A DNA stretch of 64,000 nucleotides from Gammaproteobacteria bacterium (GTDB taxonomy: Bacteria; Pseudomonadota; Gammaproteobacteria; SZUA-140). Each line of letters opens with the position of its first letter. Position 1 is the first letter of the stretch. The stretch is taken from positions 62,001 to 126,000 of the forward strand of contig JACREF010000009.1 of assembly GCA_016218365.1 (NCBI GenBank). The letters are read 5' to 3'. The notes under the pieces were generated by a model. The model was given only the letters and a program-made list of their open reading frames with translations, made no database searches and was not told the origin of the DNA. The position numbers and the translations under genes were made by a program. Below are positions 1 through 64,000 of the stretch, in pieces.

Positions 1-305
1 AGTACCGCGATGACGTGCTGAATAATCCGCAAGGGCTGAACAACCTGTTGCAGCCCGAGCCGGTGATGCAGGAGGGCCGGCTCAAGGGGTATCGGCTGCA
101 GCCTGGCCCCGATTCCACGCTGTTTGAGCGCTATGGCCTGCAGCCGGGGGACATCGTGACCAGCATCAACGGCATTGCCCTGGACAGCCCGGCCAAGGGG
201 GTTGCGATCCTGCGTTCGGTGTCAGATGGCGGGGGTGACCGGGTTGAGGTCCAGATGATACGGCAGGGGGTGCCGCAGACGCTGTCTTTCAGCCTGAACG
301 ACTGA
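1..305 (+). CDS. gspC: Type II secretion system protein GspC, C-terminal PDZ-like part (5' truncated by window edge)
   Basis: Frame open from base 3 reads YRDDVLNNPQGLNNLLQPEPV...GYRLQPGPDSTLFERYGLQPGDIVTSINGIAL, typical of the GspC C-terminal PDZ domain. Confidence 0.85.
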   Translation, partial: YRDDVLNNPQGLNNLLQPEPVMQEGRLKGYRLQPGPDSTLFERYGLQPGDIVTSINGIALDSPAKGVAILRSVSDGGGDRVEVQMIRQGVPQTLSFSLND

Positions 306-411
306 TCTCTTGCCGGCAGCGGGGGTTTCACGTAAAATCCGCACTCCATTTATGCCGTACCGGGACCTGCCGGCTGGCGGCATATAGCCTACTTCAAGAG
401 GGTGACGACAG

Positions 412-618
412 ATGAAACCGGAAATCCATCCTGCCTATAAAGAAATCAGCGTGGTATGCAGCTGTGGCAATAACTTCAAGACCCGCTCGACCAGCGGGCG
501 GGGACTGCATATTGACGTCTGCTCGCAGTGTCACCCGTTCTACACCGGCAAACACAAGCTGGTGGATACCGCTGGCCGCGTTGACAAGTTCAAGCAGAAG
601 TATGGCCTGAAAAAATAA
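412..618 (+). CDS. rpmE: 50S ribosomal protein L31
   Basis: [60 protein letters not shown]; CxC...CxxC zinc-type L31. Confidence 0.97.
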
Positions 619-626
619 AGCGGCCC

Positions 627-1418
627 GTGCGAGCTTGCAGTAACAAAAAGGCGCCATTGATTGGCGCCTTTTTGTTGGGGCTGCTGGCTGTCGCCGCGGC
701 GGCTGCCGCAGATGACTGTCGTTTGCAGCAGGCGCCGGATCAGACGGTGGCCGTGATCCGGGTGACCGACGGCGATACGGTCCGCCTCGGTGACGGCCGG
801 GTCGTCAGGCTGATCGGCATCAATGCCCCTGAGCTGTCACATGACGGCTCCACCGCGCAACCCCATGCCGAGCAGGCCGCGGCCAGACTGGCGGAGCTGC
901 TGCAGGGCAGAGGGGGGGTCGGTGTGGTATGGGAGGGTGAGCACCGTGATCGGTATCAGCGGGCGTTGGCACATCTGTATCTCCCCGATGGTCAGAATGT
1001 GCAGGAGCTGATGGTGCGCGAAGGTCAGGCCATTGCCATCGCGGTGCCGCCCAATATCGCACAGTTTGCGTGTTATGCCCGGGCCGAACAGCAGGCGCGG
1101 CGCCACAGGCTAGGCTTATGGCGGCTGGCGTATTACCAACCGCTTTCAGGGGCGCAGCGGGATCCTGGCGTGGCGGGATTTCGACTGATCCGCGGACGGG
1201 TGCGCAGCATTGGTGACAGCGCAAAATCAGTATGGCTGAACCTGGAAGGTGATCTGGCGTTGCGGGTGGCCCGCAACGATCTGCAATATTTCTCCAGCCT
1301 TGATCTGCATCGGTTACTAGGTAAGGAGGTGGAGGCCAAGGGCTGGCTGCGCCCCTACCGAGGTCAGCTGGTCATGCAGCTGCGTCACCCGGGGATGCTT
1401 GAGGTGATAGCGCCGTAG
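627..1418 (+). CDS. Thermonuclease (SNase)-family protein with signal peptide
   Basis: VIRVTDGDTVRLGDGRVVRLIGINAPEL...DRYQRALAHLYLPDGQNVQELMVREGQA; hydrophobic N-terminus; GTG start uncertain. Confidence 0.85.
   Translation: MRACSNKKAPLIGAFLLGLLAVAAAAAADDCRLQQAPDQTVAVIRVTDGDTVRLGDGRVVRLIGINAPELSHDGSTAQPHAEQAAARLAELLQGRGGVGVVWEGEHRDRYQRALAHLYLPDGQNVQELMVREGQAIAIAVPPNIAQFACYARAEQQARRHRLGLWRLAYYQPLSGAQRDPGVAGFRLIRGRVRSIGDSAKSVWLNLEGDLALRVARNDLQYFSSLDLHRLLGKEVEAKGWLRPYRGQLVMQLRHPGMLEVIAP
642..676 (+). terminator. Rho-independent terminator downstream of rpmE
   Basis: Perfect 14-bp inverted repeat AACAAAAAGGCGCC-attgatt-GGCGCCTTTTTGTT. Confidence 0.85.
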
Positions 1419-1420
1419 CG

Positions 1421-2042
1421 TCAAGGACGTTTGCGCGCCACGAAATGGAGGACGGCACCGCTGCCCAGGTGGCGACCGTCGACGACGACATCGGTCAGCG
1501 CATCTTCAGACAGCATGATGTCACAGTGATCGGCGAGCTGGCGTAATTCAGTGTGATTATAGAGCAGGCTTGCATCCTGTGGCCCGCCGCTGTTGCAGCC
1601 GAGCTGTTCGCTGCGATAGCCTTCGACGAACAGCAGTCCGCCTGGTTTCAATGAGTCTTGCATGTGGCGGAACAGCCGCCGGCGTTGTCCGGGGGGCAGA
1701 TGCAGGAAGATGCAGACTGTCGCATCAAACGACTCGGTGGGCCAGTGCCAGTCAAACAGGTCCTGGCACTGGATGTCGATTGAAAGATCTAGTGTGTTGG
1801 CGCGGTCACGCGCCCGTTGCGTTGCATCGATAGACTTGTCGATGGACGTCACCTGCAAGCCGAGGCCGGCCAGCCACAATCCGTTGCGTCCCTCGCCGTC
1901 AGCGACGGACAGCACCCGCATGCCTGGCGTAAGCAGGTCGGTATGTGAGGTCAGCAGCGCGCTGGGGCGCTCGCCAAACAGGCTGTCGGCGCCCTGGTAG
2001 CGCCGGTTCCATTCCAGTCCCTTGTCATCAGGGGCGCTCAAC
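1421..2042 (-). CDS. Class I SAM-dependent methyltransferase
   Basis: GMRVLSVADGEGRNGLWLAGLGLQVTSIDKS SAM-binding motif; probable TTG start overlapping the upstream stop codon (longer ORF to 2140 overlaps the aminotransferase gene). Confidence 0.8.
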
Positions 2043-3225
2043 CCGCCTGGCCAAGCGCGACCAGGGCGGCCGGGATGGCGCCGCCGCGCTCTATCCTTGC
2101 CTGGACACGGGACAGCACATCTTCGAGCGCGGCCAGGCACAGCAAGACATTGCGTCGGTTACAGGCCTGCCCCATCAGGCCGATGCGCCACACCTTGCCG
2201 GCCATCACGCCCAGTCCGGCGCCGATCTCAAGCTGGTAATCCTGCAGCAGCAGGCCGCGTACTGTGACATCATCGATGCCCTCCGGGATGTGTATGGCAT
2301 TCAGCTGCGGCAGACGCTCGGTCTCCGGTACAACAAAGCGTAATCCCATGGCCTCCAGTCCGGCCCGCAGTGCGCGATGATAATGGCGATGACGGCGCCA
2401 TGCCTGCTCCAGTCCTTCCTCATGCAGCATCACCAATGCCTCGTGCAGACCATACAGCGTATTGACCGGGGCCGTGTGGTGATAGGTGCGCTTGGCCCCG
2501 CTGCCCCAGTACCCCATGACCAGGGTCAGATCGAGGAACCAGCTCGGGATCCGGCTGCGGCGCGACTTGATGGCAGCAACCGCCCGCTCGCTGAAACTGA
2601 CCGGAGACAGTCCCGGCGGGCAGGACAGGCATTTTTGGCTGCCGGAGTACACGGCATCAATCTGCCAGTCGTCGACTCGCAGCTCGATGCCGCCGAGCGA
2701 GGTGACGGCATCGACGATGCTCAGGCAGTCATAGTGCCGGGCGAGCCGGGTTAGTGTGTTGACATCGGAGCAGGCCCCGGTCGAGGTTTCGGCATGGACA
2801 AAGGCCAGCGCCTTGACCCCGGGATGGGCGCGCAGGGCCGCCTCGACCTTGTCGGGATCGACGGCCCGTCCCCAGTCGTCACTGATGAGGATCGGGACAC
2901 CGCCCATCCGTTCAACATTCTCCTTCATCCGGCCGCCGAAAACACCATTCTGGCAGACTACGACCTTGTCGCCCGGTTCAATCAGATTGGCAAAACAGGT
3001 CTCCATACCGGCCGAGCCTGGGGCGGAAACTGGCATCGTCAACGGGTTGCTGGTCAGCATAGCCTGCTGCAGCATCATCTTTACCTCGTCCATCATCGAG
3101 ACGAACGCCGGATCCAGGTGGCCAATCGTCGGGCGCGCCATCGCGGACAGGACGCGAGGGTGGACGTCTGAGGGGCCGGGACCCATCAGCGTACGTACGG
3201 GTGGATAGAACGGCTTGAAATTCAT
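2038..3225 (-). CDS. Alanine/serine-glyoxylate aminotransferase family protein (class V PLP)
   Basis: LMGPGPSDVHPRVLSAMARPTIGHLDPAF...SIVDAVTSLGGIELRVDDWQIDAVYSGSQKCLSCPPGLSPVSFS with PLP lysine context SGSQKCL. Confidence 0.9.
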   Translation of the reverse strand: MNFKPFYPPVRTLMGPGPSDVHPRVLSAMARPTIGHLDPAFVSMMDEVKMMLQQAMLTSNPLTMPVSAPGSAGMETCFANLIEPGDKVVVCQNGVFGGRMKENVERMGGVPILISDDWGRAVDPDKVEAALRAHPGVKALAFVHAETSTGACSDVNTLTRLARHYDCLSIVDAVTSLGGIELRVDDWQIDAVYSGSQKCLSCPPGLSPVSFSERAVAAIKSRRSRIPSWFLDLTLVMGYWGSGAKRTYHHTAPVNTLYGLHEALVMLHEEGLEQAWRRHRHYHRALRAGLEAMGLRFVVPETERLPQLNAIHIPEGIDDVTVRGLLLQDYQLEIGAGLGVMAGKVWRIGLMGQACNRRNVLLCLAALEDVLSRVQARIERGGAIPAALVALGQAG

Positions 3226-3302
3226 CAGCAGGGCCTCGTTGATACGGTTGAACGGCTTAGCAAGCGGTTAATATTGCGCGCCCCAAATGTCCGACTATTT
3301 TA

Positions 3303-4589
3303 CTAAGGTTTGAGTCGTGTATTCAATCCATCGAGCGACGCGCCCGTCAAACGGGCCTCAACCAGCTCTATCCAGTGCCTGACCGGGGTGACGGACTCCT
3401 GTTGCAGGAACAACTGGCAGCCAACATTGGCCGTGGCGATACAGGTCGGATTGCCGTGATGGAGTCCGGCCAGCTTGTTGCTGCGCAACTGCCTGGCCAG
3501 GGCGGGTTGTGTGATCGAATAGGTCCCGGCCGCACCGCAGCACAGATGGGGATCAGTGACCGGCGCAAGCACAAAGCCGAGTTTTTGCAGGATATCGCGG
3601 ATCGGGCCATCCAGCGCCTGACCATGTTGCGCCGAGCATGGCATATGCAATGCAATCCTTTGGGCGTCTGGTATGTGCGAGTCAGGGGTCAGTGCAGCCA
3701 GCTCCCTGGCCAGCAGTTCTGACAGGTCATACGTTTGTCCGGAGACCCTGGAGGCCCGTTGGGCATATTCCGGGTCATCGCGCATCAGGTGGGCGTATTC
3801 CTTGATCATTGCGGTACAGGCACTGGAGGTGGAGATGATGGCCTCGGCTCCGGCCACCAGCAACTGCCACCATTCATCAATATTGTTTCTGATCTGCTGA
3901 TGACTCAGTTCTGTATAGGTCAGATGATGGCTGGCTGCCCCGCAGCAGCCAGTGTTACCGGCGTGAACGACTGAGATACCCAGTCGGTCCAGGACGCGGG
4001 CGGCGATCAGGTCTACCTCAGGCAGCATCACTGGCTGAACACATCCAACAAGGAAGATGACGTGCCGTTTGTGCTGCTGTTTCGGCCAGTGATCCTGGGC
4101 CGCAGGTTTGGGGAGTTGAGCCGGTATGTGCTCCTTGAGCATGGCGGGCAGATAGCGTCTGAACTGATGGCCGAGGCGCAGCATGACACGGAATCTTTTC
4201 GGGTTGGCCAGCGACCAACGCAAAAATCCGCGTAACCAGCGTTCGCGCGCCGGGCGTTTGAGTTTTGGCTCAAGTGTCTCCCGGCCGATGGCGAGCAGTT
4301 TTGCATACTGGACCCCCGACGGACAACTGGTCTCGCACGAGCGGCAGCCGAGGCAGCGGTCGAGATGAGTCTGCGTCAGTCGCGTAGCCGGGTGGCCTTC
4401 AAGCATCTGCTTGATCAGGTAGATGCGGCCGCGTGGCCCGTCCAGTTCGTTGCCCAGCAGCTGATAGGTTGGGCAGGCTGCATTGCAGAAACCGCAGTGT
4501 ACGCAGCTGCGCAATATCGCATCTGCTAGTTGTCCGGATGGGGATTGGGCAATCTCTTCAGGGAGCTGGGTTTTCATGGTTGAGGCCAA
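3303..4589 (-). CDS. glcF: Glycolate oxidase iron-sulfur subunit GlcF
   Basis: Two CxxCxxC-type 4Fe-4S motifs (CVHCGFCNAACPTY, CLGCRSCETSCPSGV) and CCG repeats (GCCGAASHH, LCCGAAGTYSI). Confidence 0.93.
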   Translation of the reverse strand: MASTMKTQLPEEIAQSPSGQLADAILRSCVHCGFCNAACPTYQLLGNELDGPRGRIYLIKQMLEGHPATRLTQTHLDRCLGCRSCETSCPSGVQYAKLLAIGRETLEPKLKRPARERWLRGFLRWSLANPKRFRVMLRLGHQFRRYLPAMLKEHIPAQLPKPAAQDHWPKQQHKRHVIFLVGCVQPVMLPEVDLIAARVLDRLGISVVHAGNTGCCGAASHHLTYTELSHQQIRNNIDEWWQLLVAGAEAIISTSSACTAMIKEYAHLMRDDPEYAQRASRVSGQTYDLSELLARELAALTPDSHIPDAQRIALHMPCSAQHGQALDGPIRDILQKLGFVLAPVTDPHLCCGAAGTYSITQPALARQLRSNKLAGLHHGNPTCIATANVGCQLFLQQESVTPVRHWIELVEARLTGASLDGLNTRLKP

Positions 4590-4715
4590 TTATCATGATT
4601 TTTAAGGGATTTTACCAGTGACATGATATCGTCAAACTTTACTCAAGGTTTACCGGGAAAGCCAACCATAAGGCGTATTTAAGGTGGCAGAAGGTTAAGC
4701 CGCTATCAGTCTGGG

Positions 4716-5795
4716 ATGAAAGTGTCGGAGAACAGGGCCATGGGGCTTGCTGAGAAATCGCTGGAAGCGGCGGATTTAACAGGGCTTTCACCGATAAATA
4801 CCCTGGAACCAAAGTTGCTCGAGGAATTGGTCGAGCACGCGACGATTGACCGTTATCCCCCGGGTCGGCATATCTTCAGGGAGCGCGATATCGATAACAG
4901 GACGGTGTTCCTGTTGTCAGGACAGCTGGCCTTGATGGCCAATGGCCAACCAGCGGTTACCGTCAAGTCAGATACCAGTGAGGCCTGTTACCCGATTGCC
5001 CAACACCAACCGCGGCTGGTCAGTGCGCTGGCGCGTACCAGCGTGACGGTTTTAAGTGTAGACACCGGCTTTCTCAGTCAACTGATCAGACGCAATGCAC
5101 CGGTTGCATCAGCCGACAGCAACAACGAGGTGCATGAGGAAGAGAGCGACCCACGGATCAACAGTCTGTTGAAGCGTCCGCTATTCGAACATTTACCCTA
5201 TGCCCACCGCCAGGTCCTGATGCGCAGGATGGTCGAGGTCCCGGTGGCGGCGGGCGAGGTGGTGATCCGTGAAGGCGAAGAATCCGAGAATTATTACCTG
5301 ATCGCCGAAGGGTGCTGCCGCTTGAGTCGCAGTGTCGGCGGGGATAGCGGCCAGGAGATCATCATGGGCGACCTGGACCCGGGGCACGGTTTTGATGAGG
5401 GGGCGCTGATTGAGAATGAGCCGAATGAATGGACAGTGACCATGCTGGAGGATGGGTTGTTACTCAAGCTCTCAAAAGGGGAGTTTCTGACCTTGCTGGT
5501 GCGGCCTTTTATAAAATGGGTTGGATGTGATGAAGCGCTGCTCCGGCAGACGGACGGTGCCGTGTTGCTGGACGTGCGTACCCCGGCCGCCTTTCAGCGC
5601 AATAATCTGCCGGGCAGTCTCAATATGCCATTGATCGTGTTGAGGCGGGCGGTCACCATTATTGATCGTACCCGGTCATACATTGTCTGTTGCGATGTTG
5701 GCCGACGCAGTGCGACGGCTGCCTTTTTGCTTGCCCAGCGGGGCATCGATACCGCGATCCTTGAGGGTGGCTTGCGCAAGTCCTTGCGAAAATGA
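4716..5795 (+). CDS. Cyclic nucleotide-binding domain plus C-terminal rhodanese domain protein
   Basis: cNMP-like segments (VAAGEVVIREGEESENYYLIAEG) followed by rhodanese (AVLLDVRTPAAFQRNNLPGSLNMPL...YIVCCDVGRRSATAAFLLAQRG). Confidence 0.85.
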   Translation: MKVSENRAMGLAEKSLEAADLTGLSPINTLEPKLLEELVEHATIDRYPPGRHIFRERDIDNRTVFLLSGQLALMANGQPAVTVKSDTSEACYPIAQHQPRLVSALARTSVTVLSVDTGFLSQLIRRNAPVASADSNNEVHEEESDPRINSLLKRPLFEHLPYAHRQVLMRRMVEVPVAAGEVVIREGEESENYYLIAEGCCRLSRSVGGDSGQEIIMGDLDPGHGFDEGALIENEPNEWTVTMLEDGLLLKLSKGEFLTLLVRPFIKWVGCDEALLRQTDGAVLLDVRTPAAFQRNNLPGSLNMPLIVLRRAVTIIDRTRSYIVCCDVGRRSATAAFLLAQRGIDTAILEGGLRKSLRK

Positions 5796-6076
5796 TCAGG
5801 CCATTGTCTGGCGGCTCCTACCCAAAATTACCCGGTGCCTTAAGTCAAACTTAAGTTATGAGTATTCCCAAGGCCGGTTACCCGTGCTTTCCGGTAGAAT
5901 ATAAACCTACGGGGTAGAAACTTTTACTGCCGGGCCGCGTCTAATTTTTGGTTAAGGACGGCATACCCTGGAATGTATGATGTTTTGGCAAACGTTTTAT
6001 TAGCCCACTGTTATATATAATTTATTTCGTGTTTAAGGGTTGACCCCGGTCCTTTGCATGAGAATGGCGATCACGA

Positions 6077-8365
6077 ATGAGCAGAATATACAGGTACCTT
6101 TTGATAATACTGCTGCTGGCATTGTCCGGCTGTGAGGTGCTTAACCTTGATCAAACCAATGCCCCGACGACTATCAGCGGATCAGTGAAGGTCCCAGCCA
6201 AATTGCTCGCGGCAGTTCGCCAGCAGAGCGATAGCTCTACGTTTCTGGCCGGCGTGTTGCAGAGGTTGGTGCGCAGCAGTTATGCCAACGCCACGGGGAT
6301 CGTCGGGGGTACCACGGGTACCAGTGGCTCCTTTGTGCCGGTCTCTGGGATCACCGTCGAGCTGGTGCGTATGGTCTATGATCCGGCGAGCGGCGCGTAT
6401 TCCGAACAGATATTACCCTGTAATGGCGGTTGTCCGGTAACCGCCGTGGATGGCACGTTTACGTTGTCTACACTGCAGCAACCGTCCAGTGATATTGCAT
6501 TGAAGGTCACCTTTATCGATGTGAACAGCCAGCAGGTCATTATGCGCTCCCCGCTGTATGGCAGCAGCGTGGATATCAATCCAGTATCAGAGGCCGTGAC
6601 ACAGCTGATCACACCGGTTGTTGGTGGCACGGTGCCGTTGAGCAATTTCACGCCCAATGAAATCAAGGCATTGGTTTCTCTTGTGGATGATGAAACGCTG
6701 GATGTCAGCAATCTGGATTTCAACGCGGCCATCGCCAAGATCAAAACCGAGGCCAGCGATGTGCTGGCGAAATTCCTCGCTGGGTTCCAGGGGTCAGGCG
6801 AGATGCATGCGGTACGTCCCCATGATGTATTCCATATCATGGAGTCTGGCCTGCAATTGACTGCCCCGAACCTGAATTTCACCAATGGCGCAATGAATCT
6901 GAAAGCATCCTTGGGTGGCGGTGTATCGTTTGATGCCAACGCTAACCTGCAAAGCGGCAGCGCCATCTATTTTTGGGGGTTGCGAGGGTTGTTTGCCGGT
7001 GATCCGCTCAGGTTATTTGATCAGGCGCTGGATCAGCTGGTGCAGGATCCGGGTATTGTCGGGTATAACACCTTTGCCACCTACGGGCAGCCGATAGGCA
7101 TGGAAGGTATCATTGGTGCAGTTAATGGTAATGCCACCGCCTATTCCACTACCGAATCAGCGACCCCAGGATTTATCACCAACGACGGTGGGCTGATGGT
7201 GTTTCTGCGCGAGCAGGACAATGCCGGGCAGCTGGTATATGAGCGTGGTACCCGAATCCTGATGAAGAAATGGGTGAAGAGCGCAAATAATTATAACGAG
7301 CTGTATACCAACGCCAATTTCTTTGCGACCTATGATCCGAATGGCGCGACTATTAATAGGAATAATAATCAGGGTAATCAGGTGTCACCTGACCTCAACC
7401 CGATCATGTCTGCAAAGGCCTATAACGTCGTAACCTATCAGAGCCTTATCGATGCCGCTGGCGTCGAACAGGGCGCGGGGACCAGTCTGTGGTCGTTTAG
7501 TAACGCCGCCCCGGTGTTGCTCTCAGGCGGGGCCAACGCATCGACCAAGACCTTCGGGACAGTGCTGGTGTCGGGTGCTGGGGTCAATGCCGCAAAATAC
7601 TCCTACGGTACTGCGGCGGTTACGGTTCAGGCGAAGCCGCTGGACCCGTGCCCGAATTACTATCAGATCCAGGAAGGTGGGTCACTGATGCTGCGGCGTG
7701 ACAGTCTGAGTGCAGCGTGCCGCGGGCTGGCGGCCAGCGTCTTTGCCGGTACCGGCGGTGTGACGGCCGATGGCGAGGTCTTTATCGTGCCGCAGATCTA
7801 TGATGACCTGGAGGATGATGTCACGCTGGAGTTTCCAATCACTGGCGGTGCCGGGCGACGTGGCTGGTATATTGGTATGCAACAGGCCGTCGGCCTGATG
7901 GACGTGAACGTTACCGGCGTGTATCACGTCGTGGGGCAGATCACCGACCTGGATGCCGTTACCAAGGCGGTGACCCAGCGCAGTCTGCACGGCGATCTGC
8001 AGTTTGTGCCTAATTCCGGGGGTGTTCCGGGGAACAACATCGTCTCCGGGACCGTGCATGACAAGCGGATGGTCATGGATCAGATCCAGGTTGGTGATGC
8101 CGTTGCCGCTTCATTGTCCAAGACCTTCTCGCAGCGTAGTGATCTGAGTGGTGGCAGTTATCAGGTTGCAGCAGATGGCACGTTTACCTTCGCCCTGCCG
8201 GGTATGACTGAGACCGTGACCGGGATTGCCGGACAGGTGCTGACACTGGGCGATGGCAGCAAGGTGGCAATGTTGCTGGCGATCCCGGTGGTCAACAGCA
8301 CGACCAATGGCCGCGGCCTGTTGTTGCTGGCCCACGAGTTTCTGGTTCCATATCCGGTGCCGTAA
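6077..8365 (+). CDS. Large predicted lipoprotein of unknown function
   Basis: MSRIYRYLLIILLLALSGCEVLN signal with LSGC lipobox; long open frame; Ser/Thr/Gly-rich secreted composition. Confidence 0.75.
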   Translation: MSRIYRYLLIILLLALSGCEVLNLDQTNAPTTISGSVKVPAKLLAAVRQQSDSSTFLAGVLQRLVRSSYANATGIVGGTTGTSGSFVPVSGITVELVRMVYDPASGAYSEQILPCNGGCPVTAVDGTFTLSTLQQPSSDIALKVTFIDVNSQQVIMRSPLYGSSVDINPVSEAVTQLITPVVGGTVPLSNFTPNEIKALVSLVDDETLDVSNLDFNAAIAKIKTEASDVLAKFLAGFQGSGEMHAVRPHDVFHIMESGLQLTAPNLNFTNGAMNLKASLGGGVSFDANANLQSGSAIYFWGLRGLFAGDPLRLFDQALDQLVQDPGIVGYNTFATYGQPIGMEGIIGAVNGNATAYSTTESATPGFITNDGGLMVFLREQDNAGQLVYERGTRILMKKWVKSANNYNELYTNANFFATYDPNGATINRNNNQGNQVSPDLNPIMSAKAYNVVTYQSLIDAAGVEQGAGTSLWSFSNAAPVLLSGGANASTKTFGTVLVSGAGVNAAKYSYGTAAVTVQAKPLDPCPNYYQIQEGGSLMLRRDSLSAACRGLAASVFAGTGGVTADGEVFIVPQIYDDLEDDVTLEFPITGGAGRRGWYIGMQQAVGLMDVNVTGVYHVVGQITDLDAVTKAVTQRSLHGDLQFVPNSGGVPGNNIVSGTVHDKRMVMDQIQVGDAVAASLSKTFSQRSDLSGGSYQVAADGTFTFALPGMTETVTGIAGQVLTLGDGSKVAMLLAIPVVNSTTNGRGLLLLAHEFLVPYPVP

Positions 8366-8379
8366 GCAGACCCCACGAC

Positions 8380-9054
8380 TCAGTTGCCGAGGCGCTCGAC
8401 CAGCCATCGTCCGATGGTTTGAATTTCATCAATACATACACTGTGCCCCATGCCGGGATAGCAGCGCCATTGCGGATGGTAACCGGACTTCTCCAGCGCC
8501 TGCCGCGAGATCTCGGCCATCGGCAGCGGGATGATGTCGTCGCAATCGCCATGTATCATCAGGATCGGGATGGCGGCATTGGCCGGATGGCGTTGTAGCG
8601 GCAGTGTGGCAGCCAGCGGCAGATAGGTCGACAATGCGATGACGCCCCCCAGTGGTGAGGCGTGGCGCAGGCCGACATGCAGCACCATCGCCCCGCCCTG
8701 CGAGAATCCGGCCAGAAATATCCGCTGCGACGGGATGCCACGTTCGATCTCGCGGGCGATCAACTGCTCAATCAGTGACGCAGACGTCTGGATACCTGCC
8801 GCATCCTCGTGGCGCAACATGCCCTCACCGAGGATGTCATACCAGGCGCGCATCACATAGCCATGGTTGATGGTGACCGGACGGCGTGGTGCATGCGGAA
8901 AAATAAAACGCAGGGCCGGTGCGGCCGGCAGGCCCAGTTGCGGGATGATGCCGGAGAAATCATGGCCGTCGGCGCCGAGGCCATGGAGCCAGATGATGGA
9001 GGCCGTGGCCGGATCACCGGTCTGTTTTTCAATCGCGGGTTCGAGTGTGGACAT
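8380..9054 (-). CDS. Alpha/beta hydrolase, carboxylesterase/phospholipase family
   Basis: IIWLHGLGADGHDF...RIFLAGFSQGGAMVLHVGLRH...PILMIHGDCDDIIP...GMGHSVCIDEI catalytic Ser/Asp/His. Confidence 0.92.
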   Translation of the reverse strand: MSTLEPAIEKQTGDPATASIIWLHGLGADGHDFSGIIPQLGLPAAPALRFIFPHAPRRPVTINHGYVMRAWYDILGEGMLRHEDAAGIQTSASLIEQLIAREIERGIPSQRIFLAGFSQGGAMVLHVGLRHASPLGGVIALSTYLPLAATLPLQRHPANAAIPILMIHGDCDDIIPLPMAEISRQALEKSGYHPQWRCYPGMGHSVCIDEIQTIGRWLVERLGN

Positions 9055-9136
9055 GGCAGGCCTGGGAAGTACCGTTGATGAAGTCTATGCGTTATCATGA
9101 TTGCCTTCGCGTGGACATCATACTGGAAATCGGACG

Positions 9137-9280
9137 ATGCAGCAGCCTGAGACACTGGCCAGATATTTGACCATCATCGTATTGGCATTATTGGTGGCGG
9201 CCTGTGGTCTGAAGGGTGATCTGTATCTGCCTGAGCAGCCTGGCGCAGGTGATCCCAGTGTCGCAGGGGGTCCACAGTAA
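9137..9280 (+). CDS. lptM: Small lipoprotein LptM/YifL-LppL type, upstream of lysA
   Basis: Translated by hand: MQQPETLARYLTIIVLALLVAACGLKGDLYLPEQPGAGDPSVAGGPQ*; CGLKGDLYLP motif and stop overlapping the lysA ATG; below ORF track cutoff. Confidence 0.88.
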   Translation: MQQPETLARYLTIIVLALLVAACGLKGDLYLPEQPGAGDPSVAGGPQ

Positions 9281-10530
9281 TGGATCATTTTAGTTTCCGG
9301 GACGGCATGCTGTATGCCGAGCAGGTGGCGGTGGCCGAGCTGGCGGAGCGCTATGGCACACCGTTGTACGTCTATTCCCGGGCAACCATTGAGCGTCACT
9401 GGCACGCCTTTGACCAGGCCTTCGGGGCGCGGCCTCATCTGGTGTGTTATGCGGTCAAGGCCAATTCCAATATTGCAGTGCTGAATGTACTGGCACGGCT
9501 GGGTTCAGGGTTCGATATCGTGTCGGGTGGAGAGCTGGAGCGGGTATTGGTGGCAGGGGGTGACCCATCCAAGGTGGTCTTTTCCGGGGTGGGCAAGTCC
9601 GCTGCCGAGATCCGCCGTGCCCTGATGGTGGGTATTGCCTGCTTCAATGTTGAGTCCGAGTCCGAGCTGCAACGCATCAGTGAACTGGCGACCGCGCTGA
9701 ACAAGACTGCGGCCATCTCGCTGCGCGTCAATCCCGATGTCGATGCCCAGACCCACCCCTATATCTCGACCGGTTTGAAGGAGAACAAGTTTGGCATTGG
9801 CATTGATGGTGCGGCCGCGATTTATCGTCAGGCCAGCCGGATGCCGGGCCTGCGCGTGGTCGGGCTTGATTGTCACATTGGCTCACAATTGACGGCGACG
9901 ATGCCTTTTGTAGACGCCGCCGATCGTCTGCTGACCCTTGTCGACACCTTGATGGCCGACGGCATTGAACTGGAGCATATCGATATTGGTGGCGGGCTTG
10001 GCATCCGTTACCGCGACGAACAGCCTCCTGATCCGAAGGAATATCTTGGCGCACTGCTGGGCCGTTTCTCACAGTTCAAGGGACTGCTGATGGTCGAACC
10101 CGGACGTGCGATTGTTGGCAATGCCGGGATACTGGTTACACGGATTGAATATCTAAAGAGCACTGAGGCCAGGCAGTTTGCCATCGTTGATGGGGGTATG
10201 AACGATTTGCTGCGCCCGTCGCTGTATGGCGCATGGCAGGAGATCATCCCGATCCGGCCGCGAACCAACGGCATCAATGCGGTGTATGACATCGTCGGCC
10301 CGGTGTGTGAGACCGGAGATTTTCTCGGCAAGCAGCGCGAGCTGAATGTGCTGGCCGGCGATCTGCTGGCCGTGCGCTCGGCCGGCGCCTATGGCTTCGC
10401 GATGAGCTCCAACTACAATACCCGGCCCCGTGCTGCCGAGGTCATGGTCGACGGCGCCCAGTCCCATCTGGTGCGCCGGCGCGAGGTGTTGGCAGATCTG
10501 TGGTCGGCAGAGCAGATCCTGCCGGGTTAA
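9280..10530 (+). CDS. lysA: Diaminopimelate decarboxylase
   Basis: HLVCYAVKANSNIAVLNVLARLGSGFDIVSGGEL...DCHIGSQLT...VEPGRAIVGNAGIL...GPVCETGDFLGK. Confidence 0.97.
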   Translation: MDHFSFRDGMLYAEQVAVAELAERYGTPLYVYSRATIERHWHAFDQAFGARPHLVCYAVKANSNIAVLNVLARLGSGFDIVSGGELERVLVAGGDPSKVVFSGVGKSAAEIRRALMVGIACFNVESESELQRISELATALNKTAAISLRVNPDVDAQTHPYISTGLKENKFGIGIDGAAAIYRQASRMPGLRVVGLDCHIGSQLTATMPFVDAADRLLTLVDTLMADGIELEHIDIGGGLGIRYRDEQPPDPKEYLGALLGRFSQFKGLLMVEPGRAIVGNAGILVTRIEYLKSTEARQFAIVDGGMNDLLRPSLYGAWQEIIPIRPRTNGINAVYDIVGPVCETGDFLGKQRELNVLAGDLLAVRSAGAYGFAMSSNYNTRPRAAEVMVDGAQSHLVRRREVLADLWSAEQILPG

Positions 10531-10532
10531 GG

Positions 10533-11201
10533 ATGCAGCGCATCCCTGAGCCCGAGTTGATGTGCGATGAGGCCCAGGCCGCGGCCTATGCCAATGCGGA
10601 TTTCTCCCAGGCGCATGACCAGTTCGTCAGCCTGTTTGGTGAAATCTTTCCCGGTTTGCTTGTCAGTGATCAGGTAATCGACCTGGGTTGTGGTCCGGCA
10701 GATGTGACGGTGCGTTTCGCCAGGGCCTGGCCTGAATGCCGGGTCCTGGGGCTGGAGGGTGCCGAGGTAATGCTGGCTTTGGGGCGGACTAATGTTGCCA
10801 GCGCATCATTGGATACCAGGATACATTTAGATTATTGCCATCTGCCACAATCGATCTGGCCATATGGACACTTTGACGTTGTGATCAGCAACAGCCTGCT
10901 GCATCATCTGGCTGACCCCAACACCCTGTGGCGTACCGTGCGACAATGTGCACGGGTGGGCGCTACGGTGTTTGTCATGGATCTGCTGCGGCCAGCAGGC
11001 TTGCTGCAGGCCAGGCAGCTGGTGGATGACTATGCGCATGATGAGCCGGAGGTCTTGCGCCGCGATTTTTTCAATTCATTGTGCGCGGCCTACACGGCGG
11101 GCGAGGTCGAGCAGCAGCTCGATCAGAGCGGGCTGGCGGGCCTGGGCGTTCGTCAGGTGTCCGATCGTCACCTGCTGGTTTCAGGCAGGATAATCGGCTG
11201 A
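10533..11201 (+). CDS. Class I SAM-dependent methyltransferase
   Basis: [34 protein letters not shown]...[16 protein letters not shown]. Confidence 0.85.
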
Positions 11202-11657
11202 ACCGGCAAAACCCTGCTGGCGCCAGGCCTCGAATAATACAATGGCCACGGTATTGGACAGATTCAGGCTGCGATTATCTGCCGACATCGGGATGCGCAA
11301 CACCTGTGAGTCGGGAGACTGGGTCAGGATCTGCGCCGGCAGTCCGCGTGATTCCGGACCAAACAGCAGCGCATCACCCGGCTGAAAGCGCGCCTCGGCA
11401 TAACAGCGCCGTCCCTTGGTCGAACAGGCGTACAGCTGCCGGGGCCGGGTGGTCTGAAGAAACGAATCCAGCGATGAATGTTCATGGAGATTTGTCAGGT
11501 CATGGTAATCCAGGCCGGCCCGGCGCAGCTGTTTTTCGTCCAGTGAAAAACCCAGCGGATGGATCAGATGGAGCATTGCGCCACTGTTCGCGCACAGGCG
11601 TATAATGTTGCCGGTGTTGGGCGGGATTTCCGGCTCATACAGGACGATGTGAAACAT
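11181..11657 (-). CDS. trmL: tRNA (cytidine(34)-2'-O)-methyltransferase
   Basis: SPOUT protein [37 protein letters not shown]...[11 protein letters not shown]...[26 protein letters not shown]. Confidence 0.95.
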
Positions 11658-11686
11658 CAGGATAATCCCGGAGGCTGGTTGATTAT

Positions 11687-12664
11687 ATGTCCGTGCCCAT
11701 GAGCAGTGATGACAGGCAGATGCTGGCGACGCGGTTCTGCGGCATGCATCTTGATACCCCGCTGGTGCTGTTATCGGGTTGTGTCGGGTTTGGCGAAGAA
11801 TATACCCGGATCAATGGTTTTTCCAATCGCGATGTCGGTGCGGTCTGTTTAAAGGGCACGACGCTGGCGCCCCGCCTCGGTAATCCGCCGCACCGGGTCT
11901 ATGAGACCCCGATGGGCATGCTGAACGCGATCGGCTTGCAAAACCCCGGTGCCCGGCATGTCGTTGACAGCATCCTGCCGGAGCTGGACTTTACCGAGAC
12001 GCGCTTCATCGCCAATGTCTCGGGTTCAACGGTCGAGGAATATTTTGAGGTGACCCGGATCTTTGATGACTCGCCGATCGATGCCATCGAGATCAACATC
12101 TCGTGCCCGAATGTCAAGGAAGGTGGCGTAGCCTTTGGCAACAACCCCGATATGTCGGCACGGGTGGTCGAGGCCTGCCGCCGTGCCACCGCCAAACCGC
12201 TGATCACCAAGCTGTCGCCGAACCAGACCGATATAGCCGAGAACGCACGGCGCTGCATCGAGGCCGGTACTGACGGCTTTGCGGTGATCAATACGCTGAT
12301 GGGCATGGCGGTGGATATCGAGCAGCGTACGCCGGTCATTGGCAATAACCAGGGCGGTCTGTCTGGCCCGGCGATCAAGCCGATCGCATTATTGAAGGTT
12401 CACCAGGTTTATCAGGTGTGCAAGGCTCATGGCATCCCGATCATCGGCCAGGGTGGCATTGTCACGGCCGAGGATGCCCTGGAGTTCATCATCGCCGGGG
12501 CCAGTGCCGTCGGGATCGGGACGGCCCTGTTCTATGACCCGTTGGTGTGCCCGAAGATCAATGCCGGGATTGTGGATTATCTGCAGCGACATGGGATCAG
12601 CGAGATTTCGCAGCTGGTTGGCAGTCTGCGGCTGAACACCCCGGCACCGCCACGCTGCGATTGA
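11687..12664 (+). CDS. Dihydroorotate dehydrogenase (class 1B-like)
   Basis: [39 protein letters not shown]...[12 protein letters not shown]...[31 protein letters not shown]. Confidence 0.87.
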
Positions 12665-12691
12665 TGGATGCATCGCCCTGCGCAGCGTTGG

Positions 12692-14125
12692 TCATGTCTC
12701 TTCGTCATGATCCGCGTCGTCAGGCCCGATACCCAGCTCCTTGATCTTGCGCGTCAGCGTATTGCGTCCCCAGCCCAGCAGCTTGGCCGCTTCGATGCGC
12801 CGCCCGCCGGTAAACTCCAGCGCCGATGCAATCATCACGCGCTCAAAGGCGGGGAGTGCATATTCGAGCAGCGAGTGTTCATTGCGCACTAGCCGCTGGC
12901 GTATCCATAGCTGCAATGCCTTTTCCCATTCAATTTCATCTTGCGTGGACCGGTTGTCGCTGCGCAATTCCGCCGGCAGCTGGTCGAGGTGCACGATCTG
13001 GCCAGGTGACATCACCATCAGCCAGCGACAGACATTCTCCAGCTGGCGAACATTGCCCGGCCATGAATAGAGATTCATGAAACGTTGCGTGTCATCGTCC
13101 AGTGTCTTGGGTTCCGCATCCAGTTCCCGGGCGGCCTGTTGCATGAAATGGCCAGTTAATAACGGGATGTCCTCGCCGCGCTGCCGCAGGGCCGGGACAT
13201 GGATCCTGATGACGTTCAGGCGATGATACAGGTCTTCACGGAACAGTCCCTGCTGGACTCGTTGTTCCAGATCCTGGTGCGTGGCGGTGATGATGCGCAC
13301 ATCAACGCGTATCTCGGTATGACCACCAACCCGGTAAAAGCTGCCATCGGCCAGTACCCGTAGCAAGCGGGTTTGCAGCTCGACGGGCATGTCACCGATC
13401 TCGTCGAGAAACAGTGTTCCACCATTGGCCTGCTCAAAGCGGCCACGACGCTGACCGTGGGCGCCGGTAAAGGCCCCCTTTTCATGACCAAACAGCTCAG
13501 ACTCAAGCAGATCCTTCGGGATGGCCGCAGTATTGAGTGCGACAAAGGGGAGGTTGGCGCGTGGGCTATGATTATGCAGTGCGCGGGCTACCAGTTCCTT
13601 GCCGGTACCGGACTCGCCGGTGATCAGTACCGTCAGGTGTGAACGCGACAAGCGGCCGATGGCCCGGAATACCTCCTGCATTGCCGGGGCCTTGCCGATG
13701 ATCTCAGTGGCAGCGACGGTCGTGGCTGTCACCGCATTTGGCTGGCGTGTCCCCTGATGCTGACTGATGGCGCGGCGCACCAGGGCCGTGGCGTCATCGA
13801 CATCAAAGGGTTTAGGCAGATATTCAAACGCCCCGCCCTGGTAGGCCGACAAGGCGCTGTCCAGGTCGGAATGTGCAGTCATGACAATGACGGGCAGTGC
13901 CGGATGCTGATGGTGTATACGATCGAGCAGTGCCAGACCACTGATGCCGGGCATGCGGATGTCAGTCAGGATGGCATTGGGTATTTCACTGTCCAGCTGG
14001 CGCAGCGCCTCAGCGGCAGTACTGAAGGTCTGCACCGTGATCTGTTCGGCGCGCAAGGCCTTTTCAAGCACCCAGCGAATCGCCTTGTCATCATCGATGA
14101 CCCAGACCTGTGCCGTTTCATTCAT
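12692..14125 (-). CDS. ntrC: Nitrogen regulation response regulator NtrC (NR(I))
   Basis: Receiver domain, sigma-54 AAA+ ([52 protein letters not shown]) and Fis HTH; paired with ntrB. Confidence 0.96.
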
Positions 14126-15188
14126 GCGGGTTCTCCAGAGGTAAGAAGATCGTGAAGATGGTTTCACCAGGGCGGCTGCTGCACTCGATCAGGCCGCCAT
14201 GCTGGTTGACCAGGGCTTGTGCGATCGGCAGGCCAAGACCGGTACCTTCGGGGCGATCTGTCACCATCGGGTAAAAGATTTCCTCCATCCGTTCAGCCGG
14301 TATCCCGCGGCCGTTATCGATGATATCGATACGGATCACCAGGCGATGGCGATGCTGGCCCAGGGTAATCTGGCGCTGGGTGCGACTGCGGATCAGTATC
14401 CGGCCCCGGTCTTCGATGGCCTCAATGGCGTTGCGCACCACATTAAGTACCGCCTGGATCAGTTGATCACGATCGGCCTGGACATCGGGGATGCTCGGGT
14501 CATAATCACGCTCGACAGCAATGCGCTCCCTGCATTCGGCGGCAGCCAGTGATCGCACATGTTCCAGTACAGTATGAATATTGATGAGGGTCTTCTTCGG
14601 CGGGGTTTCCGGCCCCAGCATACGGTTGACCAGGTTTTTCAGGCGGTCGGCCTCGCCGATGATGATCCGGGTATATTCGCGCAATGATTCATCCGGCAGC
14701 TCCCGTTCCAGCAGTTGCGCCGCGCCGCGCAGGCCGCCCAGCGGATTCTTGATCTCATGGGCCAGGCCACGGATCAACAGCTTGGCCGTGTGATTTTGTG
14801 CCAGCAGATTTTCTTCGCGGGCGATACGCAGATGGCGGTCCACCTGTTGCAGCTCCAGGATCAGTGAACGATCCTGCTGGTCGATGACTGGCGTGACCGT
14901 GCAGTCGACGGTGATGAAGCGGCCGCCGACGAATTGCAGACGCATTTCACGCTCGGTGTACGGGCGGCCCGAGGCTATTGATTGCTGCAGCTTTGTGGAA
15001 AATTCATACATACCGGGCATCAGCTGGCTGAGCGGCTGGGAGAGGATCTGGCGTGCACTGGCCGCGAACAGGATCTCGGCGGCCGGGTTCAGATAACGCA
15101 GACACAGTGCCTGGTCCAGCACGACAATGCTGGTGTTCAGGTTGCCAAGCAGGCGAGCGGCATCAGGTTGTTGAGTTTCGCTAGACAC
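14118..15188 (-). CDS. ntrB: Nitrogen regulation sensor histidine kinase NtrB (NR(II))
   Basis: PAS domain, H-box LIRGLAHEIKNPLGGLRGAAQLLERELP and ATPase motifs (IIDNGRGIPAERMEEIFYPMVTDRPEGTGLGLPIAQALVNQHGG). Confidence 0.96.
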   Translation of the reverse strand: MSSETQQPDAARLLGNLNTSIVVLDQALCLRYLNPAAEILFAASARQILSQPLSQLMPGMYEFSTKLQQSIASGRPYTEREMRLQFVGGRFITVDCTVTPVIDQQDRSLILELQQVDRHLRIAREENLLAQNHTAKLLIRGLAHEIKNPLGGLRGAAQLLERELPDESLREYTRIIIGEADRLKNLVNRMLGPETPPKKTLINIHTVLEHVRSLAAAECRERIAVERDYDPSIPDVQADRDQLIQAVLNVVRNAIEAIEDRGRILIRSRTQRQITLGQHRHRLVIRIDIIDNGRGIPAERMEEIFYPMVTDRPEGTGLGLPIAQALVNQHGGLIECSSRPGETIFTIFLPLENPHE

Positions 15189-15326
15189 AGTTACCTTTCT
15201 GCAAGAAGCAGTCCATGATTGCGCCCGATAAATTAACCATTCTAAATCATAATATTAACAATGCATGACAAGGATCGGCCCCTTGGCGGGGCGACATGGC
15301 TATGGAGTGACGTCTGTTTTCAGTGC

Positions 15327-15353
15327 ATCAATGCACTAATATAGTGCATTGAT
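15327..15353. promoter_or_regulatory. Putative NtrC-binding palindrome upstream of ntrBC
   Basis: Perfect 12-bp inverted repeat ATCAATGCACTA-ata-TAGTGCATTGAT containing TGCACT-N5-AGTGCA (NtrC-box pattern). Confidence 0.65.
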
Positions 15354-15460
15354 GGCTGGATGCAAGATAACGATTAACGCTATTTTTCAAGCGGATAAAC
15401 CCGGCTTGAAAAATGGCGGCGCATCCTTGCGCCGCACACCGGCTGTTTTTCAACAGCCTG

Positions 15461-16000
15461 TTAACGTTTAACGGTATGCTGTTTCAGGTGGAAGGTGATG
15501 GTCGGAGAAGCCATGACGGTCTTGTTGCGCGGGTCGAGGATCAGTGCCCGCAGCAGATGGGTGCCGCGGTCGACCTGGTTCAGCATAAGGAGGCCATCAT
15601 TGTCGGTGGCTTGTTGTTCACCATCCAGCTCCAGGACACGGCGGTGGCCGGGCTGCAGCGCCGGGATGATCGACAGCGCCACAGTGACGGCGCCTGCATC
15701 ATCCCACAGCGTTGCATCATTGGCCGGTTGGATAATCGTCAGTTGGGTGTAACTGACCGGAGCGGCTGCTTCGGCTGGAGGCGGTGAGTCCGTGTCACGG
15801 GTGTTGTCGCCCGCGGCAGTGGGCGATGCGTAGGTCTGCGGCACCGGGACCGGGATCTCCGTGGCCTCGGCTTGCGGTCGATCTGAAAACACCACCGTGC
15901 CGTCAGCACGTTTCCAGGTATATATTTCAGCCGACGCGGTCTGGCACGACATGATCAGCAGCATGATGCCTGGCAGGTATCGGGTATAAAGGGTAGTCAT
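15461..16000 (-). CDS. DUF4124 domain-containing secreted protein
   Basis: Signal peptide then EIYTWKRADGTVVFSDRPQAEATEIPVP, typical DUF4124 start. Confidence 0.85.
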   Translation of the reverse strand: MTTLYTRYLPGIMLLIMSCQTASAEIYTWKRADGTVVFSDRPQAEATEIPVPVPQTYASPTAAGDNTRDTDSPPPAEAAAPVSYTQLTIIQPANDATLWDDAGAVTVALSIIPALQPGHRRVLELDGEQQATDNDGLLMLNQVDRGTHLLRALILDPRNKTVMASPTITFHLKQHTVKR

Positions 16001-16034
16001 CGTTGTTTTGTAGCGCGGATGCGGGTGGTTTGTC

Positions 16035-16063
16035 AAAAAAAAGCCCCGCATTGCGGGGCTTTT
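16035..16063 (-). terminator. Rho-independent terminator of glnA
   Basis: Minus strand AAAAGCCCCGCAATGCGGGGCTTTTTTTT: GC-rich stem with T8 tract. Confidence 0.9.
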
Positions 16064-16097
16064 GATGCAGAGTTTATTACTGCGTTCGACAGGTCGA

Positions 16098-17507
16098 TTA
16101 CAGGCTGTAATACATGTCGAATTCGACCGGGTGCGTCGTCATGTTCAACTGATAGACATCCTGCATCTTCAGCTTGATGAAGGCATCGATCATATCGTTG
16201 GTGAACACGCCGCCCGCGGTCAGGAACTTGCGGTCCTTGTCGAGTTCGGCCAGCGCCATTTCCAGCGAGTTGCACACCGTCGGGATGCTCTTGGCCTCTT
16301 CCGGTGGCAGGTCGTACAGATCCTTGTCCATGGCATCGCCAGGGTGGATCTTGTTCTGGATGCCGTCCAGGCCTGCCATCATCATCGCCGAGAAGGCGAG
16401 GTATGGGTTGGCGGTGGAGTCCGGGAAACGCACCTCGATGCGGCGGCCCTTCGGATTGGCGACGAACGGGATGCGGACCGAGGCTGAACGGTTGCGGGCC
16501 GAATAGGCCAGCATCACCGGGGCCTCGAAGCCCGGCACCAGACGCTTGTAACTGTTGGTGCTCGGGTTGGTGAAGGCGTTCAGCGCCTTGGCGTGCTTGA
16601 AGATACCGCCGATGTAATACAGCGCGATGTCAGACAGGCCGCCGTATTTGTTGCCGGTGAACAGGTTGACGCCGTCTTTGGCCAAGGACTGGTGGACGTG
16701 CATGCCGCTGCCGTTGTCGCCGACCAGCGGCTTCGGCATAAAGGTCACGGTCTTGCCGTAGGCATGGGCAACGTTCTGGATCACGTATTTCAGGATCTGT
16801 ACCTCGTCGGCCTTTTTGACCAGCGTGCCGAAGCCGACGCCGATCTCGCACTGCCCGGCGGTGGCCACTTCATGGTGGTGCACCTCGACGCGCAGGCCCA
16901 TCTCTTCCAGCGCCAGACACATCGCCGCGCGCAGGTCATGCAGCGCATCGACCGGCGGCACCGGGAAATAACCGCCCTTGACGCCGGGGCGGTGACCGAT
17001 GTTGCCGTCTTCGAATACGCGTTCCGAGTTCCACGAGGCCTCTTCAGAGTCCACCTTGTAGAACGAGCCGTTCATGCTGATGTTCCAGCGCACGTCATCA
17101 AGGACGAAGAACTCGTTTTCCGGGCCGAAATAGGCGGTGTCGGCGATGCCGGTGGATTTCAGATAGGCCTCGGCACGGCGGGCGACCGAGCGTGGATCAC
17201 GCTCATAACCCTGCATGGTGTTTGGTTCCAGGATATCACAGCGGATGTTGACGCAGCTTTCATCGAAAAACGGGTCGAGGACGGCGGTTGATGCATCCGG
17301 CATCAGCACCATGTCAGATTCATCAATACCTTTCCAGCCGGCAATTGATGAGCCGTCGAACATCTTGCCACTCTGGAAGAAAGTATCATCGACATCGCGG
17401 GCCGGGATCGTGACGTGCTGTTCCTTGCCCTTGGTGTCGGTAAAACGCAGGTCAGCGAACTTGATCTCGTTGTCCTTGATTAACTTCATTACATCTTTGG
17501 CAGACAT
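16098..17507 (-). CDS. glnA: Glutamine synthetase type I
   Basis: [33 protein letters not shown]...[15 protein letters not shown]...[10 protein letters not shown]...[30 protein letters not shown]; ggagg RBS immediately upstream of 17507. Confidence 0.98.
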
Positions 17508-17556
17508 GGTCATCCTCCGAACGCCGTTATTTTTAGAAACTCGAGTGCCTTGGGAG

Positions 17557-17572
17557 TGCACCTTCTGTGCCA
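17557..17572 (-). promoter_or_regulatory. Sigma-54 -24/-12 promoter of glnA
   Basis: Minus strand TGGCACAGAAGGTGCA versus TGGCACRNNNNTTGCW; GG and GC at exact 12-nt spacing, about 50-65 nt upstream of the start codon. Confidence 0.8.
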
Positions 17573-17634
17573 GCTGCTATTTATTGGTAAAACAGAAGCT
17601 TGCGCGGTAGCTGGCCCGCTGATCGGTCATCAAT

Positions 17635-17671
17635 GGCACTGCCATGGTGCGTGACGCACCCTTTTAGTGCT
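17635..17671. promoter_or_regulatory. Two tandem NtrC boxes upstream of glnA
   Basis: GCACT-gccat-GGTGC (17636-17650) and GCACC-ctttt-AGTGC (17656-17670), centres 20 bp apart, joined by the palindrome GGTGCGTGACGCACC (17646-17660). Confidence 0.75.
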
Positions 17672-17900
17672 CGTTGCCAACCTTGATCAGGATGCGGATC
17701 TCCCGGCCCTGCCGGTCGATCTGCACTACCTGATGGCCGTTAATGCGGCACCAAGCAGGTACATCGTTCTCCGCGCCAGGGTCGGTGCAGATTACTTCCA
17801 GAGTATCCCCGGGCGCAAGGGTCTTGATCAAATTCTGGGTGCGGATCACCGGCATCGGACACAGCAGATTATGCGCGCGGAGCGTGTGATGCGTGCTCAT
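17664..17900 (-). CDS. tusA: TusA-family sulfur carrier protein
   Basis: LRAHNLLCPMPVIRTQNLIKTLAPGDTLEVICTDPGAENDVPAWCRINGHQ with CPMP motif. Confidence 0.88.
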   Translation of the reverse strand: MSTHHTLRAHNLLCPMPVIRTQNLIKTLAPGDTLEVICTDPGAENDVPAWCRINGHQVVQIDRQGREIRILIKVGNEH

Positions 17901-18938
17901 AGGTACCAGTCGGCCGGGATGGCCTCGGCGTGCAGCGGCGACACGGTCAGCTGCGTGTGCTGGCCGTGCGGGCCGGTGACCGCGACGGTGACCAGCGGGG
18001 CGTCGCGGCCCTGGCTGTAGCGTGCCACCAGCTGGGCGGCCAGTTCGAGATCCTGGTCGTTGGCGATCCCGTCGACCAGCGCCAGTGCCCCGGGGTGGCT
18101 GATGGTTTGCAGGTGGATGAATTGGTGACGGTAGCCTTCGAGGAAATTGTTTTCGCCCTCCTCGCGGCCGATGATCAGCTTGAAATGGGGGCGGGGACGC
18201 AGGTGACGTCCGACCTTCAGCAGCATGATGTCGTCCAGTTCATACTGCCGGGTGCCGCGGTGTTGCCACATATCGGTCAGCTTATTGGCGTATTCCGCGT
18301 TGGTCAGGAAGCAGCAGCCCCCGGATGGTTGTGCATAATCCTCGATATGATAGCTGCGGGCCAGCGCCTGCTGCGGTTTACGCGAGCGGCCATTGATGGC
18401 CAGCAGCTTTTCCCGGTCGACCCAGCCCTCACGTTCCGGCAAGGTAGCGGGCAACAGCTTGGCGCACAACGGCCGCAGCAACCGGTCAAAGGCGCCGGAT
18501 TCGCGGGCGATGATCGGCATCGTGTCGCGGCGCTGCGACATCGGCCGCTGGCCGACGACCTCGCCGGTGATGATGAAGTCGAAGTTGTTTTCCTCCAGCC
18601 ACTCCCGGGCCTTTTTGACCATGAAGCCCTTGCAGTCCAGGCACGGGTTCAGGTTCGAGCCATAGCCGTGTTTGGGGTTGAGCACGACATCCTTGTATTC
18701 CTCGATGACGTCGATGATGTGCAGCTTGATGCCAAGTTGTTCGGCGACCCACAGCGCATTATTGCGTTTGGGCCTGGCGCGATCATGTTTGCGGATGGCA
18801 TGGGTATGGCCTTCGACACAGAAGCCGGTATAGAAATTGATCCCCTCGACATGGATGCCTTGTTCGAGGATGGCCTTGGTGGCGAGCATGGAATCCAACC
18901 CGCCAGAGATCAGCGATACAGCCCGGCGTTGCGTCATG
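17897..18938 (-). CDS. ThiI-like PP-loop tRNA sulfurtransferase with C-terminal NFACT-R-like region
   Basis: RAVSLISGGLDSMLATKAILEQGI PP-loop (SGGLDS), CLDCKGFMVKKA, GEVVGQRPMSQRRDTMPII, GGCCFL, then HLRPRPHFKLIIGREEGENNFLEGYR; start taken at MTQRRA, position approximate. Confidence 0.8.
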
Positions 18939-19029
18939 TAAGGGGTCTCGGGGTGGTCAAACAGGGCGCTTATAATAGCACAGACCCGGCTGGGCTCCGG
19001 GGGCATGTCGGCACGGGTCGTGATCGTGT

Positions 19030-19626
19030 TTAGTGAATGATCAGGGTGTCAGTGGCTGCGGGTACTGCGGACTGCGGTGCCGGGCTTGATGTGCTGCGGG
19101 TATGGTGCTGCAGCGCATGGGCGCTGCCGGTGTCTGCCCATAATTCGAAGGCCTGCAGAGGGTCAGGCAGACCCTTGGGTTGGCCCAGCTGTCGTATCGT
19201 TTGCAGGATCTCCATCAGCAGGATGAAGTCACTGGACAGGCGTTGATACAGGTCGGCGCTCAGGGTCTCCAGTTCGCTGGCCATCTGCTGGTAGGCGCTG
19301 CGGCCCACTCCTATGAAATAGCTGATACTGACCAGGCGGCGCCTGGCGATATGCGGGAACAACCCCGAAAACAGCAGGCAGTGATCACCGACGTCGCGCA
19401 GCTGGGCCTGACGGACGCTGCCGCTGGCATGCTGGCTGTTCAGATAATCAAGCGCCATCAACCGTTCGAACATCCCCGGATGTTCGGTAAATCGCATCAG
19501 CATAAAGACCAGATAGCTTTCGAGTTGTTCGTCAAGATGACGGGATGCGCTGGACTGCGCCTCGGCCAGCAAGGCCTGCCATTGGGCAACTGCAGTCGGG
19601 TTTAACACCAGTGTATGCATCGGCAT
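19030..19626 (-). CDS. Protein of unknown function
   Basis: Long open frame (MPMHTLVLNPTAVAQWQALLAEAQSSASRHLDEQLESYLVFMLMRFTEHP...) between two divergent conserved loci; no recognised domain. Confidence 0.65.
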   Translation of the reverse strand: MPMHTLVLNPTAVAQWQALLAEAQSSASRHLDEQLESYLVFMLMRFTEHPGMFERLMALDYLNSQHASGSVRQAQLRDVGDHCLLFSGLFPHIARRRLVSISYFIGVGRSAYQQMASELETLSADLYQRLSSDFILLMEILQTIRQLGQPKGLPDPLQAFELWADTGSAHALQHHTRSTSSPAPQSAVPAATDTLIIH

Positions 19627-19789
19627 CTCCTGTAACAGACATCGGCCACGGCGCGTCCGGGCTTGAGCGCTTGGAGTCTATGCCGTTGTTTTTACAGGAC
19701 GGCAATATGTAATTTGCAGATCGGGGCGTGTATACTTGCCGCCAGCAATAATACCCCGGTATGGGCAGAAGAGCGGGTTACCAAAAAAC

Positions 19790-20704
19790 GTGTCGCAATC
19801 AATTACACCCGATGTCAGGACCTTTCAGGGTCTGATCCTGGCACTGCAGACCTACTGGGCGCGCCAGGGTTGTGTGCTGCTGCAGCCCTATGACATGGAG
19901 GTCGGGGCGGGGACCTTTCATCCGGCGACCTTTTTGCGGGCGATCGGCCCCGAGCCGTGGGCGGCCGCCTATGTACAGCCCAGCCGCCGGCCAGCTGACG
20001 GGCGGTATGGCGAGAATCCGAACCGTTTGCAGCATTATTATCAGTTTCAGGTTGTCATCAAGCCGTCGCCGCTGGATATCCAGCAGCTGTATCTGGGCTC
20101 GCTGTACGAGCTTGGCATCGATCCACTGATCCATGATATCCGCTTCGTCGAGGACAACTGGGAATCTCCAACGCTGGGTGCCTGGGGTCTGGGTTGGGAG
20201 GTGTGGCTGAATGGCATGGAGGTCACGCAGTTTACCTATTTCCAGCAGATCGGCGGCCTCGATTGCCGGCCGGTGACTGGCGAGATCACCTATGGGCTGG
20301 AGCGCATTGCGATGTATCTGCAGGGCGTCAACAGCGTCTATGACCTGACCTGGACCGACGGCCCGCTGGGCAAGGTCAGCTATGGCAACGTATTCCATCA
20401 GAACGAGGTCGAGATGTCGGCCTATAATTTTGAAAAGGCCGATGTCGCGGCCTTGTTTGCCGCCTTCGACAACGCCGAGTTGCAGAGCCAGCGCCTGATC
20501 AGCGACGGCTTGCCGCTGCCGGCCTATGATATGGTCATGAAGGCCTCGCATGCCTTCAACCTGCTCGATGCCCGGCGCGCGATCAGCGTCACCGAGCGCG
20601 CCCGTTTCATCGGCCGGGTGCGGGCATTGGCCCGGGCGGTGGCCGAGGCCTATTACCGGTCACGCGAGGCGCTGGGCTTCCCGATGGTCAGGGGGGCGCA
20701 GTGA
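19790..20704 (+). CDS. glyQ: Glycine--tRNA ligase alpha subunit
   Basis: [50 protein letters not shown] start at 19790. Confidence 0.98.
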
Positions 20705-22809
20705 GCGCGAGCGCCGATTTCCTGTTTGAGCTGGGCTGCGAGGAGCTGCCGCCGAAGGCACTGCTGCGTCTCAGCCAGGCGCTGGGCGATGGGGTGCGTG
20801 ACGGCCTGTCGCGGGCCGGTCTGGCGTATCAGGTCATGCAGCTGTATGCCGCGCCGCGCCGGCTCGCCGTATTGCTGACCGGCCTGCAGACAGCCCAGGC
20901 CGATGCCGTCGAGGAGCGGCGCGGGCCGGCACTGACGGCGGCCTTTGACGGTGCAGGCAATCCGACGCCGGCGGCGCAGGGCTTTGCCCGCTCCTGTGGC
21001 ATCACCGTTGAGCGGCTCGATACCCAGACCACCGACAAGGGCGCATGGCTGGTCTATCGCCAGGCACGCCCGGGCAAGGCCGCGGCCGAGCTGCTGCCGG
21101 ACATTATGCAGACCGCGCTCGACAAGCTGCCGATCCCGAAGCGGATGCGCTGGGGCAGCCTCGATGTCGAGTTCGTGCGCCCGGTCCACTGGGTCGTCAT
21201 GCTGCTCGGTGATACCGTCATCGATGCGACGATCTATGGCATCCACGCTGGCCGCGAGACCCGTGGCCACCGTTTTCATCATCCGGCCCGGATGTATATC
21301 GCGGAGCCGGCGGCCTATGCGCCGCTGCTGGAGAGTGAAGGTTATGTGATGGCGGACTTTGCCGCGCGCCGCGAGGCGGTGCGGGCCCAGGTCCTTGAGG
21401 TGGCCGCGGCGGTCAACGGCCAGGCGGTCATTGATCCCGAGCTGCTCGATGAGGTGACGGCGATGGTGGAATGGCCGCGCGCACTGCTGGGTAACTTCGA
21501 GCCACGTTTTCTCGAGGTGCCGGCCGAGGTGCTGATCTCGGCGATGAAGGGGCATCAGAAGTATTTCCATGTCACCGACCAGCAGGGCCGGTTGCTGCCG
21601 CATTTCATCACTGTCAGCAACATCGATAGCCGTGACCTGGCCGTGGTGCGGGCCGGCAACGAGCGCGTGATCCGCCCGCGGCTGTCGGATGCCGATTTTT
21701 TCTGGACCCAGGATCGCAAGCAGCCGTTGCAGCAGCGTGTTGCCTCCCTGGCGTCGGTGGTCTTCCAAAAAGATCTCGGCACACTGGCCGACAAGGGGGC
21801 GCGCCTGGAACGGCTGATGCAATATCTGGCCGGCGAGCTGGGCCTGAACGGCGCGCAGGCCGGACGTGCCGCGCATCTGGCCAAGTGCGACCTGATGACC
21901 AGCATGGTCGGTGAGTTTCCCGAGCTGCAAGGTGTCATGGGCCGGTATTATGCCCGCCATGATGGCGAGATGACCGAGGTCGCCGAGGCGCTGTATGAGC
22001 AATACCTGCCGCGTTTTGCCGGCGATCAGCTGCCGAGCGGCGCGCTGGGACAGGCGCTGGCACTGGCCGACAAGATCGATACGCTGGTCGGGATCTTCTG
22101 GATCGGCGAGCTGCCGAGCGGCACCCGCGACCCGTTTGCATTGCGCCGCGCCGCGCTCGGCATCCTGCGTATCCTGGTGGAGCAGCAGCTGGCGCTGGAT
22201 ATCGAGCAACTGGTTACGACCGCGCTCCATGCCCATGTCGATGGTGCGCGGGCGCGCAGCGGGGCCAAGCAGTTTGCCGCCGGACAGACCGCGGCTGCGG
22301 TGGTTGATTTTATCCTCGAGCGGCTGCGCGGCTATTACCAGGAGCGCGGCCTCGGTCATGATGTATTCGAGGCGGTGTTGCAGCGCCGGCCGACACGTCT
22401 CACTGATTTTGACCAGCGCATCCGTGCGGTGGCGCATTTTGCCACGCTGCCGGAGGCCGAGAGCCTGGCGGCCGCCAACAAGCGGATACGCAATATCCTG
22501 AAACAGACCGAACAGCCGATCCCGTCGCAGGTGGATGCGGCCCGGCTGGTGGAGCCGGCGGAACGGGTATTGCTGACGCGGCTCGATGTGCTGGAGGCCG
22601 AGGTGGGGCCATTGCTGCAGCAAGGCGCCTACACCGAGACGCTGGGGCGGCTGGCCACCTTGCGCGAACCGGTGGATCAGTTCTTCGACAAGGTCATGGT
22701 GATGAGCGATGATGCGCTGTTGCGCGCCAATCGCCTGGCGCTGCTGGCACGGCTGCAGCGGTTGTTCCTCGAGGTTGCCGACATCTCCTGCCTGCAGATC
22801 AAGGGCTGA
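20701..22809 (+). CDS. glyS: Glycine--tRNA ligase beta subunit
   Basis: [22 protein letters not shown]...GHQKYFHV...[17 protein letters not shown]; overlaps glyQ by 4 bp. Confidence 0.98.
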
Positions 22810-22815
22810 TCTTCG

Positions 22816-23562
22816 ATGTTGTGGGCGCGCTCGCTGCTCTTCATGCTGGGGATGACGGTGTCGGCTGTCATCTTTGCGCCGCTGGCACTGCTGACGTTCC
22901 CGCTGCCATTGAAACAACGATTTCGCTTCATCTCGCTGTGGGCGCGGCTCAACATCTGGTGGCTGGGCATCACCTGCCGGCTGTATTTCCGCGTTGAGGG
23001 CCGGGAACATATCCCGCCAGGCCCGGCGATCGTACTATGCAAACATCAGTCAGCCTGGGAGACGCTGGTGCTGCAGCAGCTGCTGCCGCCGCAGGTGTGG
23101 TTATTGAAGCGCGAACTGCTGTGGCTGCCGTTCTTCGGCTGGGGGCTGGCAATGACGAGGCCGATCGCCATCGACCGCAAGGCGGGGCGGCGTGCGATCG
23201 AGCAGCTGCTGGAGCAGGGCCGGCAACGGCTCGATGATGGCATGTGGGTCATCATCTATCCGGAGGGGACACGCACCGCGCCGGGCGGCAAGGGGCGGTA
23301 TGCGCCGGGTGGCGCGCTGCTGGCCGAGCACAGCGCTTACCCGGTGTTGCCGGTCGCGCACAATGCCGGTGAGTTCTGGCGCCGTCGCGGTTTCATCAAG
23401 TATCCGGGCATCATCACGCTGGTGTTCGGCCCGGTGATAGACAGCGCCGGCCGCAAGGCCGGTGATATCAACAGCCAAGCGGAGCAGTGGATCGAGATGC
23501 AGATGGCGCGGATCACGACGCGGCCTGAGTTGTATTCGCACAACGCGACGCCCGCCGGCTAG
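22816..23562 (+). CDS. plsC: 1-acyl-sn-glycerol-3-phosphate acyltransferase
   Basis: VLCKHQSAWETLVLQQLL (HX4D-like) and VIIYPEGTRTAPGGKGRYAPGGALLAE. Confidence 0.92.
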   Translation: MLWARSLLFMLGMTVSAVIFAPLALLTFPLPLKQRFRFISLWARLNIWWLGITCRLYFRVEGREHIPPGPAIVLCKHQSAWETLVLQQLLPPQVWLLKRELLWLPFFGWGLAMTRPIAIDRKAGRRAIEQLLEQGRQRLDDGMWVIIYPEGTRTAPGGKGRYAPGGALLAEHSAYPVLPVAHNAGEFWRRRGFIKYPGIITLVFGPVIDSAGRKAGDINSQAEQWIEMQMARITTRPELYSHNATPAG

Positions 23563-23594
23563 ATACCAACAAGCAAGCCCGTGTCCCGGCAACT

Positions 23595-24779
23595 TTATGG
23601 AATGGGCGTGTTGAGGCCGAAGCCGCCAGTATTGGTTTGCTGCTGATTTTGATTCGTTCCCTGGCCGCCAGCCACACATTGAGAACTTAATCTCATTACG
23701 TTGGGTAGGTTGGCCCATGTTATAAGGTCTGTGCAAGCAGGAACCTTGGTGACTTGCAGTGGTTTGATGGTATTGGTTCCAGTGACAACATTCATAGCTA
23801 GCGTGATTGCGTTGACACCTGGTGTAGGCTCGATTCTGACATAGGTGCTGGCGTCAGCGTCTATGCTCAGGCTTCCTGAGTCTGGATAAGTAACTCCTGT
23901 GCTCCATTGCAACGGGGTCGATTTTGTATTTAGCAAACGGCGCACGATTGATGTGCCATCTTCGTTGCGTTGCAATTCGATATCGTCCATGTGAAAGCTG
24001 TATTTATTAGTAATGTTCGCGTAGATTTTTGCGGTTTTTGATACAACGGCTGGATTTACGCCCAAGATGTTATCCGGGGTGGTGGCAGTGCTTCCAGCGT
24101 CGCTTGAATGCACCGTGCGTACTACCAGTTGTGAGTCGTTCTCAAAATAAAGGACGGTGCTTCCAAAAGGAAGTTGGAGGCTCACGGGGGTTATCGAGGT
24201 TGTAGGCGTAAAAAATACGACGGCATTTTGGGAGTCGTATTGTAGCTTGAGGTCTGTGATCAGCAGGTTCATGGATGTTCCCCATGAGCCACTGAGGAAA
24301 TTTTCAAGCCTTAATTTTCCGCTGATATTTGGGTATATTGATGAACTGTTGCTGAATTTACATGTGCCAGTTGATCCGAAATCAATTACAAAACTTGTTT
24401 GGCCTGGAGTCATTGTTGGGCTAATGGAGACGCTGCCAGAGCCGCCAGGGCAGAGGATGTTCTGATTGCCTGAGGTGGAAATTTGTGTGTTGATCCAGGT
24501 CAGTATGCCTAGCAGGCTCGGCGTGGCGCTAGCAGGGGAGGTTATATCCCAAGGGCGCGATATAGACTGCACAAGCTCACCGACCGCGCTAGCTGTCAGC
24601 GCTGCACCACAGTTGGTTGTGTTTGGATCCTGGCAAGTGAGCTTGCCATTATCCGTGCTGCCACCAGTTATTGGTTGGCCATCATTGTTTGCTGGGTTGC
24701 TGTTGAGCGGGCTTCCACCACCGCCGCAGGCGGCCAGGACCAGGATGACGGGGAGCAGCAGGGCTTGAAACGTTTTCAT
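23595..24779 (-). CDS. Predicted lipoprotein of unknown function
   Basis: MKTFQALLLPVILVLAACGGGGSPLNSNPANN, LAAC lipobox followed by a Gly/Ser/Asn-rich linker. Confidence 0.75.
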   Translation of the reverse strand: MKTFQALLLPVILVLAACGGGGSPLNSNPANNDGQPITGGSTDNGKLTCQDPNTTNCGAALTASAVGELVQSISRPWDITSPASATPSLLGILTWINTQISTSGNQNILCPGGSGSVSISPTMTPGQTSFVIDFGSTGTCKFSNSSSIYPNISGKLRLENFLSGSWGTSMNLLITDLKLQYDSQNAVVFFTPTTSITPVSLQLPFGSTVLYFENDSQLVVRTVHSSDAGSTATTPDNILGVNPAVVSKTAKIYANITNKYSFHMDDIELQRNEDGTSIVRRLLNTKSTPLQWSTGVTYPDSGSLSIDADASTYVRIEPTPGVNAITLAMNVVTGTNTIKPLQVTKVPACTDLITWANLPNVMRLSSQCVAGGQGTNQNQQQTNTGGFGLNTPIP

Positions 24780-25020
24780 ATCATCGCTTCTCGTAATTGC
24801 TGTGCCCAGGCAGGGCAATAATGGCCAAATTTTAACACATCTCCAGGGCAGGGCCGTCAGATTGAGCCTAAGCTGCTGAAAATAAAGAAGCCTGTGATTG
24901 CTGCCCCACGTTACGACTTAAAGTAGACAGACAGGATAACCGATAGTTCCTTGTGGAATGCTTAATTGGCCAGTGAGGGCGCAGCCTGCGTCCCGGGCCT
25001 GGCGGACAGCGAGTCGAATC

Positions 25021-26247
25021 ATGTTGAATTATTATCTGGGCCGACAACCGATCTTCGATGTCCGGATGGATGTCATGGGGTATGAGATCCTGTTCCGGCC
25101 GCACGAGGATGCGCTGGTGTCCGGGGCCGGCGTGCTCAATGGCGATATGGCCACCTCACGGGTGATCCTCGACAGTCTGTTCGAGGCGGGCCTCGACAAG
25201 CTGGTTGGCGGCCACCCGGCCTTCATCAACCTGACGCGCGGTTTTGTCGTCAACCCTGATCTGCTGCCCCCGCCCTCGCCGCAGCTGGTGCTGGAGGTGC
25301 TGGAGGATATCGAGGTTGATGATGAGGTCATTGCCGGAGTCAGGGCGCTGAAACAGCGCGGGTATACCGTGGCGCTGGATGATTTCATCTATGATGAGAA
25401 ATGGGTGCCGTTGCTGGAGCTGGCCGACATCGTCAAGGTCGACCTGCGGGCCGCCGATCGGGCGCAGGTCACCGCATGTCTGAAGCAGCTGAGTAAATAT
25501 CCGTTGAAGCTGCTGGCGGAAAAGATCGAGGATGAGGCCGAGTTTATCTGGTGCAAGGACGCTGGCTTTGATTATTTTCAGGGGTATTTTCTGTGTCAGC
25601 CACAGATGAAAAAGGGCAAGCGGCTGCCAACCAATCGCCTCCATATCCTGCGCATCCTGGCCCGGCTGCAGGATGACGCGGTGCAGGTCAGCGAGCTGGA
25701 GCGGATCATCTCCGAGGACGTCACGCTGAGCTTCAAGCTGCTCAAATATATCAACTCGCCGGCCTTTGGCACCCGCAGCAAGATCACGTCGATCAAGCAT
25801 GCGGTGGTGTATCTGGGCATGAAGGAGGTCCGGCGCTGGGGTAACCTGGTGGCCTTGCTCGGGGTGGATGACAATCCCGAGGAATTGATGGTCATCGGTC
25901 TGGTCCGGGCCAAGATGTGTGAGTTGCTGGCCAGCGCCCGTGGCAACTTTGACCAGGGGATGGCCTTTTTGATCGGGCTGTTCTCGATCCTCGATGCCAT
26001 CATGGGCGCACCGCTCGACGAGATACTGGAGAATCTGCCGCTGTCCAGCGACGTGACCGATGCGTTGCTGAACAACAGCGGGGGCTACAGCAAATTTCTG
26101 CAGGTCGCCAAGGCCCATGAGCAGGGGAGCTGGCATGAGACCGACCTGGATAGCGATCTGGCCGGTATACCGCTGGCCGATCTGTACCTGCAATCCCTGG
26201 GCTGGGCCAGCATGACCAGGGACAGTTTGCGGCAAGGCAGCGCCTGA
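25021..26247 (+). CDS. EAL-HDOD (YuxH-type) signalling protein
   Basis: YYLGRQPIFDVRMDVMGYEILFRP...LLAEKIEDEAEFIWCKDAGFDYFQGYFLCQP then HDOD region LERIISEDVTLSFKLLKYINSPAFG. Confidence 0.9.
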   Translation: MLNYYLGRQPIFDVRMDVMGYEILFRPHEDALVSGAGVLNGDMATSRVILDSLFEAGLDKLVGGHPAFINLTRGFVVNPDLLPPPSPQLVLEVLEDIEVDDEVIAGVRALKQRGYTVALDDFIYDEKWVPLLELADIVKVDLRAADRAQVTACLKQLSKYPLKLLAEKIEDEAEFIWCKDAGFDYFQGYFLCQPQMKKGKRLPTNRLHILRILARLQDDAVQVSELERIISEDVTLSFKLLKYINSPAFGTRSKITSIKHAVVYLGMKEVRRWGNLVALLGVDDNPEELMVIGLVRAKMCELLASARGNFDQGMAFLIGLFSILDAIMGAPLDEILENLPLSSDVTDALLNNSGGYSKFLQVAKAHEQGSWHETDLDSDLAGIPLADLYLQSLGWASMTRDSLRQGSA

Positions 26248-26329
26248 TCCACATTGAAGAGTGCCGAGGTGTCGTCCCGTCCGGGGCGGTGTGATATCGT
26301 TACGCCTTTGTTCGGGTGTTGTGAAGTGT

Positions 26330-27829
26330 ATGGAAGCAGGATCCCAAACCGTAACCCAGCTTGATATTACAGCCACCGACCGCGCCTCACTGGCGGCCGA
26401 GTTGCGCACCCTGTTGCCGGCAGAAAGCCTGCTGATGGAGCAGGAAGACCTGTACCCGTATGAGAGCGATGCGCTGACGGCGTATCGCCGGCTGCCGCTG
26501 CTGGTGTGCCTGCCGGAGACCGTTGAGCAGGTGCAGAATGTGCTGCGGGTCTGCCATCAGCGCCAGGTGCCGGTGGTGGCGCGCGGCGCCGGCACCGGCC
26601 TGTCGGGCGGCGCGTTGCCGCATTCCGAGGGGGTGTTGCTGAGCCTGGCGAAATTCACCCGCGTGCTGGAGGTCGATGCCGACAACCGTCTGGCCCGGGT
26701 CGAGCCCGGGGTGCGCAATATCGTGGTGTCGGAGGTGGCCGCCCCGTATGGCCTGTTTTACGCCCCGGATCCGTCGTCGCAGATCGCCTGCACGATCGGC
26801 GGCAATGTGGCTGAAAACTCCGGTGGCGTGCACTGCCTTAAGTACGGGTTGACGGTACACAACCTGCTGGCGTTGAAGATCGTCACCATGGAGGGCGAGC
26901 TGCTGGAGATCGGCACCGCCGGCCTCGAATATCCCGGGTATGACCTGCTGGCACTGATGACCGGCTCTGAAGGCCTGCTCGGTGTCATTGTTGAGGCCAC
27001 GGTCCGCTTGTTACCCAAACCGGAGGCCGTGCAGGTGATGTTGGCGGCCTTCGATGACATCGGGCAGGCGGCGGATGCGGTCGGTCACATCATCGAGCAG
27101 GGCATCATCCCGGCCGGGCTGGAGATGATGGATCGGCCGGCGATCCGCGCCGCCGAGGCCTATGCCAAGGCCGGGTATCCGCTGGATGCCGCCGCCTTGT
27201 TGTTGTGTGAACTGGATGGCGCCGCCGAGGCGGTCGGCGCCCAGGTCGATCAGGTCCGTGCGTTGCTGGAGCAGGCCGGTGCCACCGAGATCCGGATGGC
27301 CAGTGATGCGGCGCAGCGCCAGCTGTTCTGGTCGGGACGCAAGGCCGCCTTCCCGGCAGTGGGCCGGCTGGCCCCGGACTATTACTGCATGGACGGGACG
27401 ATCCCGCGCCTGAAGCTGGCCCAGGTGTTGCGGCAGATCACGGCCTGGTCGCGCGACTATGGTCTGGCGGTGGCCAATGTCTTTCACGCCGGCGACGGCA
27501 ACCTGCATCCACTGATCCTGTACGACGCGAATGTCGAGGGCGAACTGGAGCGGGTCGAGGAGTTTGGCGGCAAGATCCTGGAGCTGTGCATCAAGGTCGG
27601 CGGCACCATCACCGGCGAGCACGGGGTCGGGGTCGAAAAGCTGAATCAGATGTGTGTGCAGTTCAGCGCGGCCGAGCTGGAGCAGATGCACGCGATCAAG
27701 TTTGCGTTTGACGGGCGTGGCCTGCTGAATCCGGGCAAGGCGGTACCGACGCTGCATCGCTGTGCCGAGTTCGGCGCGATGCATGTCCATCGCGGTGCGC
27801 TGAGCTTTCCCGAACTGGAGCGGTTTTGA
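26330..27829 (+). CDS. glcD: Glycolate oxidase subunit GlcD (FAD-linked)
   Basis: PVVARGAGTGLSGGALP FAD-binding; GGVHCLKYGLTVHN; GEHGVGVEKL C-terminal motif. Confidence 0.95.
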   Translation: MEAGSQTVTQLDITATDRASLAAELRTLLPAESLLMEQEDLYPYESDALTAYRRLPLLVCLPETVEQVQNVLRVCHQRQVPVVARGAGTGLSGGALPHSEGVLLSLAKFTRVLEVDADNRLARVEPGVRNIVVSEVAAPYGLFYAPDPSSQIACTIGGNVAENSGGVHCLKYGLTVHNLLALKIVTMEGELLEIGTAGLEYPGYDLLALMTGSEGLLGVIVEATVRLLPKPEAVQVMLAAFDDIGQAADAVGHIIEQGIIPAGLEMMDRPAIRAAEAYAKAGYPLDAAALLLCELDGAAEAVGAQVDQVRALLEQAGATEIRMASDAAQRQLFWSGRKAAFPAVGRLAPDYYCMDGTIPRLKLAQVLRQITAWSRDYGLAVANVFHAGDGNLHPLILYDANVEGELERVEEFGGKILELCIKVGGTITGEHGVGVEKLNQMCVQFSAAELEQMHAIKFAFDGRGLLNPGKAVPTLHRCAEFGAMHVHRGALSFPELERF

Positions 27830-28914
27830 TGGCGAAGGATGTTGATCAGGGCAGGATCATCCAGGAGCAGATCCGCGCGGCGGCGGCCAGCAAGGAATCG
27901 TTGACGGTGGTCGGCGGCGGCAGCAAGGCCTTTTATGGCCGGATCACCTCGGCAGAAGACAAGGTGCTGAAGGTGGCCGGTCACCGCGGCATCATCCGTT
28001 ATACACCCAGCGAACTGGTGGTGACCGCCCGCTGCGGGACACCGCTGGCGGAGATCAATGCCGCGCTGGCCGAACATGGCCAGATGCTCGGGTTTGACCC
28101 GCCGGCCTATGACAAGACGGCCACGCTGGGCGGCGCCATCGCCTGCGGCCTGGCCGGTCCGCGCCGACCCTATGCCGGCAGCATCCGCGATCATGTGCTC
28201 GGGGTGACCTGCGTCACCGGCCGCGGCGAGATCCTGCATTTTGGCGGCGAGGTGGTCAAGAACGTCGCAGGGTTTGATGTGCCGCGGCTGATGGTCGGCA
28301 GCATGGGGACGCTGGCGGTGTTGCTGGATGTCTCGCTGCGGGTGGTGCCGCGGCCGCAATATGAGGTGACGCTGGCCTTTGATGTCGACCAGCACGAAGG
28401 CATGCGGCGCATGCATGAATGGTGGAAGGCGGGCGCCTTGCCGATCAGTGCCGCCTGCCATGACGGCCAGCAGAGCTACCTGCGGCTGTCGGGGTATGAG
28501 GCGGCGGTGAATGCGGCGCGGGCCCGTCTCGGGGGTGAGGTCTATGGCAAGGGCGAGCAGTTCTGGTCAGACCTGCGGGATCAGCGCATGGACTTTTTCC
28601 GTCTGACCGACGAGGAGTCCAATCTGTGGCGGATCACCGTGGCGCCGACCGCCCAGCCGCTGAAGCTGGTCAGCGACTCACTTATAGAATGGGGCGGGGC
28701 CTTGCGCTGGATCAAGACCATCCTGCCGTCCCAGGTGATCCGTGCGATTGCCACCCGCGGCAGTGGCCATGCCACGCTGTTCCGCGGCGAGCGCCGTTAC
28801 GGCATGGTGTTTCACCCCTTGCCTGAGGGCGTCTATGCCTTGCATCGGCGGCTGAAGGCGGCCTTTGATCCGCAAGGGATTTTGAACCCGGGCCGGATGT
28901 ATCCGGACTTCTGA
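27829..28914 (+). CDS. glcE: Glycolate oxidase subunit GlcE
   Basis: LTVVGGGSKAFYGR...GGAIACGLAGPRRPYAGSIRDHVLGVTCVTGRGEILHFGGEVVKNVAGFD. Confidence 0.94.
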   Translation: MAKDVDQGRIIQEQIRAAAASKESLTVVGGGSKAFYGRITSAEDKVLKVAGHRGIIRYTPSELVVTARCGTPLAEINAALAEHGQMLGFDPPAYDKTATLGGAIACGLAGPRRPYAGSIRDHVLGVTCVTGRGEILHFGGEVVKNVAGFDVPRLMVGSMGTLAVLLDVSLRVVPRPQYEVTLAFDVDQHEGMRRMHEWWKAGALPISAACHDGQQSYLRLSGYEAAVNAARARLGGEVYGKGEQFWSDLRDQRMDFFRLTDEESNLWRITVAPTAQPLKLVSDSLIEWGGALRWIKTILPSQVIRAIATRGSGHATLFRGERRYGMVFHPLPEGVYALHRRLKAAFDPQGILNPGRMYPDF

Positions 28915-29033
28915 GGCTGGCAGGCTGCTAAAGCCCTGGCCGCAGTCTCCCGATAGAGGCTTGCTTGCTTTTTGCCAGTGGCGGGGGTAGTATTTACCCC
29001 CTTGATTTGTATGTTCCAGTTCAGAGGTTGATG

Positions 29034-29255
29034 ATGCCTTCAGTCCGTGTCAGAGAAAACGAACCGTTTGAAGTGGCGCTGCGCCGGTTCAAGCGTATCT
29101 GCGAAAAGGGTGGTGTGCTGTCCGAAGTGCGTCGCCGCGAGTTCTATGAAAAGCCAACCTCGGTTCGCAAGCGCAAGGCCGCTGCCGCGGTCAAGCGCCA
29201 GCAGAAGAAGCTGTTCCAGGAACGGGCGCGGATGACCCGTCCCCAGTTCGGCTGA
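29034..29255 (+). CDS. rpsU: 30S ribosomal protein S21
   Basis: [55 protein letters not shown]. Confidence 0.98.
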
Positions 29256-29286
29256 TCCAGTCGCTCCAAATCAGTAGCGCCACGCC

Positions 29287-29736
29287 ATGTCCCAGACGCT
29301 GAAACAGCGCATCCAGGAGGACGTCAAGCAGGCGATGCGCAACAAGGACGCCAGCCGCTTGCAGGCATTGCGCTTGATCACGGCGGCGATCAAGCAGCGT
29401 GAGGTCGATGAGCGCATCGATGCCAGCGACGAGCAGGTGCTGGAGGTGCTGGGCCGGATGCTCAAGCAGCGCCGCGACTCCGTCCATCAATACAGCCAGG
29501 CCGGGCGCGCTGACCTGGCCGCGGCCGAGCAATTCGAGATCGATCTGATTGAGGGTTATCTGCCGCCGGCGCTGGGTGAGGCCGAGCTGGCCGCATTGAT
29601 CGAGCAGGCGGTCGCCGAGTCCGGCGCCAGTTCCGCCCGCGATATGGGCAAGGTCATGGCCGTGCTGAAGCCGCGGATCCAGGGCCGTGCCGACATGACG
29701 GCCGTCAGCGCCAAGGTCAAGGCCAGACTCGTCTGA
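29287..29736 (+). CDS. yqeY: YqeY/GatB-domain protein
   Basis: LKQRIQEDVKQAMRNKDASRLQALRLITAAIKQREVDER...LMPP-like YLPPALGEAEL...MGKVMAVLKPRIQGRADM. Confidence 0.93.
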   Translation: MSQTLKQRIQEDVKQAMRNKDASRLQALRLITAAIKQREVDERIDASDEQVLEVLGRMLKQRRDSVHQYSQAGRADLAAAEQFEIDLIEGYLPPALGEAELAALIEQAVAESGASSARDMGKVMAVLKPRIQGRADMTAVSAKVKARLV

Positions 29737-29801
29737 GTTGTTGATTATAGAGTTCGCCGGACCTGGCTGGCGGTGATCAGCAGTGGGCGTACAATCGTGT
29801 C

Positions 29802-31571
29802 ATGGCAGGCAGAATCCCTCAGCAGTTCATTGATGACCTGGTCTCCCGTATCGACATCGTCGATCTGATCGACCAGTATGTGCCGTTGCGCAAGGGTGGG
29901 CGCGACTACGTCGCCTGCTGCCCGTTCCACCAGGAAAAGTCCCCGTCATTCACCGTCAGCCGCAGCAAGCAGTTCTATCACTGTTTTGGTTGTCAGGCCC
30001 ACGGCACGGTGATCCAGTTCATGATGGAATACCTGCGGCTCGATTTTGTCGATGCCATCCACGAGCTGGCGCAACGCGCCGGCGTCGAGGTGCCGCAGAC
30101 CAGCGATGGTGCCGGGGCCGCAGGCGGTCAGCGTCCGCTGCTCGATGCCCTGCAGCAGGCCAGCGAGTTCTACTGCGCCCAGTTGCGGCGGCCGCCCGAC
30201 GGACAGCGCGCCATCGATTATCTGAAGGCGCGCGGCGTCACCGGTGAGACCGCGGCCAGTTATGCGCTGGGTTATGCCCCGCCGGGCTGGGATGGCCTGA
30301 TCAAGGCGCTGCTGCCGAAATTCTCCGAGCAGACCTTGCTGGCCGCCGGCCTGGTGCTGGGCAAGGAGCGCGGCGGCAATTATGACCGCTTTCGCGACCG
30401 CATCATGTTTCCGATCCGCGACCCGCGCGGCCGCGTCATCGGTTTTGGTGGTCGGGTGCTGGATCAGGGTACACCCAAATACCTGAATTCGCCGGAGACG
30501 GCGGTTTTTCACAAGGGCCATGAGTTGTACGGCCTGTTCGAGGCGCGGCAGGCGCTGCGTCATCCGCAGCGCCTGCTGGTCGTTGAAGGTTATATGGATG
30601 TCATCATGCTGGCGCACTCCGGCATCCACTATGCGGTGGCGACACTGGGCACCGCCACCACCCGCGATCATCTGGAGCAGCTGTATCGCATCGTGCCGGA
30701 GGTGGTGTTCTGTTTTGATGGCGATCGCGCCGGCCGTGATGCCGCGTGGCGGGCGCTGGAGGTGGCGCTCGATGTCATCATCGATGGCCGTCAGGCCCGC
30801 TTCATGTTCCTGCCGGACGGGGAGGACCCGGATTCATTGGTGCGCAGCGAGGGCCGGCAGGCCTTTGAGGCGCGGATCGCCCAGGCGCTGCCGCTGTCCG
30901 GATTCATGTACCAGTCGCTGGCGACCCAGGTGGATCTGTCGGCGCTGGACGGACGCTCCCGGCTCGTCGAGCTGGCGCGGCCGCTGCTGAAGCGGCTGCC
31001 GGGCGGGGTGTTCAAGCATCTGATGATCGAGGACCTGGCGCGACGCGTCGGCATGGAGGCCGGCAGTCTGGCGACGTTGCTCGGCGAGGCGGCCACCGCC
31101 GGCACCGCCGTCGCCAGCAGCGCCGGCGCACCGGCCCGGTCCGGGCAGCAGCGGGTCCGTCCGTCGTTGATGCGCCGGGTGGTCGCGATGCTGCTGCAGG
31201 CCCCGGCGCTGGCGGCGCAGGTCAGTGACCCGTCGCGGCTGGCGCGTATCGATGTCCCGGGGATGGCTCTGCTGGTCGAGATGCTTGATTTGTTGCATCA
31301 GCAGCCCCACCTTACGACGGCAGCGCTGCTGGAACGGTGGCGCGGCAAGGAGCAGGGCCGTTATCTGGAGATGCTGACCCGGCAGGAGAGCCTGATCGAT
31401 GACCCGCAGGCGCTGCAGGCCGAATTTGCCGGCGCGGTACAGCGGCTGCTGCGGCAGTCGATCGAGCAGCGCATCGACCAGCTGAACCTGGTGGCCGGCC
31501 AGCGTTCGTGGAATGACAGCGAGAAGGATGAATTACGGTTATTGCAGCAGATGAAGGCCGAAGTGGAATAG
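29802..31571 (+). CDS. dnaG: DNA primase
   Basis: [64 protein letters not shown] zinc finger; [17 protein letters not shown]. Confidence 0.98.
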
Positions 31572-31644
31572 GCCTTTTGTTGCAGGGCGGAACACGATAG
31601 AATCGCCGGTTTGGTTTAAACACGGCCGCTTGACGAGGATACTC

Positions 31645-33519
<1,875 letters not shown>

Positions 33520-33533
33520 TTGTTCTCGCATCA

Positions 33534-33562
33534 CCGGACTGCGGCTCAGCGCCGCAGTCCGG
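33534..33562 (+). terminator. Strong hairpin downstream of rpoD, candidate terminator or processing stem
   Basis: Perfect 12-bp stem CCGGACTGCGGC-tcagc-GCCGCAGTCCGG; no clear T tract. Confidence 0.5.
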
Positions 33563-33585
33563 GACGTTGTTGCTGAAAGGTATGC

Positions 33586-33662
<77 letters not shown>

Positions 33663-33858
33663 TTAAAAACAATAAGTTATGTTGATTTTTAGTTGCCGGC
33701 ATGTTTAATTATCGAGCATGGAAGCAATATGGAAGCCATTTGTAATCATTTAGGTTGCGCACGCATCGGGGAGATCGGTTCAGTTCATGGTAATATGAAA
33801 TAAGGCCGATATTGTCTGAGACGAGTATTGTTGCATTAGACAAAATTGCGCATATTAT

Positions 33859-34095
33859 ATGACCTTGTTAGATATATATTCTAAAGTTACACAGCCTTGG
33901 AATCTGACGATGCGCAACAAGATGGTTACTATCAGCGGTGCTGGCGTTTTAGAAGTCAACGCATCTAAGCTTCTGAGTTCCCAGGAAGGTAAGCGTCAGA
34001 TCGAGGCACTGAAAGACATCCAAATTGTTAGGAGTGCAGGAAGCGGGAATCTAGAGCGGCAGACACAGGTCCGCCCGAAACAAAAAACCGCGTAG
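33859..34095 (+). CDS. Small hypothetical protein (78 aa) at the start of the accessory island
   Basis: ORF MTLLDIYSKVTQPWNLTMRNKMVTISGAGVLEVNASKLLSSQEGKRQIEALKD...; 35 bp upstream of the next co-directional ORF. Confidence 0.5.
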   Translation: MTLLDIYSKVTQPWNLTMRNKMVTISGAGVLEVNASKLLSSQEGKRQIEALKDIQIVRSAGSGNLERQTQVRPKQKTA

Positions 34096-34130
34096 ATCGT
34101 TGGCTTGTTCGCGAATCAGCGGATTAGGTA

Positions 34131-34913
34131 ATGGATCAGGCCGGTTTAGTTCCATTCCTTATATTGCCGTTGATTGGCGGCTATGCATTCTCAATAACGT
34201 GGACCGCCTCACTTTATAACTCAGCCAGAGAAGATGGGCAGCGAATATATTTTCGCGCTGCATTCTATGGAGTTTTTCTGACCCTATGTGCTATCTGCAT
34301 CCACATAATACTTTTGAATTACTCGGCAGGGTACAGTAGGCTGCTAGCAACCGCCTCAGAGGCGATCGGCGCGGCAGGCGTAGTTCCAGAAATGTGGAGC
34401 ACTGTCGCAATAGTCGCAATATTGTTTATATCATTTATGCTGGGGCCGCTCGCCTCGCATGCGCTAAATTTACTGAATGTAATAATTCCTAGCTGGAACA
34501 AATACCAGCTACTACAGGCGATAAAGCATGACGAGCTAGAGGAGCTGATATATCACTCAGTAAAATACGAGAAGCCTCTGCTGGTCACATTAGATTCCGG
34601 GAAGGTCTATGTTGGTTGGGCTGTCGTGGCGCCAAATCCGCTAGCTGCTGTAAAGCATATAAAAATGCTACCTCTGCTGGGCGGCTACAGAAACAAAGAT
34701 ACGCAGCAAGTGGAGTTTACAACCAATTACCACGAGATAATAACAAGTATAGAACAGGAGAGTGATCTTGATCATTTAACGTTAGATGATTTTTTCGTTA
34801 TATTGCCGACAAAAAATATTATCCTTGTTCATGGGTTTGATATAACAGCGTATAACAAATTCTCGACGCGGGGTGATGAAGAGCCGACTGATGAAGCTGA
34901 CCTAAGCGGTTAA
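34131..34913 (+). CDS. DUF6338-like membrane protein
   Basis: Hydrophobic N-terminal half (three candidate TM segments) and C-terminal PLLVTLDSGKVYVGWAVVAPNPLAAVKHIKMLPLLGGYRNKDTQQVEFTTNYHEII; low GC. Confidence 0.72.
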   Translation: MDQAGLVPFLILPLIGGYAFSITWTASLYNSAREDGQRIYFRAAFYGVFLTLCAICIHIILLNYSAGYSRLLATASEAIGAAGVVPEMWSTVAIVAILFISFMLGPLASHALNLLNVIIPSWNKYQLLQAIKHDELEELIYHSVKYEKPLLVTLDSGKVYVGWAVVAPNPLAAVKHIKMLPLLGGYRNKDTQQVEFTTNYHEIITSIEQESDLDHLTLDDFFVILPTKNIILVHGFDITAYNKFSTRGDEEPTDEADLSG

Positions 34914-35071
34914 GGTTATAGATTCATGGTGGCGCTGGAAAGAAGATGCTCAGGAAGCTAAGGCCTCGTGGGTAAGCGGGGTAGTGAGGCAGAGAAGTAA
35001 GTATAATCACATAGAATGATTGAGCGCCAAATAATCCGTCCCTTTGAACCGCGAAAGACAAGCATTATATA

Positions 35072-38000
35072 GTGGCTTACCCGCCGCTTATGGATTTTAC
35101 AGGTGACAGGTTGACCAGAATCCAACGCAGTTTTCGAGAGCTTTCGGATGAGGTGCTCAATTCTGTCGAGCAGGCTTCCCAGCTGGTCCAGATGGGGTGG
35201 TCTGGAACATTCGGGTGGGATGAGCTGCTCAAGTCACAGCGTATTCTGATCGTTTCTGAGGCCGGGACTGGCAAGACCTATGAATGTCAGGCCGAGAAGG
35301 ACAGGCTATGGAGGGCCGGCGAGGCGGCTTTTTATGTTGAGTTAGGGGAGCTTTCTCGCAACAATCTGCGCGATCTCTTGCCGGCTGAAGAGGAAGAACG
35401 CCTCGACGCTTGGCTAACTTCGCAATCCGATGTTGCGACCATATTCCTCGACTCCATCGACGAATTGAAGTTGACGCTTGGGTCGTTCGATGTAGCCCTA
35501 AGTCGCCTCAGCAAGGCGATTAAGGGGCAGCTCGGTCGGGCCAGGATCGTGATCACAACGCGACCCATTCCGGTCGATTATCACCTGATCCAGAAGCACC
35601 TGCCGATTCCCGAGAAGGGCGAGCTGGTCGCCAGTGGCGAAGCCTTCGCTGACATCGCGATGAATATGCAGCGCGACGATAAGAAGGCTAAGAAAGCCTC
35701 CGATGTTATCCCAGCTGTGCGGCATGTAGCGCTGATGCCACTCTCAGATGACCAGGTCCGAGAAATGGCAGCGTTGCAGGGGGTGACCAATGCAGGCGCA
35801 CTGCTCGAAGATATCCGCAGGCGCAATGCGGAGGATTTTGCCCGGCGGCCACAAGACTTGATCGAGCTATGCGCCAATTGGCGCGACCATCGTCGCATCA
35901 GCACTCATCGCGACCAAGTTGCGTACAATATTGCGATCAAACTGAAGCCGCGCACGGATCTAAGGGAAAAGGCGCATCTCTCGGGGGACAAAGCGCTTGA
36001 AGGCGCCAGTCGCCTTGCAATCGCTGCACTACTGACTCGTAAGCTCACCTTTCGGCATAGCACCGAAGCGGACAGTGGCGGCGAGCCAGGAACGGCCTTG
36101 GACCCGGAAGAGATCCTATCCGACTGGTCGGTTGATGAGATTAAGACTCTGCTTGAAAGGGCGCTATTCGGCTTTGCTAGCTATGGCCGCGTGCGGTTCC
36201 ATCATCGATCTGTGATCGAATATCTTGCGGCCAAGCGGCTGGAGAGCTTGCTTGATCGGGGCATGTCGATGAAGGCGGTTAAGCGCATGCTATTCGCCGA
36301 AACTCCGCAGGGTATAAAGGTTGTGAAGCCATCGATGCGACCAGTCGCTGCTTGGCTTTCTTTCTCTCAGTCAAGTATCTTCAGTGAAGTACGCGATCGC
36401 GAGCCTGACGTCTTGCTCAATTATGCCGACCCTGAATCACTGACGTCACAACAGCGCATCGATGCCTTGCGCGCCTATGTCGAACGATACAGTCATGGTA
36501 GCTGGCGCGGTATGCATGTGCCACGCGTGCAAGTTCACCGTCTTGCCTCGAATGATTTAGCCCCTGAAGTCCTGCGCCTGTGGGAATCAGAGATTGAGAA
36601 TCCGGAAGTGCGGGAGCTGCTCTTGGAGCTCATCGCGGCAGTTCCTATGCGGGGCGGTGCTGACATCGCCTATCGGGTCGTCATGCGGCGTGACGCCGAG
36701 ATCAGCGAGCGTGTGGACGCGCTTGATGCGCTAATCAAACTCAATGATGTTCGTCTTGATGTGATATCCGCCTCCATGGAGCTTGATGTAGGCATATGGC
36801 CCGCCAGACTTCTTAGGGCTTCGATACTGAGGCTATTTCCGGCGCATATACCGATCGAGCGCTTGTGCCGCATTCTCGCGCGCGTAACCGAATCTCGGCA
36901 CAGCGCTGGTGACTTAAGCTGGCTTTGGCCTCGATTGATTGCCGAGGCTGATATGACATCTGTGTACCGGGATGCGTTGCGTGCTGGGCTGACCGATCTC
37001 GTGACAGAAGGTGTCGAATGGAGCAATAAATTGTATCGCAATGTCTCGCTGAGGCAACATCTCGTTACCCCACTAACCGCTGTCTGCCTTCGCCAGATGA
37101 TGGAAGACGACATATCGGCTGCTGTCATTAAATCAAGTGTCATTGCCCTCCGGCTTGCGCGGGATGAATATCGTCACGACGAGGCTGCTGTCGATTTGCG
37201 AAAGGCGCTTGCGCAGTCGCCGGCGGCAGTGAGGGAAATGGCATTCTGGGCTGATGATGCTTGCATTCATGGTTATCGCCTTCAGGAAGACCCGCGGCAT
37301 CGCCTCTTCGAAGTCAATCATAACGGCGCGATCAGCTTGAATGCCTCTCAGGACAAGAGCTGGGTCCTAGCGAATCTCTCCGATCTGAAACGACCGCTCG
37401 CCGAGCGTGCCATGATGCTGGAAGCAGCGATGCGCGAGATGTGGGATGGTCAAGGCGAGTGGTGCAACTATGCGCCGATGCTAAAGGACCATGTTGCCGA
37501 TTGTCCCACGCTCACGGCGCATATCGTCGACCATCTCAAGCCTGCACCCGTCAATCACGAGCTTGCCTGCATGGTAAAGAAGAATAAAAAGCGCATGGAG
37601 CAGGCTAAGCATCGCCAGACCAAGGATCACGAAAGCTGGGTTATGTTCTGGGAAGAGGTAGCGAATAATCCGCAAACTGTTTTTAGTATCGATCGAGCAG
37701 AGAATACTGCCTGGAACTTGTGGAGAGCGATGAGCCGCTCTGGCCAGGAAAGCCGTTCTTCTGGGTGGAACCGTCGTTTCATCGAGCAGTATTTCAGCAA
37801 GGATGTTGCCGATAGACTGCGCGCGTCAATGATGAGTATCTGGCGCGGTGATCGACCCACGCTGCGCAGTGAGCGTCCTGAGAACGAAAAGGGAACCTTC
37901 CTTGTCCGCGGGCAGCTAGGTCTCGCTGCAATTGCAGCGGAAGCTGAAGACCCGAGCTGGGCTCGTAATCTGTCAGTCAAGGAAGCGGAGTTGGCAGCCC

Positions 38001-39466
38001 GTTATGTGCCGATCGAACTAAATGGATTTCCGTCCTGGTTTGAGAGTCTTGCTGTGGCGCATCCTACCGCCGTCGAAGCCGTGCTTGGCCCGGAGCTCAC
38101 AAGCGAGATTGACGAGATGGCGACTGTTGGTTCTCACTCCTTTTTTTTGCAGAATCTTAGCCATGCGGCCTCGCCCATCGCTAGCTTGTTTATTCAGCGG
38201 CTTCGCGTTTGGTTCGATGTGAATGCACAACGCATTCGGGAAGGCGAGGAAAGTTCAATGGCGGCAGAGCGCCTCCGGCGGGTGGTAGATGTTCTATTAT
38301 GGTGTGGTGATCATCAGACTCGTGGGCATATTTGCATTATTGCGACGAAGCATCTCACTGGCGGATTTGATCCTGTCTTCGCATATGTATGGTTTCCAAT
38401 CCTGATGCGGCTGGACCCTTCTACAGGTACTGAGTGGCTCGAAAAAGGCTTGAACGGAGTAGAGCCCGGCCCTTACGGCCAGGGCATAGATTGGATGAGT
38501 AGTCTATTTGGCGATTATCATAATGAAACGGGGGTTGATCTCCATACGCCCGAATTTACCCCGGACTTACTGCTACGGCTCGTACGACTCGCCTTTCGCC
38601 ATGTGCGACCTTCGGATGACATTGTCCATGACGACGTCTATACCCCGGGTGCCCGCGATCATGCCCAGAGGGGACGTGATGCGCTGTTGAGCGCGCTTCT
38701 AGACGCCAAGGGGCCCGAGGGCTGGGTTGTGAAGCTCAAAATGGCCAACGATCCACTATTTGCGCATTTTCGCGACCGGGCCTTGTTGATTGCGCGCGAG
38801 AAGGCCGCCGAGGAATCTGATAGAGCAGTGCTATCCGAGCTTGATGTAGTTTCAATCGACCGCTACCGGGAAGCGCCACCCACCACCCGCGATGAGATGT
38901 TCGCGCTAATGGTAGATCGTCTCGACGACCTTTATGATCTGTTGCTTCAGGATGATTCGCCGCGCGCTGCATGGGCTATCATCTCCGATGAGAAAGTGAT
39001 GCGCCGTGAAATCGCACGTCAGCTGCGCTATGCAGCCAACCACGCCTACACTGTCGATCAAGAGGGATCGACGGCTGACGAAAAGGAAACCGACATCAGA
39101 TTGCGCGCCACTGGGTCCGACCAGCAGGCCGTAATAGAGCTGAAGCTAGGTGATGAACGATCGGGCCGGGAATTGCGCGACACAATCAATGAGCAGCTTG
39201 TGACCAAATACATGGCACCGGATACTCGCCGCTCCGGGTGCTTACTGGTTACCGTCGCCAAGGATCGCACATGGCAGCACCCAGACTCCAGCGAGCTCCT
39301 TGATGTTGCCGGGCTAGAAGCAATGCTTCAGGAGGAGGCGGCGAAAATTGCTATCGATAGAGTATTCACCGTGCTGCTCACCACACGAGTGCTCGATCTG
39401 CGGCCACGTCTTCAGACCGAGAGCAAGTCGACGGTGGTACGGGCGCGGAAGAAGGGCCTGATTTAG
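35072..39466 (+). CDS. NACHT/STAND-type NTPase with long helical middle and C-terminal PD-(D/E)XK-like nuclease signature; candidate defence protein
   Basis: Walker A ILIVSEAGTGKTYEC, Walker B ATIFLDSIDELK, RIVITTRP, NACHT-type VRFHHRSVIEYLAAKRLESLL; C-terminus EKETDIRLRATGSDQQAVIELKLGD (D...ExK). GTG start, alternative ATG at 35090. Confidence 0.8.
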   Translation: MAYPPLMDFTGDRLTRIQRSFRELSDEVLNSVEQASQLVQMGWSGTFGWDELLKSQRILIVSEAGTGKTYECQAEKDRLWRAGEAAFYVELGELSRNNLRDLLPAEEEERLDAWLTSQSDVATIFLDSIDELKLTLGSFDVALSRLSKAIKGQLGRARIVITTRPIPVDYHLIQKHLPIPEKGELVASGEAFADIAMNMQRDDKKAKKASDVIPAVRHVALMPLSDDQVREMAALQGVTNAGALLEDIRRRNAEDFARRPQDLIELCANWRDHRRISTHRDQVAYNIAIKLKPRTDLREKAHLSGDKALEGASRLAIAALLTRKLTFRHSTEADSGGEPGTALDPEEILSDWSVDEIKTLLERALFGFASYGRVRFHHRSVIEYLAAKRLESLLDRGMSMKAVKRMLFAETPQGIKVVKPSMRPVAAWLSFSQSSIFSEVRDREPDVLLNYADPESLTSQQRIDALRAYVERYSHGSWRGMHVPRVQVHRLASNDLAPEVLRLWESEIENPEVRELLLELIAAVPMRGGADIAYRVVMRRDAEISERVDALDALIKLNDVRLDVISASMELDVGIWPARLLRASILRLFPAHIPIERLCRILARVTESRHSAGDLSWLWPRLIAEADMTSVYRDALRAGLTDLVTEGVEWSNKLYRNVSLRQHLVTPLTAVCLRQMMEDDISAAVIKSSVIALRLARDEYRHDEAAVDLRKALAQSPAAVREMAFWADDACIHGYRLQEDPRHRLFEVNHNGAISLNASQDKSWVLANLSDLKRPLAERAMMLEAAMREMWDGQGEWCNYAPMLKDHVADCPTLTAHIVDHLKPAPVNHELACMVKKNKKRMEQAKHRQTKDHESWVMFWEEVANNPQTVFSIDRAENTAWNLWRAMSRSGQESRSSGWNRRFIEQYFSKDVADRLRASMMSIWRGDRPTLRSERPENEKGTFLVRGQLGLAAIAAEAEDPSWARNLSVKEAELAARYVPIELNGFPSWFESLAVAHPTAVEAVLGPELTSEIDEMATVGSHSFFLQNLSHAASPIASLFIQRLRVWFDVNAQRIREGEESSMAAERLRRVVDVLLWCGDHQTRGHICIIATKHLTGGFDPVFAYVWFPILMRLDPSTGTEWLEKGLNGVEPGPYGQGIDWMSSLFGDYHNETGVDLHTPEFTPDLLLRLVRLAFRHVRPSDDIVHDDVYTPGARDHAQRGRDALLSALLDAKGPEGWVVKLKMANDPLFAHFRDRALLIAREKAAEESDRAVLSELDVVSIDRYREAPPTTRDEMFALMVDRLDDLYDLLLQDDSPRAAWAIISDEKVMRREIARQLRYAANHAYTVDQEGSTADEKETDIRLRATGSDQQAVIELKLGDERSGRELRDTINEQLVTKYMAPDTRRSGCLLVTVAKDRTWQHPDSSELLDVAGLEAMLQEEAAKIAIDRVFTVLLTTRVLDLRPRLQTESKSTVVRARKKGLI

Positions 39467-39551
39467 TAATTGGATCAGCTCGATTAGTATATGCCACCAT
39501 GTGTATTAGAGAGATGGCGTACAGTTATTGACAGAACTCCAAGTTAGAAGA

Positions 39552-39608
39552 GCGGCCTGCGGCCGCGTTCTGAAAAATCCAGAACGGTCCCGGAACTGCT
39601 CCGGGACC
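39552..39608. repeat. Three abutting perfect hairpins
   Basis: GCGGCC-tgc-GGCCGC; GTTCTG-aaaaatc-CAGAAC; GGTCCCGGA-actgc-TCCGGGACC, back to back. Confidence 0.8.
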
Positions 39609-39830
39609 GGGCACAGAACGATGCCGGGAAGGTTCCGGAACGCCTCCGACCCCCGCCTGTAGGTATCCGGCCCCGTTCCGGCCCAAAGGGTGTGCAGTGT
39701 ACGCACCTTCTGCGCTCGTTGCGCAATCTGCGTATCTTAGTCTGCACTCGCTATGTACAGTTGCGTAAAGCCGTTGCGCTCCGGTACGCGCCGTTGCACA
39801 ACCCATGTGCGCACCCCCGCTCTGCACACC

Positions 39831-39902
39831 GAGCACAACATACCGCAGCGCCTCCCCGTAACGGCCGGGCTAGGTGTTGTGCTCTTTACGTAACGTTACG
39901 GG
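39831..39902. repeat. Nested inverted repeats
   Basis: GAGCACAACA (39831-39840) / TGTTGTGCTC (39875-39884); CCCGTAACG (39855-39863) / CGTTACGGG (39894-39902); palindrome CGTAACGTTACG (39889-39900). Confidence 0.75.
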
Positions 39903-40006
39903 CAGGTCTGTGCGCTTGACCGTGGGGGCCCGCTCATCACGTTAACGAACTCGGCCCAGTCGCCCTAGTCGGCGCAGTTGCCGTAGGCCTGCGTTATACT
40001 CAGCAC

Positions 40007-41125
40007 ATGGCTGAGTCCCTGAAGAAACATTTTGGCATCAAGATCCCGCAGACCATCGCCTCGATGGTTGGCGAGGTGTACCCGTTTTTTGATGGCGAGC
40101 GTTTCGTTGCCGAGGTGAAGAAGGGCTATCAGCCGCTGGAGCTGATGGCGCGCGGTTGGCAGATTGCTCATCACTTGCGCCGCCATCTGCCGGATGATTA
40201 TTCGCAGGCGATTGAGATCCTGATCGCCTCGCTTGGTCCGCGGCTGGAGCGGACCGAAGGTCTGGGCTTGGCGCCGTTTCTGTATTTGCCGCACGTGTTG
40301 CTGGTCGCGGAATATGGGCTCGGGCATTTCGAGGCGTCGATGCGCGCCCAGTATCAGCTGACACAGCGTTTTTCGGCCGAGTTCAGCATCCGTCGTTATC
40401 TTGAGCATCACCCGGTGGCGACGCTGCACGTGCTCAGGCAGTGGGCGACCGATCCCAGCCCGCATGTAAGGCGGCTGGTGTCCGAAGGGACGCGACCACG
40501 GCTGCCATGGGCATCGCGGCTGGCGATGTTTCAGCGTGATCCGCAGCCGGTGCTGGCCTTGCTGGAGCTGCTGAAGGATGACCCGGAGTTGTATGTGCGC
40601 CGTTCGGTGGCAAACAATCTCAATGACATCGGCAAGGATCATCGAGAACTGTTGGTGGCGACAGCGCGACGTTGGATGAAAGATGCCTCTGCCGAGCGGC
40701 AATGGATCATCCGTCATGCACTGCGCTCGGCCGTGAAGCAGGGAGACCGCGGGGCGCTGGCAGTGCTGGGTTTCGGCGCGGCGGCTGGGGCGAGGCTGCG
40801 GGATGTTGCCATTGCGCCGCAGCAGGTGCGCCGCGGTGGTTCGGTACAGATCGGGTTTGAGGTCTATAATGCCAGCGACCAGATCATGCCATTGCTGGTC
40901 GATTTCCGTATCCATTTCGTCAAGGCCCGTGGCGCGAGCCGGCCCAAGGTGTTCAAGTTGAAATCGATCAACCTGGGGCCCGGACAGGCGGTGCGCCTGG
41001 GCAAGCGCGTTTCGCTGGCCGAGATGACAACCCGCCGCCATTATCCAGGTGTCCATGCGGTCGACGTTCTGCTGAATGGCAAACCACACAAGCTGGGCAG
41101 TTTCACCGTGCTGCAGACAAAATGA
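40007..41125 (+). CDS. AlkC-like HEAT-repeat DNA alkylation repair protein with C-terminal Ig-like domain
   Basis: MAESLKKHFGIKIPQTIASMVGEVYP...FSAEFSIRRYLEHHPVATLHVLRQWATDPSPHVRRLVSEGTRPRLPWASRL...; beta-rich C-terminus. Confidence 0.88.
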   Translation: MAESLKKHFGIKIPQTIASMVGEVYPFFDGERFVAEVKKGYQPLELMARGWQIAHHLRRHLPDDYSQAIEILIASLGPRLERTEGLGLAPFLYLPHVLLVAEYGLGHFEASMRAQYQLTQRFSAEFSIRRYLEHHPVATLHVLRQWATDPSPHVRRLVSEGTRPRLPWASRLAMFQRDPQPVLALLELLKDDPELYVRRSVANNLNDIGKDHRELLVATARRWMKDASAERQWIIRHALRSAVKQGDRGALAVLGFGAAAGARLRDVAIAPQQVRRGGSVQIGFEVYNASDQIMPLLVDFRIHFVKARGASRPKVFKLKSINLGPGQAVRLGKRVSLAEMTTRRHYPGVHAVDVLLNGKPHKLGSFTVLQTK

Positions 41126-41273
41126 TGCGGATCGTATTGGCGGGGATCGGGATCGATGATGCCGGGTTGAGGGCGTAGGCGGGGCCTGCTACCATCGGCG
41201 GCAGTTTCAGGCCAGGTTATATATCAGGTCATATATATATAGTGTCGTTACCGCAGTGAGGCAGATTGGGAAT

Positions 41274-41846
41274 ATGAACAAGACGAACTGGATGATGCAG
41301 TGGTGGCGCAGCGGGCTGATGGCGGTGACGGCCGTGGTATGGCTGACGGCCTGTGACAACAACACCCCGCTGATGAAGGCGGTGCTGGACCAGGACGCGG
41401 CCGGTGTCACGGCCGAATTGCAGCAGCAGGCGGCCGACGTCGATGCCCGCAACGCCTATGGCTGGACCGCGCTGATGCATGCGGCGCGTATCGGTGATGA
41501 GACCATCGTCCAGTCATTGCTGGCCCACGGCGCGGCCGTTGATCTGCAGGATGAGGGCGGCTGGACGGCATTGATGCGTGCAGCCCAGAAGGGTAATGAC
41601 GGAGCAGTGAAGCAGCTGCTGGCCCGCGGCGCCCGGATCAATCTCGTCGATCGCAAGGGTTACAGCGCGTTGCACTGGGCCGCGCATCAAGGTCATATCA
41701 CCACGGTCAACCTGTTGCTGACGGCGGGTGCCGATGCGGCGCTGAAGAATGTCGAGGGCGCCACTGCGGACGATCTCGCCGGCGATGAAGGCCATAGCGA
41801 CATTGTCACGCTGTTCAAACGCCAGCGCGCGCAGGGCGGTGGCTGA
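41274..41846 (+). CDS. Ankyrin-repeat lipoprotein
   Basis: LTACDNNTPLMKAV lipobox; repeats NAYGWTALMHAARIGDETIVQSLLAHGAAVDLQDEGGWTALMRAAQKGND. Confidence 0.88.
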   Translation: MNKTNWMMQWWRSGLMAVTAVVWLTACDNNTPLMKAVLDQDAAGVTAELQQQAADVDARNAYGWTALMHAARIGDETIVQSLLAHGAAVDLQDEGGWTALMRAAQKGNDGAVKQLLARGARINLVDRKGYSALHWAAHQGHITTVNLLLTAGADAALKNVEGATADDLAGDEGHSDIVTLFKRQRAQGGG

Positions 41847-41849
41847 CGG

Positions 41850-44354
41850 TTATCCCTTCTTGTCATCGAGCTGGATCTTGACCGGCTTGACGTTCCAGAT
41901 CTCGCTGGCATATTCACGGATGGTGCGATCGCTGGAGAACTTGCCCATGTGGGCGGTGTTCAGGATCGCCTTGGTGGCCCAGGCATCGCGATTCAGATAC
42001 AAGGCCGAGATCTGCTGCTGTGTTTCGACGTAGCTCTTGTAGTCGGCCAGCAGCATGAAATAGTCACCCTGCTCGGTCAGGCGCCGGGTGATCGGCTGGA
42101 ACAGGTTGCGGTCCTCCGGTGAGAAGAAGCCACTGCCGATCATGTCGATGGCCTGGCGCAGCTCCGGGTTGCCGTAATAATAGTCCCACGGGTTGTAGCC
42201 ATTGCGGCGCAGCTCGCTGACCTGCTGGGTGGTGTTGCCGAAGATGAAGATATTATCGGCGCCGACCTCCTCGAAGATCTCGATATTGGCGCCATCCATG
42301 GTGCCGATCGTCAAGGCGCCATTCAGGGCCAGCTTCATGTTGCCGGTGCCCGAGGCCTCCATGCCGGCGGTCGAGATCTGCTGCGACAGGTCGGCGGCCG
42401 GCACGATGTCGGTGGCCGTCGACACATCATAGTTGGGGATGAAGACGACCTTCAGCCGGTCACCGACGACCGGGTCATGATTGATGATGTCAGCAACATT
42501 GTTGATCAGTTTGATGATCAGCTTGGCCTGCGCATAACCCGGCGCCGCCTTGCCGGAGAAGATCACGGTACGCGGCACGCAGCTGTCCTGAGGGTTGCTG
42601 CGGATCCTGTTATACAGCGTGATGACGTGCAGCAGGTTCAGCAGCTGGCGCTTGTATTCGTGCATGCGCTTGATGTGGACATCGAACATCGAGGCCGGAT
42701 TGACGGTGATGTTCAGCCGGCGCTGGATGATCGCCGCCAGCCGTTCCTTGTTGGACTGTTTGATGAGCTGGAACTGGCGCCGGAACTCGCCATCACTGGC
42801 CAGCGGCGCGACCTTGCGCAACTGGTCCAGGTCGGTGATCCACTCCTTGCCGATATGGTCGCTGATCAGCCTGGTCAGGCCCGGGTTGGCGTGGTGCAAC
42901 CAGCGCCGCGGCGTGACCCCGTTGGTCTTGTTGGTGAACTTTTCGGGGAACAGGCGCGCGAAGTGTGAAAAGATCGTGCTCTTCATCAGTTCGGTATGCA
43001 GCGCGGCAACGCCATTGATCTTGTGGCTGCCGACGATGGCCAAGTGTGCCATGCGGATCGAGCGCTCCGGGCCCTCATTGATGATCGACATCTCACGCAG
43101 CAGGCCCAGGTCGCCGGGGCAGCGATGGATGATATCGTTCAGGAAGTGGTGGTTGATCTCATAGATGATCTGCAGATGGCGCGGCAACAGCTGGCTGAAC
43201 AGCTCCACTGGCCAGGTCTCCAGCGCCTCGGGCATCAGTGTGTGGTTGGTGTAGGCAAAGGTGCGGGTGGTGATATCCCATGCATGCTGCCAGTCCAGCC
43301 GGTGGATGTCGACGAGGATGCGCATCAACTCCGGGATCGCGATCGCCGGATGGGTGTCGTTGAGCTGGATGGCAACCTTGTTCGGGATCTCATCCATTGA
43401 TTGCTGCAGTTTGTTGAAGCGATACAGGATGTCCTGCAGCGAGGCGCAGACAAAAAAGTATTGCTGCTTCAGGCGCAGCATCCGTCCCATGTGGGTGGTG
43501 TCATCGGGGTACAGCACCTTGGAGATGTTTTCGGATTCGGATTCGGACTCCAGCGCCTTGATGTAGTTGCCTTCATTGAAATAGCGCAGGTCAAAATCGC
43601 GTGAGGATTTCGCCGACCACAGTCGCATATTGTTGACGGTGTTGGTCTTGTAGCCCGGGATCGGTGTGTCATAGGCCATCGCCATGACCTCGTCGGTGTC
43701 GACCCAGTGATGGCGCGGTTTGCCATGTTCATCGCTGTAGGTGACGACGCGGCCATGGAACTTGACCGGATACAATACCTCGGGTCGCGAGAATTCCCAC
43801 GGGTTGCCATAACGCAGCCAGTTGTCCGGGTGTTCGATCTGGTAGCCGTCCTCGATGGCCTGGCGGAACATGCCGTATTCATAACGGATGCCATAGCCAT
43901 AGCCCGGCAGGCCCAAGGTCGCCATCGAATCGAGGAAGCAGGCCGCCAGCCGGCCCAGGCCGCCGTTGCCGAGGCCGGCGTCGGGTTCGATGTCGCAGAT
44001 CTTCTCAATATCAAGCCCCATCTCCTTGACGGCCTGGGAGACCTCGTCATAGATGCCCATATTGATGACGCTGTTCATCAGCGTGCGGCCGATCAGGAAT
44101 TCCATCGACAGGTAATAGACACGCTTGGCGTCGGCGCGATAATAGGTGCGCATCGTCTCCATCCAGCGCTCGATCATCCGGTCACGCACCACGTAGGAGG
44201 CGACATTGAACCAGTCGCGGGTGGTGGCGGTGTAGGTGTCCTTGCCTACCGTGTACTCAAGGCGGGTGGCGAGCGATTTTTTCAGCGCCTCGCTGTCCAG
44301 GCCAAGGTAATGTGGTTTGAAGGGCTGGGATTTATCGCCGGGCTGTTTTGACAT
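41850..44354 (-). CDS. glgP: Glycogen/starch phosphorylase
   Basis: YYLSMEFLIGRTLMNSVINMG...GNGGLGRLAACFLDSMATLGLPGYGYGIRYEYG...EASGTGNMKLALNGALTIGTMDGANIEI. Confidence 0.98.
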   Translation of the reverse strand: MSKQPGDKSQPFKPHYLGLDSEALKKSLATRLEYTVGKDTYTATTRDWFNVASYVVRDRMIERWMETMRTYYRADAKRVYYLSMEFLIGRTLMNSVINMGIYDEVSQAVKEMGLDIEKICDIEPDAGLGNGGLGRLAACFLDSMATLGLPGYGYGIRYEYGMFRQAIEDGYQIEHPDNWLRYGNPWEFSRPEVLYPVKFHGRVVTYSDEHGKPRHHWVDTDEVMAMAYDTPIPGYKTNTVNNMRLWSAKSSRDFDLRYFNEGNYIKALESESESENISKVLYPDDTTHMGRMLRLKQQYFFVCASLQDILYRFNKLQQSMDEIPNKVAIQLNDTHPAIAIPELMRILVDIHRLDWQHAWDITTRTFAYTNHTLMPEALETWPVELFSQLLPRHLQIIYEINHHFLNDIIHRCPGDLGLLREMSIINEGPERSIRMAHLAIVGSHKINGVAALHTELMKSTIFSHFARLFPEKFTNKTNGVTPRRWLHHANPGLTRLISDHIGKEWITDLDQLRKVAPLASDGEFRRQFQLIKQSNKERLAAIIQRRLNITVNPASMFDVHIKRMHEYKRQLLNLLHVITLYNRIRSNPQDSCVPRTVIFSGKAAPGYAQAKLIIKLINNVADIINHDPVVGDRLKVVFIPNYDVSTATDIVPAADLSQQISTAGMEASGTGNMKLALNGALTIGTMDGANIEIFEEVGADNIFIFGNTTQQVSELRRNGYNPWDYYYGNPELRQAIDMIGSGFFSPEDRNLFQPITRRLTEQGDYFMLLADYKSYVETQQQISALYLNRDAWATKAILNTAHMGKFSSDRTIREYASEIWNVKPVKIQLDDKKG

Positions 44355-44569
44355 CTTCGTTCCCTGAGACTGGATTACCTGTGTAATATCGTCTGTCCTG
44401 ACGAATGCTGAATGTTACTGCCGGATAACCGGCCGGTGCCAGCATAAAATAGCGGGCTGGAGGTGTCATTGCCAGCGTTCTCGGGTATCATGACCCACGA
44501 TTTATTTTTATTTTTCAAGTGCCGATAGCCTGACGGCAGGGAACACAATAACCCTTTAAAGAAGACAGC

Positions 44570-46615
44570 GTGGTGTTGTTGGGCGAGACTCAGGGAAGAC
44601 TATACGTGGCATCATTGTCAGCGGCGACGGCGCGGGGTCGGCGCTGCGGCGGCCTGTTGTTGCTCGGAATGCTGCTTTTTTGTACAAGCGTACTGTCGGC
44701 CGTCACTGGCAGCATGGTGCTGAACCTGAAAGACGCCGAGATCGCCGCGGTGGTCGACACCGTGGCCGAGCTGACCGGCAAGACCTTCATCGTCGATCCG
44801 CGGGTCAAGGGCAAGATGACGATCGTCGCGACACGGTCGATGTCGCCCGGCGAGATCTATCAGGTATTCCTGTCCGCGCTCGATGTCCACGGCTTTTCTG
44901 CCGTCCAGGTTGGACGGGTGATCAAGATCCTGCCCAATACCAGCGCCAAGCAGGATGTGCAGCCGCTGGCCTCGGACAATCAGCCGGGCAGCGGTGACGA
45001 GGTCGTGACGCGGGTCGTTGAGCTGTCCCATGTGTCGGCAACCCAGCTGGTGCCGATCCTGCGGCCATTGCTGCCGCAGCAGGGCCACCTGGCGGCCTAT
45101 GTGCCGAGCAATATCCTCATTATCTCGGACCGCGCCGGCAACATTGAGCGGCTGGTCAGGATCATCCGCCGCATCGATACGCCGACCAGTGAAGATGTCG
45201 AGATGATCCGGCTGCAACACGCCTCGGCCACCGAGGTGGTGCGGATACTGACCTCGGTGCGGCAGCAGGGCGCGGCGCCGGGCGGCCCGCAAGCCGAGCC
45301 GGATGCCGCGGTGATGATTGCCGATGAGCGCACCAATTCCATTTTGCTGGGCGGCGGCCGCTCCGGCCGGGTGCAGATGCGGGCCTTGATCAACCATCTG
45401 GACATGCCGCTGGAGACCGAAGGCAATACCAAGGTCGTCTACCTGCGCTATGCCCGTGCCAAGGATCTGATGCCGGTACTGACCGGTGTCAGCAGCAGCG
45501 TCGAGCAGGAGGCCAAGGCCAAGGGCGGCGCGGCCGCCAGCAAGGACAGCCGCGTCGATATCCAGGCCGATGAGAGCACCAATTCGCTGGTGATCACGGC
45601 ACCGCCGGACCTGTTTCGCTCGCTGGATTCTGTCATCAAGCAACTGGATGTGCGCCGTGCCCAGGTGCAGGTCGAGACCATCATCGCCGAGGTGTCGGAA
45701 AACCTGAGCGCTGAGCTGGGCGTGCAATGGGCATTTGACGGCACACCGGGCGGCAAGGGTCCGGTCGGACTGATCAATTTCGGATCCAGTCAGGGCGGCG
45801 GGATTGCCGACATGGGCGGGGCCATTGCGCTGGGCAGGATGCCGAGCATCGGCACCGGCATGACGCTCGGCATCGGCACCTTCAACAGCGGCAATATCAA
45901 TTTCGCCGCGATCCTGCGCGCGCTCAAGGGTGACGGCATGACCAACATCCTGTCGACGCCGACGCTGGTGACACTGGATAACGAGGAGGCCGAGATCGTC
46001 GTCGGCCAGACCGTACCGTTTGTCACCGGCACCTACACCTCGACTGGTGGCAGCAGCGTGCCGACCAACCCGTTCAACACCGTCAAGCGTGAAAACGTCG
46101 GCATCACGCTGAAGGTCAAGCCGCAGATCAATGAAGGTGATGCGGTCAAGCTGGACCTGCATCAGACCGTCGACAGCCTGAGCAACAGCTCCACCGGGGC
46201 CGTTGACCTGATCACCAATACCCGCTCGATCAAGACGTCGGTGATCGTCGATGATGGCCGGATCGTGGTACTCGGCGGGCTGATCGAGGATTCTGCCGGC
46301 GAGACGGCACAAAAGGTACCGTTACTCGGTGATATCCCGTTGCTGGGGGCGCTGTTCCGCTCCAAGGCCACCAACAGTGGCAAGAAGAACCTGATGGTAT
46401 TCATGCGGCCGACGATCATCCGTGACGCCTCGGTCGCCAGCCAGTTGACCAGCGTTAAATATAATTTTATCCGTGCCCAGGAGCTGCGGGCACGGGCGCG
46501 CGGCATGATGCTGATCCCGGATGACCGTTCACCGGTGTTGCCGGCGCTCGATGATTCACTTGCTGCGCCGCCCGGCCCGCCGCCGCTGCCGGCCAGCAGC
46601 CGACATGGCGGTTGA
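44570..46615 (+). CDS. gspD: Type II secretion system secretin GspD (start site uncertain)
   Basis: [39 protein letters not shown]...secretin domain [11 protein letters not shown]...[16 protein letters not shown]. Confidence 0.97.
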
Positions 46616-46623
46616 CAGGGTTT

Positions 46624-48153
46624 ATGGCCGAGACACCGTCCAGACCGCAGGCGGTTGCCGCTGCCGTTGCGCCGCCGCCCCGCGTGTCGCGGCTGCCGCT
46701 GGCCTTTGCCCGTCGTCACGGGGTATTGCTCAGCGACGAGGCCGGTAAAGGCCTGCAGGCCTATGTCAGGCCGGGCGTCAGCCGCCAGGCCTTGAGCGAG
46801 GTGCGCCGTTTCTATGGCGCTGCACTGACCTTCGAACAGATCACGCCTGAACATTTCGATCAGTTGCTGCAACGCAGCTATCAGCAGCATTCCAGTCAGG
46901 CGATGCAGCAGATGGAAGAGGTCAGCGAGGAGATGGATCTGTCGCGGATCGCTGGTCAGTTGACCGAGCCCCAGGATCTGCTCGAAAGCCAGGATGATGC
47001 GCCGATCATTCGCCTGATCAATGCCCTGCTGACCGAGGCGGTCAAGGAGAATGCCTCGGATATCCACATCGAACCCTATGAAAGCCGGCTGGTGGTGCGC
47101 TTCCGTGTCGACGGGGTGTTGCGCGAGATCATCGAGCCGCCACGGGTGCTGGCGCCGTTGCTGGTGTCGCGCGTCAAGGTCATGGCCAAACTTGACATCG
47201 CCGAGAAGCGCTTGCCGCAGGATGGCCGCATCTCGCTGCGGATCGCCGGCCGTCCGGTCGATGTGCGCGTCTCGACTCTGCCGGCCGGGCACGGTGAGCG
47301 GGTCGTCATGCGTCTGCTCGACAAGCAGGCCGGGCGGCTGGATCTCGATCAGCTGGGCATGGCACGTGAGGTACAGGCCACCGCAGATAGGGTCATCCAT
47401 CGTCCGCACGGCATCATGCTGGTGACCGGTCCGACCGGTTCCGGTAAGACCACGACGCTGTATGCGGTGCTGAGCCGGCTCAACAACCGCCAGCGCAATA
47501 TCATGACCGTCGAGGACCCGATCGAATATTACATCGATGGCGTCAGTCAGACCCAGGTGGTGACCCGTGTCAACATGACCTTCGCGCGCGGCCTGCGTGC
47601 CATCCTGCGCCAGGACCCGGATGTGGTGATGGTCGGTGAGATCCGTGACCTGGAGACCGCCGAGATTGCGGTACAGGCCAGTCTGACCGGTCATCTGGTG
47701 CTGTCGACCTTGCATACCAACAGCGCCATTGGCGCCATCACCCGCTTGCGCGACATGGGCATCGAGCCGTTTTTGCTGGCATCAAGCCTGGTCGGTGTGC
47801 TGGCGCAACGCCTGGTCCGGGTGTTGTGCAAAGACTGCAAGGCGGCCTATAGCGCTGATGACAGCGAACGTGCGGCGCTGGGGCGCCAGGACCGCAGCGA
47901 GGCTGTCACCTTGTATCGGGCGGCCGGATGTAATGCCTGCAATCACACGGGCTACCGGGGCCGGATCGGGATCTTCGAGATGATCGAGATCACTGACAGC
48001 ATGCGCACCTTGATCCATGAAAACGCCTCTGAACAACAGATCGAGGCCTGTGCGCGCCAGCAGACGTCCAGCATCTTTCAAGATGGTATCCGGCGGGTGC
48101 TGGCGGGCGAGACCGCGCTGGAAGAGGTACTGCGCGTGACCCACGAGGAGTGA
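46624..48153 (+). CDS. gspE: Type II secretion system ATPase GspE
   Basis: [50 protein letters not shown]...[40 protein letters not shown]. Confidence 0.97.
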
Positions 48154-48161
48154 GCGGCGGC

Positions 48162-49379
48162 ATGGCGGCGTTCGAATATACGGCATTGGACAACGGCGGG
48201 CGGCAGCAGCACGGCGTGCTGGAAGGTGATACCCCGCGCCAGATTCGTCAGCAGTTGCGCGATCGTGGGCTGACACCGATCGAGGTCAGCGAGGTCAGTG
48301 AGCGTCAGACTGCCCATCAGCAGCGCAGCCAGCTGTTTCAGCGTGGCATCTCATCGACAGATCTCGCGATCATCACCCGTCAACTGGCAACGCTGGTAGG
48401 TTCCGGCCTGCCGGTGGAAGAGGTATTGCGGGTTGCGGCCGAACAAGCGGAAAAGGCACAGGCGCAGCGCATCCTGATGGCGGTGCGTTCGCGGGTGCTG
48501 GAGGGGCACGACCTGGCCAGCGCACTCGGCGAATTCCCGCGCACCTTTTCGGATCTGTATCGCGCGACGGTGTCGGCCGGTGAGCGCTCCGGGCATCTTG
48601 ATATCGTACTGGAGCGCCTGGCCGATTACACCGAGGCGCGCCAGCTGCTGCGCCAGGAGGTCAGCCGTGCGCTGGTGTATCCGGCGCTGGTGATCAGTGT
48701 TGCGATCCTGATTGTCATCGGCCTGATGACCTATGTGGTGCCGCAGGTGGTCAAGGTATTTACCGACACCGGACAGACATTGCCGCTAGCCACGCGGACG
48801 CTGATTGCCTGCAGCGAGCTGCTGGCCCGCTACGGCCTGTGGCTGCTGCTGGTGTTGATCGCCGGCGGACTGCTGCTGCGCTCGGCGCTGCGCCAGCCGG
48901 AATTTCGCATGTCATTTCACCGTTATTTATTGCGGCTGCCAGTGCTGGCAAAGATGGTGCGCGGCTTGAATGCCGCACGCTTTTCCCGCACACTGAGTAT
49001 CCTGAATGAAAGCGGCGTGCCGCTGCTTGACGCGTTGCAGATCTCGGCGCAGGTGGTGACCAATCTGCCGATGAAGGCGGCGGTGGAAGAGGCGGCGCGG
49101 CGGGTGCGTGAAGGGACCAGCCTGCATCGGGCGCTGGAGCAGGCCGGTTATTTTCCGCCGTTGACGGTGCATCTGATCGCCAGCGGCGAGGCCAGTGGCC
49201 GGCTCGACGAGATGCTGTCGCGGGCGGCGGTCAGTCAGGAACGCGAACTGCAGGCAACGATCCAGACGCTGCTGAGTTTTCTCGGACCGCTGGTGATCCT
49301 GATCCTGGGCGCGATCGTGCTCGGCATCGTCATGGCAATGTTGCTGCCGATCTTTGAACTCAATCAGCTGGTCATATGA
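48162..49379 (+). CDS. gspF: Type II secretion system inner membrane protein GspF
   Basis: MAAFEYTALDNGGRQQHGVLEGDTPRQIRQQLRDRGLTPIEV. Confidence 0.96.
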   Translation: MAAFEYTALDNGGRQQHGVLEGDTPRQIRQQLRDRGLTPIEVSEVSERQTAHQQRSQLFQRGISSTDLAIITRQLATLVGSGLPVEEVLRVAAEQAEKAQAQRILMAVRSRVLEGHDLASALGEFPRTFSDLYRATVSAGERSGHLDIVLERLADYTEARQLLRQEVSRALVYPALVISVAILIVIGLMTYVVPQVVKVFTDTGQTLPLATRTLIACSELLARYGLWLLLVLIAGGLLLRSALRQPEFRMSFHRYLLRLPVLAKMVRGLNAARFSRTLSILNESGVPLLDALQISAQVVTNLPMKAAVEEAARRVREGTSLHRALEQAGYFPPLTVHLIASGEASGRLDEMLSRAAVSQERELQATIQTLLSFLGPLVILILGAIVLGIVMAMLLPIFELNQLVI

Positions 49380-49422
49380 TGATCGACATGCCAGCGGCAA
49401 TGCGGGTATGCAGGAGAGTGTT

Positions 49423-49815
49423 ATGAAGAACAGACGTCAGGGCGGGTTTACCATGATCGAGGTGCTGGTGGTGATTGTCATCCTCGGCATCCTGGCAGCG
49501 ATCATCGTGCCCAATATCATGGACAAGCCGGGCAAGGCGCGCATCACCAAGGCCAAGGCCGACATCCAGGCCATCGAGAGCGCGCTGAACATGTATCGTC
49601 TCGAGAAACATGATTACCCGTCCACCGATGAGGGCTTGCAGGCGCTGGTGACCGCCTATCTGCCGCGCTTGCCGCAGGATCCATGGAACAGGCCCTACCT
49701 CTATCTGAAGCCGGGCACACATGGCGACATCGATATCTATTCGCTCGGTCGCGACGGTCAGGACGGCGGTGAGGACGAGGATGCCGATGTCGGCAACTGG
49801 AATCTCGAGCAGTGA
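49423..49815 (+). CDS. gspG: Type II secretion system major pseudopilin GspG
   Basis: GGFTMIEVLVVIVILGILAAIIVPNIMDKPGKARITKAKADIQAIESALNMYRLEKHDYPSTDEGLQALV. Confidence 0.97.
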   Translation: MKNRRQGGFTMIEVLVVIVILGILAAIIVPNIMDKPGKARITKAKADIQAIESALNMYRLEKHDYPSTDEGLQALVTAYLPRLPQDPWNRPYLYLKPGTHGDIDIYSLGRDGQDGGEDEDADVGNWNLEQ

Positions 49816-49818
49816 TGG

Positions 49819-50370
49819 GTGGGTGATCTGGTCGTAACGGGCGACGGATCGCGGATCGTGGCGCTGCGGTGGCGCAGCGGCGCGGCGGGCTTCACGCTGA
49901 TCGAGATGCTGGTGGTGACCGTCATCATTGCACTGCTGATGGGGCTGGTGGTGCTCAGCCTGCCGGCGCGTGATCCGGACCGGCCGCTGCGGGACGAGGC
50001 GGAACGGATGGCCGCGCTGGTGAAGATGCTGCAACAGGAGGCCGTGTTCCAGTCGCGGGAGATGGCCATCGAGTTCGGCGCGCGGGAGTATCGATTTCTG
50101 ACTCTGGAACAGCAGGGCTGGATCGGGATGACGGATGCCGTGTATCGCGACCGCAGCCTGCCGCAGGACATCACGCTGCATCTGATCATTGAAGGAGAGG
50201 AGGTCTCGTTGCAGCCGACGACCGAGGATCAGCAGCGGCCACGGGTATTTTTGTTCTCCAGCGGCGAGATGACACCCTTTGACGTAATATTCGAACATCG
50301 GGATCGCGGCACCCGTTACCGCTACAGTATCCTGGGTGCAGGGCGGGCGCAGGTGGAAAAGATGCCTTGA
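49819..50370 (+). CDS. gspH: Type II secretion system minor pseudopilin GspH
   Basis: GFTLIEMLVVTVIIALLMGLVVLSLPARDPDRPLRDEAERMAALV. Confidence 0.9.
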   Translation: MGDLVVTGDGSRIVALRWRSGAAGFTLIEMLVVTVIIALLMGLVVLSLPARDPDRPLRDEAERMAALVKMLQQEAVFQSREMAIEFGAREYRFLTLEQQGWIGMTDAVYRDRSLPQDITLHLIIEGEEVSLQPTTEDQQRPRVFLFSSGEMTPFDVIFEHRDRGTRYRYSILGAGRAQVEKMP

Positions 50371-50380
50371 GGACAGACCG

Positions 50381-50773
50381 ATGTTTGCTGCGGCACAACA
50401 TATACCGCGCCGGCCACACGGCTTCACGCTGATCGAGGTGCTGGTGGCGCTGATGATCGTCAGCGTGGCGCTGGCCGCGGTCGTGGTCCAGGGCAGCCGG
50501 CAGGCGCAAAATGCCACGCGCCTGCATGACCGGACACTTGCCCAGTGGGTGGCGCAGAACAAGATCGCCGAGCAGCAGCTCAGTCCGCTATTTCCATCAC
50601 CCGGCACCCAACACGGTAGTGCAAAGATGGGTAGCAGGGAATGGCAGTGGCGCATGAGGATCACGGCGACCGAGGATAAAGATGTTCATCGTCTCGATGT
50701 CGAGGTGCGGCGTCAGGCCAATGATCCGCGGCCGCTGGCGGCGCTGGTCGCCTATCTGGGGCATCCGCAGTGA
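50381..50773 (+). CDS. gspI: Type II secretion system minor pseudopilin GspI
   Basis: GFTLIEVLVALMIVSVALAAVVVQGSRQAQNATRLHDRTLAQWVAQNKIAE. Confidence 0.92.
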   Translation: MFAAAQHIPRRPHGFTLIEVLVALMIVSVALAAVVVQGSRQAQNATRLHDRTLAQWVAQNKIAEQQLSPLFPSPGTQHGSAKMGSREWQWRMRITATEDKDVHRLDVEVRRQANDPRPLAALVAYLGHPQ

Positions 50774-51408
50774 CGCCGGGTACTGAGCGCGGCTTTACGC
50801 TGCTGGAATTGATTGTCGCCACGGCGATCTTCGCCGTGCTGGCGGCATTGTCATGGCGGGGGTTGCAGACCGTGCTTGAAAACCGTCAGCGCATCGAGCT
50901 GCAGGCCGAACGGCTCGGGCAGTTGCAGGTGTTGATGGTGACGCTGGAGCGGGATATCGAACAGGCCGTGTCCCGGCCGGTCCGCGACCGTTACGGTGAT
51001 ACACTGCCGGCATTGCAGGGCGGCAGTGGCGGCCTGGAACTGACGCGTAGCGGATGGGTGAACCCGAGCGGTCAGCCGCGCAGTGAGCTGCAGCGCGTGG
51101 CCTTTCACCTCGAACAGGGCCATCTGGTCCGCTCTGGCTGGACGGTACTGGACCGGGCCCAGGACAGCGAGCCGTTTGCCATCGATATGCTGGGCGGGGT
51201 CAAGACGGTATCGTTGCGATTTCTTGATGACAGCCGGCAGTGGCGTACCAGCTGGCCGCCGCCGCAGCAATATGCCGGTGACTCGGCGGGTCCGTTGCCC
51301 CGGGCGGTCGAGCTCACCATGGAACTGGATGACTGGGGTGTGATGACGCGGCTGCTGCGGATCGCATCGTCGCTGCCGGATAACAACACGACCGGTGGAT
51401 TGCAGTGA
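50770..51408 (+). CDS. gspJ: Type II secretion system minor pseudopilin GspJ
   Basis: GFTLLELIVATAIFAVLAALSWRGLQTVLENRQRIELQAERLGQLQVLMVTLERDIEQAV. Confidence 0.93.
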   Translation: MTPGTERGFTLLELIVATAIFAVLAALSWRGLQTVLENRQRIELQAERLGQLQVLMVTLERDIEQAVSRPVRDRYGDTLPALQGGSGGLELTRSGWVNPSGQPRSELQRVAFHLEQGHLVRSGWTVLDRAQDSEPFAIDMLGGVKTVSLRFLDDSRQWRTSWPPPQQYAGDSAGPLPRAVELTMELDDWGVMTRLLRIASSLPDNNTTGGLQ

Positions 51409-52322
51409 GCCAGCGCGGCGCGGCCCTGATTACCGCCATGCTGGTGACGGCGCTGGCTGCGACGGCGGCCAGCTACATCGCCAGCCGCCAGCAGCTCGAC
51501 ATCCGTCGCACTGCCAATGTACAGGAAAGTGCCCAGGCCTATCTGTTTGCCCTGGGTGTCGAAAGCTGGGCGGTCGAGACGCTGCGCCGCGATGCCCGCA
51601 ACAGCAGCAGCGACCATCCGGGGGAGGAGTGGGGGACGGAGTTGCCGGCACTGGCTGTCGAGGGCGGGGTCGTGGCCGGATCGATCGAGGATCAGCAGGG
51701 GCGTTTCAATCTGAATAATTTGATTAATAATAAGGGTGAGGCCAGTCCGGCCGACATTGCCATCATGCAACGCTTGTTGCGGGCCCTGGCACTGAAGGAT
51801 GATCTGGTGTGGTATATCGTGGACTGGCTAGACAGCAATGAGCAGCCTTCGTTTCCGGCCGGTGCCGAGGATTACAGCTATCTGGCCCGGGAGCGGCCGT
51901 ATCGGTGCGCCAACCGCCCTATGGCCAGTGTCAGTGAGTTGCGTCTGGTCGAGGGGATCAGCCCCGAGGACTATCAGGTGCTCAGTAAGCATGTGACAGT
52001 GCTGGAGGGGCATCAGCCGGTCAACGTCAACTCGGCCGGTGCGGAGGTGTTGCAGGCGGTGGTCGAAGGCTTGACCCCGGCCGATGCACAACAGATCATC
52101 ACTGAGCGTAAGGACAAGCCTTTTGATACCGTGGACAGTTTCCTGCAACACCAGCTGGTCGGGAATCGGTTGCAGAACAAGGACAGCATCAGCGTGACCA
52201 GTGACAATTTCCGCGTGCATGTACAGGCAGGGTATGGCCGGGTGCGGACGATGCTGCATAGCCTGATCGTGCGGCGCAAGGGACAGATCCGGGTTGTGCA
52301 GCGCAGTCAGGGAGCGGCGTGA
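51405..52322 (+). CDS. gspK: Type II secretion system minor pseudopilin GspK
   Basis: SQRGAALITAMLVTALAATAASYIASRQQLDIRRT...DQQGRFNLNNLIN...WLDSNEQPSFPAGAEDYSY. Confidence 0.94.
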   Translation: MSQRGAALITAMLVTALAATAASYIASRQQLDIRRTANVQESAQAYLFALGVESWAVETLRRDARNSSSDHPGEEWGTELPALAVEGGVVAGSIEDQQGRFNLNNLINNKGEASPADIAIMQRLLRALALKDDLVWYIVDWLDSNEQPSFPAGAEDYSYLARERPYRCANRPMASVSELRLVEGISPEDYQVLSKHVTVLEGHQPVNVNSAGAEVLQAVVEGLTPADAQQIITERKDKPFDTVDSFLQHQLVGNRLQNKDSISVTSDNFRVHVQAGYGRVRTMLHSLIVRRKGQIRVVQRSQGAA

Positions 52323-53554
52323 TGCGGCCACGGCTGTTTCTGTGGCTGGATCCCGCCATCGTCGGTCGCGTCAGCTGGCTGCGGCTTGCTGGCAAGCAAG
52401 CGGTGCCAGGCAGCGCCTTGCAGCAGGGTTCACTGGCAGAGGCCGCCCGTCAGGCCGCCGGTTGCGAGGTGGTGGTGCTGGTGCCGAGCGCCGATGTCAT
52501 GCTGCTGCGGGCCATGGTTCCGACCCGGCAGCGCCAGCAGATGTTAAAGGCCATTCCCTATGTGGTGGAGGACCAGCTCGCCAGTGATGTCGAGCAGATG
52601 CATTTTGCAATCGGGGAGCGCGGCGACGACGGTGCTGTTGCTGTGGCAGCGGTGGCGCGGCACAAGATGCAGCTGTGGCGGACGATGCTTGAAGAGGCCG
52701 GGATCCCGGCGACGTCGCTGATCCCGGATGTGTTGATGCTGCCGCAGCGCGAGGGGCGCTGGAGTGTCTTCGTCGGCCGCGAACTGGCGCTGGTCCGGAC
52801 CGGTGCCGCGAGCGGCTTTGCTGCGGATGTAGGGACGCTGCCGCAGTTGCTCGATGCGGCGCGCGCCGAACACAAGACCCAGTCCCCGGGACTGCTGGTG
52901 ATCGGCAGTCCGTCGCCAGAGTTATTGCAGGTGCTGGGGCAGCACGCCGGCAACAAGGGCCTCGAGACCATGGATCTTGCCCAGGCGCTGGCCGAGATGG
53001 TGCTGGCCTTTGACAAACGGGCCGTCATCGACCTGTGCCAGGGCGAGCACAGTAATCAGCGTTCGATCGGGCGCTGGGTCAAGGCATGGATGTTGCCGCT
53101 GACGCTGGGGGGACTGGTGTTGCTGCTGGCCTGCAGTACGCTGATTGCCGATTACTTGCGTCTGCAAAAGACCGCCGCATCCCAGGCGGCGCATATCACC
53201 GCCCTCTATCGTCAGGCCTTTCCCGAGGCGCGGAATGTCCCGAACCCGTCCGCCCAGATGAAACAGCAACTGACCGCGCTGAAGGCCGGCGCCCGGGGTG
53301 CCGGCGACCAGCGTTTTCTCGAGCTGCTGGCGATGATGGCCAAGGGTGTGGCCCAGTCGCCGGGCATTACCCTGCAGCGCGTGTCCTTTCGTGACGGGCG
53401 GATGGATCTGACGCTGACGGTGGCCGGGCTGGAGCGTCTGGAACAGTTCCGGCAGCTGGTGCTGGCGCAGGGTTCCGTCGAGGTCAATGTTGAATCCGCA
53501 ACGGCACGCGGCAGCGAGGTCGAGGCGCGGCTGGTGTTGAGGAAGCGCCCATGA
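52322..53554 (+). CDS. gspL: Type II secretion system protein GspL
   Basis: LVPSADVMLLRAMVPTRQRQQMLKAIPYVVEDQLASDVEQMHFAIG; position in operon. Confidence 0.92.
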   Translation: MRPRLFLWLDPAIVGRVSWLRLAGKQAVPGSALQQGSLAEAARQAAGCEVVVLVPSADVMLLRAMVPTRQRQQMLKAIPYVVEDQLASDVEQMHFAIGERGDDGAVAVAAVARHKMQLWRTMLEEAGIPATSLIPDVLMLPQREGRWSVFVGRELALVRTGAASGFAADVGTLPQLLDAARAEHKTQSPGLLVIGSPSPELLQVLGQHAGNKGLETMDLAQALAEMVLAFDKRAVIDLCQGEHSNQRSIGRWVKAWMLPLTLGGLVLLLACSTLIADYLRLQKTAASQAAHITALYRQAFPEARNVPNPSAQMKQQLTALKAGARGAGDQRFLELLAMMAKGVAQSPGITLQRVSFRDGRMDLTLTVAGLERLEQFRQLVLAQGSVEVNVESATARGSEVEARLVLRKRP

Positions 53555-54039
53555 ACGCCCTGCTGGCCTATTGGCAGAATCTGCAGACCCGGGAGCGGCG
53601 GCTGATCCTGGCGGCGCTGCTGCTGGTGTTGCCGTTGCTGCTGTACCTGGGCGTATGGCGCCCGCTGCAGCAGCAGGTGAACACCTTGCAACACCGGGTG
53701 GAGGCGCAACAGGAAACCGAGGCGTGGATGCAGCAGGCGGCTGCGGAGGTCCTGCGGTTGCGGGCCCGTGATGGCGCGGCGACGTCCGGTGGTTCGCTGC
53801 TGGCGACGATGGAGCGCAGCACCCGGCAATACAACCTGGGGATGGCGCTGAAACGTGTCGAGCCGGATGGCATCGGCAAGGTGAGGGTACAATTCGAATC
53901 CGCGGAGTTTGACCGCCTGGTCGAATGGCTGGAGGCGCTGGCTGTTCAACACACTATCCAGGTCGAGTCCGCAACACTTGATCGCCAGTCAACTGCAGGC
54001 ATCGTCAATGCCCAGCTGGTGCTGATCGGGAGTGAGTGA
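53551..54039 (+). CDS. gspM: Type II secretion system protein GspM
   Basis: MNALLAYWQNLQTRERRLILAALLLVLPLLLYLGVWRPLQQQVNTLQHRV; position in operon. Confidence 0.9.
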   Translation: MNALLAYWQNLQTRERRLILAALLLVLPLLLYLGVWRPLQQQVNTLQHRVEAQQETEAWMQQAAAEVLRLRARDGAATSGGSLLATMERSTRQYNLGMALKRVEPDGIGKVRVQFESAEFDRLVEWLEALAVQHTIQVESATLDRQSTAGIVNAQLVLIGSE

Positions 54040-54785
54040 TGAAGCCGTGGCTGCGGTATGCGCTGCTGCTGATGGTGTTGTATATGCTGTTTCTGGCCGG
54101 AAGATTCCCTGCCTCCCAGGCGCTGGGTCTGCTGCAGCAGCGGGTGGCCGCCGTCACGGCCGCGGGTGTAACCGGTACGGTATGGCAGGGTCAGGCATCG
54201 TCAATTCGCCTCGGGCGTTTGCAGCTTGACCAGGTACGCTGGCGGCTGTTGTGGTTGCGGCTGGTGCGCGGTGAGCTGGCAGTGCTGGTTACGGGTGAGC
54301 AGCACCATGGCCGGTTTGACGTTGTCGTTGGCCAGCAGTTGGGCGACGGACTGTTTATACGCGACCAGGGCCTGCCAGTGGCCCAGCTCGACCAGTTATT
54401 GTTTGACCGGCCCTGGGGGGTGAGCGGTAGCACCGATCTCGACCTTCACGGCATCCGCTTTGCCGCTGGCCATCTGCGCGGGATCGAGGGTGAGGTCGTG
54501 GTCCATGGTCTGGGCCTGTCGGCACCGGCCAGCCTGCCGCTGGGCGATTACCGGGCCATGTTCAGTTCCACCGGCCAGGGGATCAATATCGCGCTGCAGG
54601 ACGTCAACGCTGCGTTGGGCGTGACCGGGTCAGTAGAGGTGCGACCGGATGGCTCCTATGTAATGAATATGAAGTTTCAGGCCCGGGATCCCGGCAATCG
54701 GGACTTGATGCAGATCCTGCAATTGCTGGGCAGTGGCGGGGCGCCCCAGGCCACACTGAATCGTAGCGGCCCCTGGCCATATTGA
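54039..54785 (+). CDS. gspN: Type II secretion system protein GspN
   Basis: MKPWLRYALLLMVLYMLFLAGRFPASQALGLLQQR...GVTGTVWQGQASSIRLG; last gene of gsp operon. Confidence 0.88.
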   Translation: MKPWLRYALLLMVLYMLFLAGRFPASQALGLLQQRVAAVTAAGVTGTVWQGQASSIRLGRLQLDQVRWRLLWLRLVRGELAVLVTGEQHHGRFDVVVGQQLGDGLFIRDQGLPVAQLDQLLFDRPWGVSGSTDLDLHGIRFAAGHLRGIEGEVVVHGLGLSAPASLPLGDYRAMFSSTGQGINIALQDVNAALGVTGSVEVRPDGSYVMNMKFQARDPGNRDLMQILQLLGSGGAPQATLNRSGPWPY

Positions 54786-54854
54786 GTGGCAGCAGGCAAG
54801 ATCCTGCCGGATCTTTTACAATGCCCGTGTCTTGAGGGGTGAGGAGTGTAAGCG

Positions 54855-55403
54855 ATGATGGTGCGCGGTATGGTGCAGCGGCTAGCGTATGCCATCGAGA
54901 CGCTCAGTGACTGGAGCGGGCGGGTCGTTGGCTGGTTGGTGCTGGCGATGGCCTGCGTCATTTTCTATGACGTGGTGATGCGTTATCTGTTCAACAGCGG
55001 GTCGGTGGCCTTGCAGGAGCTGGAGTGGCATCTGTTTGCGCTGGTGCTGTTGTTCGGCGTCAGTTATGCCATGCGCCATGATGCCCATGTGCGCGTTGAT
55101 ATCTTCTATCACAGCCGGTTCATCAGTGCCCGCCAGCGCGCCTGCATCGATCTGCTCGGTGGTGCGTTGTTCATGCTGCCCTTTTGCCTGCTGGTGATCT
55201 ACTGCAGCCTGCCGTTCGTCGAGAATTCATTCTTCAGCAATGAGGGCTCGCCCGACCCCGGAGGCCTGCCGGCGCGCTGGCTGCTGAAGGGGGCGATCCC
55301 GCTCGGCTTCACCTTGCTGCTGTTGCAGGGGATCGCCACCATGATCCGTGCAGCACAGACAGTGCTGACCAAGGATCACACCGTCACCCGGAGGGGTGAG
55401 TGA
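54855..55403 (+). CDS. TRAP transporter small permease (DctQ type)
   Basis: VIFYDVVMRYLFNSGSVALQELEWHLFALVLLFGVSYAMRHDAHVRVDIFY. Confidence 0.93.
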   Translation: MMVRGMVQRLAYAIETLSDWSGRVVGWLVLAMACVIFYDVVMRYLFNSGSVALQELEWHLFALVLLFGVSYAMRHDAHVRVDIFYHSRFISARQRACIDLLGGALFMLPFCLLVIYCSLPFVENSFFSNEGSPDPGGLPARWLLKGAIPLGFTLLLLQGIATMIRAAQTVLTKDHTVTRRGE

Positions 55404-56731
55404 TGGATGTCTGGGCGCTGGTGATGTTTGGGGCCCTGGTGGCCGTGCTGATGCTGGGGTACCCGGTGGCCTTCACGCTGGGTGCCGTGGCGATGACGTT
55501 TGGCGGGATCTTTCTGGGTTGGGATTTTTTTGCGCTGCTGCCGTTGCGCATCTGGGGCATCATCACCAATGTCGAGCTGCTGGCGGTGCCGCTGTTTGTC
55601 TTTATGGGGGTGTTGCTGGAGCGTTCCGGGATCGCCGAGGAGCTGCTCGAGACCATGGGGCTGCTGTTCGGGCGCATCAACGGGGGCCTGGCAGCATCGA
55701 TAGTTGTAGTCGGGGCATTGCTGGCGGCGACCACCGGTGTCGTCGGTGCCACCGTCGTTACGATGGGGATCATCGCCTTGCCGGCGATGATCAAACACGG
55801 CTATCAAGCTGAGCTGGCGTCCGGCACCATCGCTGCCTCCGGCACCTTGGGCCAGATCATCCCGCCCAGTGTGATCCTGATCCTGCTCGGCGACATGATC
55901 GGCGTACCGGTAGGTCAGTTGTTCATGGCGGCGGTGATCCCCGGGCTGGTGCTGGTGGCGCTGTTCATCGTGTTTATCCTGCTCTATGCCTGGTGGCGGC
56001 CGGCCCATGCGCCGCGGATCAAGATCGAAAACATGAGTCAGTCCGGTGATGCATCGCTGGGCCGGCGTGTGATCAGCGGGTTAGTGCCACCGCTGGCACT
56101 GGTGCTGGCCGTGCTCGGTTCAATCTTTTTCGGTGTGGCCTCACCCAATGAATCGGCAGCAGTCGGTGTGTTCGGCGCCATGGTGCTGGCCGCGCTGCAC
56201 CGGCGCATGACGCTGGCTGCCTTGAAAGAGGCACTGCATCAGACGACGAACCTGACCAGCATGGTGTTTCTGATCCTGGTGGGGGCCACGGCCTTTGGCC
56301 TGGTGTTCCGCGGCATGGGGGGCGATGTGCTGGTTGAAGAGATCATGACCGCGTTGCCGGGGGGAGTATGGGGGTTCCTGGCGGTCTCGATGTTGCTGAT
56401 CTTCGTGCTGGGATTTTTTCTCGATTTTCTTGAGATCTGTTTTATCGTGGTGCCGATCCTGGCGCCGATTGCCGATGTGCTGGGGATCAATCTGCTGTGG
56501 TTCGCGATCCTGATCGCAATGAATCTGCAGACCTCGTTTCTGACCCCGCCGTTTGGCTTCTCGCTGTTTTATCTGAAGGCCACTGCGCCGCCCGAGGTCA
56601 AGATCGGCCATATCTATCGTGGCATCATGCCGTTTGTCGCCATTCAGCTGCTGGCGCTGGGGCTGCTGATGATCTTCCCCGCATTGGCCTTGTGGTTGCC
56701 GCAATGGATGGATCGTATGTCTGGCCTGTAG
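55400..56731 (+). CDS. TRAP transporter large permease (DctM type)
   Basis: LLAVPLFVFMGVLLERSGIAEELLETMGLLFGRINGGLAASIVVVGALLAATTGVVGATVVTMGIIALPAMI...LGQIIPPSVILILLGD. Confidence 0.95.
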   Translation: MMDVWALVMFGALVAVLMLGYPVAFTLGAVAMTFGGIFLGWDFFALLPLRIWGIITNVELLAVPLFVFMGVLLERSGIAEELLETMGLLFGRINGGLAASIVVVGALLAATTGVVGATVVTMGIIALPAMIKHGYQAELASGTIAASGTLGQIIPPSVILILLGDMIGVPVGQLFMAAVIPGLVLVALFIVFILLYAWWRPAHAPRIKIENMSQSGDASLGRRVISGLVPPLALVLAVLGSIFFGVASPNESAAVGVFGAMVLAALHRRMTLAALKEALHQTTNLTSMVFLILVGATAFGLVFRGMGGDVLVEEIMTALPGGVWGFLAVSMLLIFVLGFFLDFLEICFIVVPILAPIADVLGINLLWFAILIAMNLQTSFLTPPFGFSLFYLKATAPPEVKIGHIYRGIMPFVAIQLLALGLLMIFPALALWLPQWMDRMSGL

Positions 56732-56749
56732 GGGCCCGCCCGTTGCTGC

Positions 56750-56778
56750 CCACCCTGGTTGAGTCTCAACCAGGGTGG
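56750..56778. terminator. Hairpin between convergent TRAP genes, candidate bidirectional terminator
   Basis: CCACCCTGGTTGAG-t-CTCAACCAGGGTGG perfect 14-bp inverted repeat (functional loop would be wider). Confidence 0.65.
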
Positions 56779-56790
56779 TGCCTTGCAGAG

Positions 56791-57873
56791 TTATTTCATG
56801 ATGCGCGCGTAGGCCGATTCCGAGACCCCGTGCCAGGCGACATCGCGGGTACTGAATTGCTGATAGGCAGCGTAGACCTTGCGGAAGGTCGCATCCTTGG
56901 CGGCCTCTTCGTCGAGCGTCTGTTTGGTCAGTCTGCGTAGTGTCTCGATGACATCGGCCGGAAATTCCAGCAGATTGATCTTGTGCTCCTGCTGCAGGGT
57001 CTGCAGCGCCTCGACATTCTTGGCCTCGAATTCGGCCAGCATCCACAGATTATTGGCGGCGGCGGCGTTTTCGACGATCGCCTGCAGATGGACCGGCAGT
57101 GACTTCCAGGCCTTGTCATTGATGATCAGTTCCAGCGCCGGACCCGGCTCATGCCAGCCCGGATAGTAGTAGTATTTTGCGGCACGGTGCAGTCCGAGGC
57201 GCAGGTCATGGTACGGTCCAACCCATTCGGCGGCATCGATGGTGCCGCGCTCCAGCGCGGTGTAGATCTCGCCGCCCGGCAACAGCACCGGGTTGACGCC
57301 GGTCTTGGCAATGACCTTGCCGCCGAGTCCGGGGATCCGCATCTTTACACCCTTCAGATCAGCAAGGGAGCGGATCGGCTTGCGGAACCAGCCGCCCATC
57401 TGCACCCCGGTATTACCCATCGGCAGCGGGATCAGGTGATGCCGGGCATAGACCTCACGCCACAGTTTCAGACCATCACCGGCATACAGCCAGGCGTTCA
57501 TGCCCTGGGCATTCATGCCGAACGGCACGGCGGTGAAGAACTGTGCTGCCGGTTCCTTGCCGGCCCAGTAATAGGCCGCGCCATGGCCCATCTCGACCGT
57601 GCCCTGCGAAACCGCATCGAAGGTCTGCAGCGCTGGCACCAGTTCACCGCCGGCAAACACCAGGATATTCAGCTGGCCGCGGCTCATCCGTTTGACGTCC
57701 TGGGCAAAGCGGTTGACGCCGTCCATGAACACCGGGAAGTTCGGTTGCCAGGCGGTGACCAGTTTCCAGTTGAAGCGTTGATCGGCGGCCTGGGCCGTCT
57801 CCACCGTCGCCAGTGTGCCACCCAGTGCCAGCGAACCCAGGCCCAGTCGTTTCAGAAAGGAGCGTCGTCTCAT
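56791..57873 (-). CDS. TRAP transporter substrate-binding protein (DctP/TakP-like), Tat signal
   Basis: MRRRSFLKRLGLGSLALGGTLATVETAQAADQRFNWKLVTAWQPNFPVF...GTIDAAEWVGPYHDLRLGLHRAAKYYYYPGWHEPG. Confidence 0.93.
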   Translation of the reverse strand: MRRRSFLKRLGLGSLALGGTLATVETAQAADQRFNWKLVTAWQPNFPVFMDGVNRFAQDVKRMSRGQLNILVFAGGELVPALQTFDAVSQGTVEMGHGAAYYWAGKEPAAQFFTAVPFGMNAQGMNAWLYAGDGLKLWREVYARHHLIPLPMGNTGVQMGGWFRKPIRSLADLKGVKMRIPGLGGKVIAKTGVNPVLLPGGEIYTALERGTIDAAEWVGPYHDLRLGLHRAAKYYYYPGWHEPGPALELIINDKAWKSLPVHLQAIVENAAAANNLWMLAEFEAKNVEALQTLQQEHKINLLEFPADVIETLRRLTKQTLDEEAAKDATFRKVYAAYQQFSTRDVAWHGVSESAYARIMK

Positions 57874-57896
57874 CGGAATCCCTTGTTAGCAGGCGA

Positions 57897-60074
57897 TCAT
57901 GCCGGTTCAAGATTGGCATAGGCTACCACGAGCCATTTGCTGCCGGCATCCCTGAAGTTAACCTGGACACGGGCATTGCCGCCCTGTCCCTCGCAGTTTA
58001 GTACCACCCCTTCGCCAAACTTGTTGTGACGCACCCGCTGGCCGAGATGCAGGCCGCTGTCACTGGTGGCGCGCGGCGCCTGGAACGGGCTGGGCGAACG
58101 GGACGACGTCGCCAGTGACGGGGCGCGGCGCAGCATCCTGACCTCTTCGAGCAGTTCGGCCGGGATCTCGCCGATGAAACGTGATGGGGCGTTGTAGTTC
58201 TCCGAACCGTACAGGCGGCGGCTCTCGGCACAGGTTAGATACAGCTGACGGCGTGCACGGGTGATGCCGACATAACACAGCCTGCGCTCTTCCTCGAGCC
58301 GGCCCGGTTCCTCGATCGATAGCTGATGCGGGAACAGGCCTTCCTCCATGCCGCACAGAAACACCAGTGGAAACTCCAGGCCCTTGGCGCTGTGCAAGGT
58401 CATCAGCTGCACGCAGTCCTGTTGCGGATCGCCCTGGTTCTCACCGGCCTCGAGCGCGGCGTGGGACAGGAAGGCGGTCAGCGGCGTCAGTGCCGGTTCC
58501 TCGCTCGCGTCAAATTCGAATTGACGCGCGGCGTTGATCAGCTCCTCAAGGTTCTCGACCCGGGCCTGGCCCTTCTCGCCCTTCTCCTTATCATGAAATG
58601 CGATCAGCCCGGTGCCACGGACGCAGTGTTCTACCTGTTCACCGAGCTCCAGGCCGGCGCAGCTGTCGGCCAGTTGCTCGATCAGTGATATGAAACCCTG
58701 CAGCGCCGCCGTGCTGCGTCCCGGCAGCTCAGCTGATGCCAGCAGCTGCCGGGTGGCCTGCCACAGTGGCATACCCTGGCCGCGCGCCAGGTCGCGCACC
58801 ATCTCGATGGTGCGATCACCGATGCCGCGGGTCGGGACATTGATGATGCGCTCAAACGATGGATCATCATCCCGGTTGCTGATCAGCCGCAGATAACTCA
58901 GTGCGTTTTTGATCTCGGCACGCTCGAAGAATCGCAGACCGCCATAGATGCGGTAGGGGATGGCCGCCGAGATCAGCGCCTCTTCGAGCAGGCGTGACTG
59001 GGCATTGGAGCGATACAGCAGCGCGACCTCGTTAAAGCGACCGCCCTGTCGCACCCAGTCGTGGATACGCTCAGCGATGAAGCGGGCCTCATCGATTTCA
59101 TTGAAGGCAGTGTACAGGCGCAGCGGTTCGCCGGGGTGATCGGTGGTCCAGAGTTTTTTGCCGAGCCGGCCGGTGTTGTTGTCGATCAGTGCATTGGCCG
59201 CCGACAGGATGTTGGCAGTGGAGCGATAATTCTGTTCCAGGCGCAATAATACCGCGCCGGGGAAGTCGTGGGAGAAACGCTGGATGTTTTCGATCTTGGC
59301 GCCGCGCCAGCCATAGATCGACTGATCATCGTCACCGACTACGAACAGCTTGTTGCCGGCGCCGACCAGCAGCCTGAGCCACGCATACTGGATCGCGTTG
59401 GTGTCCTGGAACTCGTCGACCAGCACCTGGGAGAAGCGCTGCTGGTAATGGGCCAGGATCTCGGGGTGGTCGCGCCACAGCTCCAGCGCCCGCAGCAGCA
59501 GTTCGGCGAAATCAATGACGCCGGCACGCTGACAGGCCTCTTCATAGGCCTGATACAGCCTGATCATCTGGCGCTGATACGGGTCGCCATGGTGATCGAG
59601 ATGATGCGGGCGCAGCCCCTCATCCTTTTTGCCGTTGATAAACCACTGCAGCTGTTTGGGTGGCCAGCGCTCTTCGTCGAGCTCCAGGCTGCGCAGCAGG
59701 CGGCGGATCAGCCGGTACTGGTCCTCGCTGTCGAGGATCTGGAAGTTTTCCGGCAGCCGGGCATCGCGCCAGTGGGCGCGCAACAGCCGGTGAGCAATGC
59801 CGTGGAAGGTGCCGACCCACAACCCGCGGCTGGGCAGCTGCAGCAGTTCTTCAAGCCGGCCGCGCATCTCGGCGGCGGCCTTGTTGGTGAAGGTCACGGC
59901 CAGGATCGAGAACGGTGAGCAGCCTTCGGCCTGGATCAGCCAGGCGATGCGGTGGACCAGCACCCGGGTCTTGCCGCTGCCGGCCCCGGCCAGCACCAGC
60001 ATATGGCCCGGTGGGGCGGTGACCGCCTCGCGCTGAGCATCGTTCAGATCATCGAGAATATAGCTGACATCCAT
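57897..60074 (-). CDS. uvrD: DNA helicase II (UvrD)
   Basis: MDVSYILDDLNDAQREAVTAPPGHMLVLAGAGSGKTRVLVHRIAWLI...VDEFQDTNAIQYAWLRLL...GDDDQSIYGWRGA. Confidence 0.96.
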   Translation of the reverse strand: MDVSYILDDLNDAQREAVTAPPGHMLVLAGAGSGKTRVLVHRIAWLIQAEGCSPFSILAVTFTNKAAAEMRGRLEELLQLPSRGLWVGTFHGIAHRLLRAHWRDARLPENFQILDSEDQYRLIRRLLRSLELDEERWPPKQLQWFINGKKDEGLRPHHLDHHGDPYQRQMIRLYQAYEEACQRAGVIDFAELLLRALELWRDHPEILAHYQQRFSQVLVDEFQDTNAIQYAWLRLLVGAGNKLFVVGDDDQSIYGWRGAKIENIQRFSHDFPGAVLLRLEQNYRSTANILSAANALIDNNTGRLGKKLWTTDHPGEPLRLYTAFNEIDEARFIAERIHDWVRQGGRFNEVALLYRSNAQSRLLEEALISAAIPYRIYGGLRFFERAEIKNALSYLRLISNRDDDPSFERIINVPTRGIGDRTIEMVRDLARGQGMPLWQATRQLLASAELPGRSTAALQGFISLIEQLADSCAGLELGEQVEHCVRGTGLIAFHDKEKGEKGQARVENLEELINAARQFEFDASEEPALTPLTAFLSHAALEAGENQGDPQQDCVQLMTLHSAKGLEFPLVFLCGMEEGLFPHQLSIEEPGRLEEERRLCYVGITRARRQLYLTCAESRRLYGSENYNAPSRFIGEIPAELLEEVRMLRRAPSLATSSRSPSPFQAPRATSDSGLHLGQRVRHNKFGEGVVLNCEGQGGNARVQVNFRDAGSKWLVVAYANLEPA

Positions 60075-60138
60075 GGCCGCGATTTTAGCATCTTCAGCGG
60101 CCGGGCGCCGTGCCTTGATGGACAGGGTGAGGCAGGGA

Positions 60139-61167
<1,029 letters not shown>

Positions 61168-62235
61168 TTACTTTTTCTTGCCAGTGGTCTTCTTTTTTGC
61201 CACGCCTTTTTTTGCTGTGGCCTTGCCCTTGGAGATCGTCTTTTTTTTGGTTGCGGCCATCTTGGCGCCAGCCGTTTTTTTCTTGACCGGTTTGCTGGTC
61301 GCCGCCGCCTTTTTTCCGGCGGTCTTTTTCTTCTTTACAATGCCAGGTTTCTTGCCGGCAGCCTTTTTCTTGGCGATGGGTTTTTTGGTGGCTGTGGATT
61401 TTTTGACAGCCTTCTTGCCAGCTGCGGCATCGACAGGCTTTTTGGTCGGGCTGTTCGCTGTCTTGCTGGCTGTTGTTTTGGCAGGCGTTGCAGTAGAGGG
61501 TTTGCTGACCGCCTCATGCACGGCGCCGCTGATGCTATGCGTGGTTGGGAACGGAGGTGTCGCCGGGGCGGTAATCTTGGGTTTGCGCGGCAATTTATCC
61601 AGCGCGGTGATGATGGCGCTGAAGATGTCACTGATCTCGCCAACCCCCTCGATCGTCGTCAGTAGCTCACGCAGCCTGTAGTACTTGACCAGTGGCGCGG
61701 TCTGGCTTTCATAGACGCGCAGCCGGTTACCGATGGTCTCCTCATTGTCGTCGGCGCGATGGCGCAGATTGCCCCCGCATTTGTCGCAGCGGTCATAAAG
61801 CTTGGACGGCGAGGTGTAGACATTGAACATCTGGCCGCAGGAGACGCAGGTACGGCGTCCGGTCATGCGCTGCATCAGGATCTCCATCTCGACATCGATC
61901 AGGATCGCCTGCTGCAGAGGCTGGTTCATGCCTTTGAGCATCGCGTCCAGCGCCTCGGCCTGGGCGATGTTGCGCGGGAAACCATCGAGGATGAAACCTC
62001 CCTGGGCATCGGCTTGGCTCAGCCGTTCACGGATCAGTGCCAGTACGATCTCGTCCGACACCAGATGGCCCGCATCCATCGCCGCCTTGGCCTGTATGCC
62101 CAGCGGGGTCTGGGAGCTGACTGCCTCGCGCAGGATGTCTCCGGTGGAGATCTGGGGGATGTGATAACGCTCAGACAGCAGTTTGGATTGGGTACCTTTT
62201 CCTGACCCTGGAGCACCCAGCATGATGATTCTCAT
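61168..62235 (-). CDS. adk: Adenylate kinase with Zn-type LID and Lys/Ala-rich C-terminal extension
   Basis: MRIIMLGAPGSGKGTQSKLLSERYHIPQISTGDILREAV...FILDGFPRNIAQAEAL...TCVSCGQMF...CDKCGG; then about 140-aa extension ending KKKTTGKKK. Confidence 0.95.
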   Translation of the reverse strand: MRIIMLGAPGSGKGTQSKLLSERYHIPQISTGDILREAVSSQTPLGIQAKAAMDAGHLVSDEIVLALIRERLSQADAQGGFILDGFPRNIAQAEALDAMLKGMNQPLQQAILIDVEMEILMQRMTGRRTCVSCGQMFNVYTSPSKLYDRCDKCGGNLRHRADDNEETIGNRLRVYESQTAPLVKYYRLRELLTTIEGVGEISDIFSAIITALDKLPRKPKITAPATPPFPTTHSISGAVHEAVSKPSTATPAKTTASKTANSPTKKPVDAAAGKKAVKKSTATKKPIAKKKAAGKKPGIVKKKKTAGKKAAATSKPVKKKTAGAKMAATKKKTISKGKATAKKGVAKKKTTGKKK

Positions 62236-62494
62236 TTTGCGCTCACCCTCTTGTTGTATCGTGAAAACTGATTCCGATCGATCTATAAGCTGTTAGCTGA
62301 TTGATTCTGTTAAAGAACACCCCAAGGCTTGGGCCGCAGCCCTGCCGCTGTGCCGGGGGGTGCTCTAGTACATTACCGGATGCTTATAACGTTTTTTTGT
62401 TGCCATTGGAAGAGGTGGCTGTATGGGCTGGACAGGGGCTCCTCCTGTATAATCGCCTGCCAAATCAATCCGCGTCGTATCTAAGGAGCAAAAG

Positions 62495-63019
62495 ATGAGT
62501 CTGGATAAGGTGCCCGCCGGGCGTGATCTGCCAAATGATGTCAATGTCGTGATCGAGATCCCTGCCAACAGTGATCCGATCAAATACGAGGTCGACAAGG
62601 AAAGCGGGGCGATCTTCGTTGACCGCTTCATGGCGACGCCGATGTTCTATCCCTGTAATTATGGCTATGTGCCGCATACGCTGTCGCAGGACGGTGATCC
62701 GGTTGATGTGCTTGTTGTCACCCCGTATCCGTTGCTGAGCGGCTCAGTGATCCGGGTACGTCCGGTCGGTGTCCTGAAGATGGAAGATGAGTCGGGTCTG
62801 GATGCCAAGGTGGTTGCAGTCCCGGTTGCCAAGCTGACCTCATTGTACGATCACATCAAGACTACCGATGACCTGCCAGCGCTGCTGAAGGCGCAGATCA
62901 CCCATTTCTTTGAGCACTACAAGGAGTTGGAGAAAGGGAAATGGGTCAAGGTGCAGGGTTGGGGCGGCTTGGACGAGGCGCGCCAGGAGATCCGCGACAG
63001 CTACGCCCGCGCTCAGTAA
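62495..63019 (+). CDS. ppa: Inorganic pyrophosphatase
   Basis: [66 protein letters not shown]. Confidence 0.98.
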
Positions 63020-63206
63020 CTGCAATACCGCGCATTACCAACCGTACCGCCGCCCGGGTTTTCAGGGCGGCGAGCTTGCCATGTCACAATATGGCGCTTG
63101 TATCCAAGCTGCACGCTGAGACGGTGCTGGTTGGGGTCGTCCCGTCATGAAACTGGGGGATTATCACATGTCCGCCCGTTTCGGTGGGCCCGCCACAGGA
63201 GCAGGG

Positions 63207-63413
63207 CTAGTCGCGTTTCAGCGTGTATTCGGTGCCGCAGTATGGACAGACGGCCCGACCTGATTCCTCGATGGGCAGGTAGACGCGCGGATGCGAGTTC
63301 CACAATGTCATGCTGTCCAGTGGGCAATGCAGCGGCAGTTCTGCCACAGCGATTTCAAACCGTTGATGGCGGCGCGGCGTTCGTTGCGAGTCTTGTGCCA
63401 TGGTCTGAGCCAT
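63207..63413 (-). CDS. Zinc-finger domain-containing protein (CHCC/NDUFS6-like)
   Basis: VAELPLHCPLDSMTLWNSHPRVYLPIEESGRAVCPYCGTEYTLKRD. Confidence 0.85.
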   Translation of the reverse strand: MAQTMAQDSQRTPRRHQRFEIAVAELPLHCPLDSMTLWNSHPRVYLPIEESGRAVCPYCGTEYTLKRD

Positions 63414-63630
63414 CCATTGAGTGGGATCGGTGGCCTATTCTCATCAGCCGCCGCCGGTTTTGCAAGCGCAAGCTAGAGTGGAAATGCTGAAGTATTACAG
63501 GGGGCTGACCACGGAGGCTTGTAATAAATAACTTTGTTTATCAGTAGATTGTATTTGGATTGTGCCGGCTCCGGTTTCAATGGGCAGTCAGGTTTTGATA
63601 TACTGCCTTATAACTAAGGACGGATATTTT

Positions 63631-64000
63631 ATGTACGACACATCCAAAAGATTCGTATTTGATGACTGGGCCCAACTGGCGGCGACGGATCCCGAGGCCT
63701 TTGAACTCAGGCGCAAGCGGGCCATCCAGGCCCTGCTGACGCAGGCACCGGCAGATATTCGCCGCCGGCTGGAGGGCTTGCAATGGAAGGTCGACATGGT
63801 GCGTCAGCGCAGTCGTGATCCGCAACATGCCTGTGCCCAGCTGTTTTCGATGATGTGGGATTCGGTGTATGGCGGCGATGGCCTGCTGAATGCCCTCAGC
63901 ATGGATGAAGAGACCTATCGGCAACGGGCCAGCAAACGGATGGGCGAGGCAACGTTGCTGTCCTTCAGTACCCATGTCAAGCGGCAGGAAACAGCGGACG
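63631..64000 (+). CDS. DUF3135-like protein (3' truncated by window edge)
   Basis: ATG at 63631 open to window end: MYDTSKRFVFDDWAQLAATDPEAFELRRKRAIQALLTQAPADIRRRLEGLQWKVDMVRQRS; absent from ORF track because no stop. Confidence 0.8.
   Translation, partial: MYDTSKRFVFDDWAQLAATDPEAFELRRKRAIQALLTQAPADIRRRLEGLQWKVDMVRQRSRDPQHACAQLFSMMWDSVYGGDGLLNALSMDEETYRQRASKRMGEATLLSFSTHVKRQETAD

Follow-up and report, generated by a model that had tools for sequence, protein, structure and literature searches.

The window analyzed here is a 64,000-nucleotide stretch of a gammaproteobacterial contig (GenBank JACREF010000009.1). Three open reading frames on the same strand lie in it between a tRNA that follows rpoD and an AlkC/AlkD-like gene starting at 40007, with sizes and a shared orientation that agree with the original prediction. 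The features of this locus are as follows.

33586-33662, plus strand: tRNA with anticodon CAT (called Met; ARAGORN and Rfam), the left edge of the variable slot
33663-33858, unstranded: AT-rich leader from the tRNA to the first ORF, 36.7% GC by composition
33859-34095, plus strand: ORF1, first gene of the pair, a small protein of 78 aa with an ATG start
34131-34913, plus strand: ORF2, second gene of the pair, a membrane protein of 260 aa with an ATG start
34569-34871, plus strand: Sm/LSm-like barrel predicted for ORF2, spanning approximately residues 147-247 (AlphaFold2, pLDDT ~64-90)
34914-35071, unstranded: gap of 158 bp between the pair and hyoA, containing TATAAT
35072-39466, plus strand: ORF3 (hyoA), 1464 aa with a GTG start, a NACHT/STAND NTPase with a C-terminal nuclease motif
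35255-35278, plus strand: Walker A of HyoA, SEAGTGKT, residues 62-69, with G67, K68, and T69 conserved in 16 homologues
35441-35464, plus strand: Walker B of HyoA, IFLDSIDE, residues 124-131, with D127, D130, and E131 conserved in 16 homologues
39092-39145, plus strand: PD-(D/E)xK-type motif of HyoA, D1341 ... E1356-x-K1358, kept in 14 of 16 homologues
40007-41125, plus strand: AlkC/AlkD-like gene, the right-hand neighbor, outside both modules

GC content is 44.2% over 33663-35071 and 55.5% over 35072-39466, with surroundings at about 60-63%. GC3 values of ORF1, ORF2, and ORF3 are 0.52, 0.46, and 0.60, respectively, versus 0.747 ± 0.067 for the 32 other long ORFs of the window, and both measures confirm that the segment is more AT-rich than its flanks, as had been predicted. 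The AlkC/AlkD-like gene has a native-like GC3 of 0.72, and its match to Pfam DNA_alkylation (22.5 bits) is just above the cut-off of 21. ORF1 and ORF2 are 35 bp apart, again as predicted. A TATAAT had been placed near 35003 in a 159-bp gap upstream of ORF3; the hexamer is present at 35002-35007, though the gap measures 158 bp. The promoter scan paired no -35 element with this TATAAT, and the 8 promoter-like sites in the region are near expectation (5.2 ± 2.1 after shuffling). Between the three genes, the only terminator-like site found on the plus strand falls within the first bases of hyoA, at 35071-35088.

Comparison of rpoD-tRNA neighborhoods supports the view that the segment behind rpoD-tRNA(CAT) is a variable accessory slot. 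The order of rpoD followed by tRNA(CAT) is kept throughout the family among the relatives compared, and the content of the interval that follows differs in every informative relative. In members of genus g3, a gene for a DeaD-type helicase follows the tRNA at a distance of ~0.7 kb in G007, ~1.3 kb in G011, ~4.1 kb in G014, and ~5.1 kb in G002, where the slot holds a Fic gene and a C-terminal fragment of a type I restriction gene. An HsdM fragment and a PIN gene occupy the slot of G005, and the content differs again in G009, G012, G004, G008, and G013. Neither the pair nor HyoA is present behind rpoD in any of these genomes. Most members of the family lack the AlkC-like gene; the few relatives it has are located on contigs other than that of rpoD. 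Because the interval content varies, the AlkC-like gene is mostly absent or elsewhere, and the composition is foreign, the earlier reading of this segment as an accessory insertion stands, and marks the position as one that has repeatedly taken up accessory genes in this bacterial family. In G001, which belongs to the same family and another genus, a HyoA gene begins ~290 bp past rpoD; no tRNA was found on that stretch of the assembly, which is 80% complete.

The whole segment could be a genomic island that integrated at the tRNA as one element and has since lost its integrase. Such an origin would fit with a segment that begins directly behind the tRNA 3' end and has a foreign composition, and with the HyoA gene of G012, which lies near tRNA-Pro and a tyrosine integrase. 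However, the composition is unequal between the two modules, and an att-repeat search around the region found no flanking direct repeats and no second tRNA 3' end. In line with the original prediction, no integrase was recognized by eye among the ORFs of 31.0-43.5 kb. We therefore regard entry as a single island as rather unlikely.

ORF3 matched the NCBIfam model NF058534, "NACHT domain-containing antiphage protein HyoA," with 1518.1 bits against a curated cut-off of 1200, and the match extended over positions 1-1430 of the 1430-position profile. By this measure ORF3 is a full-length member of the HyoA family. Each of the 14 homologues that possess the C-terminal domain keeps D1341 and E1356-x-K1358, and the domain is missing in the other two (G012 and G051). 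By motif, the C-terminus of HyoA is rightly described as a putative PD-(D/E)xK-type nuclease; its predicted fold was too poor for a fold search. At the level of motifs, including Walker A and B, this bears out the initial description of ORF3 as an NTPase-nuclease. A PDB profile search with HyoA gave no matches. Literature searches on HyoA and on EruA, a second NACHT domain-containing antiphage protein, yielded nothing relevant, and because no HyoA paper was found, the label "antiphage" rests on the NCBIfam name. On the profile match, HyoA of the window would be a new member of an already catalogued antiphage family. ORF3 also partially matched EruA (NF058535) over residues 204-933, and membership of that family was rejected as the 103.8 bits obtained are far under the cut-off of 1000. 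Assignment to Avs/AVAST was likewise rejected, as there was no PADLOC match. Overall, neither PADLOC nor Pfam placed ORF1, ORF2, or ORF3 in a family convincingly.

In the HyoA tree, the window copy clusters (100/100) with sequences from Pseudomonas psychrophila, a P. aeruginosa plasmid, Rhizobium rhizogenes, Martelella plasmids, and G159, and its best match is from Martelella, at 54%. HyoA of G001, at 25% over the alignment, lies in the other main clade of the tree together with G012. Since the G001 and window copies fall in different clades, the tree indicates that HyoA entered the slot behind rpoD at least twice.

ORF2 matched phrog_3630 of the PHROGs database with an E value of 9.8e-35 (residues 9-253 against profile positions 5-257 of 274). 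That family has no function assigned, and the small gene upstream is outside its record. Phages, IncC plasmids, and scattered genomes carry relatives of ORF2. Nearly all of the ~45 distinct relatives of the membrane protein are immediately preceded by a small ORF, ~60-110 aa as called, which often overlaps the membrane gene by one base. It is lacking only in pieces truncated at the end of a contig or record and in the divergent member L113. A weak G-x3-V-(D/N) core is common to the small proteins. As their alignment identities are low, the small-protein family rests mainly on position. A tblastn search with the 78-aa ORF alone gave nothing significant, and ORF1 was linked to the family via the position of the small ORFs beside relatives of the membrane protein. 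Viral contigs were also scanned with single proteins, and three of these scans returned zero or almost zero matches. Literature searches on phrog_3630 and on the pair found nothing relevant. Judged by this recurrent gene order, ORF1 and ORF2 are a conserved bicistron in its own right, and this cargo module of two genes, widespread and so far unnamed, holds more interest for us than the rest of the finding.

The places in which the pair is carried are informative. In enterobacterial P2-like prophages, it is found in the interval from replication gene A to portal gene Q. This cos-proximal A-to-Q interval of P2-like phages, home of old and tin, is described as a hotspot of antiphage systems in the accessible part of Rousset et al. 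2022 (PMC9122126), which also lists genes other than antiphage genes among its cargo and in which we did not find the pair named. The pair stands in the slot either alone or beside SEFIR, TIR, PIN, or HEC-06 genes; its neighbors include bSEFIR (L101), HEC-06 (L143), PIN_12 (L134), and a ThsB-type TIR gene (L199), and in L139, L155, L157, and E. coli Tig228, for example, less than 0.5 kb separates the pair from the portal gene. In phiES15 the pair adjoins attP, and in phage C5a it lies between the repressor and the integrase. DNA related to the pair of a Klebsiella phage is present in 62 of 5426 complete E. coli genomes. The pair also occurs on IncC plasmids and on chromosomes with no visible prophage.

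Hydropathy of ORF2 indicates three hydrophobic stretches followed by a predicted cytosolic domain. The AlphaFold2 model of the whole protein is modest (mean pLDDT 64.7, pTM 0.43). A fold search with the barrel gave nearly all Sm/LSm proteins among the first 50 PDB matches (best E value 2.5e-3, target TM ≤0.75). The barrel of the membrane protein is thus probably Sm/LSm-like, an assignment that applies to the modeled barrel and not to the transmembrane part. When ORF2 was used for a PDB profile search, hydrophobic or chance matches were all that came back. In the membrane protein, K158, Y160, G162, G185, and R187 are invariant residues.

Because the pair sits in phage cargo slots, we read it as a candidate phage-exclusion module. 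To judge from its sites, the likeliest role of the pair is to keep out other phages at the membrane under regulation by the small protein, at close to an even chance. The main rival reading is toxin-antitoxin-like maintenance, in which the small first gene would restrain a membrane toxin. This would match the small-then-membrane gene order, the one-base overlaps, and carriage on IncC plasmids, but the pair occupies the antiphage slot of P2-like prophages as well as prophage ends, and no toxin-antitoxin family was matched; we hold this to be doubtful. Toxin-antitoxin and phage-exclusion uses of the pair are not mutually exclusive. Less likely again, the pair may serve the prophage itself, in replication, packaging, or lysogeny, and not be aimed at other phages. 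Its steady place by replication, DinI-like, and cos-proximal genes in enterobacterial P2-like prophages would suit such a role, which is nevertheless improbable given that the pair is missing from most P2-like phages, sits in a variable slot, and is found away from visible prophages on chromosomes and on IncC plasmids.

Under phage exclusion, the small protein, often translationally coupled to the membrane protein, would act as its cognate regulator or sensor, and the pair would exclude other phages at the membrane, either by blocking entry or by opening or depolarizing the membrane upon infection. In a more specific version, which we offer tentatively, a membrane-anchored Sm-like ring under the control of the small partner would block the entry of phage DNA or depolarize the cell upon infection. 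The pair would then be a phage-exclusion system not described so far, whose place in enterobacteria is the defense slot of P2-like prophages and which would have spread to IncC plasmids as well as to the chromosomes of other gammaproteobacteria. The pair lends itself to direct testing: it is small, E. coli and Klebsiella carry it in P2-like prophages, and it comes with a concrete structural hypothesis.

The original prediction suggested that the three genes might form one sensor/effector system. In a set of 369 genomes from the class, 10 carry the membrane family and 19 the HyoA family; the genome of the window (G000) is the only one to carry both. With that genome left out, 9 and 18 genomes remain with an overlap of 0, where ~0.4 would be expected by chance; because so few overlaps are expected, the co-occurrence count is weak when taken alone and leaves room for a weak link between the modules. 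Position gives the stronger evidence: 87 loci that contain the membrane protein and 42 that contain HyoA-family sequence were compared, two partly redundant sets, and both occurred together only in three views of the window. The pair travels without HyoA, and HyoA stands without the pair in every other locus examined. A single system of all three genes, in which the NACHT-nuclease is the effector while the membrane protein and the small protein sense or anchor, is very improbable and was set aside: the genes share a strand, are closely spaced, and have their only plus-strand terminator-like site within the hyoA start, but the modules are adjacent in no other locus, their families coincide in 1 of 369 genomes, their GC3 differs, and HyoA relatives are full-length without the pair. 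The three-gene system is therefore not supported, and for the pair and HyoA the outcome is the one that the original prediction itself named as its refutation, a lack of co-occurrence of the homologues. Since none of the other loci examined has both modules and GC3 differs, two neighboring modules are far likelier.

We consider it probable that the slot took up two independent phage-resistance modules, the one-gene HyoA and the prophage-type pair. A tempting three-gene story then splits into a catalogued antiphage NLR and an unnamed two-gene cargo module. On its own, hyoA would be a one-gene, NLR-like antiphage system. Its long C-terminal region may detect an infection cue, ATP-driven oligomerization of the NACHT domain would come next, and the C-terminal PD-(D/E)xK-type nuclease would then cut nucleic acid, so that infection is stopped or the cell is killed. 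These steps of sensing, assembly, and nuclease action are modeled by analogy on bacterial NLR-related proteins, as treated in the accessible part of PMC12169576.

Both modules can be set against known systems. MscS-type channels have three transmembrane helices followed by an Sm-like beta domain. The membrane protein of the pair resembles them in its three predicted transmembrane helices and Sm-like cytosolic barrel, but this is a resemblance only, as there was no sequence match and MscS was absent among the first 50 fold matches. HyoA is like bNACHT, as outlined in the accessible part of PMC12169576, and like Avs/STAND proteins in combining a NACHT/STAND NTPase, an effector, and a long repeat-like region. 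It differs from them in that its nuclease motif is C-terminal and no PADLOC model matched. In contrast to the other HyoA loci examined, only the window has the pair upstream. Relatives of the pair share their slot with the old/tin cargo of P2 and with other A-to-Q hotspot systems, whereas the window copy resides outside any P2-like prophage.

In relatives of the window's bacterium, the variable accessory position behind rpoD-tRNA(CAT) held a Fic gene and a type I restriction fragment in genome G002 (L068:1106-4740), and an HsdM fragment and a PIN gene in genome G005 (L062:1777-4356). Elsewhere in the window, a 407 aa ORF (23595-24818, minus strand) had a low GC3 of 0.53 and no match in Pfam; it is possibly another recent import.

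Relatives of the NTPase-nuclease HyoA stopped short of the nuclease domain in genomes G012 (L083:3361-7278) and G051 (L084:5273-9205), with lengths of about 1305-1310 aa, and these could be either truncations or natural nuclease-less forms. The G012 relative appears to belong to a mobile island; a tyrosine integrase gene (L083:8136-9308) lies close to it, and a tRNA-Pro lies a few kb from this stretch. In genome G251, HyoA-like sequence adjoining a tRNA-Gly was broken over several reading frames (L175:6554-9831) and looks decayed.

The pair of small-protein and phrog_3630 membrane-protein genes was also observed in the P2-like prophage cargo interval of E. coli FACU 2024 (L199:4501-7195), where it is followed by a gene for a 243 aa protein, which had no match in Pfam, and a ThsB-type TIR gene. 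Relatives of the pair were found in 25 Salmonella plasmid records. On the Salmonella IncC plasmid CP082551.1, a copy (L096:6791-7789) has a DNA methyltransferase gene on one side; on the other is a mercury-resistance operon, accompanied by a gene for a RecD-like helicase.

Follow-up and report, generated by a model that had tools for sequence, protein, structure and literature searches.

The window, by which we mean the whole stretch of 64,000 nucleotides of gammaproteobacterial DNA that was analysed, carries housekeeping genes that include dnaG, rpoD, glgP and gspD. Behind rpoD and a tRNA-Met gene lies an inserted stretch of low GC content, which carries a short open reading frame (ORF) and a second ORF that encodes a protein of 1464 residues. 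The features of the locus, with residue numbers referring to this protein, are as follows.

33586–33662, + strand: tRNA-Met (CAT), bordering the insertion (ARAGORN; Rfam RF00005)
33663–39540, no strand: inserted low-GC stretch with approximate ends, carrying the 260-residue ORF and the HyoA gene (GC, GC3)
34131–34913, + strand: hypothetical protein of 260 residues, phrog_3630-like (121 bits to phrog_3630)
35072–39466, + strand: HyoA-type NACHT protein, 1464 residues, GTG start (NF058534 match, 1518.1 bits)
35216–36256, + strand: NACHT NTPase and winged-helix region, residues ~49–395 (Foldseek and invariant motifs)
35255–35278, + strand: Walker A motif SEAGTGKT, residues 62–69 (G67, K68 and T69 invariant in 23 homologues)
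35444–35464, + strand: Walker B motif FLDSIDE, residues 125–131 (D127, D130 and E131 invariant)
35543–35566, + strand: RIVITTRP strand, residues 158–165, labelled sensor-1-like by analogy of position (R164 invariant)
36200–36232, + strand: HHRSVIEYLAA signature, residues 377–387 (H378 and A387 invariant; R379 and L385 nearly so)
36257–38863, + strand: long, mostly helical region, residues ~396–1264 (helical in the model to residue 607)
38864–39397, + strand: putative C-terminal effector module, PD-(D/E)XK-like, residues ~1265–1442 (E1331/D1341/E1356-x-K1358/Q1375/Y1380 invariant)

The GC content is 0.46–0.56 within the insertion and 0.57–0.68 outside it, and the GC3 values of its genes, 0.46 and 0.60, compare with 0.72–0.85 in the flanking genes. 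No direct repeat was found that would represent a duplicated 3' end of the tRNA at the far edge. The large ORF runs unbroken in one intact frame and is present as a single copy in its own genome. Known relatives of the 260-residue ORF are phage- and plasmid-borne proteins without assigned function, with distant relatives on Salmonella plasmids. It was considered as a partner of HyoA and rejected, as none of the annotated loci that were read showed a conspicuous relative of it next to HyoA.

The match of the 1464-residue protein to the NCBIfam model NF058534, 'NACHT domain-containing antiphage protein HyoA', spans profile positions 1–1430 of 1430 and exceeds the curated cut-off of 1200 bits. 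The model is of equivalog level and includes the C-terminal nuclease, and all 23 of the aligned homologues match it as well. By this profile assignment the window protein belongs to HyoA, a family already named antiphage in NCBIfam, and the initial annotation, which took the protein to be undescribed, has to be corrected on this point. A role in defence against viruses is very likely. The PADLOC 2023 profiles returned no family of any kind for it up to E = 1, and a Pfam scan gave no usable match. A search of the open-access literature found no paper on HyoA or on the related family EruA; the DefensePredictor study mentions NACHT systems but names neither (PMC13092281). The find is one more member of a named family and no new system. 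Since the family already bears an antiphage name, the value of the find lies in its architecture and in the exchange of C-terminal tails described below.

An AlphaFold2 model of residues 1–620 (mean pLDDT 74) was compared with known structures using Foldseek, and matched NLRC4 (3.5e-9), NOD2 (2.1e-8) and Avs4 (1.3e-6), with NLRP3 also among the matches. The features of the NACHT clan, namely a P-loop, an acidic Walker B and a winged helix, are all present. Pfam NACHT or nSTAND profiles match weakly, and in some homologues only. The conservation alignment comprises 23 full-length homologues that are 20–53% identical to the window protein, and in every one of them the NTPase residues GKT (G67-K68-T69), D127, D130, E131, R164 and H378 are retained. 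Because they are invariant at such levels of identity, the motifs are beyond chance. As judged by its predicted fold, the protein is a NACHT/STAND NTPase and a bacterial relative of the NLR immune receptors. The NACHT core begins at about residue 49, at the extreme N-terminus, and the fewer than 50 residues that precede it leave no room for an N-terminal effector domain. The helical middle region, which weakly matches HEAT_2 in 2 of the 23 family members, is the presumed sensor, by analogy with the STAND architecture.

The last 325 residues were also modelled with AlphaFold2, with modest confidence (mean pLDDT 66). The predicted order of secondary-structure elements in this model, helix-strand-strand-strand-helix-strand, corresponds to that of the PD-(D/E)XK core. 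Its best PDB match in Foldseek, the restriction enzyme Kpn2I, is weak (E = 3.8e-3, probability 0.84), and is followed at lower rank by Mus81-Eme1, Shedu, the Pyrococcus repair nuclease 2vld and PaqCI; no PDB match of the model reaches E < 0.001. Sequence profile searches of the PDB returned nothing relevant and linked the domain to no solved nuclease. The E..D..ExK catalytic set of the superfamily is present, formed by E1331, by D1341 within TDIRL and by E1356-x-K1358 within VIELKLGD; these residues are invariant in 23 of 23 full-length homologues, together with Q1375 and Y1380 of the EQLVTKY motif. The conserved residues and the predicted order of the core elements support the assignment of a putative PD-(D/E)XK-like nuclease. 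The architecture proposed in the initial annotation is thus largely recovered. All the motifs that it quoted, from Walker A to EQLVTKY, are present with their key residues invariant; its NACHT/STAND assignment agrees with the Foldseek matches, and its PD-(D/E)XK-like C-terminus with the catalytic set and the core order. The position of the NACHT core agrees with its view that the effector is not N-terminal, and the estimate of about 900 helical residues is about right, set against some 850 mostly helical ones here, given that the winged-helix region ends near residue 395 and the nuclease module begins at about 1265–1300.

Three homologues lack the nuclease or carry something else instead, and the change occurs at a similar position in each. 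L070 has a tail with a transmembrane helix there, the tail of L010 contains a glycine/asparagine-rich motif that is also found in the next gene, and L009 has a short tail instead. This replacement was the least expected observation of the analysis. The nuclease is therefore dispensable in some members, and the occurrence of different tails at about the same junction points to a C-terminal slot in which effectors can be exchanged, whereas STAND proteins usually have the opposite order. HyoA-type proteins would then be NLR-like receptors of reversed polarity, with the NTPase first, the sensor in the middle and the effector slot at the C-terminus, a reading that we put forward tentatively and at somewhat less than even chances. 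To the same tentative degree, the PD-(D/E)XK nuclease would be the usual occupant of the slot, and the tails of L070, L010 and L009 would be attached at the same junction. If true, tail exchange would make it possible to test directly whether NACHT activation is able to drive effectors located at either terminus. A further homologue, L144, was considered as a fourth swap and rejected: its frame stops inside the nuclease domain and the nuclease continues in no frame, so that it looks truncated.

The three homologues that do without the domain would also agree with a different role for it, as a nucleic-acid-binding sensor or regulator, with the effector function residing elsewhere, for example in NTPase-driven assembly. 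This would preserve the usual STAND order of bNACHT proteins, in which the effector is N-terminal and the sensor C-terminal (PMC12169576). We consider it unlikely, however, because all the PD-(D/E)XK catalytic positions are invariant in the 23 homologues, beyond what binding needs, the short segment before the NACHT core holds no other effector domain, and the replacement of the domain by a transmembrane helix in L070 is as expected for an effector. A C-terminal nuclease effector is the preferred reading.

Horizontal transfer brought the gene into a variable site adjacent to the tRNA-Met gene, which in relatives holds restriction genes or a HyoA only 25% identical. Horizontal spread is indicated because the closest plasmid relative of the window protein, from Alphaproteobacteria, is 54% identical to it whereas the HyoA copy in a genome of the same family is only 25% identical, because GC3 is low, and because homologues are found on plasmids (some of them conjugative, with one gene between transfer genes) and in viral contigs. 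HyoA proteins above the cut-off occur in 3 of 98 near relatives and in 8 of 399 genomes of the phylum, the own genome counted. Two HyoA genes used as queries against E. coli genomes gave no match at the DNA level, and scans of viral contigs with four distant homologues gave no match. The initial annotation had the gene isolated among housekeeping genes; such neighbours are indeed there, but insertion at a variable tRNA-adjacent site explains the isolation. Homologues lie on plasmids and in viral contigs, and not only in vertically inherited, non-defence contexts. The defence role that had been proposed is borne out, at the level of sequence, by the family name and these mobile contexts. In all, the initial interpretation is partly supported: its architecture and defence role agree with the evidence, whereas its view of the protein as undescribed and of its position as isolated was wrong or incomplete.

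The frequent location of homologues on plasmids could also mean that the protein targets plasmids and other mobile elements, or is an addiction or exclusion gene of the element that carries it, and is not mainly directed against phages. Antiphage genes are a common cargo of plasmids and prophages, and location alone is therefore not decisive; the NCBIfam family carries an antiphage name and no antitoxin-like partner gene is conserved, and we regard such a role as quite improbable. That the gene is inherited vertically and encodes a STAND protein regulating some host process, as its housekeeping neighbours might suggest, is very improbable in view of its patchy presence, atypical GC3, mobile contexts and the differing gene content of the site in relatives.

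Probably, then, the product of the gene is a HyoA-family antiphage system that resembles NLRs and consists of one protein, with an NTPase switch and a C-terminal DNA-cutting domain; the division into sensor and effector is one that we infer from the architecture. The N-terminal NACHT (STAND) NTPase would serve as a nucleotide-controlled switch, and the helical middle region would sense a product of the phage or a change that the phage brings about in the host. Once activated, several protomers probably assemble, which would bring together or unlock the C-terminal PD-(D/E)XK domains. These may cut the DNA of the phage, the host or both, and thereby end the infection, with the cell itself probably being sacrificed.

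A comparison with known systems places the window protein closest to HyoA, which it matches over its full length and in its architecture, including the C-terminal domain; nothing was found that sets it apart in a family whose internal identity falls to ~20%. The animal receptors NLRC4, NOD2 and NLRP3 have the NACHT and winged-helix fold in common with it but carry different partner domains and are not known to include a nuclease. Avs1–Avs4 (AVAST) likewise combine a STAND NTPase, a long helical region and a nuclease effector, and Avs4 (8dgf) is a structural match to the N-terminal model, but the PADLOC Avs models are not matched by the window protein. In Avs proteins the effector is N-terminal to the STAND NTPase, at the opposite end from the putative nuclease of the window protein. 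The related NACHT antiphage family EruA (NF058535) can be aligned to it over about residues 204–933, with a score of 103.8 bits against a cut-off of 1000, and the protein is not a member; L030, a homologue that resembles EruA, is likewise matched by the profile of the C-terminal nuclease. bNACHT25 and bNACHT32, which belong to clade 6 and lose protection when the nuclease is dead, a precedent for the mechanism proposed here (PMC12169576), join a PD-(D/E)XK DNase and a NACHT NTPase in a single polypeptide, as the window protein appears to do, but, compared by description, carry the nuclease at the N-terminus and not at the C-terminus. The window gene thus provides a clean, single-gene and naturally mobile example of an NLR-like protein with its putative effector at the end opposite to that of the textbook STAND arrangement.

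The open reading frame at 35072-39466 (+) of the window is intact, with 1464 codons and a GTG start, and is present as a single copy in its 2.26-Mb genome. The product scores 1518 bits, above the curated cut-off of 1200, with NF058534 ('NACHT domain-containing antiphage protein HyoA'), an NCBIfam model of the equivalog kind, to which it aligns from residue 17 to 1446 along the entire profile (positions 1-1430 of 1430). The model of the related family EruA scored 104 bits, below its cut-off of 1000, and no useful match to the protein was found in Pfam, PADLOC 2023 or PHROGs. The initial annotation had described an N-proximal NACHT module and a predicted C-terminal nuclease in a candidate undescribed defence protein. 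All the motifs it quoted are found at the implied places and its dissection of the gene is correct, except that the family had already been described; a motif-based reading would miss this because the other three collections yield nothing useful. The gene is real and well formed, probably serves in defence, and is a new member of the known HyoA family. Since NF058534 covers the C-terminal region, the predicted nuclease is a feature of the modelled family, not a peculiarity of this locus.

Whole genomes, plasmids and records of phages yielded full-length homologues, and an alignment of 23 rows was made in which the other proteins share 20-53% identity with that of the window. Invariant residues on the N-terminal side include R19, F21 and W49, the Walker A residues G67, K68 and T69, the Walker B residues D127, D130 and E131, R164, and H378 within the stretch HHRSVIEYLAA. 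A second invariant set lies at the C-terminus (E1307, E1331, D1341, E1356, K1358, Q1375 and Y1380), where a glutamate in a preceding segment is followed by D and then E-x-K, and the helix after these bears Q and Y. Their order and spacing are those of a PD-(D/E)XK active site, far beyond what chance would give.

Residues 1-620, modelled with AlphaFold2 from six sequences (mean pLDDT 74), show a NACHT fold, with PDB matches to NLRC4 (3.5e-9), NOD2 (2.1e-8), the phage-sensing protein Avs4 (1.3e-6) and NLRP3 (3.3e-6). The TM-scores are low, 0.42 at best (NOD2), as expected because the model is multi-domain and the domain placement uncertain. For residues 1140-1464, five sequences gave a model with a mean pLDDT of 66 (about 65-89 in most of the nuclease core) that runs through a helix, three strands (by E1331, by D1341 and with E1356-x-K1358), the helix carrying Q1375 and Y1380, and a last strand. 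Among PDB structures it comes closest to the restriction enzyme Kpn2I (E=3.8e-3, prob 0.84); lower matches, interspersed with unrelated folds, include Mus81-Eme1, Shedu, the Pyrococcus repair nuclease 2vld and PaqCI. All five named proteins are PD-(D/E)XK proteins. The modelled structure is consistent with a nuclease but weak by itself, and the identification is carried by the sequence conservation.

The nuclease-bearing form predominates among homologues in the genome samples. Three homologues resemble the family as far as about window residue 1265 and lack the nuclease beyond that point. The tail of L070, from a viral contig, has an 'IIGNN'-type stretch and a hydrophobic helix (KIVIGVIIGVIVLVVGW), and that of L010 (genome G054) reads NDPVMVQAIGNGNTIHNN. 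A small ORF after L010 (L133:9221-9556) starts with a similar NAPVTTQVVGDGATIINQ, about half of the positions being identical by eye, and G054 has two further relatives of this ORF (L150 and L151, whose frames span 214 and 342 aa). The glycine/asparagine motif common to the end of L010 and the start of the small ORF is possibly a homotypic effector-recruitment motif, and the pair would resemble the shared effector-associated domains described previously (PMC7159879). The third homologue, L009 (genome G012), has a short tail (LEPNIYGMGINLRAALRYLKG) and belongs to what is probably a small integrative element:

L132:3364-10538, L009 locus, adjoining tRNA-Pro
L132:8136-9305, phage integrase
L132:9546-10538, HD-domain protein

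Alternatively, the tails may reflect truncation, above all in the case of L009. A fourth short homologue, L144, was set aside as it appears truncated inside the nuclease domain. The HyoA C-terminus looks exchangeable from these sequences, each alternative tail being a single example. L028 and L052 carry the C-terminal region as shorter frames of their own, 458 and 471 aa long, which suggests split or decayed genes.

The window gene lies downstream of rpoD and tRNA-Met, in a stretch with a GC of 0.46-0.56 versus about 0.57-0.68 in the flanks. GC3 is 0.60 in HyoA and 0.46 in the 260-aa ORF, versus 0.72-0.85 in the flanking genes measured. A search for a second copy of the tRNA 3' end at the far edge of the insertion found none.

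33586-33662, tRNA-Met
33910-34095, possible gene remnant within the low-GC insertion, a small frame (MRNKMVTISGAGVLEVNASKLL...)
34131-34913 (+), 260-aa protein, phrog_3630 (unknown function), with distant relatives on many Salmonella plasmids

Downstream of the insertion, a HEAT-repeat / DNA-alkylation-repair-like protein (40007-41125) is encoded in only 5 of 20 genomes from the family.

Within this bacterial family the gene content of the place behind rpoD, in most cases with tRNA-Met, varies from genome to genome; the other genomes hold:

L117 (genome G005), HsdM_N and PIN proteins
L118 (G009), type I specificity domain
L121 (G002), Fic protein
L124 (G013), SNase protein
L128 (G012), type I methylase
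L126 (G001), HyoA directly behind rpoD, only about 25% identical to that of the window

That HyoA genes so diverged occupy the same place in two genomes of one family suggests a site of repeated insertion.

HyoA spreads horizontally. Matches above the cut-off were counted in 3 of 98 near relatives, in 8 of the 399 genomes from the phylum and in 5 of the 387 from the class (each count including the window's own genome). A match was also present in 66 plasmid records, 34 of them typed conjugative. Among the genes beside homologues are those for a TIR protein, a HEPN protein, CHAT proteins and DUF6615 proteins, as well as transposase and transfer genes. Among the loci read, no recurring partner was found beside HyoA; the system is therefore most likely a single gene.

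The window protein is best read as an NLR-like switch. The analysis demonstrates its architecture, conservation, NACHT fold, family membership and horizontal spread, whereas we infer the trigger, the assembly, the substrate and the fate of the cell: the helical region would sense the trigger, the NACHT module would rearrange with nucleotide, protomers would assemble, and the C-terminal nucleases would act on DNA. With fewer than 50 residues ahead of the NACHT core, the protein has no N-terminal effector domain; its order is NACHT, long helical region, predicted nuclease. A 2025 study of bNACHT25 gives the usual order as an N-terminal effector, a central NACHT and a C-terminal sensor, and reports that an N-terminal PD-(D/E)XK DNase is needed for protection (PMC12169576). 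By contrast, the predicted nuclease of the window HyoA is C-terminal, and this reversed order, together with the apparent tail exchange, is the feature worth pursuing.
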